From Phycisphaerales bacterium (GTDB taxonomy: Bacteria; Planctomycetota; Phycisphaerae; Phycisphaerales; SM1A02): a stretch of DNA of 51,494 nucleotides. Of this stretch, positions 1-51,494 are shown one piece after another (the first letter of the stretch is position 1; each line of letters opens with the position of its first letter). Position numbers and translations under genes: made by a program. The notes under the pieces were generated by a model that saw only the letters and a list, made by a program, of their open reading frames with translations, searched no databases and was not told where the DNA came from. The DNA is taken from positions 1 through 51,494 of the forward strand of contig JAQWTL010000045.1 of the NCBI GenBank assembly GCA_029242715.1. Direction: 5' to 3'.

Positions 1-2421
1 TGGACCGAAGAATGCGTCGATAAGGCTCAGGAAATCTGTTACACCAACCAAGGTGGAGTAGTCAGTACTGTTACGCCTGATTTCTCGCCGCTCCAGAACC
101 ACCTGAGCCAGAAGACAGGCCGAGGCCCACGCCCCCTGTCAACGCTCCAGTACCAGAACGGCATGCGACGACTTGCCCCTGCACCACAGCAGGCTCCGTC
201 GGTCATCAGCCCTACCACCCTGCCTACCCAACCTGCAGATAACTGGCTTCAGTCCCTTTACTCTGTTCAGTGGGTTTCAAATCCACTGGGTAGCGCACTC
301 ACCACCCTTGCACTTCCATCAGTGAACGGCCCGGTTGGACGCCCTGGAATCGCTGGCGGCCTCCAGTGGCAGGCTGATCCCATTACCGGCGAATTTACCC
401 CACTGATTCAGCAGATCAATGATCCAAACAACTGGAACGATTTCTATTACGGCGAAGTGCCCTCACGCCCTATTCCCTGGTGGGGAGGCGAAGGCCTCTC
501 GCTCTATGGAAATATCCCGGGGCAGGGATGGCCACAGGATCCCTCCTACCTGACCTACAGCCTTGGTCTCTACTCTTGGGGTCAGTACATCGCCCAACAG
601 CGACCCGGATTCCATCCCTGGGGCCCCTATGTCAACGGCACCGCTGGTGCTGGCCTGAATATTGCCGTGCTGGATACCTCCGCATGGCTCCAGGAATACA
701 TCAATGATGCTGGAATTCTGGTCGGCGCTGTACATGAGGATCTCGGCAACATCTTGCTTGAAGGCCCCGTCATCGGCGCTGCTCCAGTGCAGATGATGTT
801 TGATCCCTTCGTGAACCAGCCTCAACGAGGAACCGCTGTGCTGGGCACGATCGCGGCAGCCGTTGATGGCGTTGGAACGGATGGCATCGCACCCAATGCC
901 TTGACGTTCTTCTACCCCACCCAATCAGTAGCAGAAGGTAACCGAGAAGAATTGGCATGGTTTGCCGCCCTCGTGAGATTGAAAGCTGGAGACGTTCTGG
1001 TAGCAACCTATCCAGGCGGCAGCCCTGGAACAGGCAGCACGGATTGCATCCTGATTGACAGAGGTGCGACCCTGAATTCGTTTGACATCCTTGAAATCGC
1101 AGAGAATCTGGCAGTGACCGTAGTCTTCCCACTTGGCGACAACGGTCTGGATATTTCTGCTGCCCTCCCCACACTCGAGCGACCCAACATGTTGTTCGCG
1201 GGTGCCAGCATGCCATCGATATTGCCACGCAAGTTCTGGTCGAGTAATTACGTTGGAGTGGACGGTGGTGGAGGCGACAACGTGATGTGCTCCATGGTCC
1301 CTATCGTTACCACGGGCGGCGACTGCAATCTCACACGCATGTCGATCGCTACGGCAACTGATCCGCCAAATCAACCATCCGGCTACATCAGCCACGAGAT
1401 GAGGCAGCGTTCCTATACCAATAACTTTGGTAATACGTTTGATGGCTCCAAGGCTGCTGCTGCCCAGGTTGCTGGCGTAGCCGCTTGCCTCCAAGGGCTC
1501 TCGCTGCAGTTTTATGGCGCCCCGCAGCCGCCTGATGATCTCATCAACATCCTCTACACATCAAGGCGTATTGGTGGAGGACTCACTGCTCCACCCAATC
1601 CAGCCTGGCTGCCAGCGGATTCCTTTGGCATAAACGGTGACGCATTAACTGGATGGTTGTATCCCAGTGATGACACTGTTGGAGCTCCCGACATCGGCGG
1701 CTTCACTGATCCTGCCGCAGCCGGTGTAGAACTGGTCATGAACCCCGCGTACGAAGCCCATCCCAATGTCCAGACTTCCATGCAGGCCATGTTCATCCGC
1801 GGCTATTACCTCACAGGTAACGGCATGGCATTGAACAACAGGAACGACTGGGACTATTTTGCCGGGCTCTCTGAATTCACATTCCCCGGCGAGGGGCCCA
1901 ATGTCGGCGAACAGGACGACCTGGTGCCCGGGCCACTTCCGCCGACGAGGGGGGGATTTTTTGGGGATGGCATCGAATATCCCGGGGGCGAGGTGACCGA
2001 CCTCTTTGTGACCGGCCTTGAGACCAATAAGAACTTCATCAATTCAAATGGCACTTTGGCGCTGGATGTACAGTTCAGAATCACACCAGACACGGTCTAC
2101 GAATCGATCAAGGAAGACCTTGATGCCCCAGCGGGCAGTGTGCTAGAACTGACAGCGGGCTTTGTATACAGCTTTGAAACCGAAACATGGCAAGAGATGA
2201 GTTATGCCGTGAGCACGACCGATGACCTGAACCAGATGATCAATCTGACCTACAAATCACCACCTGTAGACAGAAGTCTATACTTTGGAAAAGGTGGCGA
2301 GTATTACGTGAGATCAGTGTTGTACACGCCATCTGACTTTGGTGGTCCAGGTGATCCATTCGTCATCTACTATGACTTCCTCAGCCTCAGAGGTGATGGC
2401 ACAACCCCAGGCCCCCCCTGA
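1..2421 (+). CDS. Subtilase-like secreted protein, 5' partial, catalytic residues degenerate
   Basis: The frame is open from base 1, so the gene begins before the window; the ATG at 163 is internal. The visible 806 residues carry a subtilisin (S8) layout. The Asp region reads NIAVLDTSAW (Asp codon 673-675). The His region reads RGTAVLGTIAA, followed by DGIAPNA; here the position of the catalytic His in HGT is Arg (826-828). The oxyanion region reads FPLGDNG, with Asp where Asn is usual (1138-1140). The Ser region reads DGSKAAAAQVAG (Ser 1447-1449). The fold is therefore recognisable but two of the key residues are changed, so it is probably a non-proteolytic or binding relative. About 300 further residues after the Ser box are unrecognised. 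No dockerin or PEP-CTERM tail is seen at the C-terminus. Family assignment is good; inactivity is inferred. Confidence 0.7.
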   Translation, partial: WTEECVDKAQEICYTNQGGVVSTVTPDFSPLQNHLSQKTGRGPRPLSTLQYQNGMRRLAPAPQQAPSVISPTTLPTQPADNWLQSLYSVQWVSNPLGSALTTLALPSVNGPVGRPGIAGGLQWQADPITGEFTPLIQQINDPNNWNDFYYGEVPSRPIPWWGGEGLSLYGNIPGQGWPQDPSYLTYSLGLYSWGQYIAQQRPGFHPWGPYVNGTAGAGLNIAVLDTSAWLQEYINDAGILVGAVHEDLGNILLEGPVIGAAPVQMMFDPFVNQPQRGTAVLGTIAAAVDGVGTDGIAPNALTFFYPTQSVAEGNREELAWFAALVRLKAGDVLVATYPGGSPGTGSTDCILIDRGATLNSFDILEIAENLAVTVVFPLGDNGLDISAALPTLERPNMLFAGASMPSILPRKFWSSNYVGVDGGGGDNVMCSMVPIVTTGGDCNLTRMSIATATDPPNQPSGYISHEMRQRSYTNNFGNTFDGSKAAAAQVAGVAACLQGLSLQFYGAPQPPDDLINILYTSRRIGGGLTAPPNPAWLPADSFGINGDALTGWLYPSDDTVGAPDIGGFTDPAAAGVELVMNPAYEAHPNVQTSMQAMFIRGYYLTGNGMALNNRNDWDYFAGLSEFTFPGEGPNVGEQDDLVPGPLPPTRGGFFGDGIEYPGGEVTDLFVTGLETNKNFINSNGTLALDVQFRITPDTVYESIKEDLDAPAGSVLELTAGFVYSFETETWQEMSYAVSTTDDLNQMINLTYKSPPVDRSLYFGKGGEYYVRSVLYTPSDFGGPGDPFVIYYDFLSLRGDGTTPGPP

Positions 2422-2443
2422 GTCAATTCATTGATAACCGTCC

Positions 2444-2477
2444 AAGGCCTTTCCCAAATGGGAAAGGCCTTTTTTTT
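2444..2477 (+). terminator. Rho-independent terminator
   Basis: A perfect 12-bp stem (2444-2455 pairing with 2460-2471), a 4-base loop AAAT and a run of T at 2470-2477 lie 22 bases after the stop of the subtilase-like gene. The T run is only on the plus strand, so it ends that gene rather than the opposing acetyltransferase. Confidence 0.9.
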
Positions 2478-2539
2478 ATCCCGGACAAATGCCTGGACAA
2501 GCGACTGGACAAACAAAATGAGTGAGGTCTTTGATCTAT

Positions 2540-2974
2540 TCAGTCTTCCTTGAGACCAGATCCAACACCCGATTGAAAATCGAATGAACGCTGGCACATT
2601 CCCTTGACCTCGATCATGCCAAATCGCCTGTAGAACGGTACGACATCCTCATCACAGCACACATCAACCATGTAGAAGCCTTTGCATCGCTTCAGCAGTC
2701 TGCGTACCAGTTCCTGGCCAATCCCTTTGCCGCGATGAGATGGCAGAATCTCCAGAAGTGGGATGTAGGCCGAATAAACCCCATCTGAAATTGCATTTAT
2801 GAAACCCACCACTCGGCCAGTAGTCTGCTCCCTGGCCAACTCAACGGCCCAACTGTTGCGAAGAATCTCCAGATGTGTTTCTGGAGATGGTGGGTCCGGC
2901 CAACCCTCAAAGAAGCCGACAAGTTCCTCAGGCCCCAAGGCCTGGGTCCCGGAACGAAAGATCAAGCCTTCCAT
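2540..2974 (-). CDS. GNAT-family N-acetyltransferase
   Basis: This is a 144-residue protein with the GNAT acetyl-CoA binding motif A (LPSHRGKGIGQELVRRLL), preceded by a beta-strand segment (YIPLLEILP) and followed by the motif B part VPFYRRFGM. It should transfer an acetyl group from acetyl-CoA to an amine; the substrate cannot be read from the sequence. The frame stays open upstream to an ATG at 3067, but the start at 2974 (MEGLIFRS) is preceded by AGGAGG seven bases away, so the shorter form is preferred. It is monocistronic, converging on the subtilase-like gene and divergent from the PEP-CTERM-like gene. Confidence 0.85.
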   Translation of the reverse strand: MEGLIFRSGTQALGPEELVGFFEGWPDPPSPETHLEILRNSWAVELAREQTTGRVVGFINAISDGVYSAYIPLLEILPSHRGKGIGQELVRRLLKRCKGFYMVDVCCDEDVVPFYRRFGMIEVKGMCQRSFDFQSGVGSGLKED

Positions 2975-3226
2975 CTCATGCCCTCCTGTGGAGACAAATA
3001 AGAGCATATCTGAAACTTCAACGTACCTTGATTTGTCCGCAGGCCCTTTGCCAAGGCCGCTAAGCACTTGTCAGAAGGGTACTTATGACGGCCATTGCCG
3101 TCCTGTTTCACTTTGCTTCAAAGCATGAAATCGATTCCAAGACAAAGTTCTGAAAGGGGTCGAACCACATCAATATTTGCCCAAAGTCTGTTAATTTAGG
3201 CAGCTGGAGAGAAGGAGAGATTACCC

Positions 3227-3856
3227 ATGTTCCGCACCCTGTCTGTTCTTGCCTGCGCGGCCTGCACTTCAAGTGCTGCCTTGGCCAGCACTTCGAGTTT
3301 CAACACCACAACCAACTCGCTTGGTTGGTGCGCCTACCAACTCGTTGATGAGTTTGAAATTCTCTATTCAGGCGCAAATGCCTACCTGGATTGGGACCTC
3401 GACAACACCCCTGATAGCGTCATACCTATTGGTGCACCAGACACATTGGGTTTGTATGTCGATCCTGAACATTACACTCTCGACTTCGGTACTAATCTGC
3501 AGCCCTACTACCTGGGTTCAGAACTGAGTCTGGCTGCCTCCGTCGATTGGCGACTGTCCTACGTGACAACGCCAGGATCGACAGTTCTCTACAGCACCAT
3601 CATGTCTGGAACCACCACTGACAATGGTGATGGAACCTGGACGCTTGATATCAATCTTGGATTGGAGTGGCCTGTCAGTGGCTTCCCTGAAAATGACTTT
3701 GGTATCCCAGAAGGAACTCACGTCGCTGCAGAAATCGCCGACTTCACAAGTTTCACCTGGGATGGCCAGACGCTGATTGCCAACGTTCCCGCCCCAGCAG
3801 CCTTGAGTCTCCTGGCCCTTGCTGGCCTCGGAGCAACTCGTCGCCGGCGGCGTTGA
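3227..3856 (+). CDS. Secreted protein with PEP-CTERM-like sorting tail
   Basis: A 209-residue exported protein. The N-terminus is a Sec signal peptide (MFRTLSVLACAACTSSAALA). The C-terminus has the tripartite sorting form: VPAPAA, a hydrophobic stretch (LSLLALAGLGA) and a basic end TRRRRR. This matches the PEP-CTERM class, in which an exosortase-type membrane enzyme processes the tail; in planctomycetes the motif often has this PAPAA variant. The middle is Gly/Ser/Thr/Asp rich, predicted beta, and not recognised. AAGGAG at 3212-3217 is nine bases before the ATG. A strong terminator follows, so it is a single-gene unit. No exosortase gene is in the window. Confidence 0.8.
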   Translation: MFRTLSVLACAACTSSAALASTSSFNTTTNSLGWCAYQLVDEFEILYSGANAYLDWDLDNTPDSVIPIGAPDTLGLYVDPEHYTLDFGTNLQPYYLGSELSLAASVDWRLSYVTTPGSTVLYSTIMSGTTTDNGDGTWTLDINLGLEWPVSGFPENDFGIPEGTHVAAEIADFTSFTWDGQTLIANVPAPAALSLLALAGLGATRRRRR

Positions 3857-3890
3857 CCCCTCCCTCTGAATTGGCCTGACAACACTATTG

Positions 3891-3927
3891 ACAAGCCCGG
3901 CCTTGATGGCCGGGCTTGTTCATTTTT
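3891..3927 (+). terminator. Rho-independent terminator
   Basis: A perfect 12-bp GC-rich stem (3891-3902 with 3908-3919), a 5-base loop TTGAT and the T-rich stretch TTCATTTTTT. It lies 34 bases after the PEP-CTERM-like gene. Confidence 0.88.
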
Positions 3928-3941
3928 TGGAATGACCGTAT

Positions 3942-4382
3942 TCAGGAGCGTTCGAAAACCAGCTCAAGGCGATTACCTGGCCGTGGTATCTCCACGTGGG
4001 TCATGAATGCCTTGATCAGAGCCAGTCCTCGGCCACTGGCAATTGTCAGGTTTTCATCTGCCGTTGGATCAGGGACTGTCTCTGGATCAAACCCCGGACC
4101 TTCATCCTGAATGGTCATGCGAACCTTCCCCGAATCGATCTGACACTCAAGGATGATCCGCTTTGTCTCATCACCACCATTGCCATGCATCATGGCATTG
4201 GCCATGGCTTCTTCAAGTGAAAGACGAATTGCAAACGTAGCGGGCTCTTCAAGCCCCTGATCAGTACAGGCCTGGAGAACCTCAGCAACGGCCTGATCTA
4301 TCTCGGGTCGTTTGCTTGCCAGGTCGAACGTGCGTTCCCAGCATTTCTTCTTGTCCTGATCACTGGCCATGGGCCGCTCCAC
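3942..4382 (-). CDS. Anti-sigma factor serine kinase (RsbW/SpoIIAB-like ATPase)
   Basis: A 146-residue GHKL ATPase of the HATPase_c_2 type. It has the N box (SLEEAMANAMMHGN), the G1 box (DEGPGFDP) and the G2 box (GRGLALIKAFM). Proteins of this family bind a sigma factor or another partner and phosphorylate a STAS antagonist on Ser/Thr. The STAS gene lies 71 bases upstream on the same strand, so the two probably form a partner-switching pair. No sigma factor and no PP2C phosphatase gene is nearby; in planctomycetes such pairs often act on targets encoded elsewhere. The start could also be the second Met (MASDQDKK). Confidence 0.88.
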   Translation of the reverse strand: MERPMASDQDKKKCWERTFDLASKRPEIDQAVAEVLQACTDQGLEEPATFAIRLSLEEAMANAMMHGNGGDETKRIILECQIDSGKVRMTIQDEGPGFDPETVPDPTADENLTIASGRGLALIKAFMTHVEIPRPGNRLELVFERS

Positions 4383-4453
4383 ATGGGCTTCCTTGCGGAA
4401 GGAACGGACACTTCATTCAAACCCGGCATGAATCCTGCGTGCGAGACATTGGT

Positions 4454-4804
4454 TCAGGCCATGCCCTCACGAGCAGCCTTGACCGTCTCATGGATATTGA
4501 AGATGCGGTCGAGCTTCGTGATCTTGAAGACCTCGAAGATTTCAGGCCTGATATTCGAGAGACACATCTTGCCACCCATGTCCCCAATTCGACTGTTCAT
4601 CGTGATGAGGATCCCCAGCGCTGCTGAAGAAAGATGTTCCACATTACCGAAGTCGATGATCATGCTCGGGGAAGACTTCCCCTCGATTGACTCATTCAGT
4701 TCCTTGCCAATTTGCTGAATATTGCTCTCATCGAGAATGTTCTTCTCGAGGAATGAGACCTCAAGCACGCCGCCGGCATTATCAACATGAAGCATCTTGC
4801 TCAT
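4454..4804 (-). CDS. STAS-domain anti-anti-sigma factor
   Basis: A 116-residue single STAS domain of the RsbV/SpoIIAA type. The hallmark is MIIDFGNVEHLSSAALGIL: beta strand, then the loop holding the Ser that the partner kinase phosphorylates. When unphosphorylated it is expected to bind the anti-sigma kinase and free its target. It lies directly upstream of that kinase gene and 62 bases after the secretin gene on the same strand. A hairpin sits in that 62-base gap, so co-transcription with the secretin is uncertain. Confidence 0.88.
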   Translation of the reverse strand: MSKMLHVDNAGGVLEVSFLEKNILDESNIQQIGKELNESIEGKSSPSMIIDFGNVEHLSSAALGILITMNSRIGDMGGKMCLSNIRPEIFEVFKITKLDRIFNIHETVKAAREGMA

Positions 4805-4818
4805 TGATCAAGGCTCTC

Positions 4819-4866
4819 TAGGCCAGCGTTGGCCTACTGATAGACAGGTCTCTCCAGATGGGAGAC
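4819..4866 (-). terminator. Paired hairpins after the secretin gene
   Basis: Two inverted repeats fill the gap between secretin and STAS genes: a 7-bp stem at 4848-4854/4860-4866 directly after the secretin stop, and a perfect 7-bp stem at 4819-4825/4830-4836. Neither is followed by a clear T run on the minus strand, so termination may be partial. Confidence 0.35.
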
Positions 4867-7854
4867 TCAAGGATTGTAAGCCGCCCCAAGATCCATTTCC
4901 TCGGAGAGACCCGGATAGAGGATCTCCTCATCCTCCTCCTGCAGAATGATCTCAGGACGCAGCAGGATCAGCAGGGTCTTTTCCTCGGTAGCGGTAATAC
5001 GGTTCGTAAAGAAGCGGTTGATATATGGAATCTTGGAGAGAATCGGCACACCTGCTTCAGTCTCGAACTCGGACTTGTATCGCTGACCACCAAGAAGCGC
5101 CGTCCCTTTATCAGGCACCGATGTGGTCACCATGAGTTCATCCAGTCGAATCTTGGGCAGTTCAATGGCACCTCCAAAGCCGCCCGCACCACCACCGAAT
5201 CCGCCCCCGCCTGCTGCTCCGCCAAATGCGGCCGTAGTCATGGAGATCTGTTTGCTCTTCTGGAAGTGAACATTCAGCGTGACAAATCGTCGGTCTGCAG
5301 ATGCTGCACCCTTGAGCCACAGGACAATACCCGTATTCAAAGGCGAGACTTGTGGCTCAAATGCACCAGCACCATCGCCAGTAACAGGGGTCAAACCAGA
5401 TACGTATGACTCCTGTTCGCCAAAGGAAACCCAGGCGCCCTGTCCATTGAGGAAGGTCAGACGCGGAGCGCTCAGTTCAACGGCTCGCTCATCTGCCTGA
5501 GTAGCCTGAACGAGAAGGTCTACTTGAATATCGTCCAGGTACTGGACATTCAGGCCAAGGGCAGGCGCTGCACCCAGAACTGTGCCCATCAAGCCAGTTG
5601 GACTTGCTGCAGATGCAATGGTTTCAACCAGGTTCAATGAGTTCTGGACGACACCGATCGGGCTCCAGCCTTCGGTGTTGCGGACAACATTGCCCGTTTG
5701 ACCTGGATTGGCATTATTGAACGGCATAGGGTTCGCGGTGTAGTTGTACGTCTCACCAGCAGGATCGCCTGGCGTACCAAAACTCCGACCAGTATTGGTT
5801 GTATTGACAATGGCACCATCAGCAGTAGTGTCCTGGTTGACTGAACCATAGATGAGTGAATCCTTCAGCCGACCAGAACCCCCGTCATCAAAGAAATCCT
5901 TGAGCTGATTATTCGGGTCCAGGTTCCTTGCCTGATCAACGACACCACCACCTCCGGTGGTGTTGAAGTAGAGATCCAGGTCCACGCCGATTTCCTCAAA
6001 CCAACTCGTACCAATCTGCAGGAAACGAGTCTCGACATTGATCAGTACGGATCGTGCCTCACGCAACATGGTCAACAGTCGACCAATCTGCATGTGGTTC
6101 TTGCTGGTTGTTCGAATCACGAGGTTGCGATTGAACTGCAGGATGCTGCTGTCGCCACCAAAGTCTGCCCACTTGTCAATGGGAGTCGTTTCACTTGAAG
6201 GAACACTGTTCTGAATGATGAAGATCAGGTTCTCAAGGTTTTCAAGAGTGTCCTCTTCCCAATTGAAGCTTGAGGGGCGATCACCACCGCCGCCACCGCC
6301 GCCGCCGCCGCCGCCGAAGCCGCCACCGCCGCTGCCGCCGCCGCCAAGACCACCACCACCGGAACCACCGCCGCCACCGCCGAAACCACCGCCGCCAGCG
6401 CCGCCGCCGAGCTGCAATTCAGGGGGGTTGTTGTAATCAGGAATAGGCATCACGAGATCACGAACGTCATAGACCACGACGGCCTTTCGCTCTTCAAGCC
6501 TTTCCAATGAGGAAATCAGCAGCATGCCGTCCTGGATTTCCCACGCAGGATGAAGCCCTGGGTCACCAACCTGTTCAAGAAGACGTGACAGGCCGACGTC
6601 AAGCGACAGCTCCGTCAACTGAATGGTCACAGGCGTGTCACGCCTGACATTCAGTTCCTCTTCCAGAGTCTTCCAGTCAGGATAAATCTGAAGGCCCTTG
6701 ATCGACTTGGTGAAGTAATCGAGTACATCGACAAAGGGATAGTCGACGAAGTTGATCTCGACCTTTTCTTCCATGAGCTTCATGACACGCCGGTCAGCCG
6801 GTGTAGCACGGTACCCGCCGATGGAATCACGACGATAGGTGATCTGAGGCCAATCCTCTGGATAGGAAATGATTCCGGAAACTGATCGTTCACCTGGCCC
6901 ACTGAGATTCTTGGAGGGTGGAATCATGGATCGATTCACTTCGACCCACTCCTTGGCATACTCCATGGATTTCTCACGTTCATCACTCGCAAAGTTGCGA
7001 TAGATCAGAGTCGTCTCCATGACATCCCGCAACGCGAGGGCCGCAGGGTTCTGGGGATCGATGAAGAGGATTTCATCCACGACCTGAAGCGCTTCACGGT
7101 ACTTGAGCTCCTCCTGGAGCTTGCGTACACGTAACAGGCTTTCCATGATGATCTTGCTTCGTTCCGACTGTTCACGAGCTTCTGATGACTTACGGCTGCG
7201 AGAAGCTTCATCACGCTCTGCCTGCTCCTTGAGCAACTGGGCGTTGATTCGGGCTTCTCCAATACGCTGGATCAGTGCTTCTGCCTGATTGTTGAAGTCG
7301 TTGAACTCCAACTCACCCATGTACTGACGTCGTTGACGCAATTTGATCTGAGCAGTGAGTATTGCTCGATCAGCTGCAATGAAGTCTTCCTTGTTGAGCA
7401 GCTCTTCAGATCGAGCCAACGCATCTTTGAACTCGATGACTGCCCGCTGATGTTGTTCCTGCATCTGCAGTTCAATGCCTGCCATGCCACCACCGGAACC
7501 AGAGTTCAGCATGGAACCGTTGTCGACCATGCTCATGGCCTTCTGGAATCCTTCGCGAGCCGGAGCGTTGTCAGGCATCAGCTTGAGAACCTCGGCATAC
7601 TTGTCCGCCGCTTCTCGCCAACGCCCTTCTCTCTCAAGCCTTTGAGCAGCAAGAAGTCCACTGTTGATACGAGCGTCATTGACTTGACTGTCAACGTTGT
7701 TCGCAGAATCACCGGAGGTCTCCTTGGGAGTCTCCGATTCCTTTGTCTCCTTGTCATTTGACTGGGCAACAGCCAGCGATGCGCCAAAGGCAAGCATGCC
7801 TGTCATGACAAAGGCGGCACGAGTCCGAACAGAACGCTCATCAAACAGGATCAT
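4867..7854 (-). CDS. Secretin (type II/III secretion or type IV pilus outer-membrane channel family)
   Basis: A 995-residue exported protein. After a signal peptide (GMLAFGASLAVA) comes an alpha-helical, charged region of about 300 residues with TPR-like character (EGRWREAADKYAEVLKLMPD). Next is an STN-like segment (INFVDYPFVDVLDYFTK), then a glycine linker near residues 480-525, then a secretin core. The core includes VELSAPRLTFLNGQ, the strand pair before KGTALLGGQ, and the signature VPILSKIPYINRFF, with a C-terminal EEKTLLILLRPEI. Secretins form multimeric outer-membrane pores. No GspE, GspF, pilin or inner-membrane partner gene is adjacent, so the cognate system is unknown. GGAG lies seven bases before the ATG. 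The length and helical N-terminus differ from classical GspD or PilQ. Confidence 0.85.
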   Translation of the reverse strand: MILFDERSVRTRAAFVMTGMLAFGASLAVAQSNDKETKESETPKETSGDSANNVDSQVNDARINSGLLAAQRLEREGRWREAADKYAEVLKLMPDNAPAREGFQKAMSMVDNGSMLNSGSGGGMAGIELQMQEQHQRAVIEFKDALARSEELLNKEDFIAADRAILTAQIKLRQRRQYMGELEFNDFNNQAEALIQRIGEARINAQLLKEQAERDEASRSRKSSEAREQSERSKIIMESLLRVRKLQEELKYREALQVVDEILFIDPQNPAALALRDVMETTLIYRNFASDEREKSMEYAKEWVEVNRSMIPPSKNLSGPGERSVSGIISYPEDWPQITYRRDSIGGYRATPADRRVMKLMEEKVEINFVDYPFVDVLDYFTKSIKGLQIYPDWKTLEEELNVRRDTPVTIQLTELSLDVGLSRLLEQVGDPGLHPAWEIQDGMLLISSLERLEERKAVVVYDVRDLVMPIPDYNNPPELQLGGGAGGGGFGGGGGGSGGGGLGGGGSGGGGFGGGGGGGGGGGDRPSSFNWEEDTLENLENLIFIIQNSVPSSETTPIDKWADFGGDSSILQFNRNLVIRTTSKNHMQIGRLLTMLREARSVLINVETRFLQIGTSWFEEIGVDLDLYFNTTGGGGVVDQARNLDPNNQLKDFFDDGGSGRLKDSLIYGSVNQDTTADGAIVNTTNTGRSFGTPGDPAGETYNYTANPMPFNNANPGQTGNVVRNTEGWSPIGVVQNSLNLVETIASAASPTGLMGTVLGAAPALGLNVQYLDDIQVDLLVQATQADERAVELSAPRLTFLNGQGAWVSFGEQESYVSGLTPVTGDGAGAFEPQVSPLNTGIVLWLKGAASADRRFVTLNVHFQKSKQISMTTAAFGGAAGGGGFGGGAGGFGGAIELPKIRLDELMVTTSVPDKGTALLGGQRYKSEFETEAGVPILSKIPYINRFFTNRITATEEKTLLILLRPEIILQEEDEEILYPGLSEEMDLGAAYNP
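6282..6410 (-). repeat. GCC/ACC-rich triplet tract coding a polyglycine linker
   Basis: About 130 bases are almost pure GGC/GGT codons read on the minus strand. They encode glycines broken by single Phe, Ser and Leu residues (GGGFGGGG, GSGGGG blocks). It sits in frame within the secretin gene and joins the STN-like part to the core. Such tracts change length easily by slippage. On the plus strand it produces an open polyproline frame that is not a gene. Confidence 0.85.
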
Positions 7855-8061
7855 GGGTATCTCCGCCGCTCCCCAGTGGGGAACTCACCACTTGCTACCT
7901 GCCACATGCCAACCACCACTAGGAGGTGCATTGACACCCCCGATGCCTGGCTGGGACAGGCCTCTGAATCGACCCTCGCGGGCCTGAGAAGGCGTACCTT
8001 ACGACCCCATGAGCCCATGGGCAACCAGTATGACCAAAGGGCGGCAGGTCAATTCAATTTC

Positions 8062-9273
8062 TTAGTCGCTGGCAGGTTGGCGTGACTGCTCCATCAGGCC
8101 TACAAACTGCTCGAAAAGGTGGCTGGAATCATGGGGTCCAGGTGATGCTTCAGGGTGGAATTGAACGGCGAAAAGTGGCATTTCACGGTGCCTGAAGCCT
8201 GCCACTGTGTGATCGTTGAGATGCACGTGAGTGACCTCACAGCCAGCCTCTTCCAAACTGGCCTCATCGACGCAAAAACCATGATTCTGGCTGGTAATCT
8301 CAACACGCTCCCGAATCAGGTCAGATACGGGCTGATTGGCACCTCGATGCCCGAACGGTAACTTCCAGGTCTTTGCCCCAAGAGCCAGGGCAAGAAGCTG
8401 ATGGCCCAAACAAATACCAAACATCGGGAACTCGCCCGCGATCTCTTTCAGGGTCTTCACCAGCACAACAACTGCGGCAGGATCACCAGGCCCATTGGAG
8501 ACAAAGACCCCATCTGGTTGGAACGCTCGAACCCTGGCAGGAGTCACATCCGGGCTGACTCGAGTGACTTCACACCCCAGATCCGCCAGATGCCGGTAGA
8601 TGTTCCTCTTGCCCCCACAATCAATCGCAAGCACTCGTAGAGGGCTTCCGCCACTTGTAGTTGCCGCGTTGCCAGATCGGGCCATGGGCCGCCAGAGGCC
8701 AAGCGTCTCGGCCCAGGGAGTTTCATCCGGACAAGAGGCCTCTTCAGCCAGATTTCGACCGCTCATTTCCGGGCTCTTGACTGCCAAATCAATCAGGTCT
8801 GAATCCGACATCGTTTCATCAAGGCCAATGACCCCCCTCATGGCACCTGAGGTCCGCAGAATTCGAACCAGGGCTCGAGTGTCGATGCCCTCAATGGCTG
8901 GAATCCCATGGGATGCCAGCCATGGGCTCAATTCGTCCCTGGAACGGGCATTGGAAGCAATGGCAGACCGCTCCCTGATGATGAAGCCCGCGACCTGAGG
9001 GGCCTCGGATTCCACATCCTCGGGACATATTCCGTAATTCCCGACTTGGGTTGCCGTAAACACCAGAATCTGGCCGGCATAGCTCGGATCGGTCAAGGCT
9101 TCCTGATAACCGGTCAAGGCCGTGTTGAAAACGACCTCACCAACGCCACGATCACCAGTTTTCATGGCACCAAATGAGATGCCCCTGAAGATGGTTCCAT
9201 CCTCCAGAGCAAGTCGAGCCAACTTGGGCTGTTTGGCGGTCACTGTTGCCACCAGTGTATACACCCAGACCAT
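8062..9273 (-). CDS. carA: Carbamoyl-phosphate synthase small subunit (glutaminase)
   Basis: A 403-residue CarA, which hydrolyses glutamine and passes ammonia to the large subunit for carbamoyl phosphate (pyrimidines, arginine). The N-terminal CPSase domain shows LEDGTIFRGISFG, VFNTALTGYQEALTDPSY and IEGIDTRALVRILR. The C-terminal class I glutaminase has the nucleophile in FGICLGHQLLALA and the His/Glu pair in AVQFHPEASPGPHD. carB is not in the window. The annotated ATG lacks a Shine-Dalgarno sequence, and the conserved part starts about 15 residues later, so a slightly downstream start is possible. It is divergent from priA with only 28 bases between starts. Confidence 0.95.
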   Translation of the reverse strand: MVWVYTLVATVTAKQPKLARLALEDGTIFRGISFGAMKTGDRGVGEVVFNTALTGYQEALTDPSYAGQILVFTATQVGNYGICPEDVESEAPQVAGFIIRERSAIASNARSRDELSPWLASHGIPAIEGIDTRALVRILRTSGAMRGVIGLDETMSDSDLIDLAVKSPEMSGRNLAEEASCPDETPWAETLGLWRPMARSGNAATTSGGSPLRVLAIDCGGKRNIYRHLADLGCEVTRVSPDVTPARVRAFQPDGVFVSNGPGDPAAVVVLVKTLKEIAGEFPMFGICLGHQLLALALGAKTWKLPFGHRGANQPVSDLIRERVEITSQNHGFCVDEASLEEAGCEVTHVHLNDHTVAGFRHREMPLFAVQFHPEASPGPHDSSHLFEQFVGLMEQSRQPASD

Positions 9274-9301
9274 TCAGCGGGGAGCGGGGTATGCTCGTCG
9301 C

Positions 9302-11596
9302 ATGGAGGGGCTGTTCCCCCAGATCAGGAGAGGGTACGTACGTGTTGCCGTCGAGCGTGGGCTCGACCGCTACCCGTTGGGCCTGACGTACGCCCTGGAT
9401 GATGACCTGGCTGATGTGTCCGTTGGCGAGCGTGTGATCGTTCCGCTTGGAAGAGGCAACTCGCTTGCAGAAGGCTACGTGGTTGAAACATTCCCGGAAA
9501 CAGATTCTCCAGGAACAATCAAGCACGTCATTCGGCGAGATGACTCTGCGCCGAAACTGCCTGCAGACCTCCTGGCACTGGCAAGCTGGATTGCCACCTA
9601 CTACCTGGCCTCCCTTGGCCCGACTATTGCCGGCATGCTGCCCTCTGCTGTTCGACGCGGCACAGGCTCAGTCACTGTTCGCTTGATTGAACTGGCCGAT
9701 CCACCTCTCGAAGAAACTCGTCGCAGGCCACCCAAACAACAAGCCGTGCTCGACGTCCTTGAGTCACTTCCCGCTGGAGCGCAACCTGTTGAACGTCGCA
9801 AGCTCGCTGAATTGGCATCACTCAAGACCTGTGGCCCGATTGATCGGCTTGTCTCTGCCGGGTCATTGATTGAAACAAGACGGACCGCGATCGATGCCGC
9901 GTGGCGACAAGCGGCACCTCCTGAAAGCATCGCCCCTACCCCGACAAGCGATCAACAATCAGTCATCGATTCCATTGCGGAACAACTCGATTCCGGTTTT
10001 TCTGCGCACCTCCTCAGGGGAGTGACCGGTTCTGGAAAAACCGAGGTGTACATGCGGCTTATCGATCAGGTGATCCAGAAAGATCGCATCGCCCTTCTAC
10101 TCGTTCCGGAAATTTCCTTGACGCCCCAGACAGGTGGCCGTCTGATGAGCCGCTTCCCGGATCGAAGAATTGCCGTCCTGCACTCCGGGCTCACAGATGC
10201 GCAACGAAACCAGCAATGGGCCAAGGTCGCCAATGATGAGGTCGACATCATCATTGGAGCCCGAAGTGCCGTGCTGGCACCCGTTTCCCATCAACGTCTT
10301 GGACTGGTCGTGGTTGATGAAGAACACGATCAGTCCTACAAACAGGACGCCACACCGCGTTATCACGGGCGTGATGTCGCTGTTCGTCTGGCTCAGATGG
10401 CCCAATGCCCGGTCCTGCTAGGCAGCGCCACGCCATCCATCGAATCCTGGGCAAATGCCACCAGTCGCAGAACCTATCGATTGCATGAACTTGCCGAACG
10501 TGCGCCGGGACTCACCATCCCTCGTGTCCAGCTTGTCGACATGGCAATGGAGAGGAAGCACCAGAAACAAGGCACCTCAATGGCGATCGGGCCGAGTCTG
10601 GAACAGGCTCTCGAAGACACTCTTCAAGAGGGCGGACAAGCGTTACTGCTTCTGAATCGCAGAGGCTTCGCCTCGTATCTTGCCTGTCGCAATCGTTCCT
10701 GTGGATGGGTTCTTTCATGCGACCAGTGCGATGTGACAATGGTGATGCACAGGCAACATGAACTACCCAGAGGTGGTTTCGTCCGATGCCATCACTGCCT
10801 CAGTGAACAACGAGTCCCCCGGGCCTGCGCCGCCTGTGGCGGTGCCATGGGAGCGCTTGGGCTGGGCACTCAGAGAATAGAAGAGGCATTAGCCAGCCGT
10901 TACGACTGCCTGTCGTCTGGAAATACACTCCGAAGGATCGACTCGGACACCATGCGAACGGCTGATGATCTGCACACGGTGCTTGATGCATTTGGCAGAG
11001 GAGACGTCAAGGTTCTCCTGGGCACCCAGATGATCGCAAAGGGCCTTGATTACCCGGGTGTTCGCCTGGTGGGTGTCATTGATGCCGACACGGCAATTCA
11101 TCTCCCTGACTTCCGCGCTTCGGAACGAACGTTCCAACTGGTTGCACAAGTCTGCGGCCGATGTGGTCGTGGCAACCAGCCAGGCAGGGCAATCATTCAG
11201 ACCTTCAACCCGGATGCCCCGGCCATTCGTCTGGCTGCGGAAAACCAATACCGCACCTTCGCAGATGCGGAACTGGACGATCGCCTGGCCTGTGGGCTGC
11301 CCCCATCCCGAAGAATGGCCCGTGTGGTCATTCAGGACCGGGACGACAAACGCTGTGAGGCCCACGCGGATTCACTGAAGGATGCACTGATCTCCATTCG
11401 AGATCAGACTGTTGAGGTCCGTGGGCCCGTTGAATGTGTCATCAACCGCCTCTCTGGCAGATATCGCCGCCAAATCGAGTTGTTTGCACAGACCCCCCAA
11501 GCCCTTCATCAGACCCTGGCCCTGGCCCGAAGCCAGGGGCTTCTGGAAGTCGCCGATCGGGTCACCATCGATGTTGATCCCATTTCGTTGATGTAA
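9302..11596 (+). CDS. priA: Primosomal replication restart helicase PriA
   Basis: A 764-residue superfamily 2 helicase that reloads the replisome at stalled forks. An N-terminal fork-binding domain (YVRVAVERGLDRYPLGLTYA) precedes Walker A (LLRGVTGSGKTEVYM) and the DEEH box (VVVDEEHDQSYKQD). A zinc region of paired cysteines follows (CRNRSCGW, CDQC, CHHC, CAACGG), then helicase motifs GTQMIAKGLDYPGV and QVCGRCGRGNQPGRAIIQT. The frame is open upstream to 9122, but that would overlap carA; the ATG at 9302 fits the family N-terminus. The intergenic space to carA is too short for two separate full promoters. Confidence 0.95.
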   Translation: MEGLFPQIRRGYVRVAVERGLDRYPLGLTYALDDDLADVSVGERVIVPLGRGNSLAEGYVVETFPETDSPGTIKHVIRRDDSAPKLPADLLALASWIATYYLASLGPTIAGMLPSAVRRGTGSVTVRLIELADPPLEETRRRPPKQQAVLDVLESLPAGAQPVERRKLAELASLKTCGPIDRLVSAGSLIETRRTAIDAAWRQAAPPESIAPTPTSDQQSVIDSIAEQLDSGFSAHLLRGVTGSGKTEVYMRLIDQVIQKDRIALLLVPEISLTPQTGGRLMSRFPDRRIAVLHSGLTDAQRNQQWAKVANDEVDIIIGARSAVLAPVSHQRLGLVVVDEEHDQSYKQDATPRYHGRDVAVRLAQMAQCPVLLGSATPSIESWANATSRRTYRLHELAERAPGLTIPRVQLVDMAMERKHQKQGTSMAIGPSLEQALEDTLQEGGQALLLLNRRGFASYLACRNRSCGWVLSCDQCDVTMVMHRQHELPRGGFVRCHHCLSEQRVPRACAACGGAMGALGLGTQRIEEALASRYDCLSSGNTLRRIDSDTMRTADDLHTVLDAFGRGDVKVLLGTQMIAKGLDYPGVRLVGVIDADTAIHLPDFRASERTFQLVAQVCGRCGRGNQPGRAIIQTFNPDAPAIRLAAENQYRTFADAELDDRLACGLPPSRRMARVVIQDRDDKRCEAHADSLKDALISIRDQTVEVRGPVECVINRLSGRYRRQIELFAQTPQALHQTLALARSQGLLEVADRVTIDVDPISLM

Positions 11597-11692
11597 TGGA
11601 TCCCAGCCAAAAATGAAACACCGGAACATGCATCGAAACCGAGCCGATTCAAAGCGGCTTGAGCCTGCTAGAATTCCCGTCTCGTCGATGCC

Positions 11693-14500
11693 ATGAGCCA
11701 ACTACCTCAACAACCCGGTATCGAACCACCTCCCATGTCGCCTTCGGTCAATGGGTGGAATGCCGCCTACATCGACGATCTCTACACCCAATGGACCAAT
11801 GACCCCGATTCCGTGACGGAACAATGGCGATCCTTCTTCGAGGGGTTCGACCTTGGATTCCGCCCTCCTTCGAAAGATGGACACACCCTGGAAGGCTCGC
11901 CGACCAGCAGCTTTCAGGAAAGTGTTGATGAATTGGTTCGTCGATACCGCGACGTAGGCCACTTGGCCGCCAAGCTTGACCCTCTCAAACTGAATGAAAG
12001 ACAGTGCGCCGATCTGGATCCGGCTTCCCTTGGACTGAACGAAGCTGACATGGATCGTCAGGTTGATACACGGGATCTCCCGATCGAGTCACCTGCACCA
12101 CTGCGTGACGTGATCGAATTCCTTCAGAAAACATGGTGTGGTTCTCTTGGTGCGGAGATCTCACACATCCGCAGCCGCGAACAAAGACTCTGGCTGCAGG
12201 AACGCATCGAGGCCATCAGTGGTCACCCGAAGGTCGGCGAAGACATCCAGAAACGTATTCTCAGAGAACTCCAGCAGGCTACAGGTCTCGAGCGATTCCT
12301 GATGAGACGTTACATCGGCAAGAAGTGGTTCAGCCTCGAAGGCAGCGAAACCCTGATCCCGATGCTCAATGAACTGCTGGTTGCTGCCTCCCAAGACGGT
12401 GCTCAGGAAATCGCATTCGGCATGGCGCACCGAGGGCGCATCAACGTACTGGTCAACATCCTCGAAAAGAGCTACGACCAGTTGTTCACCGAGTTCGAAG
12501 AAGCATGGGCTGAAGATTTCCTCGGCGCTGGTGGCGATGTGAAGTACCACCGTGGTTTCAGCAGCCATGTCCAGACAGATGCAGGCAAACCACTGCACCT
12601 CTCCATGTCCTCAAACCCTTCCCATCTGGAATGGGGCCACCCGGTTGTCCTTGGACGAGCCAGGTCAAAGCAGAAACAGCGGGATGATCACGAGGGCAAC
12701 AGCAGTGTGCCGGTTCTCATTCACGGCGATTCCTCACTGCCGGGACAGGGAATCACTCAGGAACTGACCAACCTCTCACGACTGGACGCCTACACGGTCG
12801 GCGGCTCGTTGCATGTGGTGATCAACAACCAGATCGGCTTCACTCTTGAACATGACGCTGCGTTCAGCGGTATCTATTGCACCGACTTCCTTCGTGGAAT
12901 CGACATCCCGGTATTCCATGTCAATTCCTGTGATCCTGAAATGGCCGTCGCGGTGATGTTGCTCGCATACGAATACCGCAAGACTTTCAAGAGTGATGTC
13001 GCGATCGACCTCTGGGGCTTCCGCAAGTTCGGCCACAATGAAACGGATGAGGCAGCTTTCACCAATCCCCTGATGGCCGCCACCATCAAGAAGACGCCCT
13101 CGATCCTGGATCGATATGCCGCATCCCTCACTGAGACAGGCGTCGTTGGCTCGGAAGAATCAAACCAGACCTCCAAACGGTTGATGGAACTGATGGACGC
13201 TGCCCAGCAGCGAATCAAGGAACAGCCTGTGAGACCCACTCCACTGGCCCTTGACGACCAGTCAACCTGGGCGGGATTCTCACCGGATTACAACATGGCG
13301 ACGGTGCCAACCTCCGTGCCCCAAACAAGGCTTGAGCAGATTGCAGAATCACTGGGAAGAGTCCCCGAAGGGTTCAACCTGCATCCGAAACTGCAACGCA
13401 TCCTCGATGCACGAGGCAAGTCGATCCTCGAAGATCTTCCTCTTGACTGGGCCATGGGTGAACTGCTGGCGATGGGTTCACTGCTGGGTGAAGGAGATGA
13501 CATCCGTTTCACGGGCGAGGATTGTCAGCGAGGCACCTTCAGCCACCGACATGCCGTGCTTTTCGATACCCAGACAGGCGAACCCTGGATTCCACTGAAT
13601 CACCTGGGAGACCAGCAGGGAACACTTGGCATCTACAACACGCCCGTCACCGAGAGTGGTTGCATCGGTTTCGAGTACGGCTACTCCCTGGGCGATCCAA
13701 AGACGCTCGTCATCTGGGAAGCCCAGTTCGGCGACTTCGCCAATGTTGGCCAGGTGTACTTCGATCAATTCATTGCTTCCTCGCAGAAGAAATGGGGACG
13801 CAGCAGTGGACTTGTCTGCCTGCTTCCACACGGATACGAGGGCATGGGACCAGAGCATTCATCCGCAAGAATCGAGCGTTTCCTGCAGCTTTGTGCTGAT
13901 GACAACATGGAAGTGGTCAATCCGACAACGCCGGCACAAATGTTCCACCTGCTTCGTCGTCAGATGCTCCGAGGTTTCCGCAAGCCGTTGATCGTCTTCA
14001 CACCCAAGAGCCTGCTTCGACACGAATCCGCCATATCCCATGTTGCCGATCTCACGGACCGGGGTTTCTTCCGTGTCATCGATGACCCGGCCTCCGGAAC
14101 AGACGCCGTCGTCGACAACATCTCAACCGTCCTGCTGTGCAGCGGCAAGGTCTACTACGACCTGGTACAGCACCGTGACGAAACCGGCCAGGAAGACAAG
14201 GCCATCATTCGGGTGGAGCAGCTCTATCCGTTCCCACAGGAAGAAGTCCAGGCCCTCTTCGATCGCTATCCGAAGGCCAACTTCACCTGGGTCCAGGAAG
14301 AACCACAGAACAATGGCGCCTGGTGGTTCATCTATGACTGGTTCCGTGACAATTTCGATCGACCGATCAACTACGTCGGCCGTCCTGCCAATGATTCACC
14401 TGCAGTTGGTGCTTCGACCGTGCATCGTGAGGAGCAGCACGCGATACTGGTCCGAGCCTTCCGCAACCCGATAGCAACCGCACCCCAGGCCGATCACTGA
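11693..14500 (+). CDS. sucA: 2-oxoglutarate dehydrogenase E1 component
   Basis: A 935-residue thiamine-diphosphate enzyme that decarboxylates 2-oxoglutarate and transfers the succinyl group to E2. The N-terminal E2-docking region has [16 protein letters not shown]. The catalytic part includes [37 protein letters not shown] and the NNQIGFT segment; the C-terminal part has [18 protein letters not shown]. Length is normal for the E1o homodimer. sucB follows 29 bases later. E3 (lipoamide dehydrogenase) is not in the window. A possible -10 box TAGAAT lies at 11669-11674, just before the gene, without a convincing -35. Confidence 0.97.
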
Positions 14501-14529
14501 ACCTGAAGCAGCCCCCAGGGAGACCCCCC

Positions 14530-15798
14530 ATGCCCGTCGAGATCGTCATTCCAAGCCTGGGAGAATCCATCAGGGAAATCCGTCTTGGCCAATGGCTCAA
14601 GCAGGATGGCGATTGGGTGAACCAGGATGATTCACTGGTCGAGATTGAATCCGACAAGGTCACTCAGGAACTCCCTTCACCAAACAGCGGCGTACTCAAG
14701 ATCACCGAGCAGTCAGGTGCCGACCTTCCTATCGGCGCCACCATCGGCTCCATTGATACAGAGGCAACAGCACCGGCTGCGGGAAGCGAATCTGCAGAGG
14801 CCAACACGCCAGCACCTTCTGAACCCGCTGCAACGGCACCTGCCTCAGACCCGCCAAAGGCACCGCCCGCCACACGCGTTGAAATCGCAACCGAATCTGC
14901 AGCCGCGACTTCACCGGTCAGGGCCACCACGATGGCCAGAAAGATTGCAGAAGACCGGGGTGTTCCACTGTCGGGTATTCATGGCTCAGGCCCTCAGGGC
15001 CGCATCATGAAAGCAGACGTGCTCTCTGCACCAGATACCGGTGGCACTGCGGACACAAATGAAACCACTCCGGCCCCACTTGCTGAATCTCGTGGCATCC
15101 GCCGACAGAGACTCAGCAAGCTCCGGATGAGAATCGCAGAACGGCTAGTTTCCGCACAACACAATGCCGCCATGCTCACGACCTTCAATGAGGCTGACAT
15201 GTCGGCCGTGATGGCCATGCGATCTCTCCACAAGGAAGAATTCAATGATCAGTACGGCGTAAAGCTGGGCTTCATGTCCTTCTTCGCCCGAGCCTGCGTG
15301 AGCGCTTTGCATCATGTACCAGCGATCAACGCCTATCTGGATGGTGACGAACTGGAATTCCATGATTACGTCGACCTGGCCGTTGCCGTCGGCACGGATC
15401 GTGGACTGGTCGTACCGGTTGTCCGCGATGCGGACCGCAAGTCCTTCGCCGAGATCGAGTCGGATATCTCCGCACTTGCTGGCAAGGCACGATCCGGGCA
15501 ACTCACGGTCGATGAGATGACCGGTGGCACCTTCACGATCAGCAATGGTGGTGTCTACGGATCAATGATGTCGACGCCAATCCTCAATCCACCCCAGTCA
15601 GGAATCCTCGGGCTTCACAAGATCCAGAAGCGCCCCGTGGAAGATCCGGACAACCCAGGTCAGATCGTGCTTCGACCAATGATGTACCTGGCCCTCAGTT
15701 ACGACCATCGTGTCGTAGATGGCAGTGAAGCGGTCGGTTTCCTTGTGCATGTGAGGCAATGCATCGAGGACCCGGAACGCCTGCTGCTGGGACTTTGA
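14530..15798 (+). CDS. sucB: 2-oxoglutarate dehydrogenase E2 (dihydrolipoamide succinyltransferase)
   Basis: A 422-residue E2. One N-terminal lipoyl domain carries the lipoylated Lys in [11 protein letters not shown]. An Ala/Pro-rich linker and the peripheral-subunit binding domain ([20 protein letters not shown]) follow. The catalytic domain ends with the active-site [15 protein letters not shown] and has the [14 protein letters not shown] stretch typical of the succinyl type. It forms the core of the complex and passes succinyl to CoA. A GGGAG sequence precedes the ATG. It is translated right after sucA, and rsmH starts only 11 bases after its stop. Confidence 0.96.
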
Positions 15799-15809
15799 AG
15801 ATCGTGGGA

Positions 15810-16733
15810 ATGATCGAGCATGGTCATGTACCCGTTCTGCTGGAAGAGGTGATCAACAATCTTGATCCTCAACCAGGTGAGGTCGTCGTTGACTGCACCC
15901 TGGGGCGAGGAGGCCACGCCCTTGCGCTTGGTCGAAAGGTCGGCTCGGACGGGTTGGTCATCGGAATCGACCGGGATGCCGAGAACCTTGCCTATTCTGG
16001 CGATCGACTTCGTGAAGCCCAGATCCCCAACATGATGATCCATGATTCCTTCGTGTCTGTTGCCAGGCACCTTCAGCAAGCTGATCGCCGGGTGGATGTC
16101 GTCCTGGCAGACCTTGGTGTCTCATCGAACCAGCTGAATGATGCCGCCAGGGGCTTCGGCTTCCAGGAAGAGGGCCCGCTGGACATGAGACTGGACCAGG
16201 ATGGCAGTGACAATGTCACCTCGCTGCTGGCCCAGATTGATGAGGGAGAACTGGCAGGACTGATACGAACCTATGGCGAAGACCCCTATGCAACCGCCAT
16301 TGCCCGAAAAGTTGTACTGGAGCGTCAAACAAGGCCGATTACGACCACGGGACAACTGTCCCGATTGGTACGGGAAGCCTATGGCCCCCGCGCCCGCTCG
16401 TCTCGCCTCCACCCAGCGACTCGTACATTCATGGCCCTTCGAATTGCCGTGAACGAAGAAATCGCCGCTCTGGAGACCCTGCTGGACCTGATTGGTCGAG
16501 GCTGCGAGATGACCGGAACCGGTGGCTGGCTCAACCCTGGGGCTCGGATAGGAATTATTTCCTTCCACAGCCTTGAGGATCGCCCCGTGAAGCAGGCCTT
16601 CGCCGACCTGGATCGTCGAGGACTCGCAACCCGGATCATTCGAGGAATGATCCGGCCCACGGAAGCGGAGCAGCAGGCCAACCCCCGGAGCCGATCAGCG
16701 AAGTTCCGGGCTCTGAGGGCATCACCCTCTTGA
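15810..16733 (+). CDS. rsmH: 16S rRNA m4C1402 N4-methyltransferase RsmH (MraW)
   Basis: A 307-residue AdoMet-dependent methyltransferase for C1402 of 16S rRNA. It starts with HVPVLLEEVINNL, then the AdoMet site VDCTLGRGGHALAL and GIDRDAEN, the family block DVVLADLGVSSNQLNDAARG, TFMALRIAVNEE, and IISFHSLEDRPVKQAF near the end. The frame opens at 15759 inside sucB, but ATG 15810 matches the family N-terminus. It is usually the first or second gene of the division/cell-wall (dcw) cluster, and here too it leads towards ftsL- and ftsI-like genes. Confidence 0.95.
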   Translation: MIEHGHVPVLLEEVINNLDPQPGEVVVDCTLGRGGHALALGRKVGSDGLVIGIDRDAENLAYSGDRLREAQIPNMMIHDSFVSVARHLQQADRRVDVVLADLGVSSNQLNDAARGFGFQEEGPLDMRLDQDGSDNVTSLLAQIDEGELAGLIRTYGEDPYATAIARKVVLERQTRPITTTGQLSRLVREAYGPRARSSRLHPATRTFMALRIAVNEEIAALETLLDLIGRGCEMTGTGGWLNPGARIGIISFHSLEDRPVKQAFADLDRRGLATRIIRGMIRPTEAEQQANPRSRSAKFRALRASPS

Positions 16734-16843
16734 AGGCCCAGGGCAAACCTGGTCGGGAATAAAAACCTGTCTGGTCGTCGCAAGGATGCGAGGCACCGGA
16801 CGCAAGGCGAAGATCGATCCGGCTGAGCCGGGTACACGCATGG

Positions 16844-17572
16844 ATGCGGGAGTCGATGACTCGAGAAAACAAACTGGCTTTGATCGTCGGATTCGGACTG
16901 GTGCTCTTCATGGGCATCCTGGTCTCGGACCATCTCTCCACAGCTCGCCGGCAAGCAGCGGCGGCTTTCGAAGTCGGCACAGGGCTCCATCACCAGCCGG
17001 TGATTCCTGGTGATGGATGGCTTGTCTACGGATCCTCGACTTCTGCCGAAGAACCTGTGGAAAGCGCACCGATCAACCGCTCTCCTTCCAGACAACCAGC
17101 CCCACTCCCCATCGCTGACACCCAGACGGATTCACCGCTTCATGTGGTTGCCACAGGTGAAACCCTCCAGACCATCTGCCAGAGACATTATGGCAATCGC
17201 AATCTTGCCCCAGCACTGGCAAGCTACAACCGCATTGCCAATCCCGATCGACTGACGACGAACACACGGCTGCTTCTGCCACCCGTCGACACCTTGTTGT
17301 CCACTGGCGGAAACCTGCCGACAACGCCGCCCTCACCGACGCTTGCAGCAACTCGAAGCAGCAGCGAATCATCCCCTGCCCCCGTTGAAGCCCCGGCGAA
17401 CACGATGGGTGAATACACCGTGCAGTCTGGCGACACCCTCTCGGAAATTGCTCAGAAACTTCTCGGATCAGCTCGTGAAACCGAAAGGCTCTATGAGTTG
17501 AATCGAGATGTACTCAGCCATAAAGATGATCTTCGAGTCGGCGCCTCCCTCCGCTATCCACTGTCCAACTGA
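16844..17572 (+). CDS. Membrane-anchored protein with two LysM domains
   Basis: A 242-residue protein with one N-terminal membrane segment (LALIVGFGLVLFMGILVSD), then two LysM peptidoglycan-binding domains: HVVATGETLQTICQRHYGN in the middle and YTVQSGDTLSEIAQKLLGS at the C-terminus, joined by a Ser/Pro-rich linker. It should sit in the inner membrane with its LysM domains in the periplasm holding murein. An in-frame ATG at 16856 is an equally good start. Its position between rsmH and the ftsL/ftsI pair suggests a role in division or septal wall handling; that is inference from context. No enzymatic domain is seen. Confidence 0.85.
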   Translation: MRESMTRENKLALIVGFGLVLFMGILVSDHLSTARRQAAAAFEVGTGLHHQPVIPGDGWLVYGSSTSAEEPVESAPINRSPSRQPAPLPIADTQTDSPLHVVATGETLQTICQRHYGNRNLAPALASYNRIANPDRLTTNTRLLLPPVDTLLSTGGNLPTTPPSPTLAATRSSSESSPAPVEAPANTMGEYTVQSGDTLSEIAQKLLGSARETERLYELNRDVLSHKDDLRVGASLRYPLSN

Positions 17573-17585
17573 GAACGCCTTCCCC

Positions 17586-17855
17586 ATGACTGCAAAGCTC
17601 ATGCTGATCCTCCTCGGGCTGGGCCTGACCTCCTTGGCACTGCTGTCATTGAGACAACACCGGATTGACACCGCCTTCGAGATGACACGCCTGCACGATC
17701 GATGCGATCAGGTTCGCACCTCGCTTTGGGATATCCGCTGCAACATCGCTCAGCACATCGCCCAACCGAAACCGATCGATCCCCTGGAAGAGGAGGATGA
17801 TCGACAAGTTGCCACTACTCTCAAGGCGAAGCCTGAAGAGACTTCTGGTGGCTGA
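17586..17855 (+). CDS. FtsL-like small membrane protein
   Basis: An 89-residue protein with one N-terminal membrane helix (LMLILLGLGLTSLALLSL), then a short charged helical stretch (DTAFEMTRLHDRCDQVRTS) that could form a coiled coil. Size, topology and position directly before ftsI match the division protein FtsL, which is poorly conserved in sequence, so the call rests on context. The start at 17586 is 13 bases after the LysM gene; the longer frame from 17508 would overlap that gene. Its 3' end overlaps the ftsI start by 59 bases. Confidence 0.6.
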   Translation: MTAKLMLILLGLGLTSLALLSLRQHRIDTAFEMTRLHDRCDQVRTSLWDIRCNIAQHIAQPKPIDPLEEEDDRQVATTLKAKPEETSGG

Positions 17856-19617
17856 AGTCCCCGGGAACAGAACCGATATCGCCAATGACTGGCAAAGCCG
17901 CCGCATTGCTGCGTGGACAATCGCAGCAGTGGTCATTGCCGCAGCAGGACTGCTGGTCATCACCGGGCGTGTGATCCAGTTGAAAATCGCTCCAAGTGAA
18001 CAGTTGACTGCCGCCATGGCCGACCCCTTCTCCACCAGAACAAGCGTCGGAAGACGTGGCGATCTGGTTGATCGAAACGGGCGACTGCTGGCCACCTCGA
18101 CAATTGGCTGGAGACTGTTCATTGATCCTGCTGAAGTCGAGGACCTTGCGACAATAGGCGTACAGATCCAGTCCTTGATCGGACTGGATGCCATTGAGAT
18201 CGACCAACGACTCAGCCGTCGACTCCGAAGTCGTTTCGTCCCGATCAGCGGCATCCTTGAAGACTGGCAGGTTGATCGCATCCAATCCGCAAGCCTTACC
18301 GGAGTCGGGATGGAACGAAGACAAGTTCGCATCTATCCACAGGAACAATCGGCAGCTCGTCTGGTGGGCGTCGTCGGATTCGACCATGAGGGCCTTGGCG
18401 GTCTCGAGCACTCCCTGGAAACACGCCTGGGTGGTACATCCGGAAGCGTGCGATACCTTCGAGATGTGAAAAGGCGGCCGATGTGGGTCGCCTCACATGA
18501 ATACCACCCCCATGTCGACGGCGCGCCCGTACGACTGAGCATCGACATGGCGATCCAGAGATATGTAGAGCACCGTCTGGAATCTGCCGTCTCAAGCTGC
18601 AACGCCGGTGGCGGACGAGCTATCGTTGTTGATCCCGCAAGCGGTGAAATACTGGCGCTCGCAGACATCATCACCAAACGCGAGGGCTGGCCCGGACAAC
18701 CCGAAGATCCACTGCGAGACACACATGATCGCCTCGGTCGCAATCGATGTGTCAGTGACCCCTATGAACCAGGCTCAACCTTCAAACCATTCGTCTGGTC
18801 CGTTGCCACTGAAGCAGGGCTTGCAGAAGCAGAGGAAGTCCTGCCAACACCATCGGGGACTCCCCATCGCACTTCCAGTGGTCGCCGGATACGTGATGTG
18901 CATTACTACGGACCGATGACCTGGAGACGAGTGCTCGTGAAGTCGCTGAACAGCGGCATGGCGATCGTGGCCGAAAGAATGCCAAGTGAACTGATGCGGT
19001 CCTGTGTTCAGCGATTTGGATTTGGCCAACGAACAGGATGTGGGATTGCCGGCGAAACGGCTGGGCTTGTCACGCCTGCTTCTTCCTGGACGTCCTACAG
19101 CCAGGTCAGTGTTGCCATGGGACACGAGATCGGAGTCACCCCCCTGCAGATGGTCCGCGGATTCTCCGCCTTTGCAAGAGATGGAACACTGCCTTCGCTG
19201 CGGCTGCTGGCGGAAGGTGATGTCTCTCCTGTCGAGCAACGGGCCATCGAGCCTTCGACCGCACTGTTTGTACGGGAGATTCTGGAAGAGGTCATGACGG
19301 ATGGCACGGGCAGAGCCTCGCAATCCGACCAATATCGCCTGTTTGGAAAATCAGGTACTGCTCAACTGCCACGTGTTGAAGGCGGCGGTTATCACGAAGA
19401 CCGTTACATCTCGAGCTTCATTGCCGGCGCCCCATTTGACAAGCCTCAGGTCGTCGTGCTCTGCGTCATTGATGATCCGGATCGAAGCCTGGGTGCCTGG
19501 TACGGCGGCAGAGTCGCAGGCCCGGTCGTCCGTGACATGGTTGACTTCTCACTGAAGTATCTGGGCGTACCCGCTGACAAGATCAATGACGAACATGGCA
19601 TGACAGCCTCGCGGTAG
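17797..19617 (+). CDS. ftsI: Septal peptidoglycan transpeptidase FtsI (class B PBP)
   Basis: A 606-residue class B penicillin-binding protein that cross-links septal peptidoglycan. A cytoplasmic start and a membrane helix (IAAWTIAAVVIAAAGLLVI) are followed by the PBP dimerisation domain (GRRGDLVDRNGRLLA) and the transpeptidase domain. All three catalytic motifs are present: SxxK at residues 327-330 (STFK), SxN at 383-385 (SLN) and KSG at 518-520. No PASTA domain is seen. GGAAG/AGGAGG lies just before the ATG; an in-frame GTG at 17848 is an alternative. An intact septal transpeptidase is notable, because many budding planctomycetes lack one. Confidence 0.93.
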   Translation: MIDKLPLLSRRSLKRLLVAEVPGNRTDIANDWQSRRIAAWTIAAVVIAAAGLLVITGRVIQLKIAPSEQLTAAMADPFSTRTSVGRRGDLVDRNGRLLATSTIGWRLFIDPAEVEDLATIGVQIQSLIGLDAIEIDQRLSRRLRSRFVPISGILEDWQVDRIQSASLTGVGMERRQVRIYPQEQSAARLVGVVGFDHEGLGGLEHSLETRLGGTSGSVRYLRDVKRRPMWVASHEYHPHVDGAPVRLSIDMAIQRYVEHRLESAVSSCNAGGGRAIVVDPASGEILALADIITKREGWPGQPEDPLRDTHDRLGRNRCVSDPYEPGSTFKPFVWSVATEAGLAEAEEVLPTPSGTPHRTSSGRRIRDVHYYGPMTWRRVLVKSLNSGMAIVAERMPSELMRSCVQRFGFGQRTGCGIAGETAGLVTPASSWTSYSQVSVAMGHEIGVTPLQMVRGFSAFARDGTLPSLRLLAEGDVSPVEQRAIEPSTALFVREILEEVMTDGTGRASQSDQYRLFGKSGTAQLPRVEGGGYHEDRYISSFIAGAPFDKPQVVVLCVIDDPDRSLGAWYGGRVAGPVVRDMVDFSLKYLGVPADKINDEHGMTASR

Positions 19618-19632
19618 CAAGACAGATCCTGC

Positions 19633-21042
19633 TCAAGCGACTCGGCGATCCAAACCATATCGCTTCATCTTCTTGTAGAGCGTTGTGCGATTGATATCCA
19701 GTGAAGTCGCTGTTTCCTGGCGGTTCCAGTCATTGGCATCAAGGGCTCCGAGGATGATTTTTCGTTCGGGAGTCTCAAGTGCTTCTCGAAGAGTCATGCT
19801 CGGGTCTACCGCAAATGATGGTGACCATGCATCCGCACCCGCGCATTGGGCGAGGCCACTGCCTGGACTGACCCGTTGACCAAGATGTTCCGGCAGGTCC
19901 GCTGGACTGATGATGACACCACTAGCCAGCACCACCGCACGCTCGATCACGTTTTCGAGTTCACGGACATTGCCCGGCCAGTGGTATCCACGCAGAATGT
20001 CACAGGCCTCCTCATCGAAACCGATGACTCGCCGGCCCAGAACTTCTGCTTTCCTGCCTAGAAAATGTTCCGAGAGTGGAATGATGTCTTCCACACGCTC
20101 TCGAAGCGACGGAAGCGTGATATCGATCACCTTGACCCTGTAATAGAGATCCTGGCGGAAACTGCCTTCAGAGACCAGTTCCTCCAGGGGCTGATTGGTC
20201 GCGAGAATGATTCTCGCATCGACTTCAACAGGCGTATTGGAACCGACTGGTTCGACAACCCGCTCCTGCAGAACACGAAGCAGTTTCAACTGCATCGATG
20301 GCGGGGCTGAGTTGATCTCATCAAGGAAGATGGTTCCGCCGCAGGCCGCCTGGAACTTTCCCTGCTTGTCAGCATGGGCGCCAGTGAAGGCACCTTTGAC
20401 ATGACCGAACAGTTCTGATTCCAACAAGGTTTCCGGAATGGAACCGCAGGAGATCTCGACAAACGGCGAATCGCTTCGTGGTGACTGTTCATGAATGGCA
20501 CGTGCAATCATCGTCTTGCCAGTTCCTGACTCACCGGTCATCAGGACGGTCGTGGGGGCATCCGCCACGGCCCGAGCAACCTCAAAGACACGATGCATTC
20601 TGGGATCAGAACCCACCATCGATCCATAATCACCCTGCCCCTTGGTATCAGCGCGTGTGAGCAAGCGATTCCTGGTGAGGGCTCGATCCACCGAACTGAA
20701 CAACTGTCCATCAGAGACTGGATGAACCAGATAGTCGCACGCCCCTTGTTGCATCACACTGACGGCTTCCTCGACCGTACCGAACGGAGAAAGAACCAGA
20801 GGAACCACCCCCGGATACTTCTGCACAATCTGCCCTGCGATGGTGCCCGCCGGAGCCATCAGGCCACCAAGAACAACGACAGCGACTTCAAGTGATCCAT
20901 GTGAACGAATCTGTGAAAGCGGATCAGCTGCCCCAGCGTGAGCAACGCGGTACCCCTGCCCTTGCAGGCGTCCACAGGTTGCCTTGGCTACGGCCTGATC
21001 ACTATCGAGAACAAGAATCAATTGGCCCTGTTCCTGGGTCAT
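19633..21042 (-). CDS. Sigma-54-dependent transcriptional activator with degenerate receiver
   Basis: A 469-residue NtrC-type regulator. The receiver-like domain (residues 8-120) keeps two acidic residues (LVLDSD), but the phosphoacceptor position reads VVVLGGLMAP (Gly instead of Asp) and the conserved Lys is replaced (VHPVSD). It therefore probably does not take up phosphate. The AAA+ domain is complete: Walker A GESGTGKT (170-177), the sigma-54 contact loop GAFTGA (217-222) and TIFLDEI. A Fis-type helix-turn-helix closes the protein (NRQETATSLDINRTTLYKK). The start at 21042 has GGAGG seven bases upstream; the longer frame to 21090 has none. No sensor kinase is adjacent. Confidence 0.92.
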   Translation of the reverse strand: MTQEQGQLILVLDSDQAVAKATCGRLQGQGYRVAHAGAADPLSQIRSHGSLEVAVVVLGGLMAPAGTIAGQIVQKYPGVVPLVLSPFGTVEEAVSVMQQGACDYLVHPVSDGQLFSSVDRALTRNRLLTRADTKGQGDYGSMVGSDPRMHRVFEVARAVADAPTTVLMTGESGTGKTMIARAIHEQSPRSDSPFVEISCGSIPETLLESELFGHVKGAFTGAHADKQGKFQAACGGTIFLDEINSAPPSMQLKLLRVLQERVVEPVGSNTPVEVDARIILATNQPLEELVSEGSFRQDLYYRVKVIDITLPSLRERVEDIIPLSEHFLGRKAEVLGRRVIGFDEEACDILRGYHWPGNVRELENVIERAVVLASGVIISPADLPEHLGQRVSPGSGLAQCAGADAWSPSFAVDPSMTLREALETPERKIILGALDANDWNRQETATSLDINRTTLYKKMKRYGLDRRVA

Positions 21043-21415
21043 GAAAATCCTCCAGAAAGGGGGTGGCGTGGTGTCTCCCCTCGGCACCACGACCCCCGTG
21101 AGGCATCAAATCGACATTCCCTTAGCTCATATCAAGGGAATGTTGCCCGTGAGCATCATTCCTCAGCCTCTTGCCCCTACAACCGGAACTGATTGCCCTG
21201 CAATGCTTTATCGGAACAGGCCGATTAAGGCCCCTGATTCAGCAGCTCTAATCTGATCAATGAATGTAAATGCTGGTAATCAGTGCTTGATTGAGCCTCA
21301 AGGCCCCGTTAGCTTAAAGTGTGGCTGTCGGAGAGCTTCTGGAGGAGAGGGCTCTTCGACGGCCATTTTTCATTTTTGCATGAGCCTTCCAATGAGCCGC
21401 GTAAGTCGTTGCCTG
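21043..21415 (-). other. Intergenic leader of the sigma-54 activator with two hairpins
   Basis: This gap separates the regulator from the UbiA-type gene on the same strand. Next to the Shine-Dalgarno (21049-21053) lies a long interrupted hairpin: 21059-21064 with 21092-21097 and 21068-21073 with 21085-21090. A second perfect 10-bp stem is at 21114-21123/21134-21143 with a 10-base loop. The rest (21144-21415) shows no gene or RNA that I recognise. Confidence 0.5.
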
Positions 21416-22384
21416 TCAACGATATTCAAGGCGCCCAGGCCCAAGGCCTGAGACCTCGCGGACAACGGTCATGACCGTAAATCCAATCAGGCCCATAACG
21501 AAAAAAGCCAATGCCGCAGACCACAAGCCAAGTGCTGCAAACCAGGCTGCTGCATAGACCGCATGCCAAGCTGCTCCATATCGCTTGAGGCGTTCGCTGG
21601 CCCGCTGCCCTGTCCCTGCGGTTCTGATCTTCCACCACCCCAACGCAGCCATCAGAAGCATCGCACCGCATGGCCAGAGCAATTGCACACTGGAATACTC
21701 CTGTGGCCACAAAGGCATTCCCCTTGCAGGCCTGACCGCCAGAATGACCGCGGACCAACATGCCCAACCAGCAACGATGCCACCAACGCCACGCAGGGAA
21801 ATGCGAGGCCGCTTGTCCTCAAGAAGATGCACAAGAACAGCGAGAATCATGACGTGGCTCATGATCAGCCATACCGCGAGCAGCAATGGCAGATGCAGGT
21901 CCGGGATCAACATGTGAACCGCGTAGACCAGCCCAACTGTGACAACCCCCACTGCCGGGATGAATCTGCCAGCAGCGTTGTAGAACATGAGTGCTGCTGC
22001 AACGACCAAGGTCAATAGGACACTGTCCTGTCCAAGCAACATGGCACCCAGAACAGCAATGATGAACAAGCCCACCAGTCCGACCAGTGCCTGAGTGATA
22101 CGGACTTGCCCGGCAGGCAACGGTCGCTCGGGGCTGAAAGCCCTGTCATGACGAAGGTCCAGCAGGTCGTTCAGGACTGATCCATAGCCAAACAAGCCAA
22201 TGGCAACCATGAAGGCACCTGCCAGGGGAACCAGGAGGGTTTCAGGATCCAGGGCTGCCCCTGCCCCTTTCCATCCGATCCACCCGAGGACGGTCACGAA
22301 CCAGATATCGCAGACGGCGCCGAATCCAGCGGCAATCCGAGTCAACTCGACGGCGGTCAGGATTCTGCGCGGTAATCCACCCAT
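21416..22384 (-). CDS. UbiA-family prenyltransferase
   Basis: A 322-residue polytopic membrane protein with about eight hydrophobic helices. The first aspartate motif of the UbiA superfamily is present as NDLLDLRHDR followed by PERPLPAGQ. The second, less typical, acidic site is probably LLEDKRPR. Such enzymes attach a prenyl chain to an aromatic or sugar-phosphate acceptor; the substrate cannot be assigned. The frame is open to 22471, but that would leave only eight bases to the divergent ribH start. The ATG at 22384 (MGGLPRRIL) leaves 95 bases for promoters, so it is preferred with modest confidence. Confidence 0.8.
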   Translation of the reverse strand: MGGLPRRILTAVELTRIAAGFGAVCDIWFVTVLGWIGWKGAGAALDPETLLVPLAGAFMVAIGLFGYGSVLNDLLDLRHDRAFSPERPLPAGQVRITQALVGLVGLFIIAVLGAMLLGQDSVLLTLVVAAALMFYNAAGRFIPAVGVVTVGLVYAVHMLIPDLHLPLLLAVWLIMSHVMILAVLVHLLEDKRPRISLRGVGGIVAGWACWSAVILAVRPARGMPLWPQEYSSVQLLWPCGAMLLMAALGWWKIRTAGTGQRASERLKRYGAAWHAVYAAAWFAALGLWSAALAFFVMGLIGFTVMTVVREVSGLGPGRLEYR

Positions 22385-22479
22385 GCAATGGCGTCCATTC
22401 CCACCGGGTACGGCCCCATTTCCCCCGACCCGGCGAAGGCGTACCATACCCTGCTCGGCGGGCTGCCCCATATACCCGC

Positions 22480-22998
22480 ATGGATGATCACATGGTTCAA
22501 GTAGATACCAACCTGCCCCCTGACCTCGAAGCAGATGTCCTTCGAATCGCCGTCGTGACCAGTGAGTATCACTCCGAGGTCACAGGGCCTCTGAGAGAAG
22601 CTGCTGAAACCGCCTTCCTGGAAGCAGGAGGCCAGCCCGAACGGCTGCTGTCGATTGCGGCACCAGGCACATTTGAGCTGACTGCAATATGCCGTGGCCT
22701 GGTAGTCGATCGCGGCCACAGAACACCTGATGCCGTAGTCGCTCTTGGATGTGTCATCACGGGTGAAACAACACACGATCGCTACATCTGCGATGGTGTT
22801 TCACGTGGACTCACTGACTTGACCATTCAAACTGGTGTCCCCATAGCCTTTGGTGTACTCACCTGCCAAACGCGGGAACAAGCGCTCGCAAGAGCCGGGG
22901 GCGACAAGGGCAACAAAGGTCGTGAAGCCATGCATGCCGCCATACGCACAGCTCATGTCATCCGCGCACTCGATGCGGGGGGAGTGCCCGAGAGATGA
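22480..22998 (+). CDS. ribH: 6,7-dimethyl-8-ribityllumazine synthase
   Basis: A 172-residue lumazine synthase, the penultimate step of riboflavin synthesis. Conserved blocks: RIAVVTSEYH, the phosphate/substrate loop PGTFELTAICRGL, VALGCVITGETTHDRYIC with the catalytic His, and PIAFGVLTCQTREQA followed by GNKGREAMHAA. An alternative start is Met5 (22492). Its last four bases overlap the start of nusB (ATGA), the usual ribH-nusB pairing. Confidence 0.95.
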   Translation: MDDHMVQVDTNLPPDLEADVLRIAVVTSEYHSEVTGPLREAAETAFLEAGGQPERLLSIAAPGTFELTAICRGLVVDRGHRTPDAVVALGCVITGETTHDRYICDGVSRGLTDLTIQTGVPIAFGVLTCQTREQALARAGGDKGNKGREAMHAAIRTAHVIRALDAGGVPER

Positions 22999-23438
22999 AT
23001 CCACTTCGTGAACGACGGCGAGTGGCCCTTCAGGTGCTTTACCAGTTGGACAACGGTGGCCTTCCTGATGATCCCAAGACCCTCAGAGATTCCATACAGG
23101 AATCAATGGAAACCATGGATGTAGATGAGGAAACCATTGAGCAGGGAATCACCCTGGCCAATGAAGCATGGACTCATCGAGATGATGCCGATTCCGCTAT
23201 TGAGCCGCTGACCCCTGAATGGCCGATCCGGAGGCAACCTGTGATCGATCGCAACGTGCTCAGGCTGGCCTGGTATGAAATGATGATTGCAGGAACACCT
23301 CCCAAAGTCGTCATTTCTGAATCCGTGGAACTCGCTCGTGAATACAGCACTGACCAATCATCAAGCTTCGTCAATGGCGTACTTGATCAGCTGTTCAACA
23401 ACCTGAAAAACACACCAGCGCCTGACGCACAGACCTGA
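22995..23438 (+). CDS. nusB: Transcription antitermination factor NusB
   Basis: A 147-residue all-helical RNA-binding protein. It begins RERRRVALQVLYQLD and carries the family signature VIDRNVLRLAWYEMM, followed by PPKVVISESVELAREYS and SSFVNGVLDQL. With NusE it binds boxA RNA and supports rRNA antitermination. It is translationally coupled to ribH (4-base overlap) and 5 bases precede ftsY. Confidence 0.95.
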   Translation: MNPLRERRRVALQVLYQLDNGGLPDDPKTLRDSIQESMETMDVDEETIEQGITLANEAWTHRDDADSAIEPLTPEWPIRRQPVIDRNVLRLAWYEMMIAGTPPKVVISESVELAREYSTDQSSSFVNGVLDQLFNNLKNTPAPDAQT

Positions 23439-23443
23439 ATACG

Positions 23444-24367
23444 ATGGGCATCTTCAAAAGCACATTATCTGCAGTCCGCAAAGGCCTGGGACGAACCCGG
23501 GACACGATGGCGGCCCCTCTTGGTTCTCTGCTTCGCGGGAAGCAACTGGATGACGCCGCCGTTGATGAAATCGAGACGATCCTGCTGCGTGCCGATGTCG
23601 GCGTATCAACGACATCCTCAATCATCTCGGAGCTCCGAGCCGCAGTGAAGGATGGAAATCTGAAGCGTGGCGAAGATGCCATCGACTTCCTCAGAGTCCA
23701 TCTTCGTGACCAGTTCGGCGACACGGACAGGAGCCTGGCAAATGCGACCACGTCGCCAACGGTTGTTCTCGTTGCAGGTGTCAATGGTGTGGGCAAGACC
23801 ACGAGTGTGGCGAAGATCACATGGTCTCTGATGCAGGAAGGCCGCAGTGTGCTTGTTGCCGCAGCAGACACCTACCGGGCTGCCGCAGTTGAACAACTCG
23901 GAATCTGGTCAGAACGACTGGGATTCGACCTGGTGAAGGGACAGGATGGGGCTGACCCAGCGGCGGTCACTTATGACGCCACTGAGGCCGCCGTTGCCCG
24001 TGGGGCAGATGTCCTGCTGGTGGATACAGCAGGCCGCATGCATACCGAGAAGGGCCTCATGCGGCAGTTGAACAAGATCCAGTCGGTTATCCGAAAACTC
24101 ATCCCGGATGCCCCTCACGAGGTCCTTCTGGTCCTGGATGCCACCCAGGGGCAGAATGCCCTGGCCCAGGCCAAGGCCTTCCAGGAGACCATCGACCTCA
24201 CTGGGATCATGCTGGCCAAGCTTGATGGCACCGCACGAGGCGGAATCGTGCTGGCCATACATGATGCCCTGGACATACCAGTCAAACTGGTCGGACTCGG
24301 GGAGAGACCTGAGGATATCGAGCCATTTGACCCGGATGCCTTCACTCAAGCCCTCTTCGAAGAGTGA
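23444..24367 (+). CDS. ftsY: Signal recognition particle receptor FtsY
   Basis: A 307-residue SRP-type GTPase with a short N-terminal extension; the long acidic A domain of enterobacterial FtsY is absent. The N domain (DDAAVDEIETILLRADVG) precedes the G domain: VLVAGVNGVGKTTSVAK, DTYRAAAVEQL, LLVDTAGRMHT, LAKLDGTARGG and VGLGERPEDIEPFD. It docks ribosome-SRP complexes at the membrane Sec translocon. Confidence 0.96.
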   Translation: MGIFKSTLSAVRKGLGRTRDTMAAPLGSLLRGKQLDDAAVDEIETILLRADVGVSTTSSIISELRAAVKDGNLKRGEDAIDFLRVHLRDQFGDTDRSLANATTSPTVVLVAGVNGVGKTTSVAKITWSLMQEGRSVLVAAADTYRAAAVEQLGIWSERLGFDLVKGQDGADPAAVTYDATEAAVARGADVLLVDTAGRMHTEKGLMRQLNKIQSVIRKLIPDAPHEVLLVLDATQGQNALAQAKAFQETIDLTGIMLAKLDGTARGGIVLAIHDALDIPVKLVGLGERPEDIEPFDPDAFTQALFEE

Positions 24368-24430
24368 GCCCAGCCGGATCGATGATTCCCCGATTCGCGG
24401 GACAGGCACCATGTCCCGTATCATTCCATC

Positions 24431-27400
24431 GTGCGAGCTGGATACAGACGAAGTGACGTGAACGGATGCACGTGGCTAATCGCATGCGTGCTCGGATACC
24501 TGGCATCGCTGCTTGCGACGCCGGCTGTCGCCGAACCCCCACTTACCATCCCAGCCCTTGCAGGCGATCGACTGGGCGGACTGGTTCTGCCAGTAGAGCC
24601 AAGGGATGGACCGATCCAGCTCAACTCCTTGCGTGCATGGACATGGACTGTCGACAACACCAAGCGGCTGCTGCTCAGTGGCGATGTTGAAATCTTCATT
24701 GCGGACTTCTCCTTCGAAGGAGAACTCGCTGTCGTGTGGATCGATCGTATTGCCAGCGATGATGGTCCTATCAACCAGATCGTCATCTTTCTTCCAGAGG
24801 TGACAAGCAGGACCAGCCTTGCAGGAACCGGACCGCAAGGACGCAACCTTCTGATCACAGGGAGCAGCCGAGGAAAGGTTGGCCTCAATACCGCCGTGTT
24901 CAATCCAACCCGGCCCATGGGACAGGATGCCATCCTTGATCTGGCACAGTTCCGACTGTCGGCCTATGTGTCGGACTTGATGCGATCAAAGCCCATCATG
25001 CAACCGGTTCCGGAACTGGTTGACCCCACCCCAGCAAAGCAATGGGCCCCCACGCTTGGAGGCAGCCTGAAGGAAGCCTCCCTGGCAGCGGACACACTGC
25101 CCCAGGCAACCGGAAGTAATGACAGCGGCTGGCTCAAGAGCCCTCAGGGCATCGTTGCCTTCTCTGCAGATGAATTGGATTTCCAGACCGAAGAGGATGA
25201 AAACATCCTGCTTGCCGATGGTTCAGTGGTCGTCTCTTATCGCCCCACTGGTGTCGCTGACACGACCGGCGCACTTCGACTTGCTGCCGAGCGAGCCGTG
25301 GTCTTCCTTGAACCGGGAACGGTTCGCGACACCGCCCAGTCCCAACTGAGCGTGGACCAGATACGCGGGGTCTACCTTGAGGGCAATGTCATCGCGGAAG
25401 CCGATCGGGACGACTACATGGTCCGCGCCCCTCGCATGTACTACGACTTCAAGACAGACCAGGCGATCATGGTCAACGCCGTCATGCGAACATATGACCG
25501 CAAGAGCAATACACCTGTCTATGCACGAGCGTCTGAACTCCGGCAGATCTCTTCAAATCGCTGGAAAGGCACGGACGTCAACGTATCCGCTTCAGCCTTC
25601 TTCAAACCCACGCTCGCAATCGGTTCACGTTCCGTAACGATCGATCGGGTACCAGGCGGACTCAATGAAGAAGGCGCCATTGTCGAATCCTCCATCCTGG
25701 TCGATGCCAAGGACAACACACTGCGATCGGGCGACTTGCCCTTCTTCTACTGGCCACGGTACCGCGGTGGAGTCCAGGACATCCCACTCCGAGGTGTCAG
25801 GACCGGCTTTGGCGACTATGAGGGCGTCATGGTTGAAACCACCTGGGACGTCTACACGCTCCTGGGGATCACCCGACCCGAGGGCATCGACATGACGATC
25901 GATGTCGATGGCTACTCGAAACGTGGCGGTGGCGGCGGCTTCGACATGGCCATCGATCAACTTGGCCACAAGGCATCACTCGATCTTTATGGAATGTATG
26001 ACAGTGGACAGCAGGTCACTGATACCGGCCTGGTCCAGGATGTTCCCAAGGAATTTCGCTGGGCAACACTCTGGGAAAACACGATGCAACTGGATCCTGC
26101 ATGGCTGATCCAGACACAGGCTGCCTGGTTCTCTGATTCGACATTCGTGACTTCCTGGCGTCCGGACGAGTATCGCAATCGTCGTGAATATGAAACCTCC
26201 GCCTACCTGAACTGGCAAGGCGACAATGACTCACTGTCCCTGTTGGCCAAGTACAACCTCAACGATTTTCTCTCCAACAGTTGGCTGACAGCATCGCTTG
26301 GTTACCAGACAGAGAAGCTTCCAGAGGCGATCTACCAACGCTATGGCGATTCCTACTTTGGAGACCGCCTTTCACACTCATGGGATCTGCGAGCCTCACG
26401 TATCAGAGCCTCGATCCCCTCTGGTACCGAAGAAAGCAATGGACTCCGAGCGGGAACCTACTTGGATGAGTTCGGGCGGCCTCTGCCATCATGGGCCTTG
26501 ATCGAGGACGCAGAACAATTCAAGTACATGAGACGGTCCTGGATCAATCGTGTCAGTACACGTCAGGAACTTTCCTATCCGATCAAACTTGAAGGCCTCA
26601 ACGTCACGCCCTTCGGCATGGGACAGGTCATCGGCTACTTCGAGGAAGAAACCACCAACCCGGATGACACCGACCAGCTCCGCTTCTACGGCAGCGGTGG
26701 CGTGAAACTGGATACCCAATTCCAGAGGGTCTACAACGATGTCGAAAACGAGTTCTTCGGACTTCACCGGATGCGACATCTCATGGAGCCTTACGCAGTT
26801 GTCTGGTATGGCGCTGCAAACTATGAGCCTGAGGACTACCCCAACTATGATCCAGCCGTCGATGGCCTCAACACCGGCGGAGCCGTTCGCGTAGGCATGA
26901 CCAATACGCTCCAGACCCATCGAGGCGGACCCGGCAGATGGCATGCCGTGAACTGGTTGACCGTGGATACGAATGTCGTCTTCAGCACCAGTGATCGAAC
27001 GGAACGCTATCCCTACACACAGTTCTTCGACTGGCAACCGGCCTATTCCCAGCTAGGCAACTTCTTCAACAGTTCCGTCGAATGGCAGGTCAGTGATGCC
27101 CTGGCATTCCTTGGAAATGGCACCGTTGACTTCGATCTGGGCGGCTTCTCCAGAGCTTCGATTGGAATGGAAATCAACCATACGCCCCGATTCAGCACCT
27201 TCGTCGAATACCGATTTGTGGAAGCAGGCGAGAGCAAGATCCTTTCACTGGGTGCGAACTATGAGATCTCCGACACCTACGTGATTGCGGTCCTTCCGCA
27301 ATACGATTTCAATCAAGACAAGTTCCAATCAGTTCGTGCGGATGTCACCAGAGCCTTCCCCGACTTCGACCTGAGCATCTTCGTGGACTACGACTCGATT

Positions 27401-27448
27401 CGTGGCGAAACGCGATTCGGTGCCTCACTTGGCGAAGTCAACTTCTGA
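24431..27448 (+). CDS. LptD-like outer-membrane LPS assembly protein
   Basis: A 1005-residue protein. A signal peptide (CVLGYLASLLATPAVA) is followed by an OstA/LptA-like region (LADGSVVVSYRP, YLEGNVIAEADRDDYMVRAPR, YYDFKTDQAIM), then a large beta-barrel region with the LptD-type entry LPFFYWPRYR. The protein ends in Phe, as outer-membrane barrels do. It should place lipopolysaccharide in the outer leaflet. The start is GTG at 24431; another in-frame GTG at 24458 would give a tidier signal peptide. Sequence is divergent from proteobacterial LptD, so the call rests on layout and short motifs. It sits between ftsY and rsmA; LptD-RsmA proximity is also seen in other bacteria. Confidence 0.8.
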   Translation: MRAGYRRSDVNGCTWLIACVLGYLASLLATPAVAEPPLTIPALAGDRLGGLVLPVEPRDGPIQLNSLRAWTWTVDNTKRLLLSGDVEIFIADFSFEGELAVVWIDRIASDDGPINQIVIFLPEVTSRTSLAGTGPQGRNLLITGSSRGKVGLNTAVFNPTRPMGQDAILDLAQFRLSAYVSDLMRSKPIMQPVPELVDPTPAKQWAPTLGGSLKEASLAADTLPQATGSNDSGWLKSPQGIVAFSADELDFQTEEDENILLADGSVVVSYRPTGVADTTGALRLAAERAVVFLEPGTVRDTAQSQLSVDQIRGVYLEGNVIAEADRDDYMVRAPRMYYDFKTDQAIMVNAVMRTYDRKSNTPVYARASELRQISSNRWKGTDVNVSASAFFKPTLAIGSRSVTIDRVPGGLNEEGAIVESSILVDAKDNTLRSGDLPFFYWPRYRGGVQDIPLRGVRTGFGDYEGVMVETTWDVYTLLGITRPEGIDMTIDVDGYSKRGGGGGFDMAIDQLGHKASLDLYGMYDSGQQVTDTGLVQDVPKEFRWATLWENTMQLDPAWLIQTQAAWFSDSTFVTSWRPDEYRNRREYETSAYLNWQGDNDSLSLLAKYNLNDFLSNSWLTASLGYQTEKLPEAIYQRYGDSYFGDRLSHSWDLRASRIRASIPSGTEESNGLRAGTYLDEFGRPLPSWALIEDAEQFKYMRRSWINRVSTRQELSYPIKLEGLNVTPFGMGQVIGYFEEETTNPDDTDQLRFYGSGGVKLDTQFQRVYNDVENEFFGLHRMRHLMEPYAVVWYGAANYEPEDYPNYDPAVDGLNTGGAVRVGMTNTLQTHRGGPGRWHAVNWLTVDTNVVFSTSDRTERYPYTQFFDWQPAYSQLGNFFNSSVEWQVSDALAFLGNGTVDFDLGGFSRASIGMEINHTPRFSTFVEYRFVEAGESKILSLGANYEISDTYVIAVLPQYDFNQDKFQSVRADVTRAFPDFDLSIFVDYDSIRGETRFGASLGEVNF

Positions 27449-27519
27449 TACCCACTGGCAAGTCCAAGTCCTGGATCATCGCCTGCAGGCCCAAGGGTGA
27501 ATGACGGAGACGGAGACAC

Positions 27520-28323
27520 GTGCAGACCCTCTCTGAAATCCGCGAACTGCTGGCCGATCGTGGCCTGACCCCGCGACGGCGTTTCGGCCAGAACTTTCTC
27601 CATGACCACAACCAGTTGAAAAAGCTGGTCCAGGCCGCCGGCATTTCCGAGGGCCAGCTTGTCCTGGAAATTGGACCTGGTACAGGCACGCTGACAGAAG
27701 CATTGCTGGACGCCGGAGCACGAGTAGTCACCTGCGAAGTGGATGAGGGCCTTGCTGACCTCATTGAGGAACGACTCGGCAGCCGGCTGACGCTCGTTCG
27801 AGGCGACTGTCTCGGACGTGGGAGGCGGTTGAATGATGACCTCATCTCTGCATTGGGAGAAGAGCACTGGACCCTCGTGGCCAACCTTCCCTACCAGATA
27901 GCCAGCCCACTGATGATCGAATTGCTCCTGCACCATCCGAATTGTCGTAGCCAGCATGTCACGATCCAGAAGGAGGTCGCCGAGAGATTGATTGCTGCTG
28001 AAGGCACACGGGAACGTGGGCCTCTTGGCATCCTGGCCTCCACATTCAGCAAGGTGAAGCGGATCTGTGATGTCCCCGGCAGTTGCTTCTGGCCTCAGCC
28101 CAAGGTGACCAGTTCAATGGTCAGCATCACACCACTTGGTACTCCAGATGATCTGGACGTGGATGCCTACGCCGCTTTCATCAGCAAACTCTTCTCTTCA
28201 CGCCGCAAGCAGCTCGGCCGCATCTTTGGCCGGGATCGCGAGTTGCCAGATGGCATCGATGCGACATGGCGACCGGAAGTGCTCGACAACGAGCAACTCC
28301 TGGCACTCTTCAAGATGAACTGA
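27520..28323 (+). CDS. rsmA: 16S rRNA dimethyladenosine transferase RsmA (KsgA)
   Basis: A 267-residue methyltransferase that dimethylates A1518 and A1519 of 16S rRNA. Motifs: FGQNFLHDHNQLKK, AdoMet motif I LEIGPGTGTLTEALL, the catalytic NLPYQIASP and QKEVAERL, then FWPQPKVTSSMV near the end. The start is GTG at 27520, preceded by GACGGAGAC. It ends the ribH-nusB-ftsY-lptD-rsmA run and converges on efp with 20 bases between stops. Confidence 0.95.
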   Translation: MQTLSEIRELLADRGLTPRRRFGQNFLHDHNQLKKLVQAAGISEGQLVLEIGPGTGTLTEALLDAGARVVTCEVDEGLADLIEERLGSRLTLVRGDCLGRGRRLNDDLISALGEEHWTLVANLPYQIASPLMIELLLHHPNCRSQHVTIQKEVAERLIAAEGTRERGPLGILASTFSKVKRICDVPGSCFWPQPKVTSSMVSITPLGTPDDLDVDAYAAFISKLFSSRRKQLGRIFGRDRELPDGIDATWRPEVLDNEQLLALFKMN

Positions 28324-28343
28324 TCCGGATTGATCCGGGGCCG

Positions 28344-28919
28344 CTAGGCCTTGCCGAGATAATCACCGTTCTCGGTATTGATCTTGATGGCCTGACCAAC
28401 CTCGATGAATGGCGGAACCCGCACACGAGCCCCCGTCTCGACCGTAGCCTCTTTGAGCTGATTGGTCGCGGTTGCCCCTTTGGGCTGGGCAATCGTGTCT
28501 GTGATTTCAAGCTCAACAGACGCTGGCAAGTCAACGCCGAGACAACGACCGTCATACATCATCACGGTCACCTCAAGGCCTTCCTTGAGCCATTGACTCT
28601 GCTCTGTTGGAATTGATTCGGAGTCAATCTCAACCTGGTCATAGCTTTCAGTATCCATGAAGACAAATGGTCCCTTGCCCTGTCCACTACTGTCATACAG
28701 GTAAGACATTACTCTCTTGTCGATACTCACGTTCTCAAGCTTGTCAGATGAATTGAGCCTGTTGACCTTGATCGTGCCCGTTTCAACGTTTTTCATCTTG
28801 GCCTGCACATATGCCGGACCTTTACCCGGCTTCACGTGCTCGGTACCGATGATGACATTCAACTGCCCGTTGTAGATGAGGGCCTGGCCTCGCTTGACTT
28901 CAGTTGCTTTGATCGGCAT
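28344..28919 (-). CDS. efp: Elongation factor P
   Basis: A 191-residue three-domain EF-P, which helps ribosomes through polyproline stretches. It starts MPIKATEVKRGQAL, has the loop KPGKGPAYV with Lys33 at the tip (the site modified in many bacteria), and domains II/III with TIAQPKGATATNQLKEATVETGA in pieces. GGAG eight bases before the ATG at 28919 decides this start over the frame start at 28949. No epmA or other EF-P modification gene is nearby. The abundant polyglycine and Pro-rich proteins in this region are plausible clients. Confidence 0.95.
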   Translation of the reverse strand: MPIKATEVKRGQALIYNGQLNVIIGTEHVKPGKGPAYVQAKMKNVETGTIKVNRLNSSDKLENVSIDKRVMSYLYDSSGQGKGPFVFMDTESYDQVEIDSESIPTEQSQWLKEGLEVTVMMYDGRCLGVDLPASVELEITDTIAQPKGATATNQLKEATVETGARVRVPPFIEVGQAIKINTENGDYLGKA

Positions 28920-28984
28920 GGGTTGGTCTCCAGCAAAGTGTTCGGACAACAGGATAGCACCCTGCGTCCAACATCTTCTCTTGG

Positions 28985-30595
28985 CTAGCGTGCAGTCGCT
29001 TCTGCACGGGTCTCCCGAAGGACGGTCACCTTGATCTCGCCTGGGAAGGTCATTTCTTCTTCGACACGCTTGGCAATCTTCTCAGCAATCCTGAAGGCAT
29101 CATCATCGTCTGCACGTTCCGCATTGACAATGACCCGGACTTCTCGCCCCGCCTGGATGGCAAAGGCCTCGGCGACAGCTTCCTCCTCGGTAGCGATGCC
29201 TTCCAGCTGCTGCAGTCGCTGTACATACATCTCCATGGATTCCCGTCGAGCGCCTGGCCTGGCTCCGGATACAGCGTCCGCTGCCATCACGATTGGGGTA
29301 TAGGGCGTTGTTGATGGGATATCTGAGTGGTGGCCTCCGATGGCGTTCAGAACGGCCTCGGATTTTTCACCATGGCGTTTCGCGAACTCCATGCCGATGG
29401 CCGGGTGCCCACCTTCCATCTCATGGTCCATGGCTTTACCGATGTCGTGCAGGAATCCACAACGCCTGGCCAACTCCCCATCAAGTCCCAGTTGGTCCGC
29501 AATGATCTGACTGAGGAAGGCTACCTCGATGGAATGCCGAAGCACATTCTGCCCGAAGCTTGTTCGGAAATGGAGCTTGCCCATCGCCTCGATGATCTTG
29601 GGATGAAGACTTCGGATGTTTGCTTCAAGCGCCGACTCGTTGCCCATCGCCGTGATCTTCTCCGTCATGTCCTTGCGGACGGAAGCGACGACTTCCTCGA
29701 TTCTTGAGGGATGGACGCGGCCATCTGTCACGAGTTTCTGCAGCGCTTCGCCAGCAATAGCACGCCGAATCGGATCGAAACAGGACACGGCAATCACACC
29801 AGGGGTGTCATCCACCATGACATCCACACCAGTAGCTCGTTCAAGGGCCTTGATGTTTCGACCTTCACGACCGATGACCCTGCCCTTGAGGTCATCAGAT
29901 GGAATCTTCACTGCACGGACCGTGGAATCGGCGACATGCTCTGCGGCAAATCGCTGGATTGCCATGAGTGTGATTTCTCGGCTCTCGCTTCGGGCAGACT
30001 GCTCGGCCGCCTCGAGAATATCACGTCGAATGGCCGCCGCATCATGACGGCTCTGCTCCTCGACACGCTCCAGCAGAAGTGATTTGGCATCCTCGACGCT
30101 CATCGAAGCGGCCTCTGAAAGTTGCTTGGTGATGTCATTCTCACGCTCATCGAGTCCCTTCTCACGCTGATCAAGGGATTCATCACGCTTATCCTGATCA
30201 TTGGATCGGCGGTCAAGCTTCGACATGCGGCTATCCGCCTGCTGCGTCTTCTTCTCAAGCGCGTCTTCCCGCCTCTCCAGACGGTCCTGATCCTTCTTTA
30301 ATCCTGAACGGAGATCCCCGAGTTCCTTTTCAAGAGAATCTCGCTTTTCACGAACATGTCGCTCAGCGTCCAGTTCAGCCTTCTGCTTCAATGAATCAGC
30401 TTCTGTCGAAGCGGCCTGACGCATCGCCTCCGCTTCCCGGCGGGCCGTACGAATTGTCCCACCCGCAATCATGCGGATAAGACCAGCTCCGGCAATCGCA
30501 CCAACCACCAGGCAGACCACAGCGATGATGATGCCCTCGAGACTGGTAACTGCCGACAGTGTCAAAGTGGGAAGCAATGCCACTGGAGCCTCCAT
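28985..30595 (-). CDS. rny: Ribonuclease Y
   Basis: A membrane-anchored endoribonuclease of about 536 residues that starts mRNA decay. An N-terminal membrane helix (IIIAVVCLVVGAIAGAGLI) is followed by a long charged coiled coil, a KH domain (KGRVIGREGRNIKALE) and an HD domain (RRCGFLHDIGKAMDHE, HHSDI) with the C-terminal part AGREVRVIVNAE. The frame opens at 30655, but the Met at 30595 has GAGG four bases upstream and places the helix nearer the N-terminus; the start is uncertain. It lies 65 bases upstream of efp on the same strand. Confidence 0.94.
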   Translation of the reverse strand: MEAPVALLPTLTLSAVTSLEGIIIAVVCLVVGAIAGAGLIRMIAGGTIRTARREAEAMRQAASTEADSLKQKAELDAERHVREKRDSLEKELGDLRSGLKKDQDRLERREDALEKKTQQADSRMSKLDRRSNDQDKRDESLDQREKGLDERENDITKQLSEAASMSVEDAKSLLLERVEEQSRHDAAAIRRDILEAAEQSARSESREITLMAIQRFAAEHVADSTVRAVKIPSDDLKGRVIGREGRNIKALERATGVDVMVDDTPGVIAVSCFDPIRRAIAGEALQKLVTDGRVHPSRIEEVVASVRKDMTEKITAMGNESALEANIRSLHPKIIEAMGKLHFRTSFGQNVLRHSIEVAFLSQIIADQLGLDGELARRCGFLHDIGKAMDHEMEGGHPAIGMEFAKRHGEKSEAVLNAIGGHHSDIPSTTPYTPIVMAADAVSGARPGARRESMEMYVQRLQQLEGIATEEEAVAEAFAIQAGREVRVIVNAERADDDDAFRIAEKIAKRVEEEMTFPGEIKVTVLRETRAEATAR

Positions 30596-31140
30596 ACTGC
30601 CTCGATCAAGTGACATACAGACGTACATCACTGAGGCCAATGGCTCGCCCATCATCAGTCAAGGTTTCCGCTCGGGGATCAAGGAGCACGATGGACCGCC
30701 ATGGGCAGGCCCTGGGACATGACAAGAAATTGGAGCGGCAGCAACCCGGTGGCTGCAAGTCTCAGCCTTTCATGCATTCATGAAGGCCGGCTCCCTGTTC
30801 TGGATTTTTGTCCCGCGTTCTCCATCTGGTTGGCAGTCGAGACTGGCTCGAACTGGAATATCGTTGAGTCGTTACGGCGAAAAAACGCCACACAATCAAA
30901 GAACAACCTGAATCTATCGGTGACTGGGGCCTTCGGATTTTCCGGGCCCGATCAGATTCACCGCCGGCTATGGCCGGTCCGAGCGGCTCAACCCTCTATG
31001 GGAGAACCGATTACACAAGGGGTCGCTGGCAGCAGGTCCGTCCCGCCGACTGGACACCCGAAATTGAGGGATTCATTATCCTGCCCGCCATCGCCCCCTG
31101 TCAAGGATATGTTGGGGCTCTTACCCCAGGAGTTCGCCGG
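30596..31140 (+). other. Gene-free stretch between rny and the ABC permease
   Basis: These 545 bases separate divergent genes and presumably hold both promoters. The reading frame of the permease is open back to 30970, but no family similarity or ribosome site supports that part. Only short weak inverted repeats are visible; I see no RNA gene. Confidence 0.5.
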
Positions 31141-32991
31141 ATGCCGGTCATTCTCAATTGGTTCCTGAGGCTTCTGCCTACCAATCCAATCTGCCTACGG
31201 CTCATTTCAGGCGGATCCAGGCGGTGGCGGCACCTGCTGATCCGGGGTGGTTACCTGGCCCTGATGATCACGGTGACCCTCATCATCCTGCTGGCGAGCA
31301 TCGGAGGAACCAGCCTTTCCATGCGAAGCCTGGCCGCCAGCGGAGCAAACATCTTTCAGGGCACTGCCTATTTCCAGATATTCCTGATCTGCCTGCTGAC
31401 ACCGATCTTCATGGCAGGGGCGATTGCCCATGAGTCCGGGCCCCGTACCTGGGACATCCTCCTGACAACCCCGCTGAATTCGCTGCAGATCGTGATGGGC
31501 AATCTGTTTGGAAGACTGTTCTTCATTCTGGCCCTTCTGGTTTCCAGTCTGCCTCTCTTTGTGCTTCTTCAAATGTTTGGCGGCGTGCCTGGCAGCACCA
31601 TCATTGCCAGTTATGCCATCGCTGCCAGTTCTGCATTTATTGTTGCATCCGTTGCAGTCATGTTGAGCGTGACTCGAACTGGTGGACGACGAGCGGTCTT
31701 TGTCTTCTATGTGGTAGTCGTGCTCTATCTGGCCGTGACATTCATTGCCGACAACTTTCTGCGGGCCACCGTGACAAACACGGGAGGTCAACTCGCCTTC
31801 TCAACCACGTGGTTGACTGCAATCAATCCCTTCCTGGCCATCGAAGCGTTGCTGAGCCCCAGCAACTATGTCGTACCGAGCACATGGAACGAATCCTGGA
31901 TGATGCAGCAGTGGATGGGACGTCCGGTGAGCACATTCAACTGGCTGTGTGTCATTGGCTCACTGGGGCTGATCATCTACTCCACCCTTCGCGTTCGGGT
32001 GCTTGCCTTTCAATCAGGAGACAGAACATGGCTACAGCGACTGTTCAAGCTCTCCGCTGCATCTGCTACCACCCGTCCTCCCCGGATCGTGGGAAACAAC
32101 CCGGTTGCCTGGAGAGAATCGCACCTGCGACGCACCGCTGGCCTGATCGTCGCACGCTGGGGGTTCCTGGGCGCAGGTATCGCTGTGCTTTTTGTGATTC
32201 TGGGTCTCCATGCCGCATCTTCCGGCTCGCAAAGTGACTTGAATCTGACCCGCGGCCTGCTGACAGGGCTGATCATGGCTGAATCAATCATTGTCGTGCT
32301 GACGACCATCAATCTGAGCGCCACCGCCGTCAGCCGTGAACGGGAAGAAGGGTTCCTTGATCTGATTCTGACCACTCCGATCCAACCTGGCCCCTACCTT
32401 GCCGGCAAGTTGCTCGGCCTGATCCGATACCTGGCACCGATGATCGCCCTGCCAGTGATCAGCATGCTGTTGATCGCGGGCTACGTGTTGATCGGCGGAT
32501 TTGGATCTGCCGTCAGCCTTCCTGTGACAATGGTTGGTGGACTAACGGTCGACGTGCCCATCATGCTGCCAGGGGTCGGCCTTGCCTTTGCAATCGTCTT
32601 CATTCCATTCATTGCTTTCTGCGTAATGGTTGGCCTGCACTGGTCCATTCGATCCCGCGGCACCATCGGCTCAATCGTCACGGCCGTGCTGATACTGATC
32701 TTCATCATCGGCCTGCTTGGAGTCTGTGGAATGACTGCCGCCAGGACAGTCCCCTACCTGGGTGTCTGCCTTGGCTCGATGAACCCCGGCAATCTCATAC
32801 TGTTCATGAATGATCCCGTTGAATGGCTTGATTCAAGCTGGGAACAGACCGACTCAAACATGATCCAGAGCCTGCTGATTCTGGGAGCCGTGGTATCGGG
32901 AGCCACCTATGTAGCTATCGCCTGGGCGATGCATCGCTCAATGACACGAACATTCATGATGACAGTACGCAGGCTCTCAGGGAACAGCTGA
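31141..32991 (+). CDS. ABC-2 type transporter permease, internally duplicated
   Basis: A 616-residue polytopic membrane protein of about 12 helices. Two copies of the ABC-2 permease signature occur: AHESGPRTWDILLTTPLNSL in the first half and REREEGFLDLILTTPIQPGP in the second, each followed by a GxLxG/KLLG helix start. It thus looks like two permease domains fused in one chain, enough for a full membrane pore. AGGAG at 31128-31132 is eight bases before the ATG at 31141. No ATP-binding subunit is next to it, so its ATPase and cargo are unknown. Confidence 0.82.
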   Translation: MPVILNWFLRLLPTNPICLRLISGGSRRWRHLLIRGGYLALMITVTLIILLASIGGTSLSMRSLAASGANIFQGTAYFQIFLICLLTPIFMAGAIAHESGPRTWDILLTTPLNSLQIVMGNLFGRLFFILALLVSSLPLFVLLQMFGGVPGSTIIASYAIAASSAFIVASVAVMLSVTRTGGRRAVFVFYVVVVLYLAVTFIADNFLRATVTNTGGQLAFSTTWLTAINPFLAIEALLSPSNYVVPSTWNESWMMQQWMGRPVSTFNWLCVIGSLGLIIYSTLRVRVLAFQSGDRTWLQRLFKLSAASATTRPPRIVGNNPVAWRESHLRRTAGLIVARWGFLGAGIAVLFVILGLHAASSGSQSDLNLTRGLLTGLIMAESIIVVLTTINLSATAVSREREEGFLDLILTTPIQPGPYLAGKLLGLIRYLAPMIALPVISMLLIAGYVLIGGFGSAVSLPVTMVGGLTVDVPIMLPGVGLAFAIVFIPFIAFCVMVGLHWSIRSRGTIGSIVTAVLILIFIIGLLGVCGMTAARTVPYLGVCLGSMNPGNLILFMNDPVEWLDSSWEQTDSNMIQSLLILGAVVSGATYVAIAWAMHRSMTRTFMMTVRRLSGNS

Positions 32992-32997
32992 TCCGGC

Positions 32998-34374
32998 TCA
33001 AACCAGGATCTGTGCAGGGTTCTCAATGAACTCCCGAAGCGAAACGAGATACTGAGCAGCGGTCGCCCCGTCCACGACGCGGTGGTCATTGCTCAGAGTC
33101 ACCGTCATCTCACGACCAACCGTGAGTTCGCCATTGCGGACAACCGGTTTCTCAAGAGCGGCACCTACTGCAAGAATCGCGCTGTTGGGAGGATTGATGA
33201 TGGCGGTGAAGTCGGTGATCCCGTACATGCCCAGGTTGGAGATGGTGAACGTCGACTCCGACATTTCGTCGATTGTCAGACCACGGCTTCGAGCTTTCTC
33301 GGAAAGCGCCCGTGTCTCAGCTGAAATGATTCGGATGCTCTTGCGGTCCACGTTCCTGATCGTGGCAACGACCAGACCTCCGCCTTTCTCCTGTGGCAGA
33401 GAAATGGCGACTCCAATATTGACATCGCCGTGATACTCGATGGCATCTCCGGCCCATGATGCATTCATGAGCGGGTTCGCATACATCGCCAAGCCACAGG
33501 CTCGTACGATCAGATCGTTGACACTGATCTTGGAGCCGGTACCGGCCAGCTGTGAATTCAAGGATTTTCGCAGCGAAAGCAATGGATCAACATCCAGAGT
33601 CATGCTCACCTGGTAATGCGGAATTGACTGCTTCGACTCGACGAGCCGTTGCGCAATGGTCTGCCGCATTCCGGTCAAGGGCTCACGATGTGACTGCAAT
33701 GCGCCCGGAATGGTGATTTGCCCACTGGACACTGGCGTGGCTGAAACCGAAACCGCAGGCACTACTGGTGCTGGTGGCTGGGATATCTGCTGAGCAGCAG
33801 GAGCAGGCGGAGCGGTTCCCGCCGAAGGCGGTACTGCTGAACGTGTCTCCTCACCGGTCCCGATCGCCGCAAGGATGTCACGCTTGACGATGCGACCAGA
33901 CGGCCCTGATCCAACCAGTGAGGTCGGATCAATGCCGTGATCATCAGCCAATCGGCGAGCAACCGGGGAAATACGGAATTGTCCTGTGGAGGAACGCGCT
34001 GAAGACGATGGAGATCCATCAGCCGAAACGGGTTCGGGAGTTGTTCCGGGACTGGCCGCCTTTGCTGCAGGAGTTGCCGCGTCTGCCGGAGCTGGCTCAG
34101 CTGGCTTGCTGGGCGTGGCATCCTCAGGCGACTCATCTTCTTCAAGCAACACGGCTACCACTGTGCCGACCTCTACGGGCTGCCCTTCGCCCACAGGAAG
34201 ACTGTGCACCGTGCCATCATCAAATGACTGCATCTCCATGGTGGCCTTGTCTGTTTCCACATCTGCCAACACATCACCTGAACTGACTTCATCGCCCTCG
34301 GCAACATGCCATTTGATGATGGTCCCCTTTTCCATCGTGTCCGAAAGCCGCGGCATGGTGATGTCGATGGGCAT
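32998..34374 (-). CDS. pdhC: Pyruvate dehydrogenase E2 (dihydrolipoamide acetyltransferase)
   Basis: A 458-residue E2. One lipoyl domain (MPRLSDTMEKGTIIKWH; lipoyl Lys in VETDKATMEM), an Ala/Pro/Ser linker, the E1/E3 binding domain (SPVARRLADDHGIDPTSLVG) and the acetyltransferase core ending in SNDHRVVDGATAAQYL. It transfers acetyl from E1 to CoA. It is the last gene of the E1alpha-E1beta-E2 operon, 14 bases after pdhB. The PRLSDTMEKG lipoyl sequence and neighbours favour pyruvate over branched-chain substrates. No E3 gene follows. Confidence 0.93.
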   Translation of the reverse strand: MPIDITMPRLSDTMEKGTIIKWHVAEGDEVSSGDVLADVETDKATMEMQSFDDGTVHSLPVGEGQPVEVGTVVAVLLEEDESPEDATPSKPAEPAPADAATPAAKAASPGTTPEPVSADGSPSSSARSSTGQFRISPVARRLADDHGIDPTSLVGSGPSGRIVKRDILAAIGTGEETRSAVPPSAGTAPPAPAAQQISQPPAPVVPAVSVSATPVSSGQITIPGALQSHREPLTGMRQTIAQRLVESKQSIPHYQVSMTLDVDPLLSLRKSLNSQLAGTGSKISVNDLIVRACGLAMYANPLMNASWAGDAIEYHGDVNIGVAISLPQEKGGGLVVATIRNVDRKSIRIISAETRALSEKARSRGLTIDEMSESTFTISNLGMYGITDFTAIINPPNSAILAVGAALEKPVVRNGELTVGREMTVTLSNDHRVVDGATAAQYLVSLREFIENPAQILV

Positions 34375-34388
34375 AAAGATCTTATTCC

Positions 34389-35372
34389 TCAGGCGTTATA
34401 TGTCGCGCTGCGAACAGCCTCACAGATCTTGCGGGCATTGGGAAGCATTTCTGCCTCGAGATCATGTGCATATGGAGCAGGGACGTCATCACTGTGGACT
34501 CGATGGACATGATTGTCCAGGTCGTCGAAACAATAACGGTGAACTTGCGCTGCCACCTCGGAACCTATTGAAGCGAATGACCAGGACTGGTCTACGACAA
34601 CACAGCAGTTGGTCTTACGAACAGATGCCGTGATCGTGTCGATATCAAGTGGCTTGATGCTCCGGCCATCAATCACTTCGCAGTCGATGCCTTCTTTCGC
34701 GAGTTCCTCAGCAGCCTCCATGCAGAAATGCACTGGGCGACCGAAGCTCACGACTGTGCAATCCGTTCCTTCGCGACGGACAACTGCCTGTCCGATTGGA
34801 ATTGAATAGGCTTCCTCCGGAACGCCACCTGTCATGGAGAGCATGCGCTCGGATTCCAGGCAGAAGACCGGGTCCGGATCACGAATGGCTGCTGTCAAGA
34901 GCCCCTTGGCGTCATAGGGATCGGACGGGATGACGATCTTGAGACCAGGGACATTTGCATAGAGGGATTCAACGCACCAGGAATGAGTCGAACCCAACTG
35001 GCCTCCTGCACCATCATTGCCACGGAAGACGATGGGGACGCGAAGCTGGCCGCCACTCATGTACAACATCTTGGGAGCGTTATTGAGAATCTGGTCAGCA
35101 GCCACGAGGCTGAAGGACCAACTCATGAATTCAACGATTGGGCGAAGCCCCATCATGGCAGCCCCGATACCAAGTCCGGCAAAGCCCGTTTCCGAGATCG
35201 GTGTGTCGATGATTCGACGTGGGCCAAACTCCTCCAGCATCCCACGGCTCACCTTGTAGGCACCGTCATACTCGGCAACTTCCTCACCGATCAGGAAGAT
35301 ACGAGCGTCATCCCGCATCTCACCTGACATGGCTTCCCTCAGGGCATCCCGGAACTCGATCGTTCTGGACAT
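34389..35372 (-). CDS. pdhB: Pyruvate dehydrogenase E1 component, beta subunit
   Basis: A 327-residue E1 beta. Conserved blocks: FRDALREAMSGEMRDDARIF, GEEVAEYDGAYKVSRGML, DTPISETGFAGLGIGAAM, IVEFMSWSFSLVAADQI and the C-terminal IDGRSIKPLDIDTI. With E1 alpha it forms the alpha2beta2 thiamine-diphosphate decarboxylase. The start ATG at 35372 overlaps the pdhA stop by one base (TGATG), so the two are translationally coupled; the longer frame to 35438 lies inside pdhA. Confidence 0.95.
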   Translation of the reverse strand: MSRTIEFRDALREAMSGEMRDDARIFLIGEEVAEYDGAYKVSRGMLEEFGPRRIIDTPISETGFAGLGIGAAMMGLRPIVEFMSWSFSLVAADQILNNAPKMLYMSGGQLRVPIVFRGNDGAGGQLGSTHSWCVESLYANVPGLKIVIPSDPYDAKGLLTAAIRDPDPVFCLESERMLSMTGGVPEEAYSIPIGQAVVRREGTDCTVVSFGRPVHFCMEAAEELAKEGIDCEVIDGRSIKPLDIDTITASVRKTNCCVVVDQSWSFASIGSEVAAQVHRYCFDDLDNHVHRVHSDDVPAPYAHDLEAEMLPNARKICEAVRSATYNA

Positions 35373-36496
35373 CAGGCCTGCCCTCCCGGCTTGTCTTTCA
35401 TGAAGTTCGGCAGCGAGGTACCGGTATAAGGGCCCCACTCTTCGACATAGACGTCGTGATAGAGCTCCTCGATACCAGGTGGTGGTGATTCCTCAGCCCA
35501 CTTGACCACGGCACGGATCTCCGTCCGGATCTCCTTGGTCATGGCCTTGATATCCGCTTCCTCCATGACACCGCTGGAAAGCAGGAACTTGGAGAGATTC
35601 TCAATCGGGCAATTGGCCTCGTTCTCAAGCTCTTCTTCACTCGTTCGATACTTGCGGGGATCGGACACCGAGTGTCCCTTGAATCGATAGCAATCCATGT
35701 CCACGAAAGCAGGACGGGGGTTGGCGCGGATGTCATCAACCAGCGATTTCATCGCCGGGTAGGTTTCAGTGATATCCATTCCGTTGATTTTGACGGCATC
35801 CATTCCGTAGGCAACGGCCTTGTGCAGAAGCGAATCCGCCGCTGAAGTGCATCGCTCGATGGCGGTTCCCATCGCGTAACGATTGTTTTCAACGATGTAG
35901 ATCACGGGCAGGTTCATCACCTTGGCCAGGTTTGCCGCCTCGTGAAAAGCGCCCTGGTTCAAAGCACCATCACCAAGGAAGCAGAGGGTCACGTGGGAAT
36001 TCTTGCCCTTGTTGATGACCTCATCCTCGTACATCGTGGCAAATGCAAGTCCAGCCCCCACAGGAGTCTGTGCGCCAACGATGCCATGTCCCCCATACAT
36101 GTGATTGGGAACATCAAAGAAGTGCATCGAGCCACCCTTGCCCTTTGCACAACCATCAATGCGACCGAACAACTCGGCCATGCCGACCTTGGGATCCATT
36201 CCACGAGCCAGTGCATGGCCATGGTCCCTGTAGGCAGTGATGACGGGATCCCCTTTCTGCAGGGCTGCAATCGTCCCGACCGCCACGGCCTCCTGGCCGT
36301 TGTAGACATGCAGGAATCCACCGGCAAGCTTGTTCTGGTAGGCCTGCATTGCGCGGACCTCGAACTCACGGATCAACTTCATGTCATAAAGCCACTTCTT
36401 GAGCACATCAGGTCCCGGGAGAGGGACCTGCTCACTGGCATGAGCCTGGGTTGATGGCGTGGAAGAAGAGGTCACGGTAGTTGGATCCGTAAGCAT
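35372..36496 (-). CDS. pdhA: Pyruvate dehydrogenase E1 component, alpha subunit
   Basis: A 374-residue E1 alpha. Conserved blocks: MKLIREFEVRAMQAYQNKL, GFLHVYNGQEAVAVG, AYRDHGHALARG, the phosphate-binding GGHGIVGAQTPVGAG, the thiamine site LGDGALNQGAFHEAAN with NNRYAMGT, and HSVSDPRKYRT. First gene of the pdhABC operon. The frame reaches 36538, but a TATAAT box at 36542-36547 on the same strand would place the transcript start at about that point, so Met at 36496 is preferred. Neither start has a strong Shine-Dalgarno. Confidence 0.93.
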   Translation of the reverse strand: MLTDPTTVTSSSTPSTQAHASEQVPLPGPDVLKKWLYDMKLIREFEVRAMQAYQNKLAGGFLHVYNGQEAVAVGTIAALQKGDPVITAYRDHGHALARGMDPKVGMAELFGRIDGCAKGKGGSMHFFDVPNHMYGGHGIVGAQTPVGAGLAFATMYEDEVINKGKNSHVTLCFLGDGALNQGAFHEAANLAKVMNLPVIYIVENNRYAMGTAIERCTSAADSLLHKAVAYGMDAVKINGMDITETYPAMKSLVDDIRANPRPAFVDMDCYRFKGHSVSDPRKYRTSEEELENEANCPIENLSKFLLSSGVMEEADIKAMTKEIRTEIRAVVKWAEESPPPGIEELYHDVYVEEWGPYTGTSLPNFMKDKPGGQA

Positions 36497-36541
36497 GCGG
36501 GTTTTCTTGGCAGAGTGGTGGAAGTCGATATGGAGCATTCC

Positions 36542-36547
36542 ATTATA
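36542..36547 (-). promoter_or_regulatory. Possible -10 box of the pdhABC operon
   Basis: A perfect TATAAT on the minus strand lies 46 bases before the preferred pdhA start. No good -35 hexamer is found at 16-18 bases, so this is only a candidate. It lies close to the 3' end of the chagasin-like gene (36581), consistent with an independent promoter. Confidence 0.3.
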
Positions 36548-36580
36548 GGCGTTTCAGCCCCCGAGACCCTGGCAAGATGC

Positions 36581-36997
36581 CTAGCGGCTCACAACTATGG
36601 TGAAGACCGCCTGCCGGGCTGGAGGCGTGTTTTTTTCCCAGGGCCGCCGGTACACGAGGTGAATCATCGCCTCTCCAGGCTCCACACCCTTGATCAGCCA
36701 CCACTCGCGTCCTGGCGCCCCGACCACCCCGTCAGGAGAGTCCGTGGAGGTATAGCCACTGTCCGTGATGGCAATCCGATCCATGCCCGTCGATGCAGAG
36801 CGATTGATTGACCATTCGTAGCCCGTTGTTCGATTGCTCATCAGCAGTACCCTCGTGGACTGGCCTACAGCCAGTGTTCGATGCTGCTTGTCAAGGGCGG
36901 GAACGGCAGAAGAAGCCGAGCTGTCCGTCGTCTTGCAAGCCGTCATCAGGGCAAGCGTAATGATCATGAGAATGGCAACTGGGTGGCTTCTGAACAT
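36581..36997 (-). CDS. Chagasin-like (I42) protease inhibitor lipoprotein
   Basis: A 138-residue protein. A hydrophobic signal (PVAILMIITLALMTACK) ends in a lipobox-like MTAC, so it is probably a lipoprotein. The mature part has the chagasin family loops: NRTTGYEW (family NPTTGY.W), a glycine loop VGAPGREWWLIKG and the RPWE motif. Chagasins inhibit papain-like cysteine proteases by inserting these loops into the active site. GGGAG is ten bases before the ATG at 36997; the frame runs upstream to 37444 but that part is inside the promoter region and the start of the divergent cytochrome gene. No cysteine protease gene is seen in the window. Confidence 0.82.
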   Translation of the reverse strand: MFRSHPVAILMIITLALMTACKTTDSSASSAVPALDKQHRTLAVGQSTRVLLMSNRTTGYEWSINRSASTGMDRIAITDSGYTSTDSPDGVVGAPGREWWLIKGVEPGEAMIHLVYRRPWEKNTPPARQAVFTIVVSR

Positions 36998-37105
36998 GTG
37001 ATGAATCTCCCTTTCAGAGGGTTGAATGATAAACCACCGCCCGTCCAGAGGCATCCTCGATGGTTTCAGGGCTGACTTGACCCACTGGACCGATACACTG
37101 AAACC

Positions 37106-39343
37106 ATGCTTTTGATCATGACAGCCCTGGCTGCACTCATGACGCCCCTGCCAGATGGCTACGTCGATGATGCCCGCTGCAGCCGCTGCCATCAGGACGT
37201 TGCCACTCAGTTTGCTGATCACGGAATGGGCCAGGCCTTCTGGGTTCCAGGGCCGGACAATGCCATCGCCGACTTCAGCGAGGAGGGCGGCACCTATCAC
37301 CATCCCGCCTCCAATCTCCATTACCGCATGCGAATGGACGACGAGGGTCGCATGTGGATGAAGCAATACGAACTGGATCCCCAGGGCCAGCCCATCAACG
37401 AAGTTGAATTGGAAGCCCATTACGCCGTGGGCAGTGGCAACCACGCTCGAACCTACCTGTACCAGTCACCCTCCGGAGAACTCTGGGAATTGCCTGTGAC
37501 CTGGTACACCGGCAAAGGGTGGAGGATGTCACCGGGCTATGACACGACACATCATCGACGGTTTGGAAGACAGGTCGGAAGAGGTTGCATCTTCTGCCAT
37601 ACCGCCCTGCCGGGCATGCCTGAAGATGAAGATCTGCTTGGTCGGCCCATCACCTTCCCGGATTCAATCCCGCTTGGAATCGGTTGCCAGAGGTGTCATG
37701 GCCCTGGCAAGGCCCATGTCGATCTGGCCTATTCGGCTGATGCAACTGATGAAGCCATTGCCGCATCGATCCTGAATCCAGATGATCTGCCCCCCAAACT
37801 GGCTGATGATCTGTGCCTCCAATGTCATATGCAACCAAGTAGTCGACTCGGATCAATGCTCCGCCCCTTTGACCGAGGCGTCTTCTCATATCGCCCCGGT
37901 GAACACCTGGAAACATACTTGGCCCATATCGACTTCCCGCCTGATGACCCGGAGGATGCCAAGTTTGAAATCAACCATCATGGTTATCAACTTGAACGCA
38001 GTGCCTGTTTCAAGGATTCCGACCGCACCAGTTGTCTTTCGTGCCATGACGCACACCACAAACTCTCACCTCAGGGAATCCAGGAACGTACACGGGCTAC
38101 GTGCCTTGAATGCCACGAACCAGAAGCCTGTCAGGTTGAGCAGGTCATGCAGATACCACTGGCTGAAGCGCAGGACTGCGCAGTCTGCCACATGCCTACC
38201 CGTGTCCCAGATGATGTCATTCATTCCGCGGTAACCGACCACCGCATCCAGAATCCCGGCCCGCTACCACCGGCACCCGCCATGGATGGTCCGCCACCTT
38301 CGGATGTCACTCCCCGGTTGCTGTATCCCGAGCGTTTCAAGGATGACCCATATGCCCAAGCCTATCCATTGCTGGGCGACATGCTCAGCAACCGAACACG
38401 ACGAGTTGATGATCTGGCAGATCTTCTTGAAGGCGCGGATGCGATCCCTCCAAGGCTGCTGCTTGCCCAGGGGCTCTGGGTAGCGGGCAAGAAGGATGCG
38501 ACTCGTGAAGTTCTGGAGCCACTCGTTCTCGATGCACCATGGGCAACAACTGCACATGTGAATCTTGCTGCCGTTGACATGGCTGATGGCAATATCGATG
38601 AAGCAAGAACACGTCTTGAGGCCGTCGTTTCCGATACCCCGTTCGCTGCAGATGCCTGGTCCAGCCTGGCGGCAATTCACTTCCAGCAAGGTCGCCAAGA
38701 AGATGCCATTGCCACGGCTCGTGAAGTAACCAGGCTCCGACCAAACAACCATCTGGCATATTCGAAGCTGGGAACCTACCTGGCGAGCAACGGCTTGTTT
38801 TCAGAAGCCGCAGACGCCTTTGCAAAGTCAGAGGCATTATCGCCGGGCGACCCTTCCGTCGCCTACAACCTCGGACTTGCACGCTGGAAAGCCGGCGACC
38901 TGCCGGAAGCAACTCGCGATTGGCAGCACGCCTTGATTCGTTCTCCAAATGATCCTCGACTCATCCGTTTCAACATCATGGCGCGAACGCTTCCATGGCC
39001 CGGACTGAAAGCCAGACCGGAAGAAGCCCTTGCGATTGCGGTTCCCTTCTACAAGTCCAATCCCTCTTCCGCAGATGCCACTTTGATGCTCGCGCTGGCC
39101 ATGCTGGCAAATGGCCATGCTGCTGAACTGGGTACGGTGCTGCAACGTGCCAATGAATTGAAGGCCGATCCTGCTGCGATCAGACTCATTCAGGCAATGG
39201 CGCTCGCTGAAACCGGCAATCCATCAGCTGGCCGGGCCATCTTTGATCAGGTCCAGGCCCGAGCCACAAAGCTCGACATTCTTCGCGAAGGCTTGCTTCT
39301 GAGAGCCCGTGAGACCTTTGGTCTGACGACCCCGAGCCGTTGA
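37106..39343 (+). CDS. Seven-heme c-type cytochrome with TPR domain
   Basis: A 745-residue protein. The N-terminal half has seven CxxCH heme sites, at about residues 25, 161, 194, 237, 310, 333 and 358 (CSRCH, CIFCH, CQRCH, CLQCH, CLSCH, CLECH, CAVCH). The C-terminal half is made of TPR repeats (SSLAAIHFQQGRQEDAIATA, VAYNLGLARWKAGDLPEAT). A short hydrophobic N-terminus (LLIMTALAALM) should export it for heme attachment. The layout resembles the cytochrome c554-type multiheme/TPR proteins frequent in planctomycetes; the redox partner is unknown. It is divergent from the chagasin-like gene by 108 bases and followed by a hairpin. Confidence 0.88.
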   Translation: MLLIMTALAALMTPLPDGYVDDARCSRCHQDVATQFADHGMGQAFWVPGPDNAIADFSEEGGTYHHPASNLHYRMRMDDEGRMWMKQYELDPQGQPINEVELEAHYAVGSGNHARTYLYQSPSGELWELPVTWYTGKGWRMSPGYDTTHHRRFGRQVGRGCIFCHTALPGMPEDEDLLGRPITFPDSIPLGIGCQRCHGPGKAHVDLAYSADATDEAIAASILNPDDLPPKLADDLCLQCHMQPSSRLGSMLRPFDRGVFSYRPGEHLETYLAHIDFPPDDPEDAKFEINHHGYQLERSACFKDSDRTSCLSCHDAHHKLSPQGIQERTRATCLECHEPEACQVEQVMQIPLAEAQDCAVCHMPTRVPDDVIHSAVTDHRIQNPGPLPPAPAMDGPPPSDVTPRLLYPERFKDDPYAQAYPLLGDMLSNRTRRVDDLADLLEGADAIPPRLLLAQGLWVAGKKDATREVLEPLVLDAPWATTAHVNLAAVDMADGNIDEARTRLEAVVSDTPFAADAWSSLAAIHFQQGRQEDAIATAREVTRLRPNNHLAYSKLGTYLASNGLFSEAADAFAKSEALSPGDPSVAYNLGLARWKAGDLPEATRDWQHALIRSPNDPRLIRFNIMARTLPWPGLKARPEEALAIAVPFYKSNPSSADATLMLALAMLANGHAAELGTVLQRANELKADPAAIRLIQAMALAETGNPSAGRAIFDQVQARATKLDILREGLLLRARETFGLTTPSR

Positions 39344-39366
39344 CGTGTCATCAACCGGTAAATAAA

Positions 39367-39401
39367 CGCGGCCCGGCTTGCTTGTGACAAGCCGGACCGC
39401 G
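39367..39401. terminator. GC-rich hairpin between convergent genes
   Basis: A 13-bp stem with one mismatch (39367-39379 with 39389-39401) and a 9-base loop stands between the convergent cytochrome and beta-helix genes. There is no T run on either side. It may stop both transcripts. Confidence 0.5.
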
Positions 39402-39455
39402 TGATGAAACACTGAACCAATCTCCCATGGACGAAAACAATGCAGGCATCGGCCT

Positions 39456-41939
39456 TTACTTGCGCGAGTGGGAGGACTTGCCGGAACGGGAGGACTTGCC
39501 GGGACGGGAGGACTTGCCGGGGCGGAAGTCGTCTATCAGCATCATCAAATCCTTGATGTCCACGATCTTGTCACGGTTGATATCTGCTTTGGAATTTCTG
39601 GTTCCCCATGCATCAATCAGAATGTACAAGTCTCGCAAGTTCCTATGACTGTCATGACTGGTGATTGCGTAGCCCGAATTCGATTGAATCAGGCAGTGTT
39701 CACTCACGGAATTGCCACCCAGGTCGAGCCACTCGCCGACGATCTGATCAGGCAGGTTGCCACAGATCTTGGAATCCTTAACCGGGGGCTGGTATCCGGG
39801 TGTGGTGTACATGCCGCCACCATCTGCTGACTGGTTCTCCTTGACGTTGCAGTTCGTCACCTCCGGTGCACAATTCCAGTTGTAGATGGCTCCGCCAAGA
39901 GAGATGGCCAGATTGGCTGTGAAGTTGCTGTTCATATAACGCGGTGCGGATTCATGGGCGTGAACGGCGCCACCGCAACCTTTCCCACCATCTTCGCCGG
40001 TCGCCTCGTTGTCATGGAAAGTGCAGCTGCTGTATACAGATGGGCTACCACTGCTATCACAGGCTGCCCCGCCAAGGTCCAGGGCCTTGTTGTTCTTGAA
40101 ATCGCATTCCATGTACACGGGATACGATTGGAGCTGAGCATACGCGGCCCCACCACGCTTGGCCTGGTTTCCGAGGAATACACCACGGACGTAACGTGGA
40201 TTGCTCAGGTTCGAGCTCGCAACGGCACCACCCCGCTCCATTGCCACATTCTGCTCAAACATGCAGTCCTGGATAATCGAACTGACGTGATCATTGCTGA
40301 AGATGGCACCGCCGTAGCGAGCACGATTGGTAGAAAATTCCGTGTCATTGATACTCGGACTACTGTCTTCGATGTACAGAGCCCCACCCTTCTCACTGCT
40401 CTGGTTCTCCAGGAAAAGACAGTCTTCTTCAAACCGAGGATCAGATCCTTCGACCACGTAGCACGCGCCGCCGTTATCCGCTGAGGAATTGCCCCTGAAT
40501 CGACAGTGGGTGAACTTGGCATCGGCGCTTCGGTTGTAGACGGCACCAGCGAAACGGTTGGATCGGTTGCCGGCCAAGACACAGTCCGTGAGATAGGTTC
40601 CAGATAACTGTTCCGAAAAGATCGCGCCACCACCAACCATGAGGGTGTCATAGTTTTCGGTGAATACAGTGTTCGTGATCAGTTCACATTTGTTCAGGGT
40701 GACAGAAGAGGAATTGTCTGCAAACAGACCGCCACCCTGATGTTTGGCCAGATTGTCTTTGACCATGGTTCCATCAAGAGTCACGCGGGTGGCGACTTCA
40801 CCTTCGCCAACCACGTAGATACCACCACCCTGATTGTCGGCAGTATTTCCGGAAACCTCGCCATCCATGAGGTGAAGTTCAGGATTGGAGCCATCAGCCT
40901 TGGATCGTATGTACAGCCCACCACCGGTGAACGCATGGTTGCCGATGAACTTGGAATCGCTACACCTGACCTCACTCTTCAGGCTATAGAGACCACCACC
41001 AAATCCTTGCTGGTGAAGAACACGATTGTTTGAAATCTTGCAGAAGTTCAAACTGGCTGCATGAGTGTTGCAACTCTTGATGGATATCCCACCACCTGCC
41101 ACCTCGGCTGTATTGCCCTCTACGACGCACTCGTCCATGACAAATTTGCTGTTCTCTGAGGAGAACAAGCCGCCACCCCGGACGCCTGCCTGGTTGTCAA
41201 GGAATTCACAAACCTCAAGATTCACTTCGGCGTGCTGATGGATGGCCATGCCGCCACCACTCAGGGAAGTCGTGTTTTCTTTCAGGCTGCAGTCGCTGGT
41301 TTGCAAACGACCTCCGGAGACGAACACGCCGCCTCCACTATAGAGGGATTCATTGGCAGCAATCTTGCCACCATTGATCACTGCGTTGCTCTTATAAAAG
41401 TACAACCCGCCGCCTTCTCGACCGGATGTGTTGTTCGCAATATGGCAATCCTCAAGCACCGGGCTGCCGGTTGAACAAAAGAAACCGCCACCGTTTTTCA
41501 CGGATTGGTTTCCATCAATAACGCATTGGCGAAAGAGAGGACTCGTGTTATTCAGGTAGACACCGCCACCTTCCTGAGCCCGACCACCGGTCAGGATGAG
41601 GTCCACGAACTTGGTGTCCTCATCCTCTCCATTATCGCAGCGAATCACGCCACGAACCTGCTTGCCGTCCAGGGTCACCGTGCCACTACCATCTTTGGCA
41701 ATGATGATGACCGGTTTGCCAAGCGTATCGACGACGTAATCGCCATCGCCGGTATAAACACCGGGCATGACCTGGATTTCCGTTACTTCGCTGGATGAAG
41801 CATCGTTGACGGCGGCTTGGATACTGTCGTACTGAGCCGGTGCATCGTCATCGACAGTGACAATAGCCGCACCGGCTACGCTCGTACAAGAAACAATGAT
41901 CGCGCCCACCAAACAGGTGGCAGTTCTCTGAATATTCAT
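39456..41939 (-). CDS. Secreted parallel beta-helix protein with degenerate dockerin-like end
   Basis: An 827-residue exported protein. A signal peptide (ATCLVGAIIVSCTSVAGA) is followed by an entry region typical of right-handed beta-helices (DSIQAAVNDA, IQVMPGVYTGDG, VTLDGKQVRGVI). Over 20 rungs follow, of the form GGGxxxxxSxPxxxxCxIxxN, with a Cys or aliphatic residue at a repeated rung position. Near the C-terminus is a dockerin-like pair: a first half without its calcium loop (LRDLYILIDAWG) and a second with one (ADINRDKIVDIKDLMMLIDDF). The last residues are a basic tandem-repeat tail. It is probably surface-bound or released; polysaccharide or adhesion function is only a guess. It is related to the protein at 46699. 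Confidence 0.85.
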   Translation of the reverse strand: MNIQRTATCLVGAIIVSCTSVAGAAIVTVDDDAPAQYDSIQAAVNDASSSEVTEIQVMPGVYTGDGDYVVDTLGKPVIIIAKDGSGTVTLDGKQVRGVIRCDNGEDEDTKFVDLILTGGRAQEGGGVYLNNTSPLFRQCVIDGNQSVKNGGGFFCSTGSPVLEDCHIANNTSGREGGGLYFYKSNAVINGGKIAANESLYSGGGVFVSGGRLQTSDCSLKENTTSLSGGGMAIHQHAEVNLEVCEFLDNQAGVRGGGLFSSENSKFVMDECVVEGNTAEVAGGGISIKSCNTHAASLNFCKISNNRVLHQQGFGGGLYSLKSEVRCSDSKFIGNHAFTGGGLYIRSKADGSNPELHLMDGEVSGNTADNQGGGIYVVGEGEVATRVTLDGTMVKDNLAKHQGGGLFADNSSSVTLNKCELITNTVFTENYDTLMVGGGAIFSEQLSGTYLTDCVLAGNRSNRFAGAVYNRSADAKFTHCRFRGNSSADNGGACYVVEGSDPRFEEDCLFLENQSSEKGGALYIEDSSPSINDTEFSTNRARYGGAIFSNDHVSSIIQDCMFEQNVAMERGGAVASSNLSNPRYVRGVFLGNQAKRGGAAYAQLQSYPVYMECDFKNNKALDLGGAACDSSGSPSVYSSCTFHDNEATGEDGGKGCGGAVHAHESAPRYMNSNFTANLAISLGGAIYNWNCAPEVTNCNVKENQSADGGGMYTTPGYQPPVKDSKICGNLPDQIVGEWLDLGGNSVSEHCLIQSNSGYAITSHDSHRNLRDLYILIDAWGTRNSKADINRDKIVDIKDLMMLIDDFRPGKSSRPGKSSRSGKSSHSRK
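39471..39524 (-). repeat. Three tandem 18-bp repeats coding a basic tail
   Basis: Three units of 18 bp (39471-39488, 39489-39506, 39507-39524) differ by only one or two bases each. They encode RPGKSS, RPGKSS and RSGKSS on the minus strand, followed by HSRK and the stop codon. The in-frame period of six residues gives a Lys/Arg/Ser tail after the dockerin-like module. Confidence 0.95.
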
Positions 41940-42503
41940 CTGATGTCATCTCCGCCAGGCGATTCGAACCCCGAATACCTGATCTGTTAATTTGCGGCTC
42001 CCCCAGGAGCCAGATTCCCGTTTCGTTGGCAAGGGATTCAACAGCGATTCCCTCATGCAATAGATCTATGCAGCGACGGATCCCCTGTGTGCTCCTTAAC
42101 GAGGTTTCTGTCACTTATTGAGCCTGAGAAATCTAAAATCGTCGATTTGAAGGCTGCAAAGGCAGTCCTGACTGCCCATTTGTGTTCAAGAGCTTTAGTT
42201 TGGGCTGCAAGCCACATCCCAACAGTCTTCTTTGAACATGGGTAGCAACTTGTCACCAGAAGCAATCTAGAACAGTTCCAGATCAGATGGGGTACTCGGG
42301 TGACAATGATCATGGCGTGACACCAGATCGCTGCCGTTTGGCACCTCATTCATACATCTGTAATGAAGACGCCTTCCAACTGAAGCTTTGGAAGGCGTAT
42401 GTGCCAAGACAGTTAAACACCGGCCATGCAGATACGCAATGGCGATCTTGATAATGAGCCTGTTTGTACAGCAGCGAGCTTCTAAAGCTAGACTCTCCCC
42501 TTC
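41940..42503. other. Long divergent intergenic region with hairpins
   Basis: The gap between the beta-helix gene (minus) and the sensor kinase (plus) holds both promoters. Visible structures are stems at 41996-42001/42006-42011 and 41962-41966/41972-41976, and a strong one at 42369-42398. No convincing coding frame, tRNA or known RNA is present. Confidence 0.5.
42369..42398. repeat. Perfect 11-bp inverted repeat
   Basis: Arms 42369-42379 and 42388-42398 match perfectly around an 8-base spacer. No T run follows on either strand, so it is not a standard terminator. It lies 105 bases before the kinase start and could be an RNA element or the end of an unseen short transcript. Confidence 0.7.
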
Positions 42504-44342
42504 ATGACTTCACGGCTTCCCCTCAATTTCATTGCTCCGGTTCTTATCGCAATACCGGTGCTCATCCTGGGAGTCGGACTTTCCACCCTTTGGTACTGGC
42601 AGTCCAGAGATGCCGTGAGCACTCTGATCGATCAGGAAATCGACCAGATTCATGACCTGGTCACATTGAAAATCAACGAGATCGTGGCTATTCCGCCAAT
42701 GGTCTGCCTGATGAATGAACACCTCATGAAACGGGGTCTTCTGGATCCAAGCGATCTCCCTTCCTGGCGAGAGACCTTCTACCAGGAGATACAGGCATTC
42801 AAATCACTCAGTGCCATTACATGGGGATCTGAGGACGGACGAAGTGCGTGGGTCGCCAGGTACGCCGATGGAAAGACCTACTGGGACATCAAAGATGATC
42901 CTTCGATTCAGATGATGCGGGAATGGATCATTGATGAGGTAGGCAACATCACAAAGTCACCGATCAATACATTCGACTACGACCTGTTCTCTCGCCCGTG
43001 GTACATGACACCTCGAAAGGCTGGCAGACCCGCCTGGAGCCAGCCGTATCTCTGGGCAGGCGCAGAGAACAGTGAAAACGAGACGGTCGGAGTCTCCTAT
43101 GGCCGACCGATCTTCAACGAAGATGGCACACTCATCGGTGTGATGGATACCGACATTTCACTGAATGATCTTTCCGGCTTTCTCCAGTCCATACCTGTTG
43201 GAAAAACCGGCGTTGCCATCCTTGCTTCGAGCGATGGAAAACTGCTTGCGACATCGGACAAATCCAGAGTGGTAGCCGATGACGGCAGCTTGTCGAAAAT
43301 TGCTGCCTCTTCAAATCTGATGATTCAGCAGATCGGCAGTGCCCTTGATCAGCAGCAACTCACGCAGAACTACAATGGAACGGTCATGCTTGAGGATGAA
43401 CCTCACTTGATGAGACTCTCCAAAGCAGGAGAATCCGTCGGCCTTGACTGGCGGCTGGGCACGATCATCCCCGAGAGTGATTTTCTTGCTGAAATCGATG
43501 AACAGTTTCACAGAAGCCTGACACTCAGCCTGGCCGTCTTGATTCTCGTGTTCATCTTCGGAACACTGACCTTCAGATGGCTGGTGAATCCTCTGCACAA
43601 ACTCATCGAGGCCTTGAGAAAAATCGGCGACGGACAACTTGAAACCAAAGTGAACATTGCCACGACCAGCGAATACGTCAAACTCGGCAATGCAATCAAT
43701 CAAATGACCCGCAATTTGCAGAAATCACATGAGAGAGAAGATCTGCTCAAGCGTGAACATGATCATCGTGTCAAGAATATGCTTACGCAGATCGTGGTGC
43801 ACTGCCAGAAAACAGTCAGCCAATGCACGACTGATCAGAAACTGGTCGAAAACCTGACCGCCAGGGTCTCCAATCTTTCCGGGGTCCACGACCTTCTGGC
43901 AGGACGGAATCACCCTGGGATCAGCATTGAAGAACTCATCAAGGATTGCTCCAGCCCTTATTTGACCAGCAAGGATCTGCTGGAGACCGAAGGACCTGGA
44001 ATCTATCTCAACCCCAAAGCAGCCATGTGCCTGTCACACGTCATAAACGAACTGGCAACAAATTCCTGCAAACACGGTGCATTTTCAAGAACTGACGGTC
44101 TCGTAAATGCCACTTGGCGAATACAGGAAGCTGAAGATGGCGACATGCTTGAGATCAACTGGGTTGAAACAAGAGGAAAGCAGCCTGCAGGAGAGATGAC
44201 TCCCAGCTTTGGAACACAAGTGATCCAGGATCTGATTCCATATGAATTGTCAGGCACAGCCGAGATGGCATTCACACCCGAAGGCCTTGACTTCAAGGCT
44301 TCCATATCTGGCAAACACTTCAAGTTGCTGAAGGATGCTTGA
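42504..44342 (+). CDS. HWE-type sensor histidine kinase with dCache and HAMP domains
   Basis: A 612-residue membrane sensor. A membrane helix near residues 9-30 and another near 335-357 flank a periplasmic sensor region of the dCache type (SRPWYMTPRKAGRPAWSQPY, GVSYGRPIFNEDGTLIGVMD). HAMP follows (LHKLIEALRKIGDGQ). The H box is EHDHRVKNML with His421. The ATPase domain has HVINELATNSCKHGAFS and INWVETRG, the N-box and W-x-E that define HWE kinases. In this subfamily the usual F box is weak or absent. No response regulator is next to it, so it is an orphan. It may sense a small extracellular ligand, since dCache domains usually do. Confidence 0.88.
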   Translation: MTSRLPLNFIAPVLIAIPVLILGVGLSTLWYWQSRDAVSTLIDQEIDQIHDLVTLKINEIVAIPPMVCLMNEHLMKRGLLDPSDLPSWRETFYQEIQAFKSLSAITWGSEDGRSAWVARYADGKTYWDIKDDPSIQMMREWIIDEVGNITKSPINTFDYDLFSRPWYMTPRKAGRPAWSQPYLWAGAENSENETVGVSYGRPIFNEDGTLIGVMDTDISLNDLSGFLQSIPVGKTGVAILASSDGKLLATSDKSRVVADDGSLSKIAASSNLMIQQIGSALDQQQLTQNYNGTVMLEDEPHLMRLSKAGESVGLDWRLGTIIPESDFLAEIDEQFHRSLTLSLAVLILVFIFGTLTFRWLVNPLHKLIEALRKIGDGQLETKVNIATTSEYVKLGNAINQMTRNLQKSHEREDLLKREHDHRVKNMLTQIVVHCQKTVSQCTTDQKLVENLTARVSNLSGVHDLLAGRNHPGISIEELIKDCSSPYLTSKDLLETEGPGIYLNPKAAMCLSHVINELATNSCKHGAFSRTDGLVNATWRIQEAEDGDMLEINWVETRGKQPAGEMTPSFGTQVIQDLIPYELSGTAEMAFTPEGLDFKASISGKHFKLLKDA

Positions 44343-44365
44343 TACGAAAAATGGCGACAGCCCAC

Positions 44366-45205
44366 TCAGGCCAGTTCGTAACCGAATGCCTTGAGTTCTT
44401 CCCCCGCCACCGCCTGGAATTTCTGCACTTCCGAACCCGACATCTCTTTTCGCCACCGACCAACTGTTGCATTTGATATCGGCTGAGCAAGTCTTTGATG
44501 CCGCTGGAATGATGCTCTCGCATCAGCCTTGACCTGGGTTGCCTCGAATTGAGCAGGCTCGAGCTCAAGTCCAAGAAAGGCCATGAGCTTTTCCAGGTGC
44601 TCGGCAGGATTGCTCGTGAAGTCTTCGTAACGAACCGTGTGAACGATGGGATTCGTCCGAACCGATAGACCCGCTTCAGTGCAACGCTTCCAGTAACGAG
44701 CATATGCAGCAGATGAATTCAATCTCACGTTCGGGTGCTTCAACGCTGAGCAATAGCCGTCCCGACCATCCCGCACAACATGGATGAAGCGGGCGTTCGG
44801 AAAATGCTTGACCAGAAAACCAAGCCGAAGGACATGTTGCGGGGTCTTCTCGATCAGGATTCGGCCCTCATTACGCGACTCCAGCAGGATCGCGGCACGT
44901 GTCAAGAAATCGATGACGTCGCAGGATTCCGAGAACAACCGCTTGTTGTCTTCTGTTGACAGACCGAAATGATCACGTGAAAAGATGTTCCGTGGGGACA
45001 GCAGGCCCGTTTCCTTCTGAGCACTGAACAATCGACTGTGGGCATGAAGGATGCGTTCCATCAAGGTCGTGCCGCTTCTAGGAGCGCCCAAGACAAAGAT
45101 CATCCTGTGATCACTGACTGTCTTTGGCCGATGCCAACTGATATTTCGAAACACCTGATGCGGTGCCTTGATATATGACCCGAGAATGACCTGGAGTGAT
45201 TTCAT
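44366..45205 (-). CDS. PAPS-dependent sulfotransferase family protein
   Basis: A 279-residue protein with the 5'-phosphosulfate loop of sulfotransferases (FVLGAPRSGTTLMERIL) and the 3'-phosphate region (NARFIHVVRDGRDGYCS). It should move a sulfo group from PAPS to a carbohydrate, lipid or protein Tyr; the acceptor is unknown. No signal peptide is seen. It converges on the kinase gene (23 bases between stops) and is divergent from the hydrolase gene. No PAPS synthesis gene is in the window. Confidence 0.88.
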   Translation of the reverse strand: MKSLQVILGSYIKAPHQVFRNISWHRPKTVSDHRMIFVLGAPRSGTTLMERILHAHSRLFSAQKETGLLSPRNIFSRDHFGLSTEDNKRLFSESCDVIDFLTRAAILLESRNEGRILIEKTPQHVLRLGFLVKHFPNARFIHVVRDGRDGYCSALKHPNVRLNSSAAYARYWKRCTEAGLSVRTNPIVHTVRYEDFTSNPAEHLEKLMAFLGLELEPAQFEATQVKADARASFQRHQRLAQPISNATVGRWRKEMSGSEVQKFQAVAGEELKAFGYELA

Positions 45206-45262
45206 GCCGGGAACACCTGTGCCTCTTTGAACGTCAATTCAAATCAGGGCAACAGTCTATCA

Positions 45263-45276
45263 CAACACATGTGTTG
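45263..45276. promoter_or_regulatory. Perfect 14-bp palindrome, candidate operator
   Basis: CAACACATGTGTTG lies 58 bases before the sulfotransferase start in the shared upstream region with the hydrolase gene. A perfect even palindrome of this size suits a dimeric regulator; no regulator gene is adjacent. Confidence 0.4.
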
Positions 45277-45506
45277 CTCCGCCAACAGCAATGCATCATT
45301 GAGGCCGAATTTGACATCGATGGCCATAGCCTCATCACGATCGTCGATCGGCTGATCATTCCGATTGACTGACCGGATCTGCCTGGACGCTACTGCTACC
45401 ATGGCTTGCGATGATCATGCCCTCGACACAATCCATGTCTGCTGGCAAGAACAGTGCCTTCGCAAGATCGCAAAGCAATGACAGCATTCAAATGGTTGCC
45501 ATTGCC

Positions 45507-46580
45507 ATGAGCAGACAGTTCAAACCGCTCGCTGTGTTGCTGATGAAAAGCTTGTACTCGATGCTGTTGATATTCATGCTCGTTGATGGAACCACCACGC
45601 ATGCAGAGATCATTCCCGACATCGTCTATGAATCACCCGGATGCACGGATCCTGCCCTGGACGTCCATCTACCTGACAGCGGCCTGATCGCTGGCACGCC
45701 TACGATCCTGTACATACATGGTGGCGCCTGGGTCTCAGGCGACAAGGCTGCAGATCATGAACTGCTGCAGGCAATCAGTGAAGGTGGCTATGCGGTTGTC
45801 TCCGGAAACTACACGCTGACAACACCTGAACGGGCTGGGTATCCACAGTCCATTCATGATGTAAAAGCCATGGTTCGATGGATTCGCACCGCTGGATTCC
45901 AATACGGCCTGTCTTCAACCATCGTGGCCACCGGTCCATCAGTCGGCGGGTATTACACGAAGTTCCTGGCAACAACTGGAGGCATTGAACAGTTCGAACC
46001 ACTGCAGGCGCCCGAAGGGGGGTATGACATCCAGGCTGGCATCCCGTTCTGGGGGCTCTCTGATCTTCTTCGTCAGGCAGAAGACATGGGCAGCAGCGGC
46101 CCTCTGGCCTGGTTCATGGGGACTTCATATGGCCACAACACTGCGAGCCTATATATGGAAGCTTCACCTGTGAACTGGGCTGATCAAGATGATGCACCCA
46201 TGCACATGGTTCATGGGCTTGAAGATCCATGGCATCCCTGGCGACAATCATTCTGGATGCACGAGGCGCTCTTGGCCGCAGAGGTCCCATCTTCTCTGGA
46301 GTACTTCCAGGGAGGACATGGTTACGAGGCATATGGAGGGATGGATGCTGCCGCGGACATGCTCATGTCTCAAATCCCGATCCTCCTGGCATCTGGGCGA
46401 ACCGCTGATCTCAATCTCGATGGATCCGTCGATGTGACTGATGTTTTGATGGTGGTGGATCATTGGGGTTCATGCCCCGACCTGCCCGTGGACTGTCCGG
46501 CAGATCTGGATGCTGATGGTGACGTGGGCGTTGATGACCTTCTTGAAGTACTGCAAATGTACGGCGGCCCCCCCGCCTGA
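45507..46580 (+). CDS. Secreted alpha/beta hydrolase with dockerin-like C-terminus
   Basis: A protein of about 357 residues. Several in-frame ATGs exist from 45411 on and none has a good ribosome site; 45507 gives a plausible signal peptide (KSLYSMLLIFMLVDGTTTHA). The hydrolase domain has the oxyanion motif YIHGGAWVSGD, nucleophile elbow GPSVG, an Asp in HGLEDPWHPW and a His in GGHGYEAYGG, as in esterases of the carboxylesterase/feruloyl-esterase type. The C-terminus carries two dockerin-like calcium loops, ADLNLDGSVDVTDVLMVVD and ADLDADGDVGVDDLLEVLQ. It probably cleaves an ester outside the cytoplasm; substrate unknown. Confidence 0.85.
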   Translation: MSRQFKPLAVLLMKSLYSMLLIFMLVDGTTTHAEIIPDIVYESPGCTDPALDVHLPDSGLIAGTPTILYIHGGAWVSGDKAADHELLQAISEGGYAVVSGNYTLTTPERAGYPQSIHDVKAMVRWIRTAGFQYGLSSTIVATGPSVGGYYTKFLATTGGIEQFEPLQAPEGGYDIQAGIPFWGLSDLLRQAEDMGSSGPLAWFMGTSYGHNTASLYMEASPVNWADQDDAPMHMVHGLEDPWHPWRQSFWMHEALLAAEVPSSLEYFQGGHGYEAYGGMDAAADMLMSQIPILLASGRTADLNLDGSVDVTDVLMVVDHWGSCPDLPVDCPADLDADGDVGVDDLLEVLQMYGGPPA

Positions 46581-46698
46581 ACACCCGCCAGCATGATCAC
46601 CAGCCCCGGCACAGCACGCTTTCCGTTCCATTCCACAATCCCCCATTGATCTCCATGACGACCAACACCACAATGGATGACTCTCAGCAGTCAGACCC

Positions 46699-48156
46699 AT
46701 GAAACACCTCACGTTCCTCTTTGCCAGCCTCTTGTCCGTCACCCACGCCTCTGCCGATGTGCTTGAGGTGCCGGCTGACTACCCGACGATCTTGTCAGCG
46801 CTCCTCGCCGCCCAGGATGGTGACACCATCGCCATTGCAGCGGGAACCTACCAGATGTCGTATCTCGAGCCGGGGGGCTTGAGCATTATCATCACAGGTG
46901 AAACCCATCCCGATGGGACCCCAGCGACCATCATCGATGGCATGCAGTCCGGAGCCGTACTGCAATGCAATAACGGCGAGGACAATACGACGATCTTCCG
47001 CAACCTGGTGCTCACCAACGGGTCTTCGTATTACGGCGGTGGCATGACACTCTTCAACGAGAGCAGCCCTCGAGTTGAAAACTGTCATTTCATTAACAAC
47101 ACCGGAACCATCGAGGGAGGCGGCATCCATATCCGTGGCCAGTGTCAGCCGGAATTCATCGACTGCGTCATCCGGGATAATCTTGCGACTGGACATGGCG
47201 GCGGTGTCTTCTGCATGGATGGCGGAACGCCATCCTTCATCGACTGCACGATTTCAACCAACGAAGCCTCCCAACATGGTGGCGGCGTCTACGGCATTCA
47301 ATCAAGTGTCTCGCTCACATCCTGCAACATCACTGGAAACACAGCCACTCGAGGCGGTGGCATGTACAGCATCCAGGACTGCACCCCCACCCTCCAGAAC
47401 TGCACCTTCTCCGACAACGTGGCCAGCATTGACGGCGGTGGGATGTACAACCTTCTGAATTGCAACCCCGTTCTGGAGAACTGCACCTTCACAGCCAACT
47501 CTGTCACAGGCGGACAGTTTGCCTTTGGCGGCGGCATGTACAACCGCGACAACAGCAATCCCCAACTGACCAGTTGTACTTTTCGAAACAACCAGTCAAC
47601 GTCAGCATTTTCATCTGGCGGCGCCATTGCCAACACGGACAGCAGCCCTTCACTGACTGCCTGCCTGCTGGAAGCCAATACCACGAACGGTGCCGGTGGC
47701 GGGATGTCGAATACCGGAGCCGGCTGTGAACCTGTTCTCATTGGATGCCAGATCATGGGCAACAACTCGACCAATGGTGGCGGGCTTTCCTTCTACGGCG
47801 ATGCAACAGCCCAGATCATCGACTGTGAAGTGACAACAAACACGGCAACGAATGGAGGCGGAATACTCAACTTCAGTGGAATCAGCCCTGACATCTCGGG
47901 CACCATTGTCTGTGGCAATACTCCTGATCAGATCGATGGCGGCTGGATCGATCAAGGCAATAATGACATCACCGATACATGCCCGGACTGCATCGGCGAT
48001 GCGACCGGCGACGGCATGGTTGACGTCAATGATGTGCTCTATCTCATCTCGGTCTGGGATACAGCCGATTCCAATGCCGATTTCGATGGCGATGGGCTCG
48101 TCGATACCGATGACGTGCTCATCCTGCTGAGTCACTACGGCGAAACCTGCATCTGA
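46699..48156 (+). CDS. Secreted parallel beta-helix protein with dockerin-like C-terminus
   Basis: A 485-residue exported protein. A signal peptide (LTFLFASLLSVTHASA) and a beta-helix entry (VPADYPTILSALLAAQDGDTI in pieces) are followed by about 14 rungs of the form GGGMxNxxxCxPxLxNCTFxxN, with Cys recurring on successive rungs. The C-terminus has two dockerin-like loops (DATGDGMVDVNDVLYLIS and DFDGDGLVDTDDVLILLS). It shares rung pattern and the block NGEDxxT with the protein at 39456, so the two are probably paralogues. The start is 118 bases after the hydrolase gene; possibly one unit. Function on an external polysaccharide or surface is inferred. Confidence 0.87.
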   Translation: MKHLTFLFASLLSVTHASADVLEVPADYPTILSALLAAQDGDTIAIAAGTYQMSYLEPGGLSIIITGETHPDGTPATIIDGMQSGAVLQCNNGEDNTTIFRNLVLTNGSSYYGGGMTLFNESSPRVENCHFINNTGTIEGGGIHIRGQCQPEFIDCVIRDNLATGHGGGVFCMDGGTPSFIDCTISTNEASQHGGGVYGIQSSVSLTSCNITGNTATRGGGMYSIQDCTPTLQNCTFSDNVASIDGGGMYNLLNCNPVLENCTFTANSVTGGQFAFGGGMYNRDNSNPQLTSCTFRNNQSTSAFSSGGAIANTDSSPSLTACLLEANTTNGAGGGMSNTGAGCEPVLIGCQIMGNNSTNGGGLSFYGDATAQIIDCEVTTNTATNGGGILNFSGISPDISGTIVCGNTPDQIDGGWIDQGNNDITDTCPDCIGDATGDGMVDVNDVLYLISVWDTADSNADFDGDGLVDTDDVLILLSHYGETCI

Positions 48157-48464
48157 AGAGCACGCTCTAAACGCGGAAGTCCGCACGTAAGGAAAACCTC
48201 AAAATTGGGTTTCCTGCGTTCGCCCCACGAACGAAAACTGAAGGCCCGGTGCCATGACCAGTTCAGCAGAACAAGTGGTCAGTTTTTGAATGACCACCGT
48301 CAAGGAGTTCCAATAACGTTGCAGCAGCTCCCGCTGGATCTGCGAATACCGGTTATAAGACGCTGTTTGTATCAAAACGACCCTTTTTAGGTGCCCGAGT
48401 CCCCATCCATGCCATTCTGTATGAACGGCCTTGGAATGCCCGTGTCCCCTGAAGGAGAGAAGAG
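48157..48464 (+). other. Intergenic region with hairpins before the ASST-like gene
   Basis: These 308 bases contain a perfect AGAGC-AC-GCTCT hairpin directly after the beta-helix stop (48157-48168), a 6-bp stem near 48191-48216 that may end that transcript, and a perfect 7-bp stem at 48275-48281/48291-48297. No gene or known RNA is recognised. Confidence 0.4.
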
Positions 48465-50045
48465 ATGTTGTTGAATAGCTTTGGATCATCGGCTTGCCCG
48501 ATTGCCCTGTCCCTCGCGATATCTAGCATGGCCATCGCTGGTGAAACTCCCACCATGGGACTCATTACGGCCTGTGATGACGCCGCCCCCTGCTCAGACA
48601 CCTATAAGTTGTTTGCCCCGTTGAATGGCACACAGACTTTCCTCATCGACAACGATGGAATGATGATTAACTCATGGGTTGATGACTACGTTGCAGGCAA
48701 CGCACTGTACATGCTTGAAAATGGAACGCTCCTGCGTTGTTCGGATAATGGACCGGTCGATGGTGGACCTGCCGCTGGTGGCGACGGTGGCTGTGCCAGC
48801 ATCTTTGATTGGGACAACAACCTGCTGTGGCGGTATTGCCATAACACGACTGAACACCGTCTCCATCATGACATCCAACCCATGCCCAATGGCAATATCC
48901 TGATGATCTCATGGGAAGTGAAATCGAATGCAGAAGCATTAGCTGCTGGCCGAGACCCTGCTTTCATTACCGATGAAGATGGAGAAGTCTGGCCGCTCTG
49001 GATCATCGAACTTGAACCTGATCTCAATACTGCTGACCAGGGAACCATCGTGTGGGAATGGAGAGCGTGGGACCATCTCGTCCAGGATTTCGATGCTACA
49101 AAGCCAAACTACGGCGTCATTGCTGACAATCCCAGCAAGATCGATCTGAACTATGGGCGTGATGGCCGGGCTGACTGGTTACATGTCAATGCCATTGATT
49201 ACAACGAAACACTTGACCAGATCGTCATCTCCTCCCCGTTCGTCAACGAGATCTGGATCATCGATCATGACACGACGACCCAGGAGGCTGCTGGTCCTGC
49301 CGGTGATCTGCTGTATCGCTGGGGTAACCCTCTGGCCTACGATCGTGGAACCGCAGATGATCAGACGCTGTTCTTTAATCATGATTGTCGCTGGATTCCC
49401 GAGGGCTACCCCGGTGCGGGCAATATCACCGTTTTCAATAACGGCAGTACTCGGCCAGGCACCCGGTATTCCCGCGCTGATGAAATCGTGACTCCCCTTC
49501 TGTCAGATGGCACCTACGAGCTCGTTTCCGGAGGCACCTATGGCCCAGAAGATGCCATCATCATCTACGAGGCGGATGTGCAAACCGATTTCTATAGCAG
49601 CGGCCTTTCTGGAGTCGAACGGACCGAATCAGGCACTACCCTGATCTGCATGGGTCGTGGTTCTGGCACTGATCCTGTTGGCGGGCAGTTCTTTGAGGTT
49701 GACGAAAGTGGTGAAGTGATTTGGCGGTATATCAACCCCGTGACGCCGGCGGGTCCTCTGAATCAGGGCGATGTTCCCAGTGGACAGAATGCATTCCGTT
49801 GCAGCCAGTATCCCGTTGACTATGTCGGCTTTGATGGACAGGACCTCACTCCACAGGGACCACTTGAAATCCCAGTCCCTTGTCCGGGTGATACCGATGG
49901 TGATAACGATGCTGATGTCGATGACATTCTGGCAGCCATTGCTCAGTTCGGAAGTGATGGCAGTCAAGGCGCTGACGTAAATGATGACGGCACGGTCAAT
50001 GTCGATGATATTCTTCTGATCATCAGCGCCTTTGGAGGCTGCTGA
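48465..50045 (+). CDS. Arylsulfotransferase-like (ASST) secreted protein with dockerin-like C-terminus
   Basis: A 526-residue exported protein; signal peptide ALSLAISSMAIAGE. The body resembles the ASST beta-propeller family: HHDIQPMPNGNILMISW, WLHVNAIDYNETLDQIVISS, NHDCRWIPEG and GNITVFNNGS match the segments carrying the family's conserved histidines. Classic ASSTs move sulfate between phenolic compounds without PAPS; whether this one is active cannot be shown. The C-terminus has two dockerin-like loops (DTDGDNDADVDDILAAIAQ and DVNDDGTVNVDDILLIIS). A GAAGGAGAG ribosome site precedes the ATG and a terminator follows. Confidence 0.82.
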   Translation: MLLNSFGSSACPIALSLAISSMAIAGETPTMGLITACDDAAPCSDTYKLFAPLNGTQTFLIDNDGMMINSWVDDYVAGNALYMLENGTLLRCSDNGPVDGGPAAGGDGGCASIFDWDNNLLWRYCHNTTEHRLHHDIQPMPNGNILMISWEVKSNAEALAAGRDPAFITDEDGEVWPLWIIELEPDLNTADQGTIVWEWRAWDHLVQDFDATKPNYGVIADNPSKIDLNYGRDGRADWLHVNAIDYNETLDQIVISSPFVNEIWIIDHDTTTQEAAGPAGDLLYRWGNPLAYDRGTADDQTLFFNHDCRWIPEGYPGAGNITVFNNGSTRPGTRYSRADEIVTPLLSDGTYELVSGGTYGPEDAIIIYEADVQTDFYSSGLSGVERTESGTTLICMGRGSGTDPVGGQFFEVDESGEVIWRYINPVTPAGPLNQGDVPSGQNAFRCSQYPVDYVGFDGQDLTPQGPLEIPVPCPGDTDGDNDADVDDILAAIAQFGSDGSQGADVNDDGTVNVDDILLIISAFGGC

Positions 50046-50081
50046 GCGCCGACTTCAAAGGACATCATTCAATTCGATTCT

Positions 50082-50114
50082 ACAGTTGGCTCCCTTGGGA
50101 GCCGACCGTTTTTT
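50082..50114 (+). terminator. Rho-independent terminator
   Basis: A long stem (50082-50094 with 50097-50109, one mismatch and one G-U pair) and a run of T at 50109-50114 lie 36 bases after the ASST-like gene. Confidence 0.85.
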
Positions 50115-50573
50115 GCGCACTCTCCATCACATCGGACACCATGACTCCGTGCATCTATCCGACGAAGTTCTGTTCCCTCGGCAATATCTGCGTACAAGTA
50201 AGAACAACGCCCAGGCTATCCCGCTGAATCGTTACCGCGAATCCTGCGACTGAACAGCAATACCCTGCCAGCAAGTCATCCCCACATTGATTTCTAAATT
50301 TCTATGAACATTGAAGGCTGCAGTGAGTCGGCTGTCCTTTCAATGAATAGGGAAACGCTGTGCAATTTGGCAAAGTGCTTTGGATGATCTCGATGTGTTG
50401 GTAGTGTGAAGACATGCGAGGAGCGATGAAGATCGTCTCCGGGGTACACACTGACATGTGAGGGGGGAAGCACGTCCACGGCTTGGACGTCGTAACCGGT
50501 GCATCGTGCACGGGGCGGTGTCTCAGCGTGACAACTTGACTGGGATGGCTTCATTTGCGAGCAGGAGAATGAC
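50115..50573 (+). other. Upstream region and structured leader of the last gene
   Basis: These 459 bases hold the promoter and leader of the final gene. A perfect 7-bp stem at 50472-50478/50484-50490 and a 5-bp stem near 50499-50511 stand about 60-100 bases before the start. A minus-strand open frame here overlaps the next gene and is not credible. AGGAGA stands six bases before the ATG at 50574. Confidence 0.4.
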
Positions 50574-51494
50574 ATGGCACGATCACTCATGAATCGGTGT
50601 ATTGCACCAGGTATCTCGATGGCAGCACTGGTGTTCACTATTGGACAAGCAACCGCCTTGGCCGATACCGAGCAAACCGCATTCTCGCTGATCGAAGGTG
50701 ATCGTCTGCCGTTGATGGATGGTTGGGGCACCCACCACCCCGGATGGTTGTATGGCTGGGATCCCAGTATCAACTCACCTGCTGTAGGACCGGCCTCGAT
50801 TGCGCTGACTCGATACGAGGCCTCATACGGTCAAAGTGACTCCTCGGCCCTGTACTGCGCAGACGACGGAGATGTCAACACTCACCAGATGAAACTTCAT
50901 CGAGATGCTGAGGTGTATCTTCCTGGGCAACAACGCAGTCATCGTTATAACCATCCGGTACTCAATGATGCCCCCTTGCCAACACTTCTGCTCTGGCACT
51001 ACAAGAAATGGGACAACAAACAGACCTATCTCATCAACTGGAATTCAACACCCCAGAGCCTTGGCGAGGACTACATGATCGACCCGAATGCCTCCTCTGA
51101 CTGCGTAACCACAGCGACGATTGGCCAGGCCACACTCGGCGGAGGATCCGGGCGTTCGTTGATCCGATATCAGGACAAGACCGTTCTGTTCGCTTCAGAG
51201 GATGATGTCATCGAACTCACTGGATTTGAGATCCATCAGCCACTGCCTGGATGTGAATCGCCATGTGAATGGATCATTTCCGATCTCCCTCGAATCGGGA
51301 TGATCAATACGCTGGATGACGGCTCGATCATGGCTGCGTTCATTGTCACCGCGACGCGTGGCTCGGGGGCCGGGGCTTCCGCGCTGTACCGAGTGACGGT
51401 CGGAATAGACAACCAACAAGAGGTGACCCTCATTGCCCGAGAAGGTCAGGACATCGGCCCCGAGATCGGTCGTGATTCAGTCAACCTCCTCACC
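50574..51494 (+). CDS. Secreted protein of unknown function, 3' partial
   Basis: The frame is open from ATG 50574 to the window end (307 residues visible). AGGAGA precedes the start by six bases. The N-terminus is a signal peptide (GISMAALVFTIGQATALA). The rest is Asp/Gly/Ser-rich and predicted beta (GGGSGRSLIRYQDKTVLFAS, FIVTATRGSGAGASALYRV), like a repeated propeller or choice-of-anchor protein, but I do not recognise a family. By analogy with its neighbours a dockerin-like end beyond the window is possible but not shown. Confidence 0.75.
   Translation, partial: MARSLMNRCIAPGISMAALVFTIGQATALADTEQTAFSLIEGDRLPLMDGWGTHHPGWLYGWDPSINSPAVGPASIALTRYEASYGQSDSSALYCADDGDVNTHQMKLHRDAEVYLPGQQRSHRYNHPVLNDAPLPTLLLWHYKKWDNKQTYLINWNSTPQSLGEDYMIDPNASSDCVTTATIGQATLGGGSGRSLIRYQDKTVLFASEDDVIELTGFEIHQPLPGCESPCEWIISDLPRIGMINTLDDGSIMAAFIVTATRGSGAGASALYRVTVGIDNQQEVTLIAREGQDIGPEIGRDSVNLLT

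Follow-up and report, generated by a model that had tools for sequence, protein, structure and literature searches.

Numerous unrelated exported proteins of the Phycisphaerales genome analysed here carry, mostly at the C-terminus, a small calcium-binding module with a predicted dockerin fold, in which cysteines occur in pairs and the expected contact face is genome-specific; no cohesin was detected in the genome. The dockerin probably acts as a docking tag of general use, and its common receptor would be something other than a recognisable cohesin; we infer that one such receptor exists and that it is located at the surface. In the proposed mechanism, a cysteine just ahead of loop 1 (C1) would form a disulfide with one past the last helix (C4), locking the ends of the calcium-dependent two-helix module in most tailed exported proteins, as a Tyr/Trp-Pro clasp does in clostridial dockerins. 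A helix face with two-fold symmetry, formed by positions 10, 11, 14, 17 and 18 of each half, would bind one common receptor, and this receptor would bring together some 150 unrelated enzymes and structural proteins, either on the cell surface or within the outer matrix. New here are the cysteine pairing, the occurrence of the ASST domain with other ends elsewhere, and the genome-specific contact residues in five genomes.

Dockerin tails in the window and throughout the genome

The window (i.e. the whole stretch of 51,494 nucleotides that was analysed) contains four exported proteins with tails and part of a fifth gene. On the reverse strand, the gene at 39456..41939 encodes a beta-helix protein (Chlam_PMP, E 9.6e-31; NosD) with a degenerate tail (39516..39665, reverse strand), in which loop 1 has decayed and lost its calcium ligands, the cysteine pair is absent, and the intact second half is followed by a basic PGKSSR-type repeat at the end. 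The remaining genes lie on the forward strand. A BD-FAE-type carbohydrate esterase (45411..46580; PF20434, E 1.3e-33), with esterase structures 6nkf, 6mly and 6tkx among its PDB matches, has a two-loop tail (46404..46577) with a linker cysteine pair and without the N-C clasp cysteines. A second beta-helix protein (46699..48156; PF13229, E 1e-20) ends in a GC-type tail with an N-C cysteine pair (47980..48150), and an ASST-like propeller (48465..50045; PF05935, E 8.6e-18) ends in a GC-type tail with cysteines at both ends (49881..50042), so that the C1/C4 pair is present in just two of the four tails. The best 11 PDB matches of the model of the propeller protein were all sulfotransferase Cpz4 (9kf6) or ASST (4p04, 3ets), at TM about 0.5, and a sequence search of this protein against the PDB returned no match. 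The fifth gene (50574..51494) has an export-like N-terminus by eye, but Pfam and NCBIfam scans of its product gave no convincing match; it is incomplete at the end of the contig, and its tail, if any, lies beyond the sequence.

The genes and coordinates of the original prediction were correct, and its beta-helix, BD-FAE esterase and ASST assignments were upheld by Pfam and by the ASST fold match. The truncation of the fifth secreted gene was also borne out, since the contig itself stops at 51494 bases. The claim that four proteins end in DxNxDGxVDxxDLL modules holds for three, which terminate in two calcium-loop and helix halves; the protein at 39456-41939 has one good half and a decayed first loop, and the count is strictly three plus one degenerate. 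Curated-family thresholds were rarely reached by the window tails: Pfam Dockerin_1 (PF00404) gave E 0.058-0.6, below its cut-off in all four cases, and NCBIfam dockerin_GC (NF041540, cut-off 29 bits) was passed by one of four, the tail of 46699-48156 (33.7 bits in the protein scan, 38.1 bits in the genome search), with the others at 15.4-22.2 bits (22.2 for the degenerate tail).

The tail of the ASST-like protein, folded alone from an alignment (A1) of 54 tails taken from a set of 91, had a mean pLDDT of 91.5. The top 16 PDB matches of this model in Foldseek were all dockerin-bearing (2y3n_B, probability 1.00, TM 0.81), which rules out a generic EF-hand identity; calcium-sensor EF-hands had probabilities ≤0.08. 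The best E value was 0.011, with no match at 0.001, for a query of 57 residues, and structural comparison with 2y3n, the nearest PDB entry, gave Z 8.9. As modelled, the tail module is a dockerin fold.

A genome-wide search for the module, as proposed with the original prediction, revealed many tails: 168 candidate places, of which 145 are two-loop modules and 130 of those lie ≤30 aa before a stop. The other 23 places have no adjacent pair of halves, and some are clearly not dockerins (e.g. C20:33821 and C41:183099). The dockerin_GC profile matched 135 times at E≤10, with 31 rows marked above cut-off (3 of those only with neighbours), and among 14 control genomes it was above cut-off in none and matched at E≤10 in four; this comparison rules out a chance pattern. 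Dockerin_1 matched 159 times, and at the same loose threshold also matched in 9/14 controls, above cut-off in 2. A crude signal-peptide score was positive for 111/122 tail proteins but also for 14/24 other window ORFs, and was set aside as too unspecific to serve as evidence of export. Within the order, dockerin_GC was found in 107/151 genomes at E≤0.01, and four relatives have 77 to 162 dockerin profile matches each at E≤0.001.

The tailed proteins are very diverse. In Pfam scans of 128 of the 130 terminal-tail proteins (fragments L071 and L022 omitted; two halves, 25 commonest families each), the commonest cargo among the matches listed was beta-helix, FG-GAP, S8 peptidases and ASST. GH81C, amylase and LPMO appeared once each, so that plant-polysaccharide enzymes, the cargo expected of a cellulosome, are not the main cargo among these matches. 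LTD (at least 2 cargo proteins, 2/65 in one scanned half), P-domain and reprolysin proteins are tail-bearing as well.

The tail cluster that drew attention to the window is largely as described. The locus itself is not special: 11 of the 168 places open a 10.6-kb stretch holding at least four places, with about 3 expected, and the cluster is a small sample of the genome-wide set rather than a separate system. It had been suggested that the esterase, the ASST-like protein, the beta-helix proteins, the sulfotransferase and the sensor kinase form a dedicated local system modifying one sulfated or esterified outer polymer. The genes are indeed adjacent, and a Sulfotransfer_3 gene adjoins ASST in one (L165, 74% identity) of the two nearest relatives, with a SulP sulfate permease upstream of ASST in the other (L164); beta-helix sequence shares the reading frame of the ASST domain in L166 and adjoins the ASST gene in L248. 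However, the esterase and beta-helix were not found in the 5.5- and 3.3-kb loci of L164 and L165, beta-helix proteins are among the commonest cargo in any case, and Pfam and NCBIfam scans gave no dockerin match in the window sulfotransferase or sensor kinase. Together with the genome-wide distribution of the tails, this makes a dedicated system very unlikely.

The alternative suggestion, that the module is a general tag for surface attachment or export, is consistent with the 145 two-loop modules on such varied proteins and the lack of a detected cohesin. It also agrees with the ends of ASST relatives, of which 40/60 scored a T9SS sorting domain; in most Bacteroidota relatives this domain occupies the end where the window protein, which had no such match, carries its dockerin. 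Judged from sequence, the dockerin is a movable docking module, given that a cysteine-flanked dockerin lies N-terminal to the domain in ten (L237-L246) of the 12 distant ASST loci within the order; no C-terminal dockerin was seen in these ten (frame wrong for L243). The ASST alignment (A5) left out L165, L166, L224 and L226 (open at 3' end), and the tail-only matches L227 and L228 were excluded.

Paired cysteines and a genome-specific contact face

Among the 130 terminal tails, C1 and C4 occurred together in 97, C1 alone in 4, C4 alone in 9 and neither in 20 (odds ratio 54). Inclusion of the 15 non-terminal modules, excluded from this main table, changed the counts to 107, 5, 13 and 20 of all 145. 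The linker cysteines formed a second pair (40/2/4/84; odds ratio 420), and cross pairs had odds ratios of 0.2-0.5. In four other genomes (120 loci, 117 kept; L265, L284 and L369 skipped) both were present in 105, C1 only in 1, C4 only in 0 and none in 11, with C1 counted over five residues here and over four in the own-genome table; these loci were those ranked best against the own-genome profile and are thus biased towards own-type likeness. As far as such counts indicate, C1 and C4 are present together or jointly absent, as expected for a disulfide in place of the N-C clasp; the pairing is statistical, and from it we infer that the disulfide forms.

The contact face was examined in 151 tails of unrelated proteins from five genomes of five genera, using the positions (10, 11, 14, 17 and 18) given as cohesin contacts of a Ruminococcus dockerin in the portion of PMC5429695 consulted. 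Within each genome, the tails had common residue preferences at these positions. Most information on the genome of origin resided at positions 10, 14, 11 and 18, in both halves, and the five positions averaged 0.91 bit versus 0.27 elsewhere (exact p 1e-4; p 0.002 for positions 10, 11, 17 and 18 alone). The calcium-ligand positions 1, 3, 5 and 12 held 0-0.12 bit, and ligand 9 held 0.37. The genome of origin was recovered for 140/151 tails from the five contact positions and for 80/151 from the 16 others, a post hoc comparison since the five were picked after viewing the residues and the contact list was consulted later. The signal in the 16 others means that spread of tails within a genome could partly explain the genome-specific types. 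Against G012 alone, the top positions were 11, 13, 16, 8, 17 and 18, core positions among them. ASST relatives of genus g12 bear g12-type tails, and the ASST tails of G144 and G066 match the own-genome type, so that some genera have types in common; in this comparison the same tail was counted twice for some neighbouring paralogues.

These preferences bear on whether the tail has a partner at all. It might instead be a stable, calcium- and disulfide-locked cap that shields exported proteins or helps them fold, spread by domain shuffling. No receptor was found, a disulfide clasp and calcium sites would favour stability, and some non-contact residues are also common to the tails of one genome. 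Yet the genome-specific preferences concentrate on the cohesin-contacting helix face and recur in both halves, the calcium ligands are little informative, and such a role needs no genome-wide common face; we consider the cap unlikely.

The search for a partner and other sorting tags

The original prediction anticipated many tails and one partner family. The tails are present and their contact face is genome-specific, as one common partner would lead one to expect, but the partner itself was not found. The absence of a detectable cohesin extends from the window to the whole genome (96.7% complete), with 0 Pfam cohesin matches at E≤10 and 0 matches at E≤1 to a profile built within the clade. The latter search covered 20 of the 151 genomes, hand-chosen, five of them seed donors, and also gave 0 in 14 others; the seed alignment (A4) held 11 of 16 loci, leaving out L118, L130 and L132, a trio that includes the strongest match, and the partial L121 and L126.

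An ordinary cohesin-dockerin system (cellulosome or "planctosome"), with cohesins missed through incomplete assembly or divergence, seems fairly unlikely. Cohesin-like domains do occur in 10/151 genomes of the order, with up to 12 in-clade profile matches in G048, and the profiles used would miss a cohesin that had diverged strongly. Moreover, the positions that look selected are the dockerin contact positions, and the parts consulted of two papers describe cohesin/dockerin proteins in Nemodlikiaceae (PMC6461901) and a scaffoldin with two cohesins in Limihaloglobus sulfuriphilus, a PVC bacterium (PMC11557425). Nevertheless, Pfam cohesins at E≤0.001 were found in 7 and not in 75 of the 82 dockerin-rich genomes, and no cohesin was found in single-contig G012, among the genomes richest in dockerin candidates. 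Most ORFs with an inspected in-clade cohesin held just one (a 1952-aa frame of G048 held two), and of the 13 loci inspected in the correct frame, 10 also carried their own dockerin-like half; none of these was a scaffoldin with three or more cohesins, and no cohesin-bearing scaffoldin was found in the window's own genome.

Alternatively, the terminal Gly-Cys might act as a sorting signal like other C-terminal tags, with a sortase-like enzyme cleaving it or attaching a lipid; the family name "GC-type dockerin domain-anchored protein" could imply this. Abundant tags (at least 20 per genome) were dockerins only in 76 of the 151 genomes, PEP-CTERM only in 36, both in 6 and neither in 33, so that the two are mostly abundant in different families (Spearman -0.27). 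However, the counts are lower bounds, the pattern tracks families of the order, genus g61 combines the two tags, and 151/151 genomes contain exosortase, giving the clade a further surface-sorting enzyme; replacement of PEP-CTERM by dockerins with loss of its machinery fails on the same count. C4 is tied to C1 instead, being the last residue in just 31 of the 106 tails that have it, with one residue beyond in 44 and two or more in 31. By eye, the tails inspected have no LPXTG- or PEP-CTERM-like motif, membrane helix or basic cluster and finish at the folded soluble module, which lies on the N-terminal side in 10/12 distant ASST loci. A role of the Gly-Cys end as a sorting motif is thus highly improbable. 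A search for SprA gave 0 in this genome, but also 0 in the control genomes.

A general docking tag remains our preferred reading. More tentatively, families f1 and f2 of the order may possess a cohesin-free display system, in which a disulfide-locked dockerin recruits exported proteins to a receptor of another fold, with specificity differing between genera and a co-evolving contact face, in a role like that of T9SS or PEP-CTERM. The genome-specific face makes the question of what the tails bind directly testable with a built-in specificity control, since no competition would be expected between tails of different types. Identification of a receptor would reveal a new mode of outer-protein organisation in planctomycetes and would add an orthogonal second family to the docking pairs available for engineering.

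Comparison with known systems

In the literature covered, which included few subscription journals, no description was found of a dockerin clasped by a disulfide or of contact faces that differ by genome, and nothing on "GC-type dockerin" or dockerin "without cohesin". Dockerins without cohesins were reportedly noted by Peer et al. in 2009, as an unexplained aside to cellulosome work. NF041540 describes the same loops and Cys-flanked ends as the tails here; in the entries consulted it is a name without a mechanism, and cysteine pairing and a genome-specific contact face are not among its stated features. Clostridial and ruminococcal dockerins (type I/II, PF00404; 2y3n, 2b59) have in common with the tails the fold, the duplicated calcium loop-helix, the two-fold symmetry and the principle of an N-C clasp. 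They bind cohesins, whereas here none was found, the clasp is a putative disulfide and the cargo is mostly not glycoside hydrolases; clostridial-type Ser-Thr/Ser-Ser at positions 10-11 occurs in 1/130 first and 0/130 second halves, and Lys-Arg at 17-18 in 0/130 first halves.

The "planctosome" of Nemodlikiaceae, as far as the part of PMC6461901 consulted describes it, likewise concerns Phycisphaerae and non-cellulosomal dockerins, and LTD, P-domain and reprolysin proteins are tailed here too; that model requires cohesins (a cohesin and dockerin adaptor with LTD anchors), whereas here no cohesin was found, and LTD was listed in 2/65 proteins of one scanned half. The T9SS CTD, PEP-CTERM and GlyGly-CTERM, according to the part of PMC3237569 consulted, likewise equip many unrelated exported proteins with a single type of terminal domain, and likewise a cargo family is tagged differently across lineages. 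In contrast to the motif, membrane helix and basic cluster of those tags, the tail here is a folded calcium module; it is not a T9SS sorting domain and, unlike C-terminal sorting tags, is placed N-terminally in some relatives.

Gene cluster at the contig end

The assembly of this Phycisphaerales bacterium comprises 3.195 Mb in 46 contigs (96.7% complete), of which the window is contig C46. Re-reading of the window confirmed the gene set and coordinates originally described at 39456-50045. A beta-helix protein (39456..41939, minus strand) is followed by a cache-HAMP-HWE kinase (plus) and a Sulfotransfer_3 gene (minus), and then, all on the plus strand, by a BD-FAE esterase (45411-46580), a second beta-helix protein (46699-48156) and an ASST protein (48465-50045), after which a fifth exported gene is truncated at the contig end. 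Dockerin-like tails had been ascribed to four of these proteins; three do carry two calcium-loop/helix halves, while in the tail of 39456-41939 the first loop is decayed. A basic PGKSSR-like repeat comes after this degenerate dockerin; none of the other tails that were read out showed it. Adjoining the cluster, the gene at 37106-39343 joins a multihaem cytochrome with paired CXXCH motifs and TPR repeats in one protein.

The original prediction also held that the cluster could be a dedicated system for a sulfated or esterified polymer, which was not borne out. The hints from gene neighbourhoods are weak: a Sulfotransfer_3 gene lies next to an ASST-dockerin gene in one related locus (L165:300-1136), another (L164:1-1599) has a SulP sulfate permease upstream of such a gene, beta-helix sequence and an ASST domain share one frame in a Phycisphaerae MAG (L166:1308-3191; apparently a fusion of two window cargo types), and beta-helix sequence stands beside an ASST domain in L248.

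Genome-wide occurrence, fold and paired cysteines

Searches of the own genome at E<=10 returned at least 159 matches to Dockerin_1 (PF00404) and 135 to dockerin_GC (NF041540), counts that include some chance matches, because control genomes also match at this loose threshold (9/14 for Dockerin_1, 4/14 for dockerin_GC). Among the matches listed, the two profiles merge into 168 places, 145 of which hold two adjacent halves, a test that discards the chance matches that were noticed. Of these two-half modules, 130 end within 30 residues of a stop. Stretches as dense as four tails per 10.6 kb open at 11 of the 168 places, with ~3 expected; the density in the window is thus above a uniform spread, yet not unique. 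A Pfam scan of 128 tail proteins found beta-helix, FG-GAP, ASST, CotH, LTD and P-domain cargo, peptidases (subtilase S8, M6, M12, M14, C25), LPMO, GH81, amylase and peptidyl-arginine deiminase, and no trait was seen to be shared by these 128 proteins beyond the tail and an export predicted by a crude score.

The other 15 of the 145 two-loop dockerins are internal or more than 30 residues from any stop seen (e.g. loci L029, L039, L102 and L108; contigs C11, C15, C40 and C41), and cysteine-rich 'GACC...G.C' repeats come after several non-terminal ones. Several contig ends (C3, C9, C10, C45) fall within or next to dockerin genes; perhaps the tails break the assembly there.

The ASST tail was modelled from an alignment of 54 own-genome tails; the model reached a mean pLDDT of 91.5 and places helices at residues 16-24 and 44-52. 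In a Foldseek search of the PDB, each of the best 16 matches was an entry that contains a dockerin, and the first was 2y3n, from B. cellulosolvens (probability 1.00, TM 0.81, E 0.011); no match to this 57-residue query reached E 0.001, and calcium-sensor proteins had probabilities of at most 0.08. VIA-align superposed 56 residues of the model on 2y3n at Z 8.9 and rmsd 1.8. A sequence-profile search of the PDB likewise placed three dockerins as the best chains, with calmodulins behind.

Cysteines of the 130 terminal tails occur in pairs. One at most four residues ahead of loop 1 (C1) and one at most four past the last helix (C4) are both present in 97 tails, with C1 only in 4, C4 only in 9 and neither in 20 (odds ratio 54, p 5e-13). 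The linker cysteines are also paired (40/2/4/84, odds ratio 420), and cross combinations are negative (odds ratio 0.2-0.5). A 60% redundancy set (84 tails) gave odds ratios of 69 for C1/C4 and 225 for the linker pair, and allowing one extra residue ahead of loop 1 and at the last-helix end gave 105/2/4/19 for C1/C4. In four other genomes, with C1 sought within five residues, both were present in 105 tails, C1 only in 1, C4 only in 0 and neither in 11. The simplest reading of this pairing is two putative disulfides, one linking both module ends. The same ends are described, in the parts of the sources available, as joined by Tyr5-Pro66 stacking in clostridial dockerins (PMC4728124) and by a Trp-Pro contact in the R. 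flavefaciens ScaA dockerin (PMC5864761), whereas here they would be held by the C1-C4 disulfide.

Sorting signal or docking part

C4 is the last residue in only 31 of the 106 tails bearing it, which argues against a terminal sorting motif. Relatives of the window ASST protein bear on the same alternative. GTDB genomes hold 65 loci related to the ASST domain, and the nearest named relatives of the window protein are Phycisphaerales MAGs (L164, 76%; L165, 79%). Among 60 ASST proteins with a closed 3' end, that of the window included, 40 match the T9SS type A sorting domain, three dockerin_GC and one Dockerin_1. Judged by eye, T9SS tails are mostly from Bacteroidota and dockerins from Phycisphaerales, a Chloroflexi MAG (L181) has a cysteine-free dockerin, and some Gammaproteobacteria and Anaerolineae relatives have no tail. 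Homologues with different tails are an argument earlier applied to GlyGly-CTERM (PMC3237569, seen in part).

An ASST search within the order gave matches at E<=1e-20 in 19/151 genomes. All relatives at least 50% identical have a dockerin after the ASST domain, one of them cut by the locus end. In a distant group (34-40% identity), 10 of 12 loci (L237-L246) have a dockerin, complete with its cysteines, N-terminal to the ASST domain; of the remaining two, L236 has a C-terminal dockerin and L247 no convincing one. The module is therefore movable, as fits a docking part more than a sorting signal at the C-terminus. An exosortase is present in all 151 genomes, yet families f1 and f2, rich in dockerins, show only a few weak PEP-CTERM tags.

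Genome-specific contact face and the putative partner

The 130 own tails were compared with 117 from G069, G111 and G138, all of the own family, and from G012, which belongs to a different family of the order; the comparison spans 21 columns, with positions numbered from the first calcium ligand. Positions 10, 11, 14, 17 and 18 have strong within-genome preferences that differ between genomes and are alike in both halves: V-[ND] at 10-11, L14 and [LI]17 in own tails; G-[AS], [STA]14, L17 and G18 in G069; G-A, G14, L17 and A18 in G111; A-A, A14, L17 and [NS]18 in G138; and I-F, L14, Q17 and N18 in G012. ASST relatives from genus g12 have g12 (G111)-type tails, not the own type, which the ASST tails from G144 and from G066 do match.

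According to the available part of a report on the R. flavefaciens Doc1a-cohesin structure, helix-1 contacts are mainly Ile39, Ser40, Val43, Met46, Gln47 and Lys54, and changing Ile39 or Val43 to Ala lowers affinity ~100-fold (PMC5429695). Helix 1 begins with Ile39 in that structure and with position 10 in the present tails (residue 16 of the model), which puts these contacts at positions 10, 11, 14, 17 and 18 plus one beyond the 21 columns. Positions 10 and 17 have been named as recognition positions, and 1, 3, 5, 9 and 12 as calcium ligands (PMC5590126, in part).

Genome information was highest at positions 10, 14, 11 and 18, with 13 and 17 next, and little of it was found at calcium ligands 1, 3, 5 and 12 (0-0.12 bit; ligand 9, 0.37). 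It averaged 0.91 bit at the five positions, a set chosen after viewing the residues, with the contact list read only afterwards, vs 0.27 elsewhere (exact Mann-Whitney p 1e-4; p 0.004 inside positions 10-21 minus 12). Positions 10, 11, 17 and 18 alone, which by a presumed offset of one we take to match Ser11-Thr12 and Lys18-Arg19 of PMC4728124, gave p 0.002. Own-genome tails show practically nothing of the clostridial signature of Ser-Thr and Lys-Arg. Nearest-neighbour assignment placed 140/151 tails in their genome by the five positions and 80/151 by the other 16. Between own and G012 tails alone, core positions 13, 16 and 8 rank equally high.

Most likely, the tail is a general docking tag read by one putative receptor per genome. 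Since the residues that differ by genome sit mainly on the contact face, a stabilising cap that has no partner is less likely. A diverged cohesin is a possible partner. Pfam Cohesin had no match in the own genome at E<=10 and was found in 10/151 genomes of the order at E<=0.001; dockerin_GC was found in 107/151 at E<=0.01, and 7 of the 82 genomes with at least 20 dockerin_GC matches, counted up to 37 per genome, have a Pfam cohesin. An in-clade profile of 11 cohesins, searched against 20 genomes including its five seed donors, matched those five only, with no match in the own genome, G001, G007 or G012, the latter three among the highest in dockerin candidates among the matches listed. Most in-clade cohesins seen stood alone in their ORF, although one 1952-aa frame in G048 held two, and 10/13 correctly read cohesin loci have a dockerin-like half of their own.

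Three genomes of genus g2 (G048, G060, G081) have cohesin ORFs, often with such a half, and as many as 12 cohesin matches in a single genome, unlike G002 of the same genus, which has none. G033, G023 and G117 have 0 or 1 dockerin_GC match, though family f1 is otherwise dockerin-rich; as natural dockerin losses they would be of use in a receptor search.

The dockerin family is already named in NCBIfam. In the portions of the sources available, the Phycisphaerae family Nemodlikiaceae is proposed to have a cohesin-based 'planctosome' (PMC6461901), and non-cellulosomal dockerins of Omnitrophota are mentioned as possible adhesins (PMC10066038). A literature search, with texts available in part, found no report of paired cysteines, a cohesin missing across the order sample or a genome-specific contact face. 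We file the module with the dockerin kind.
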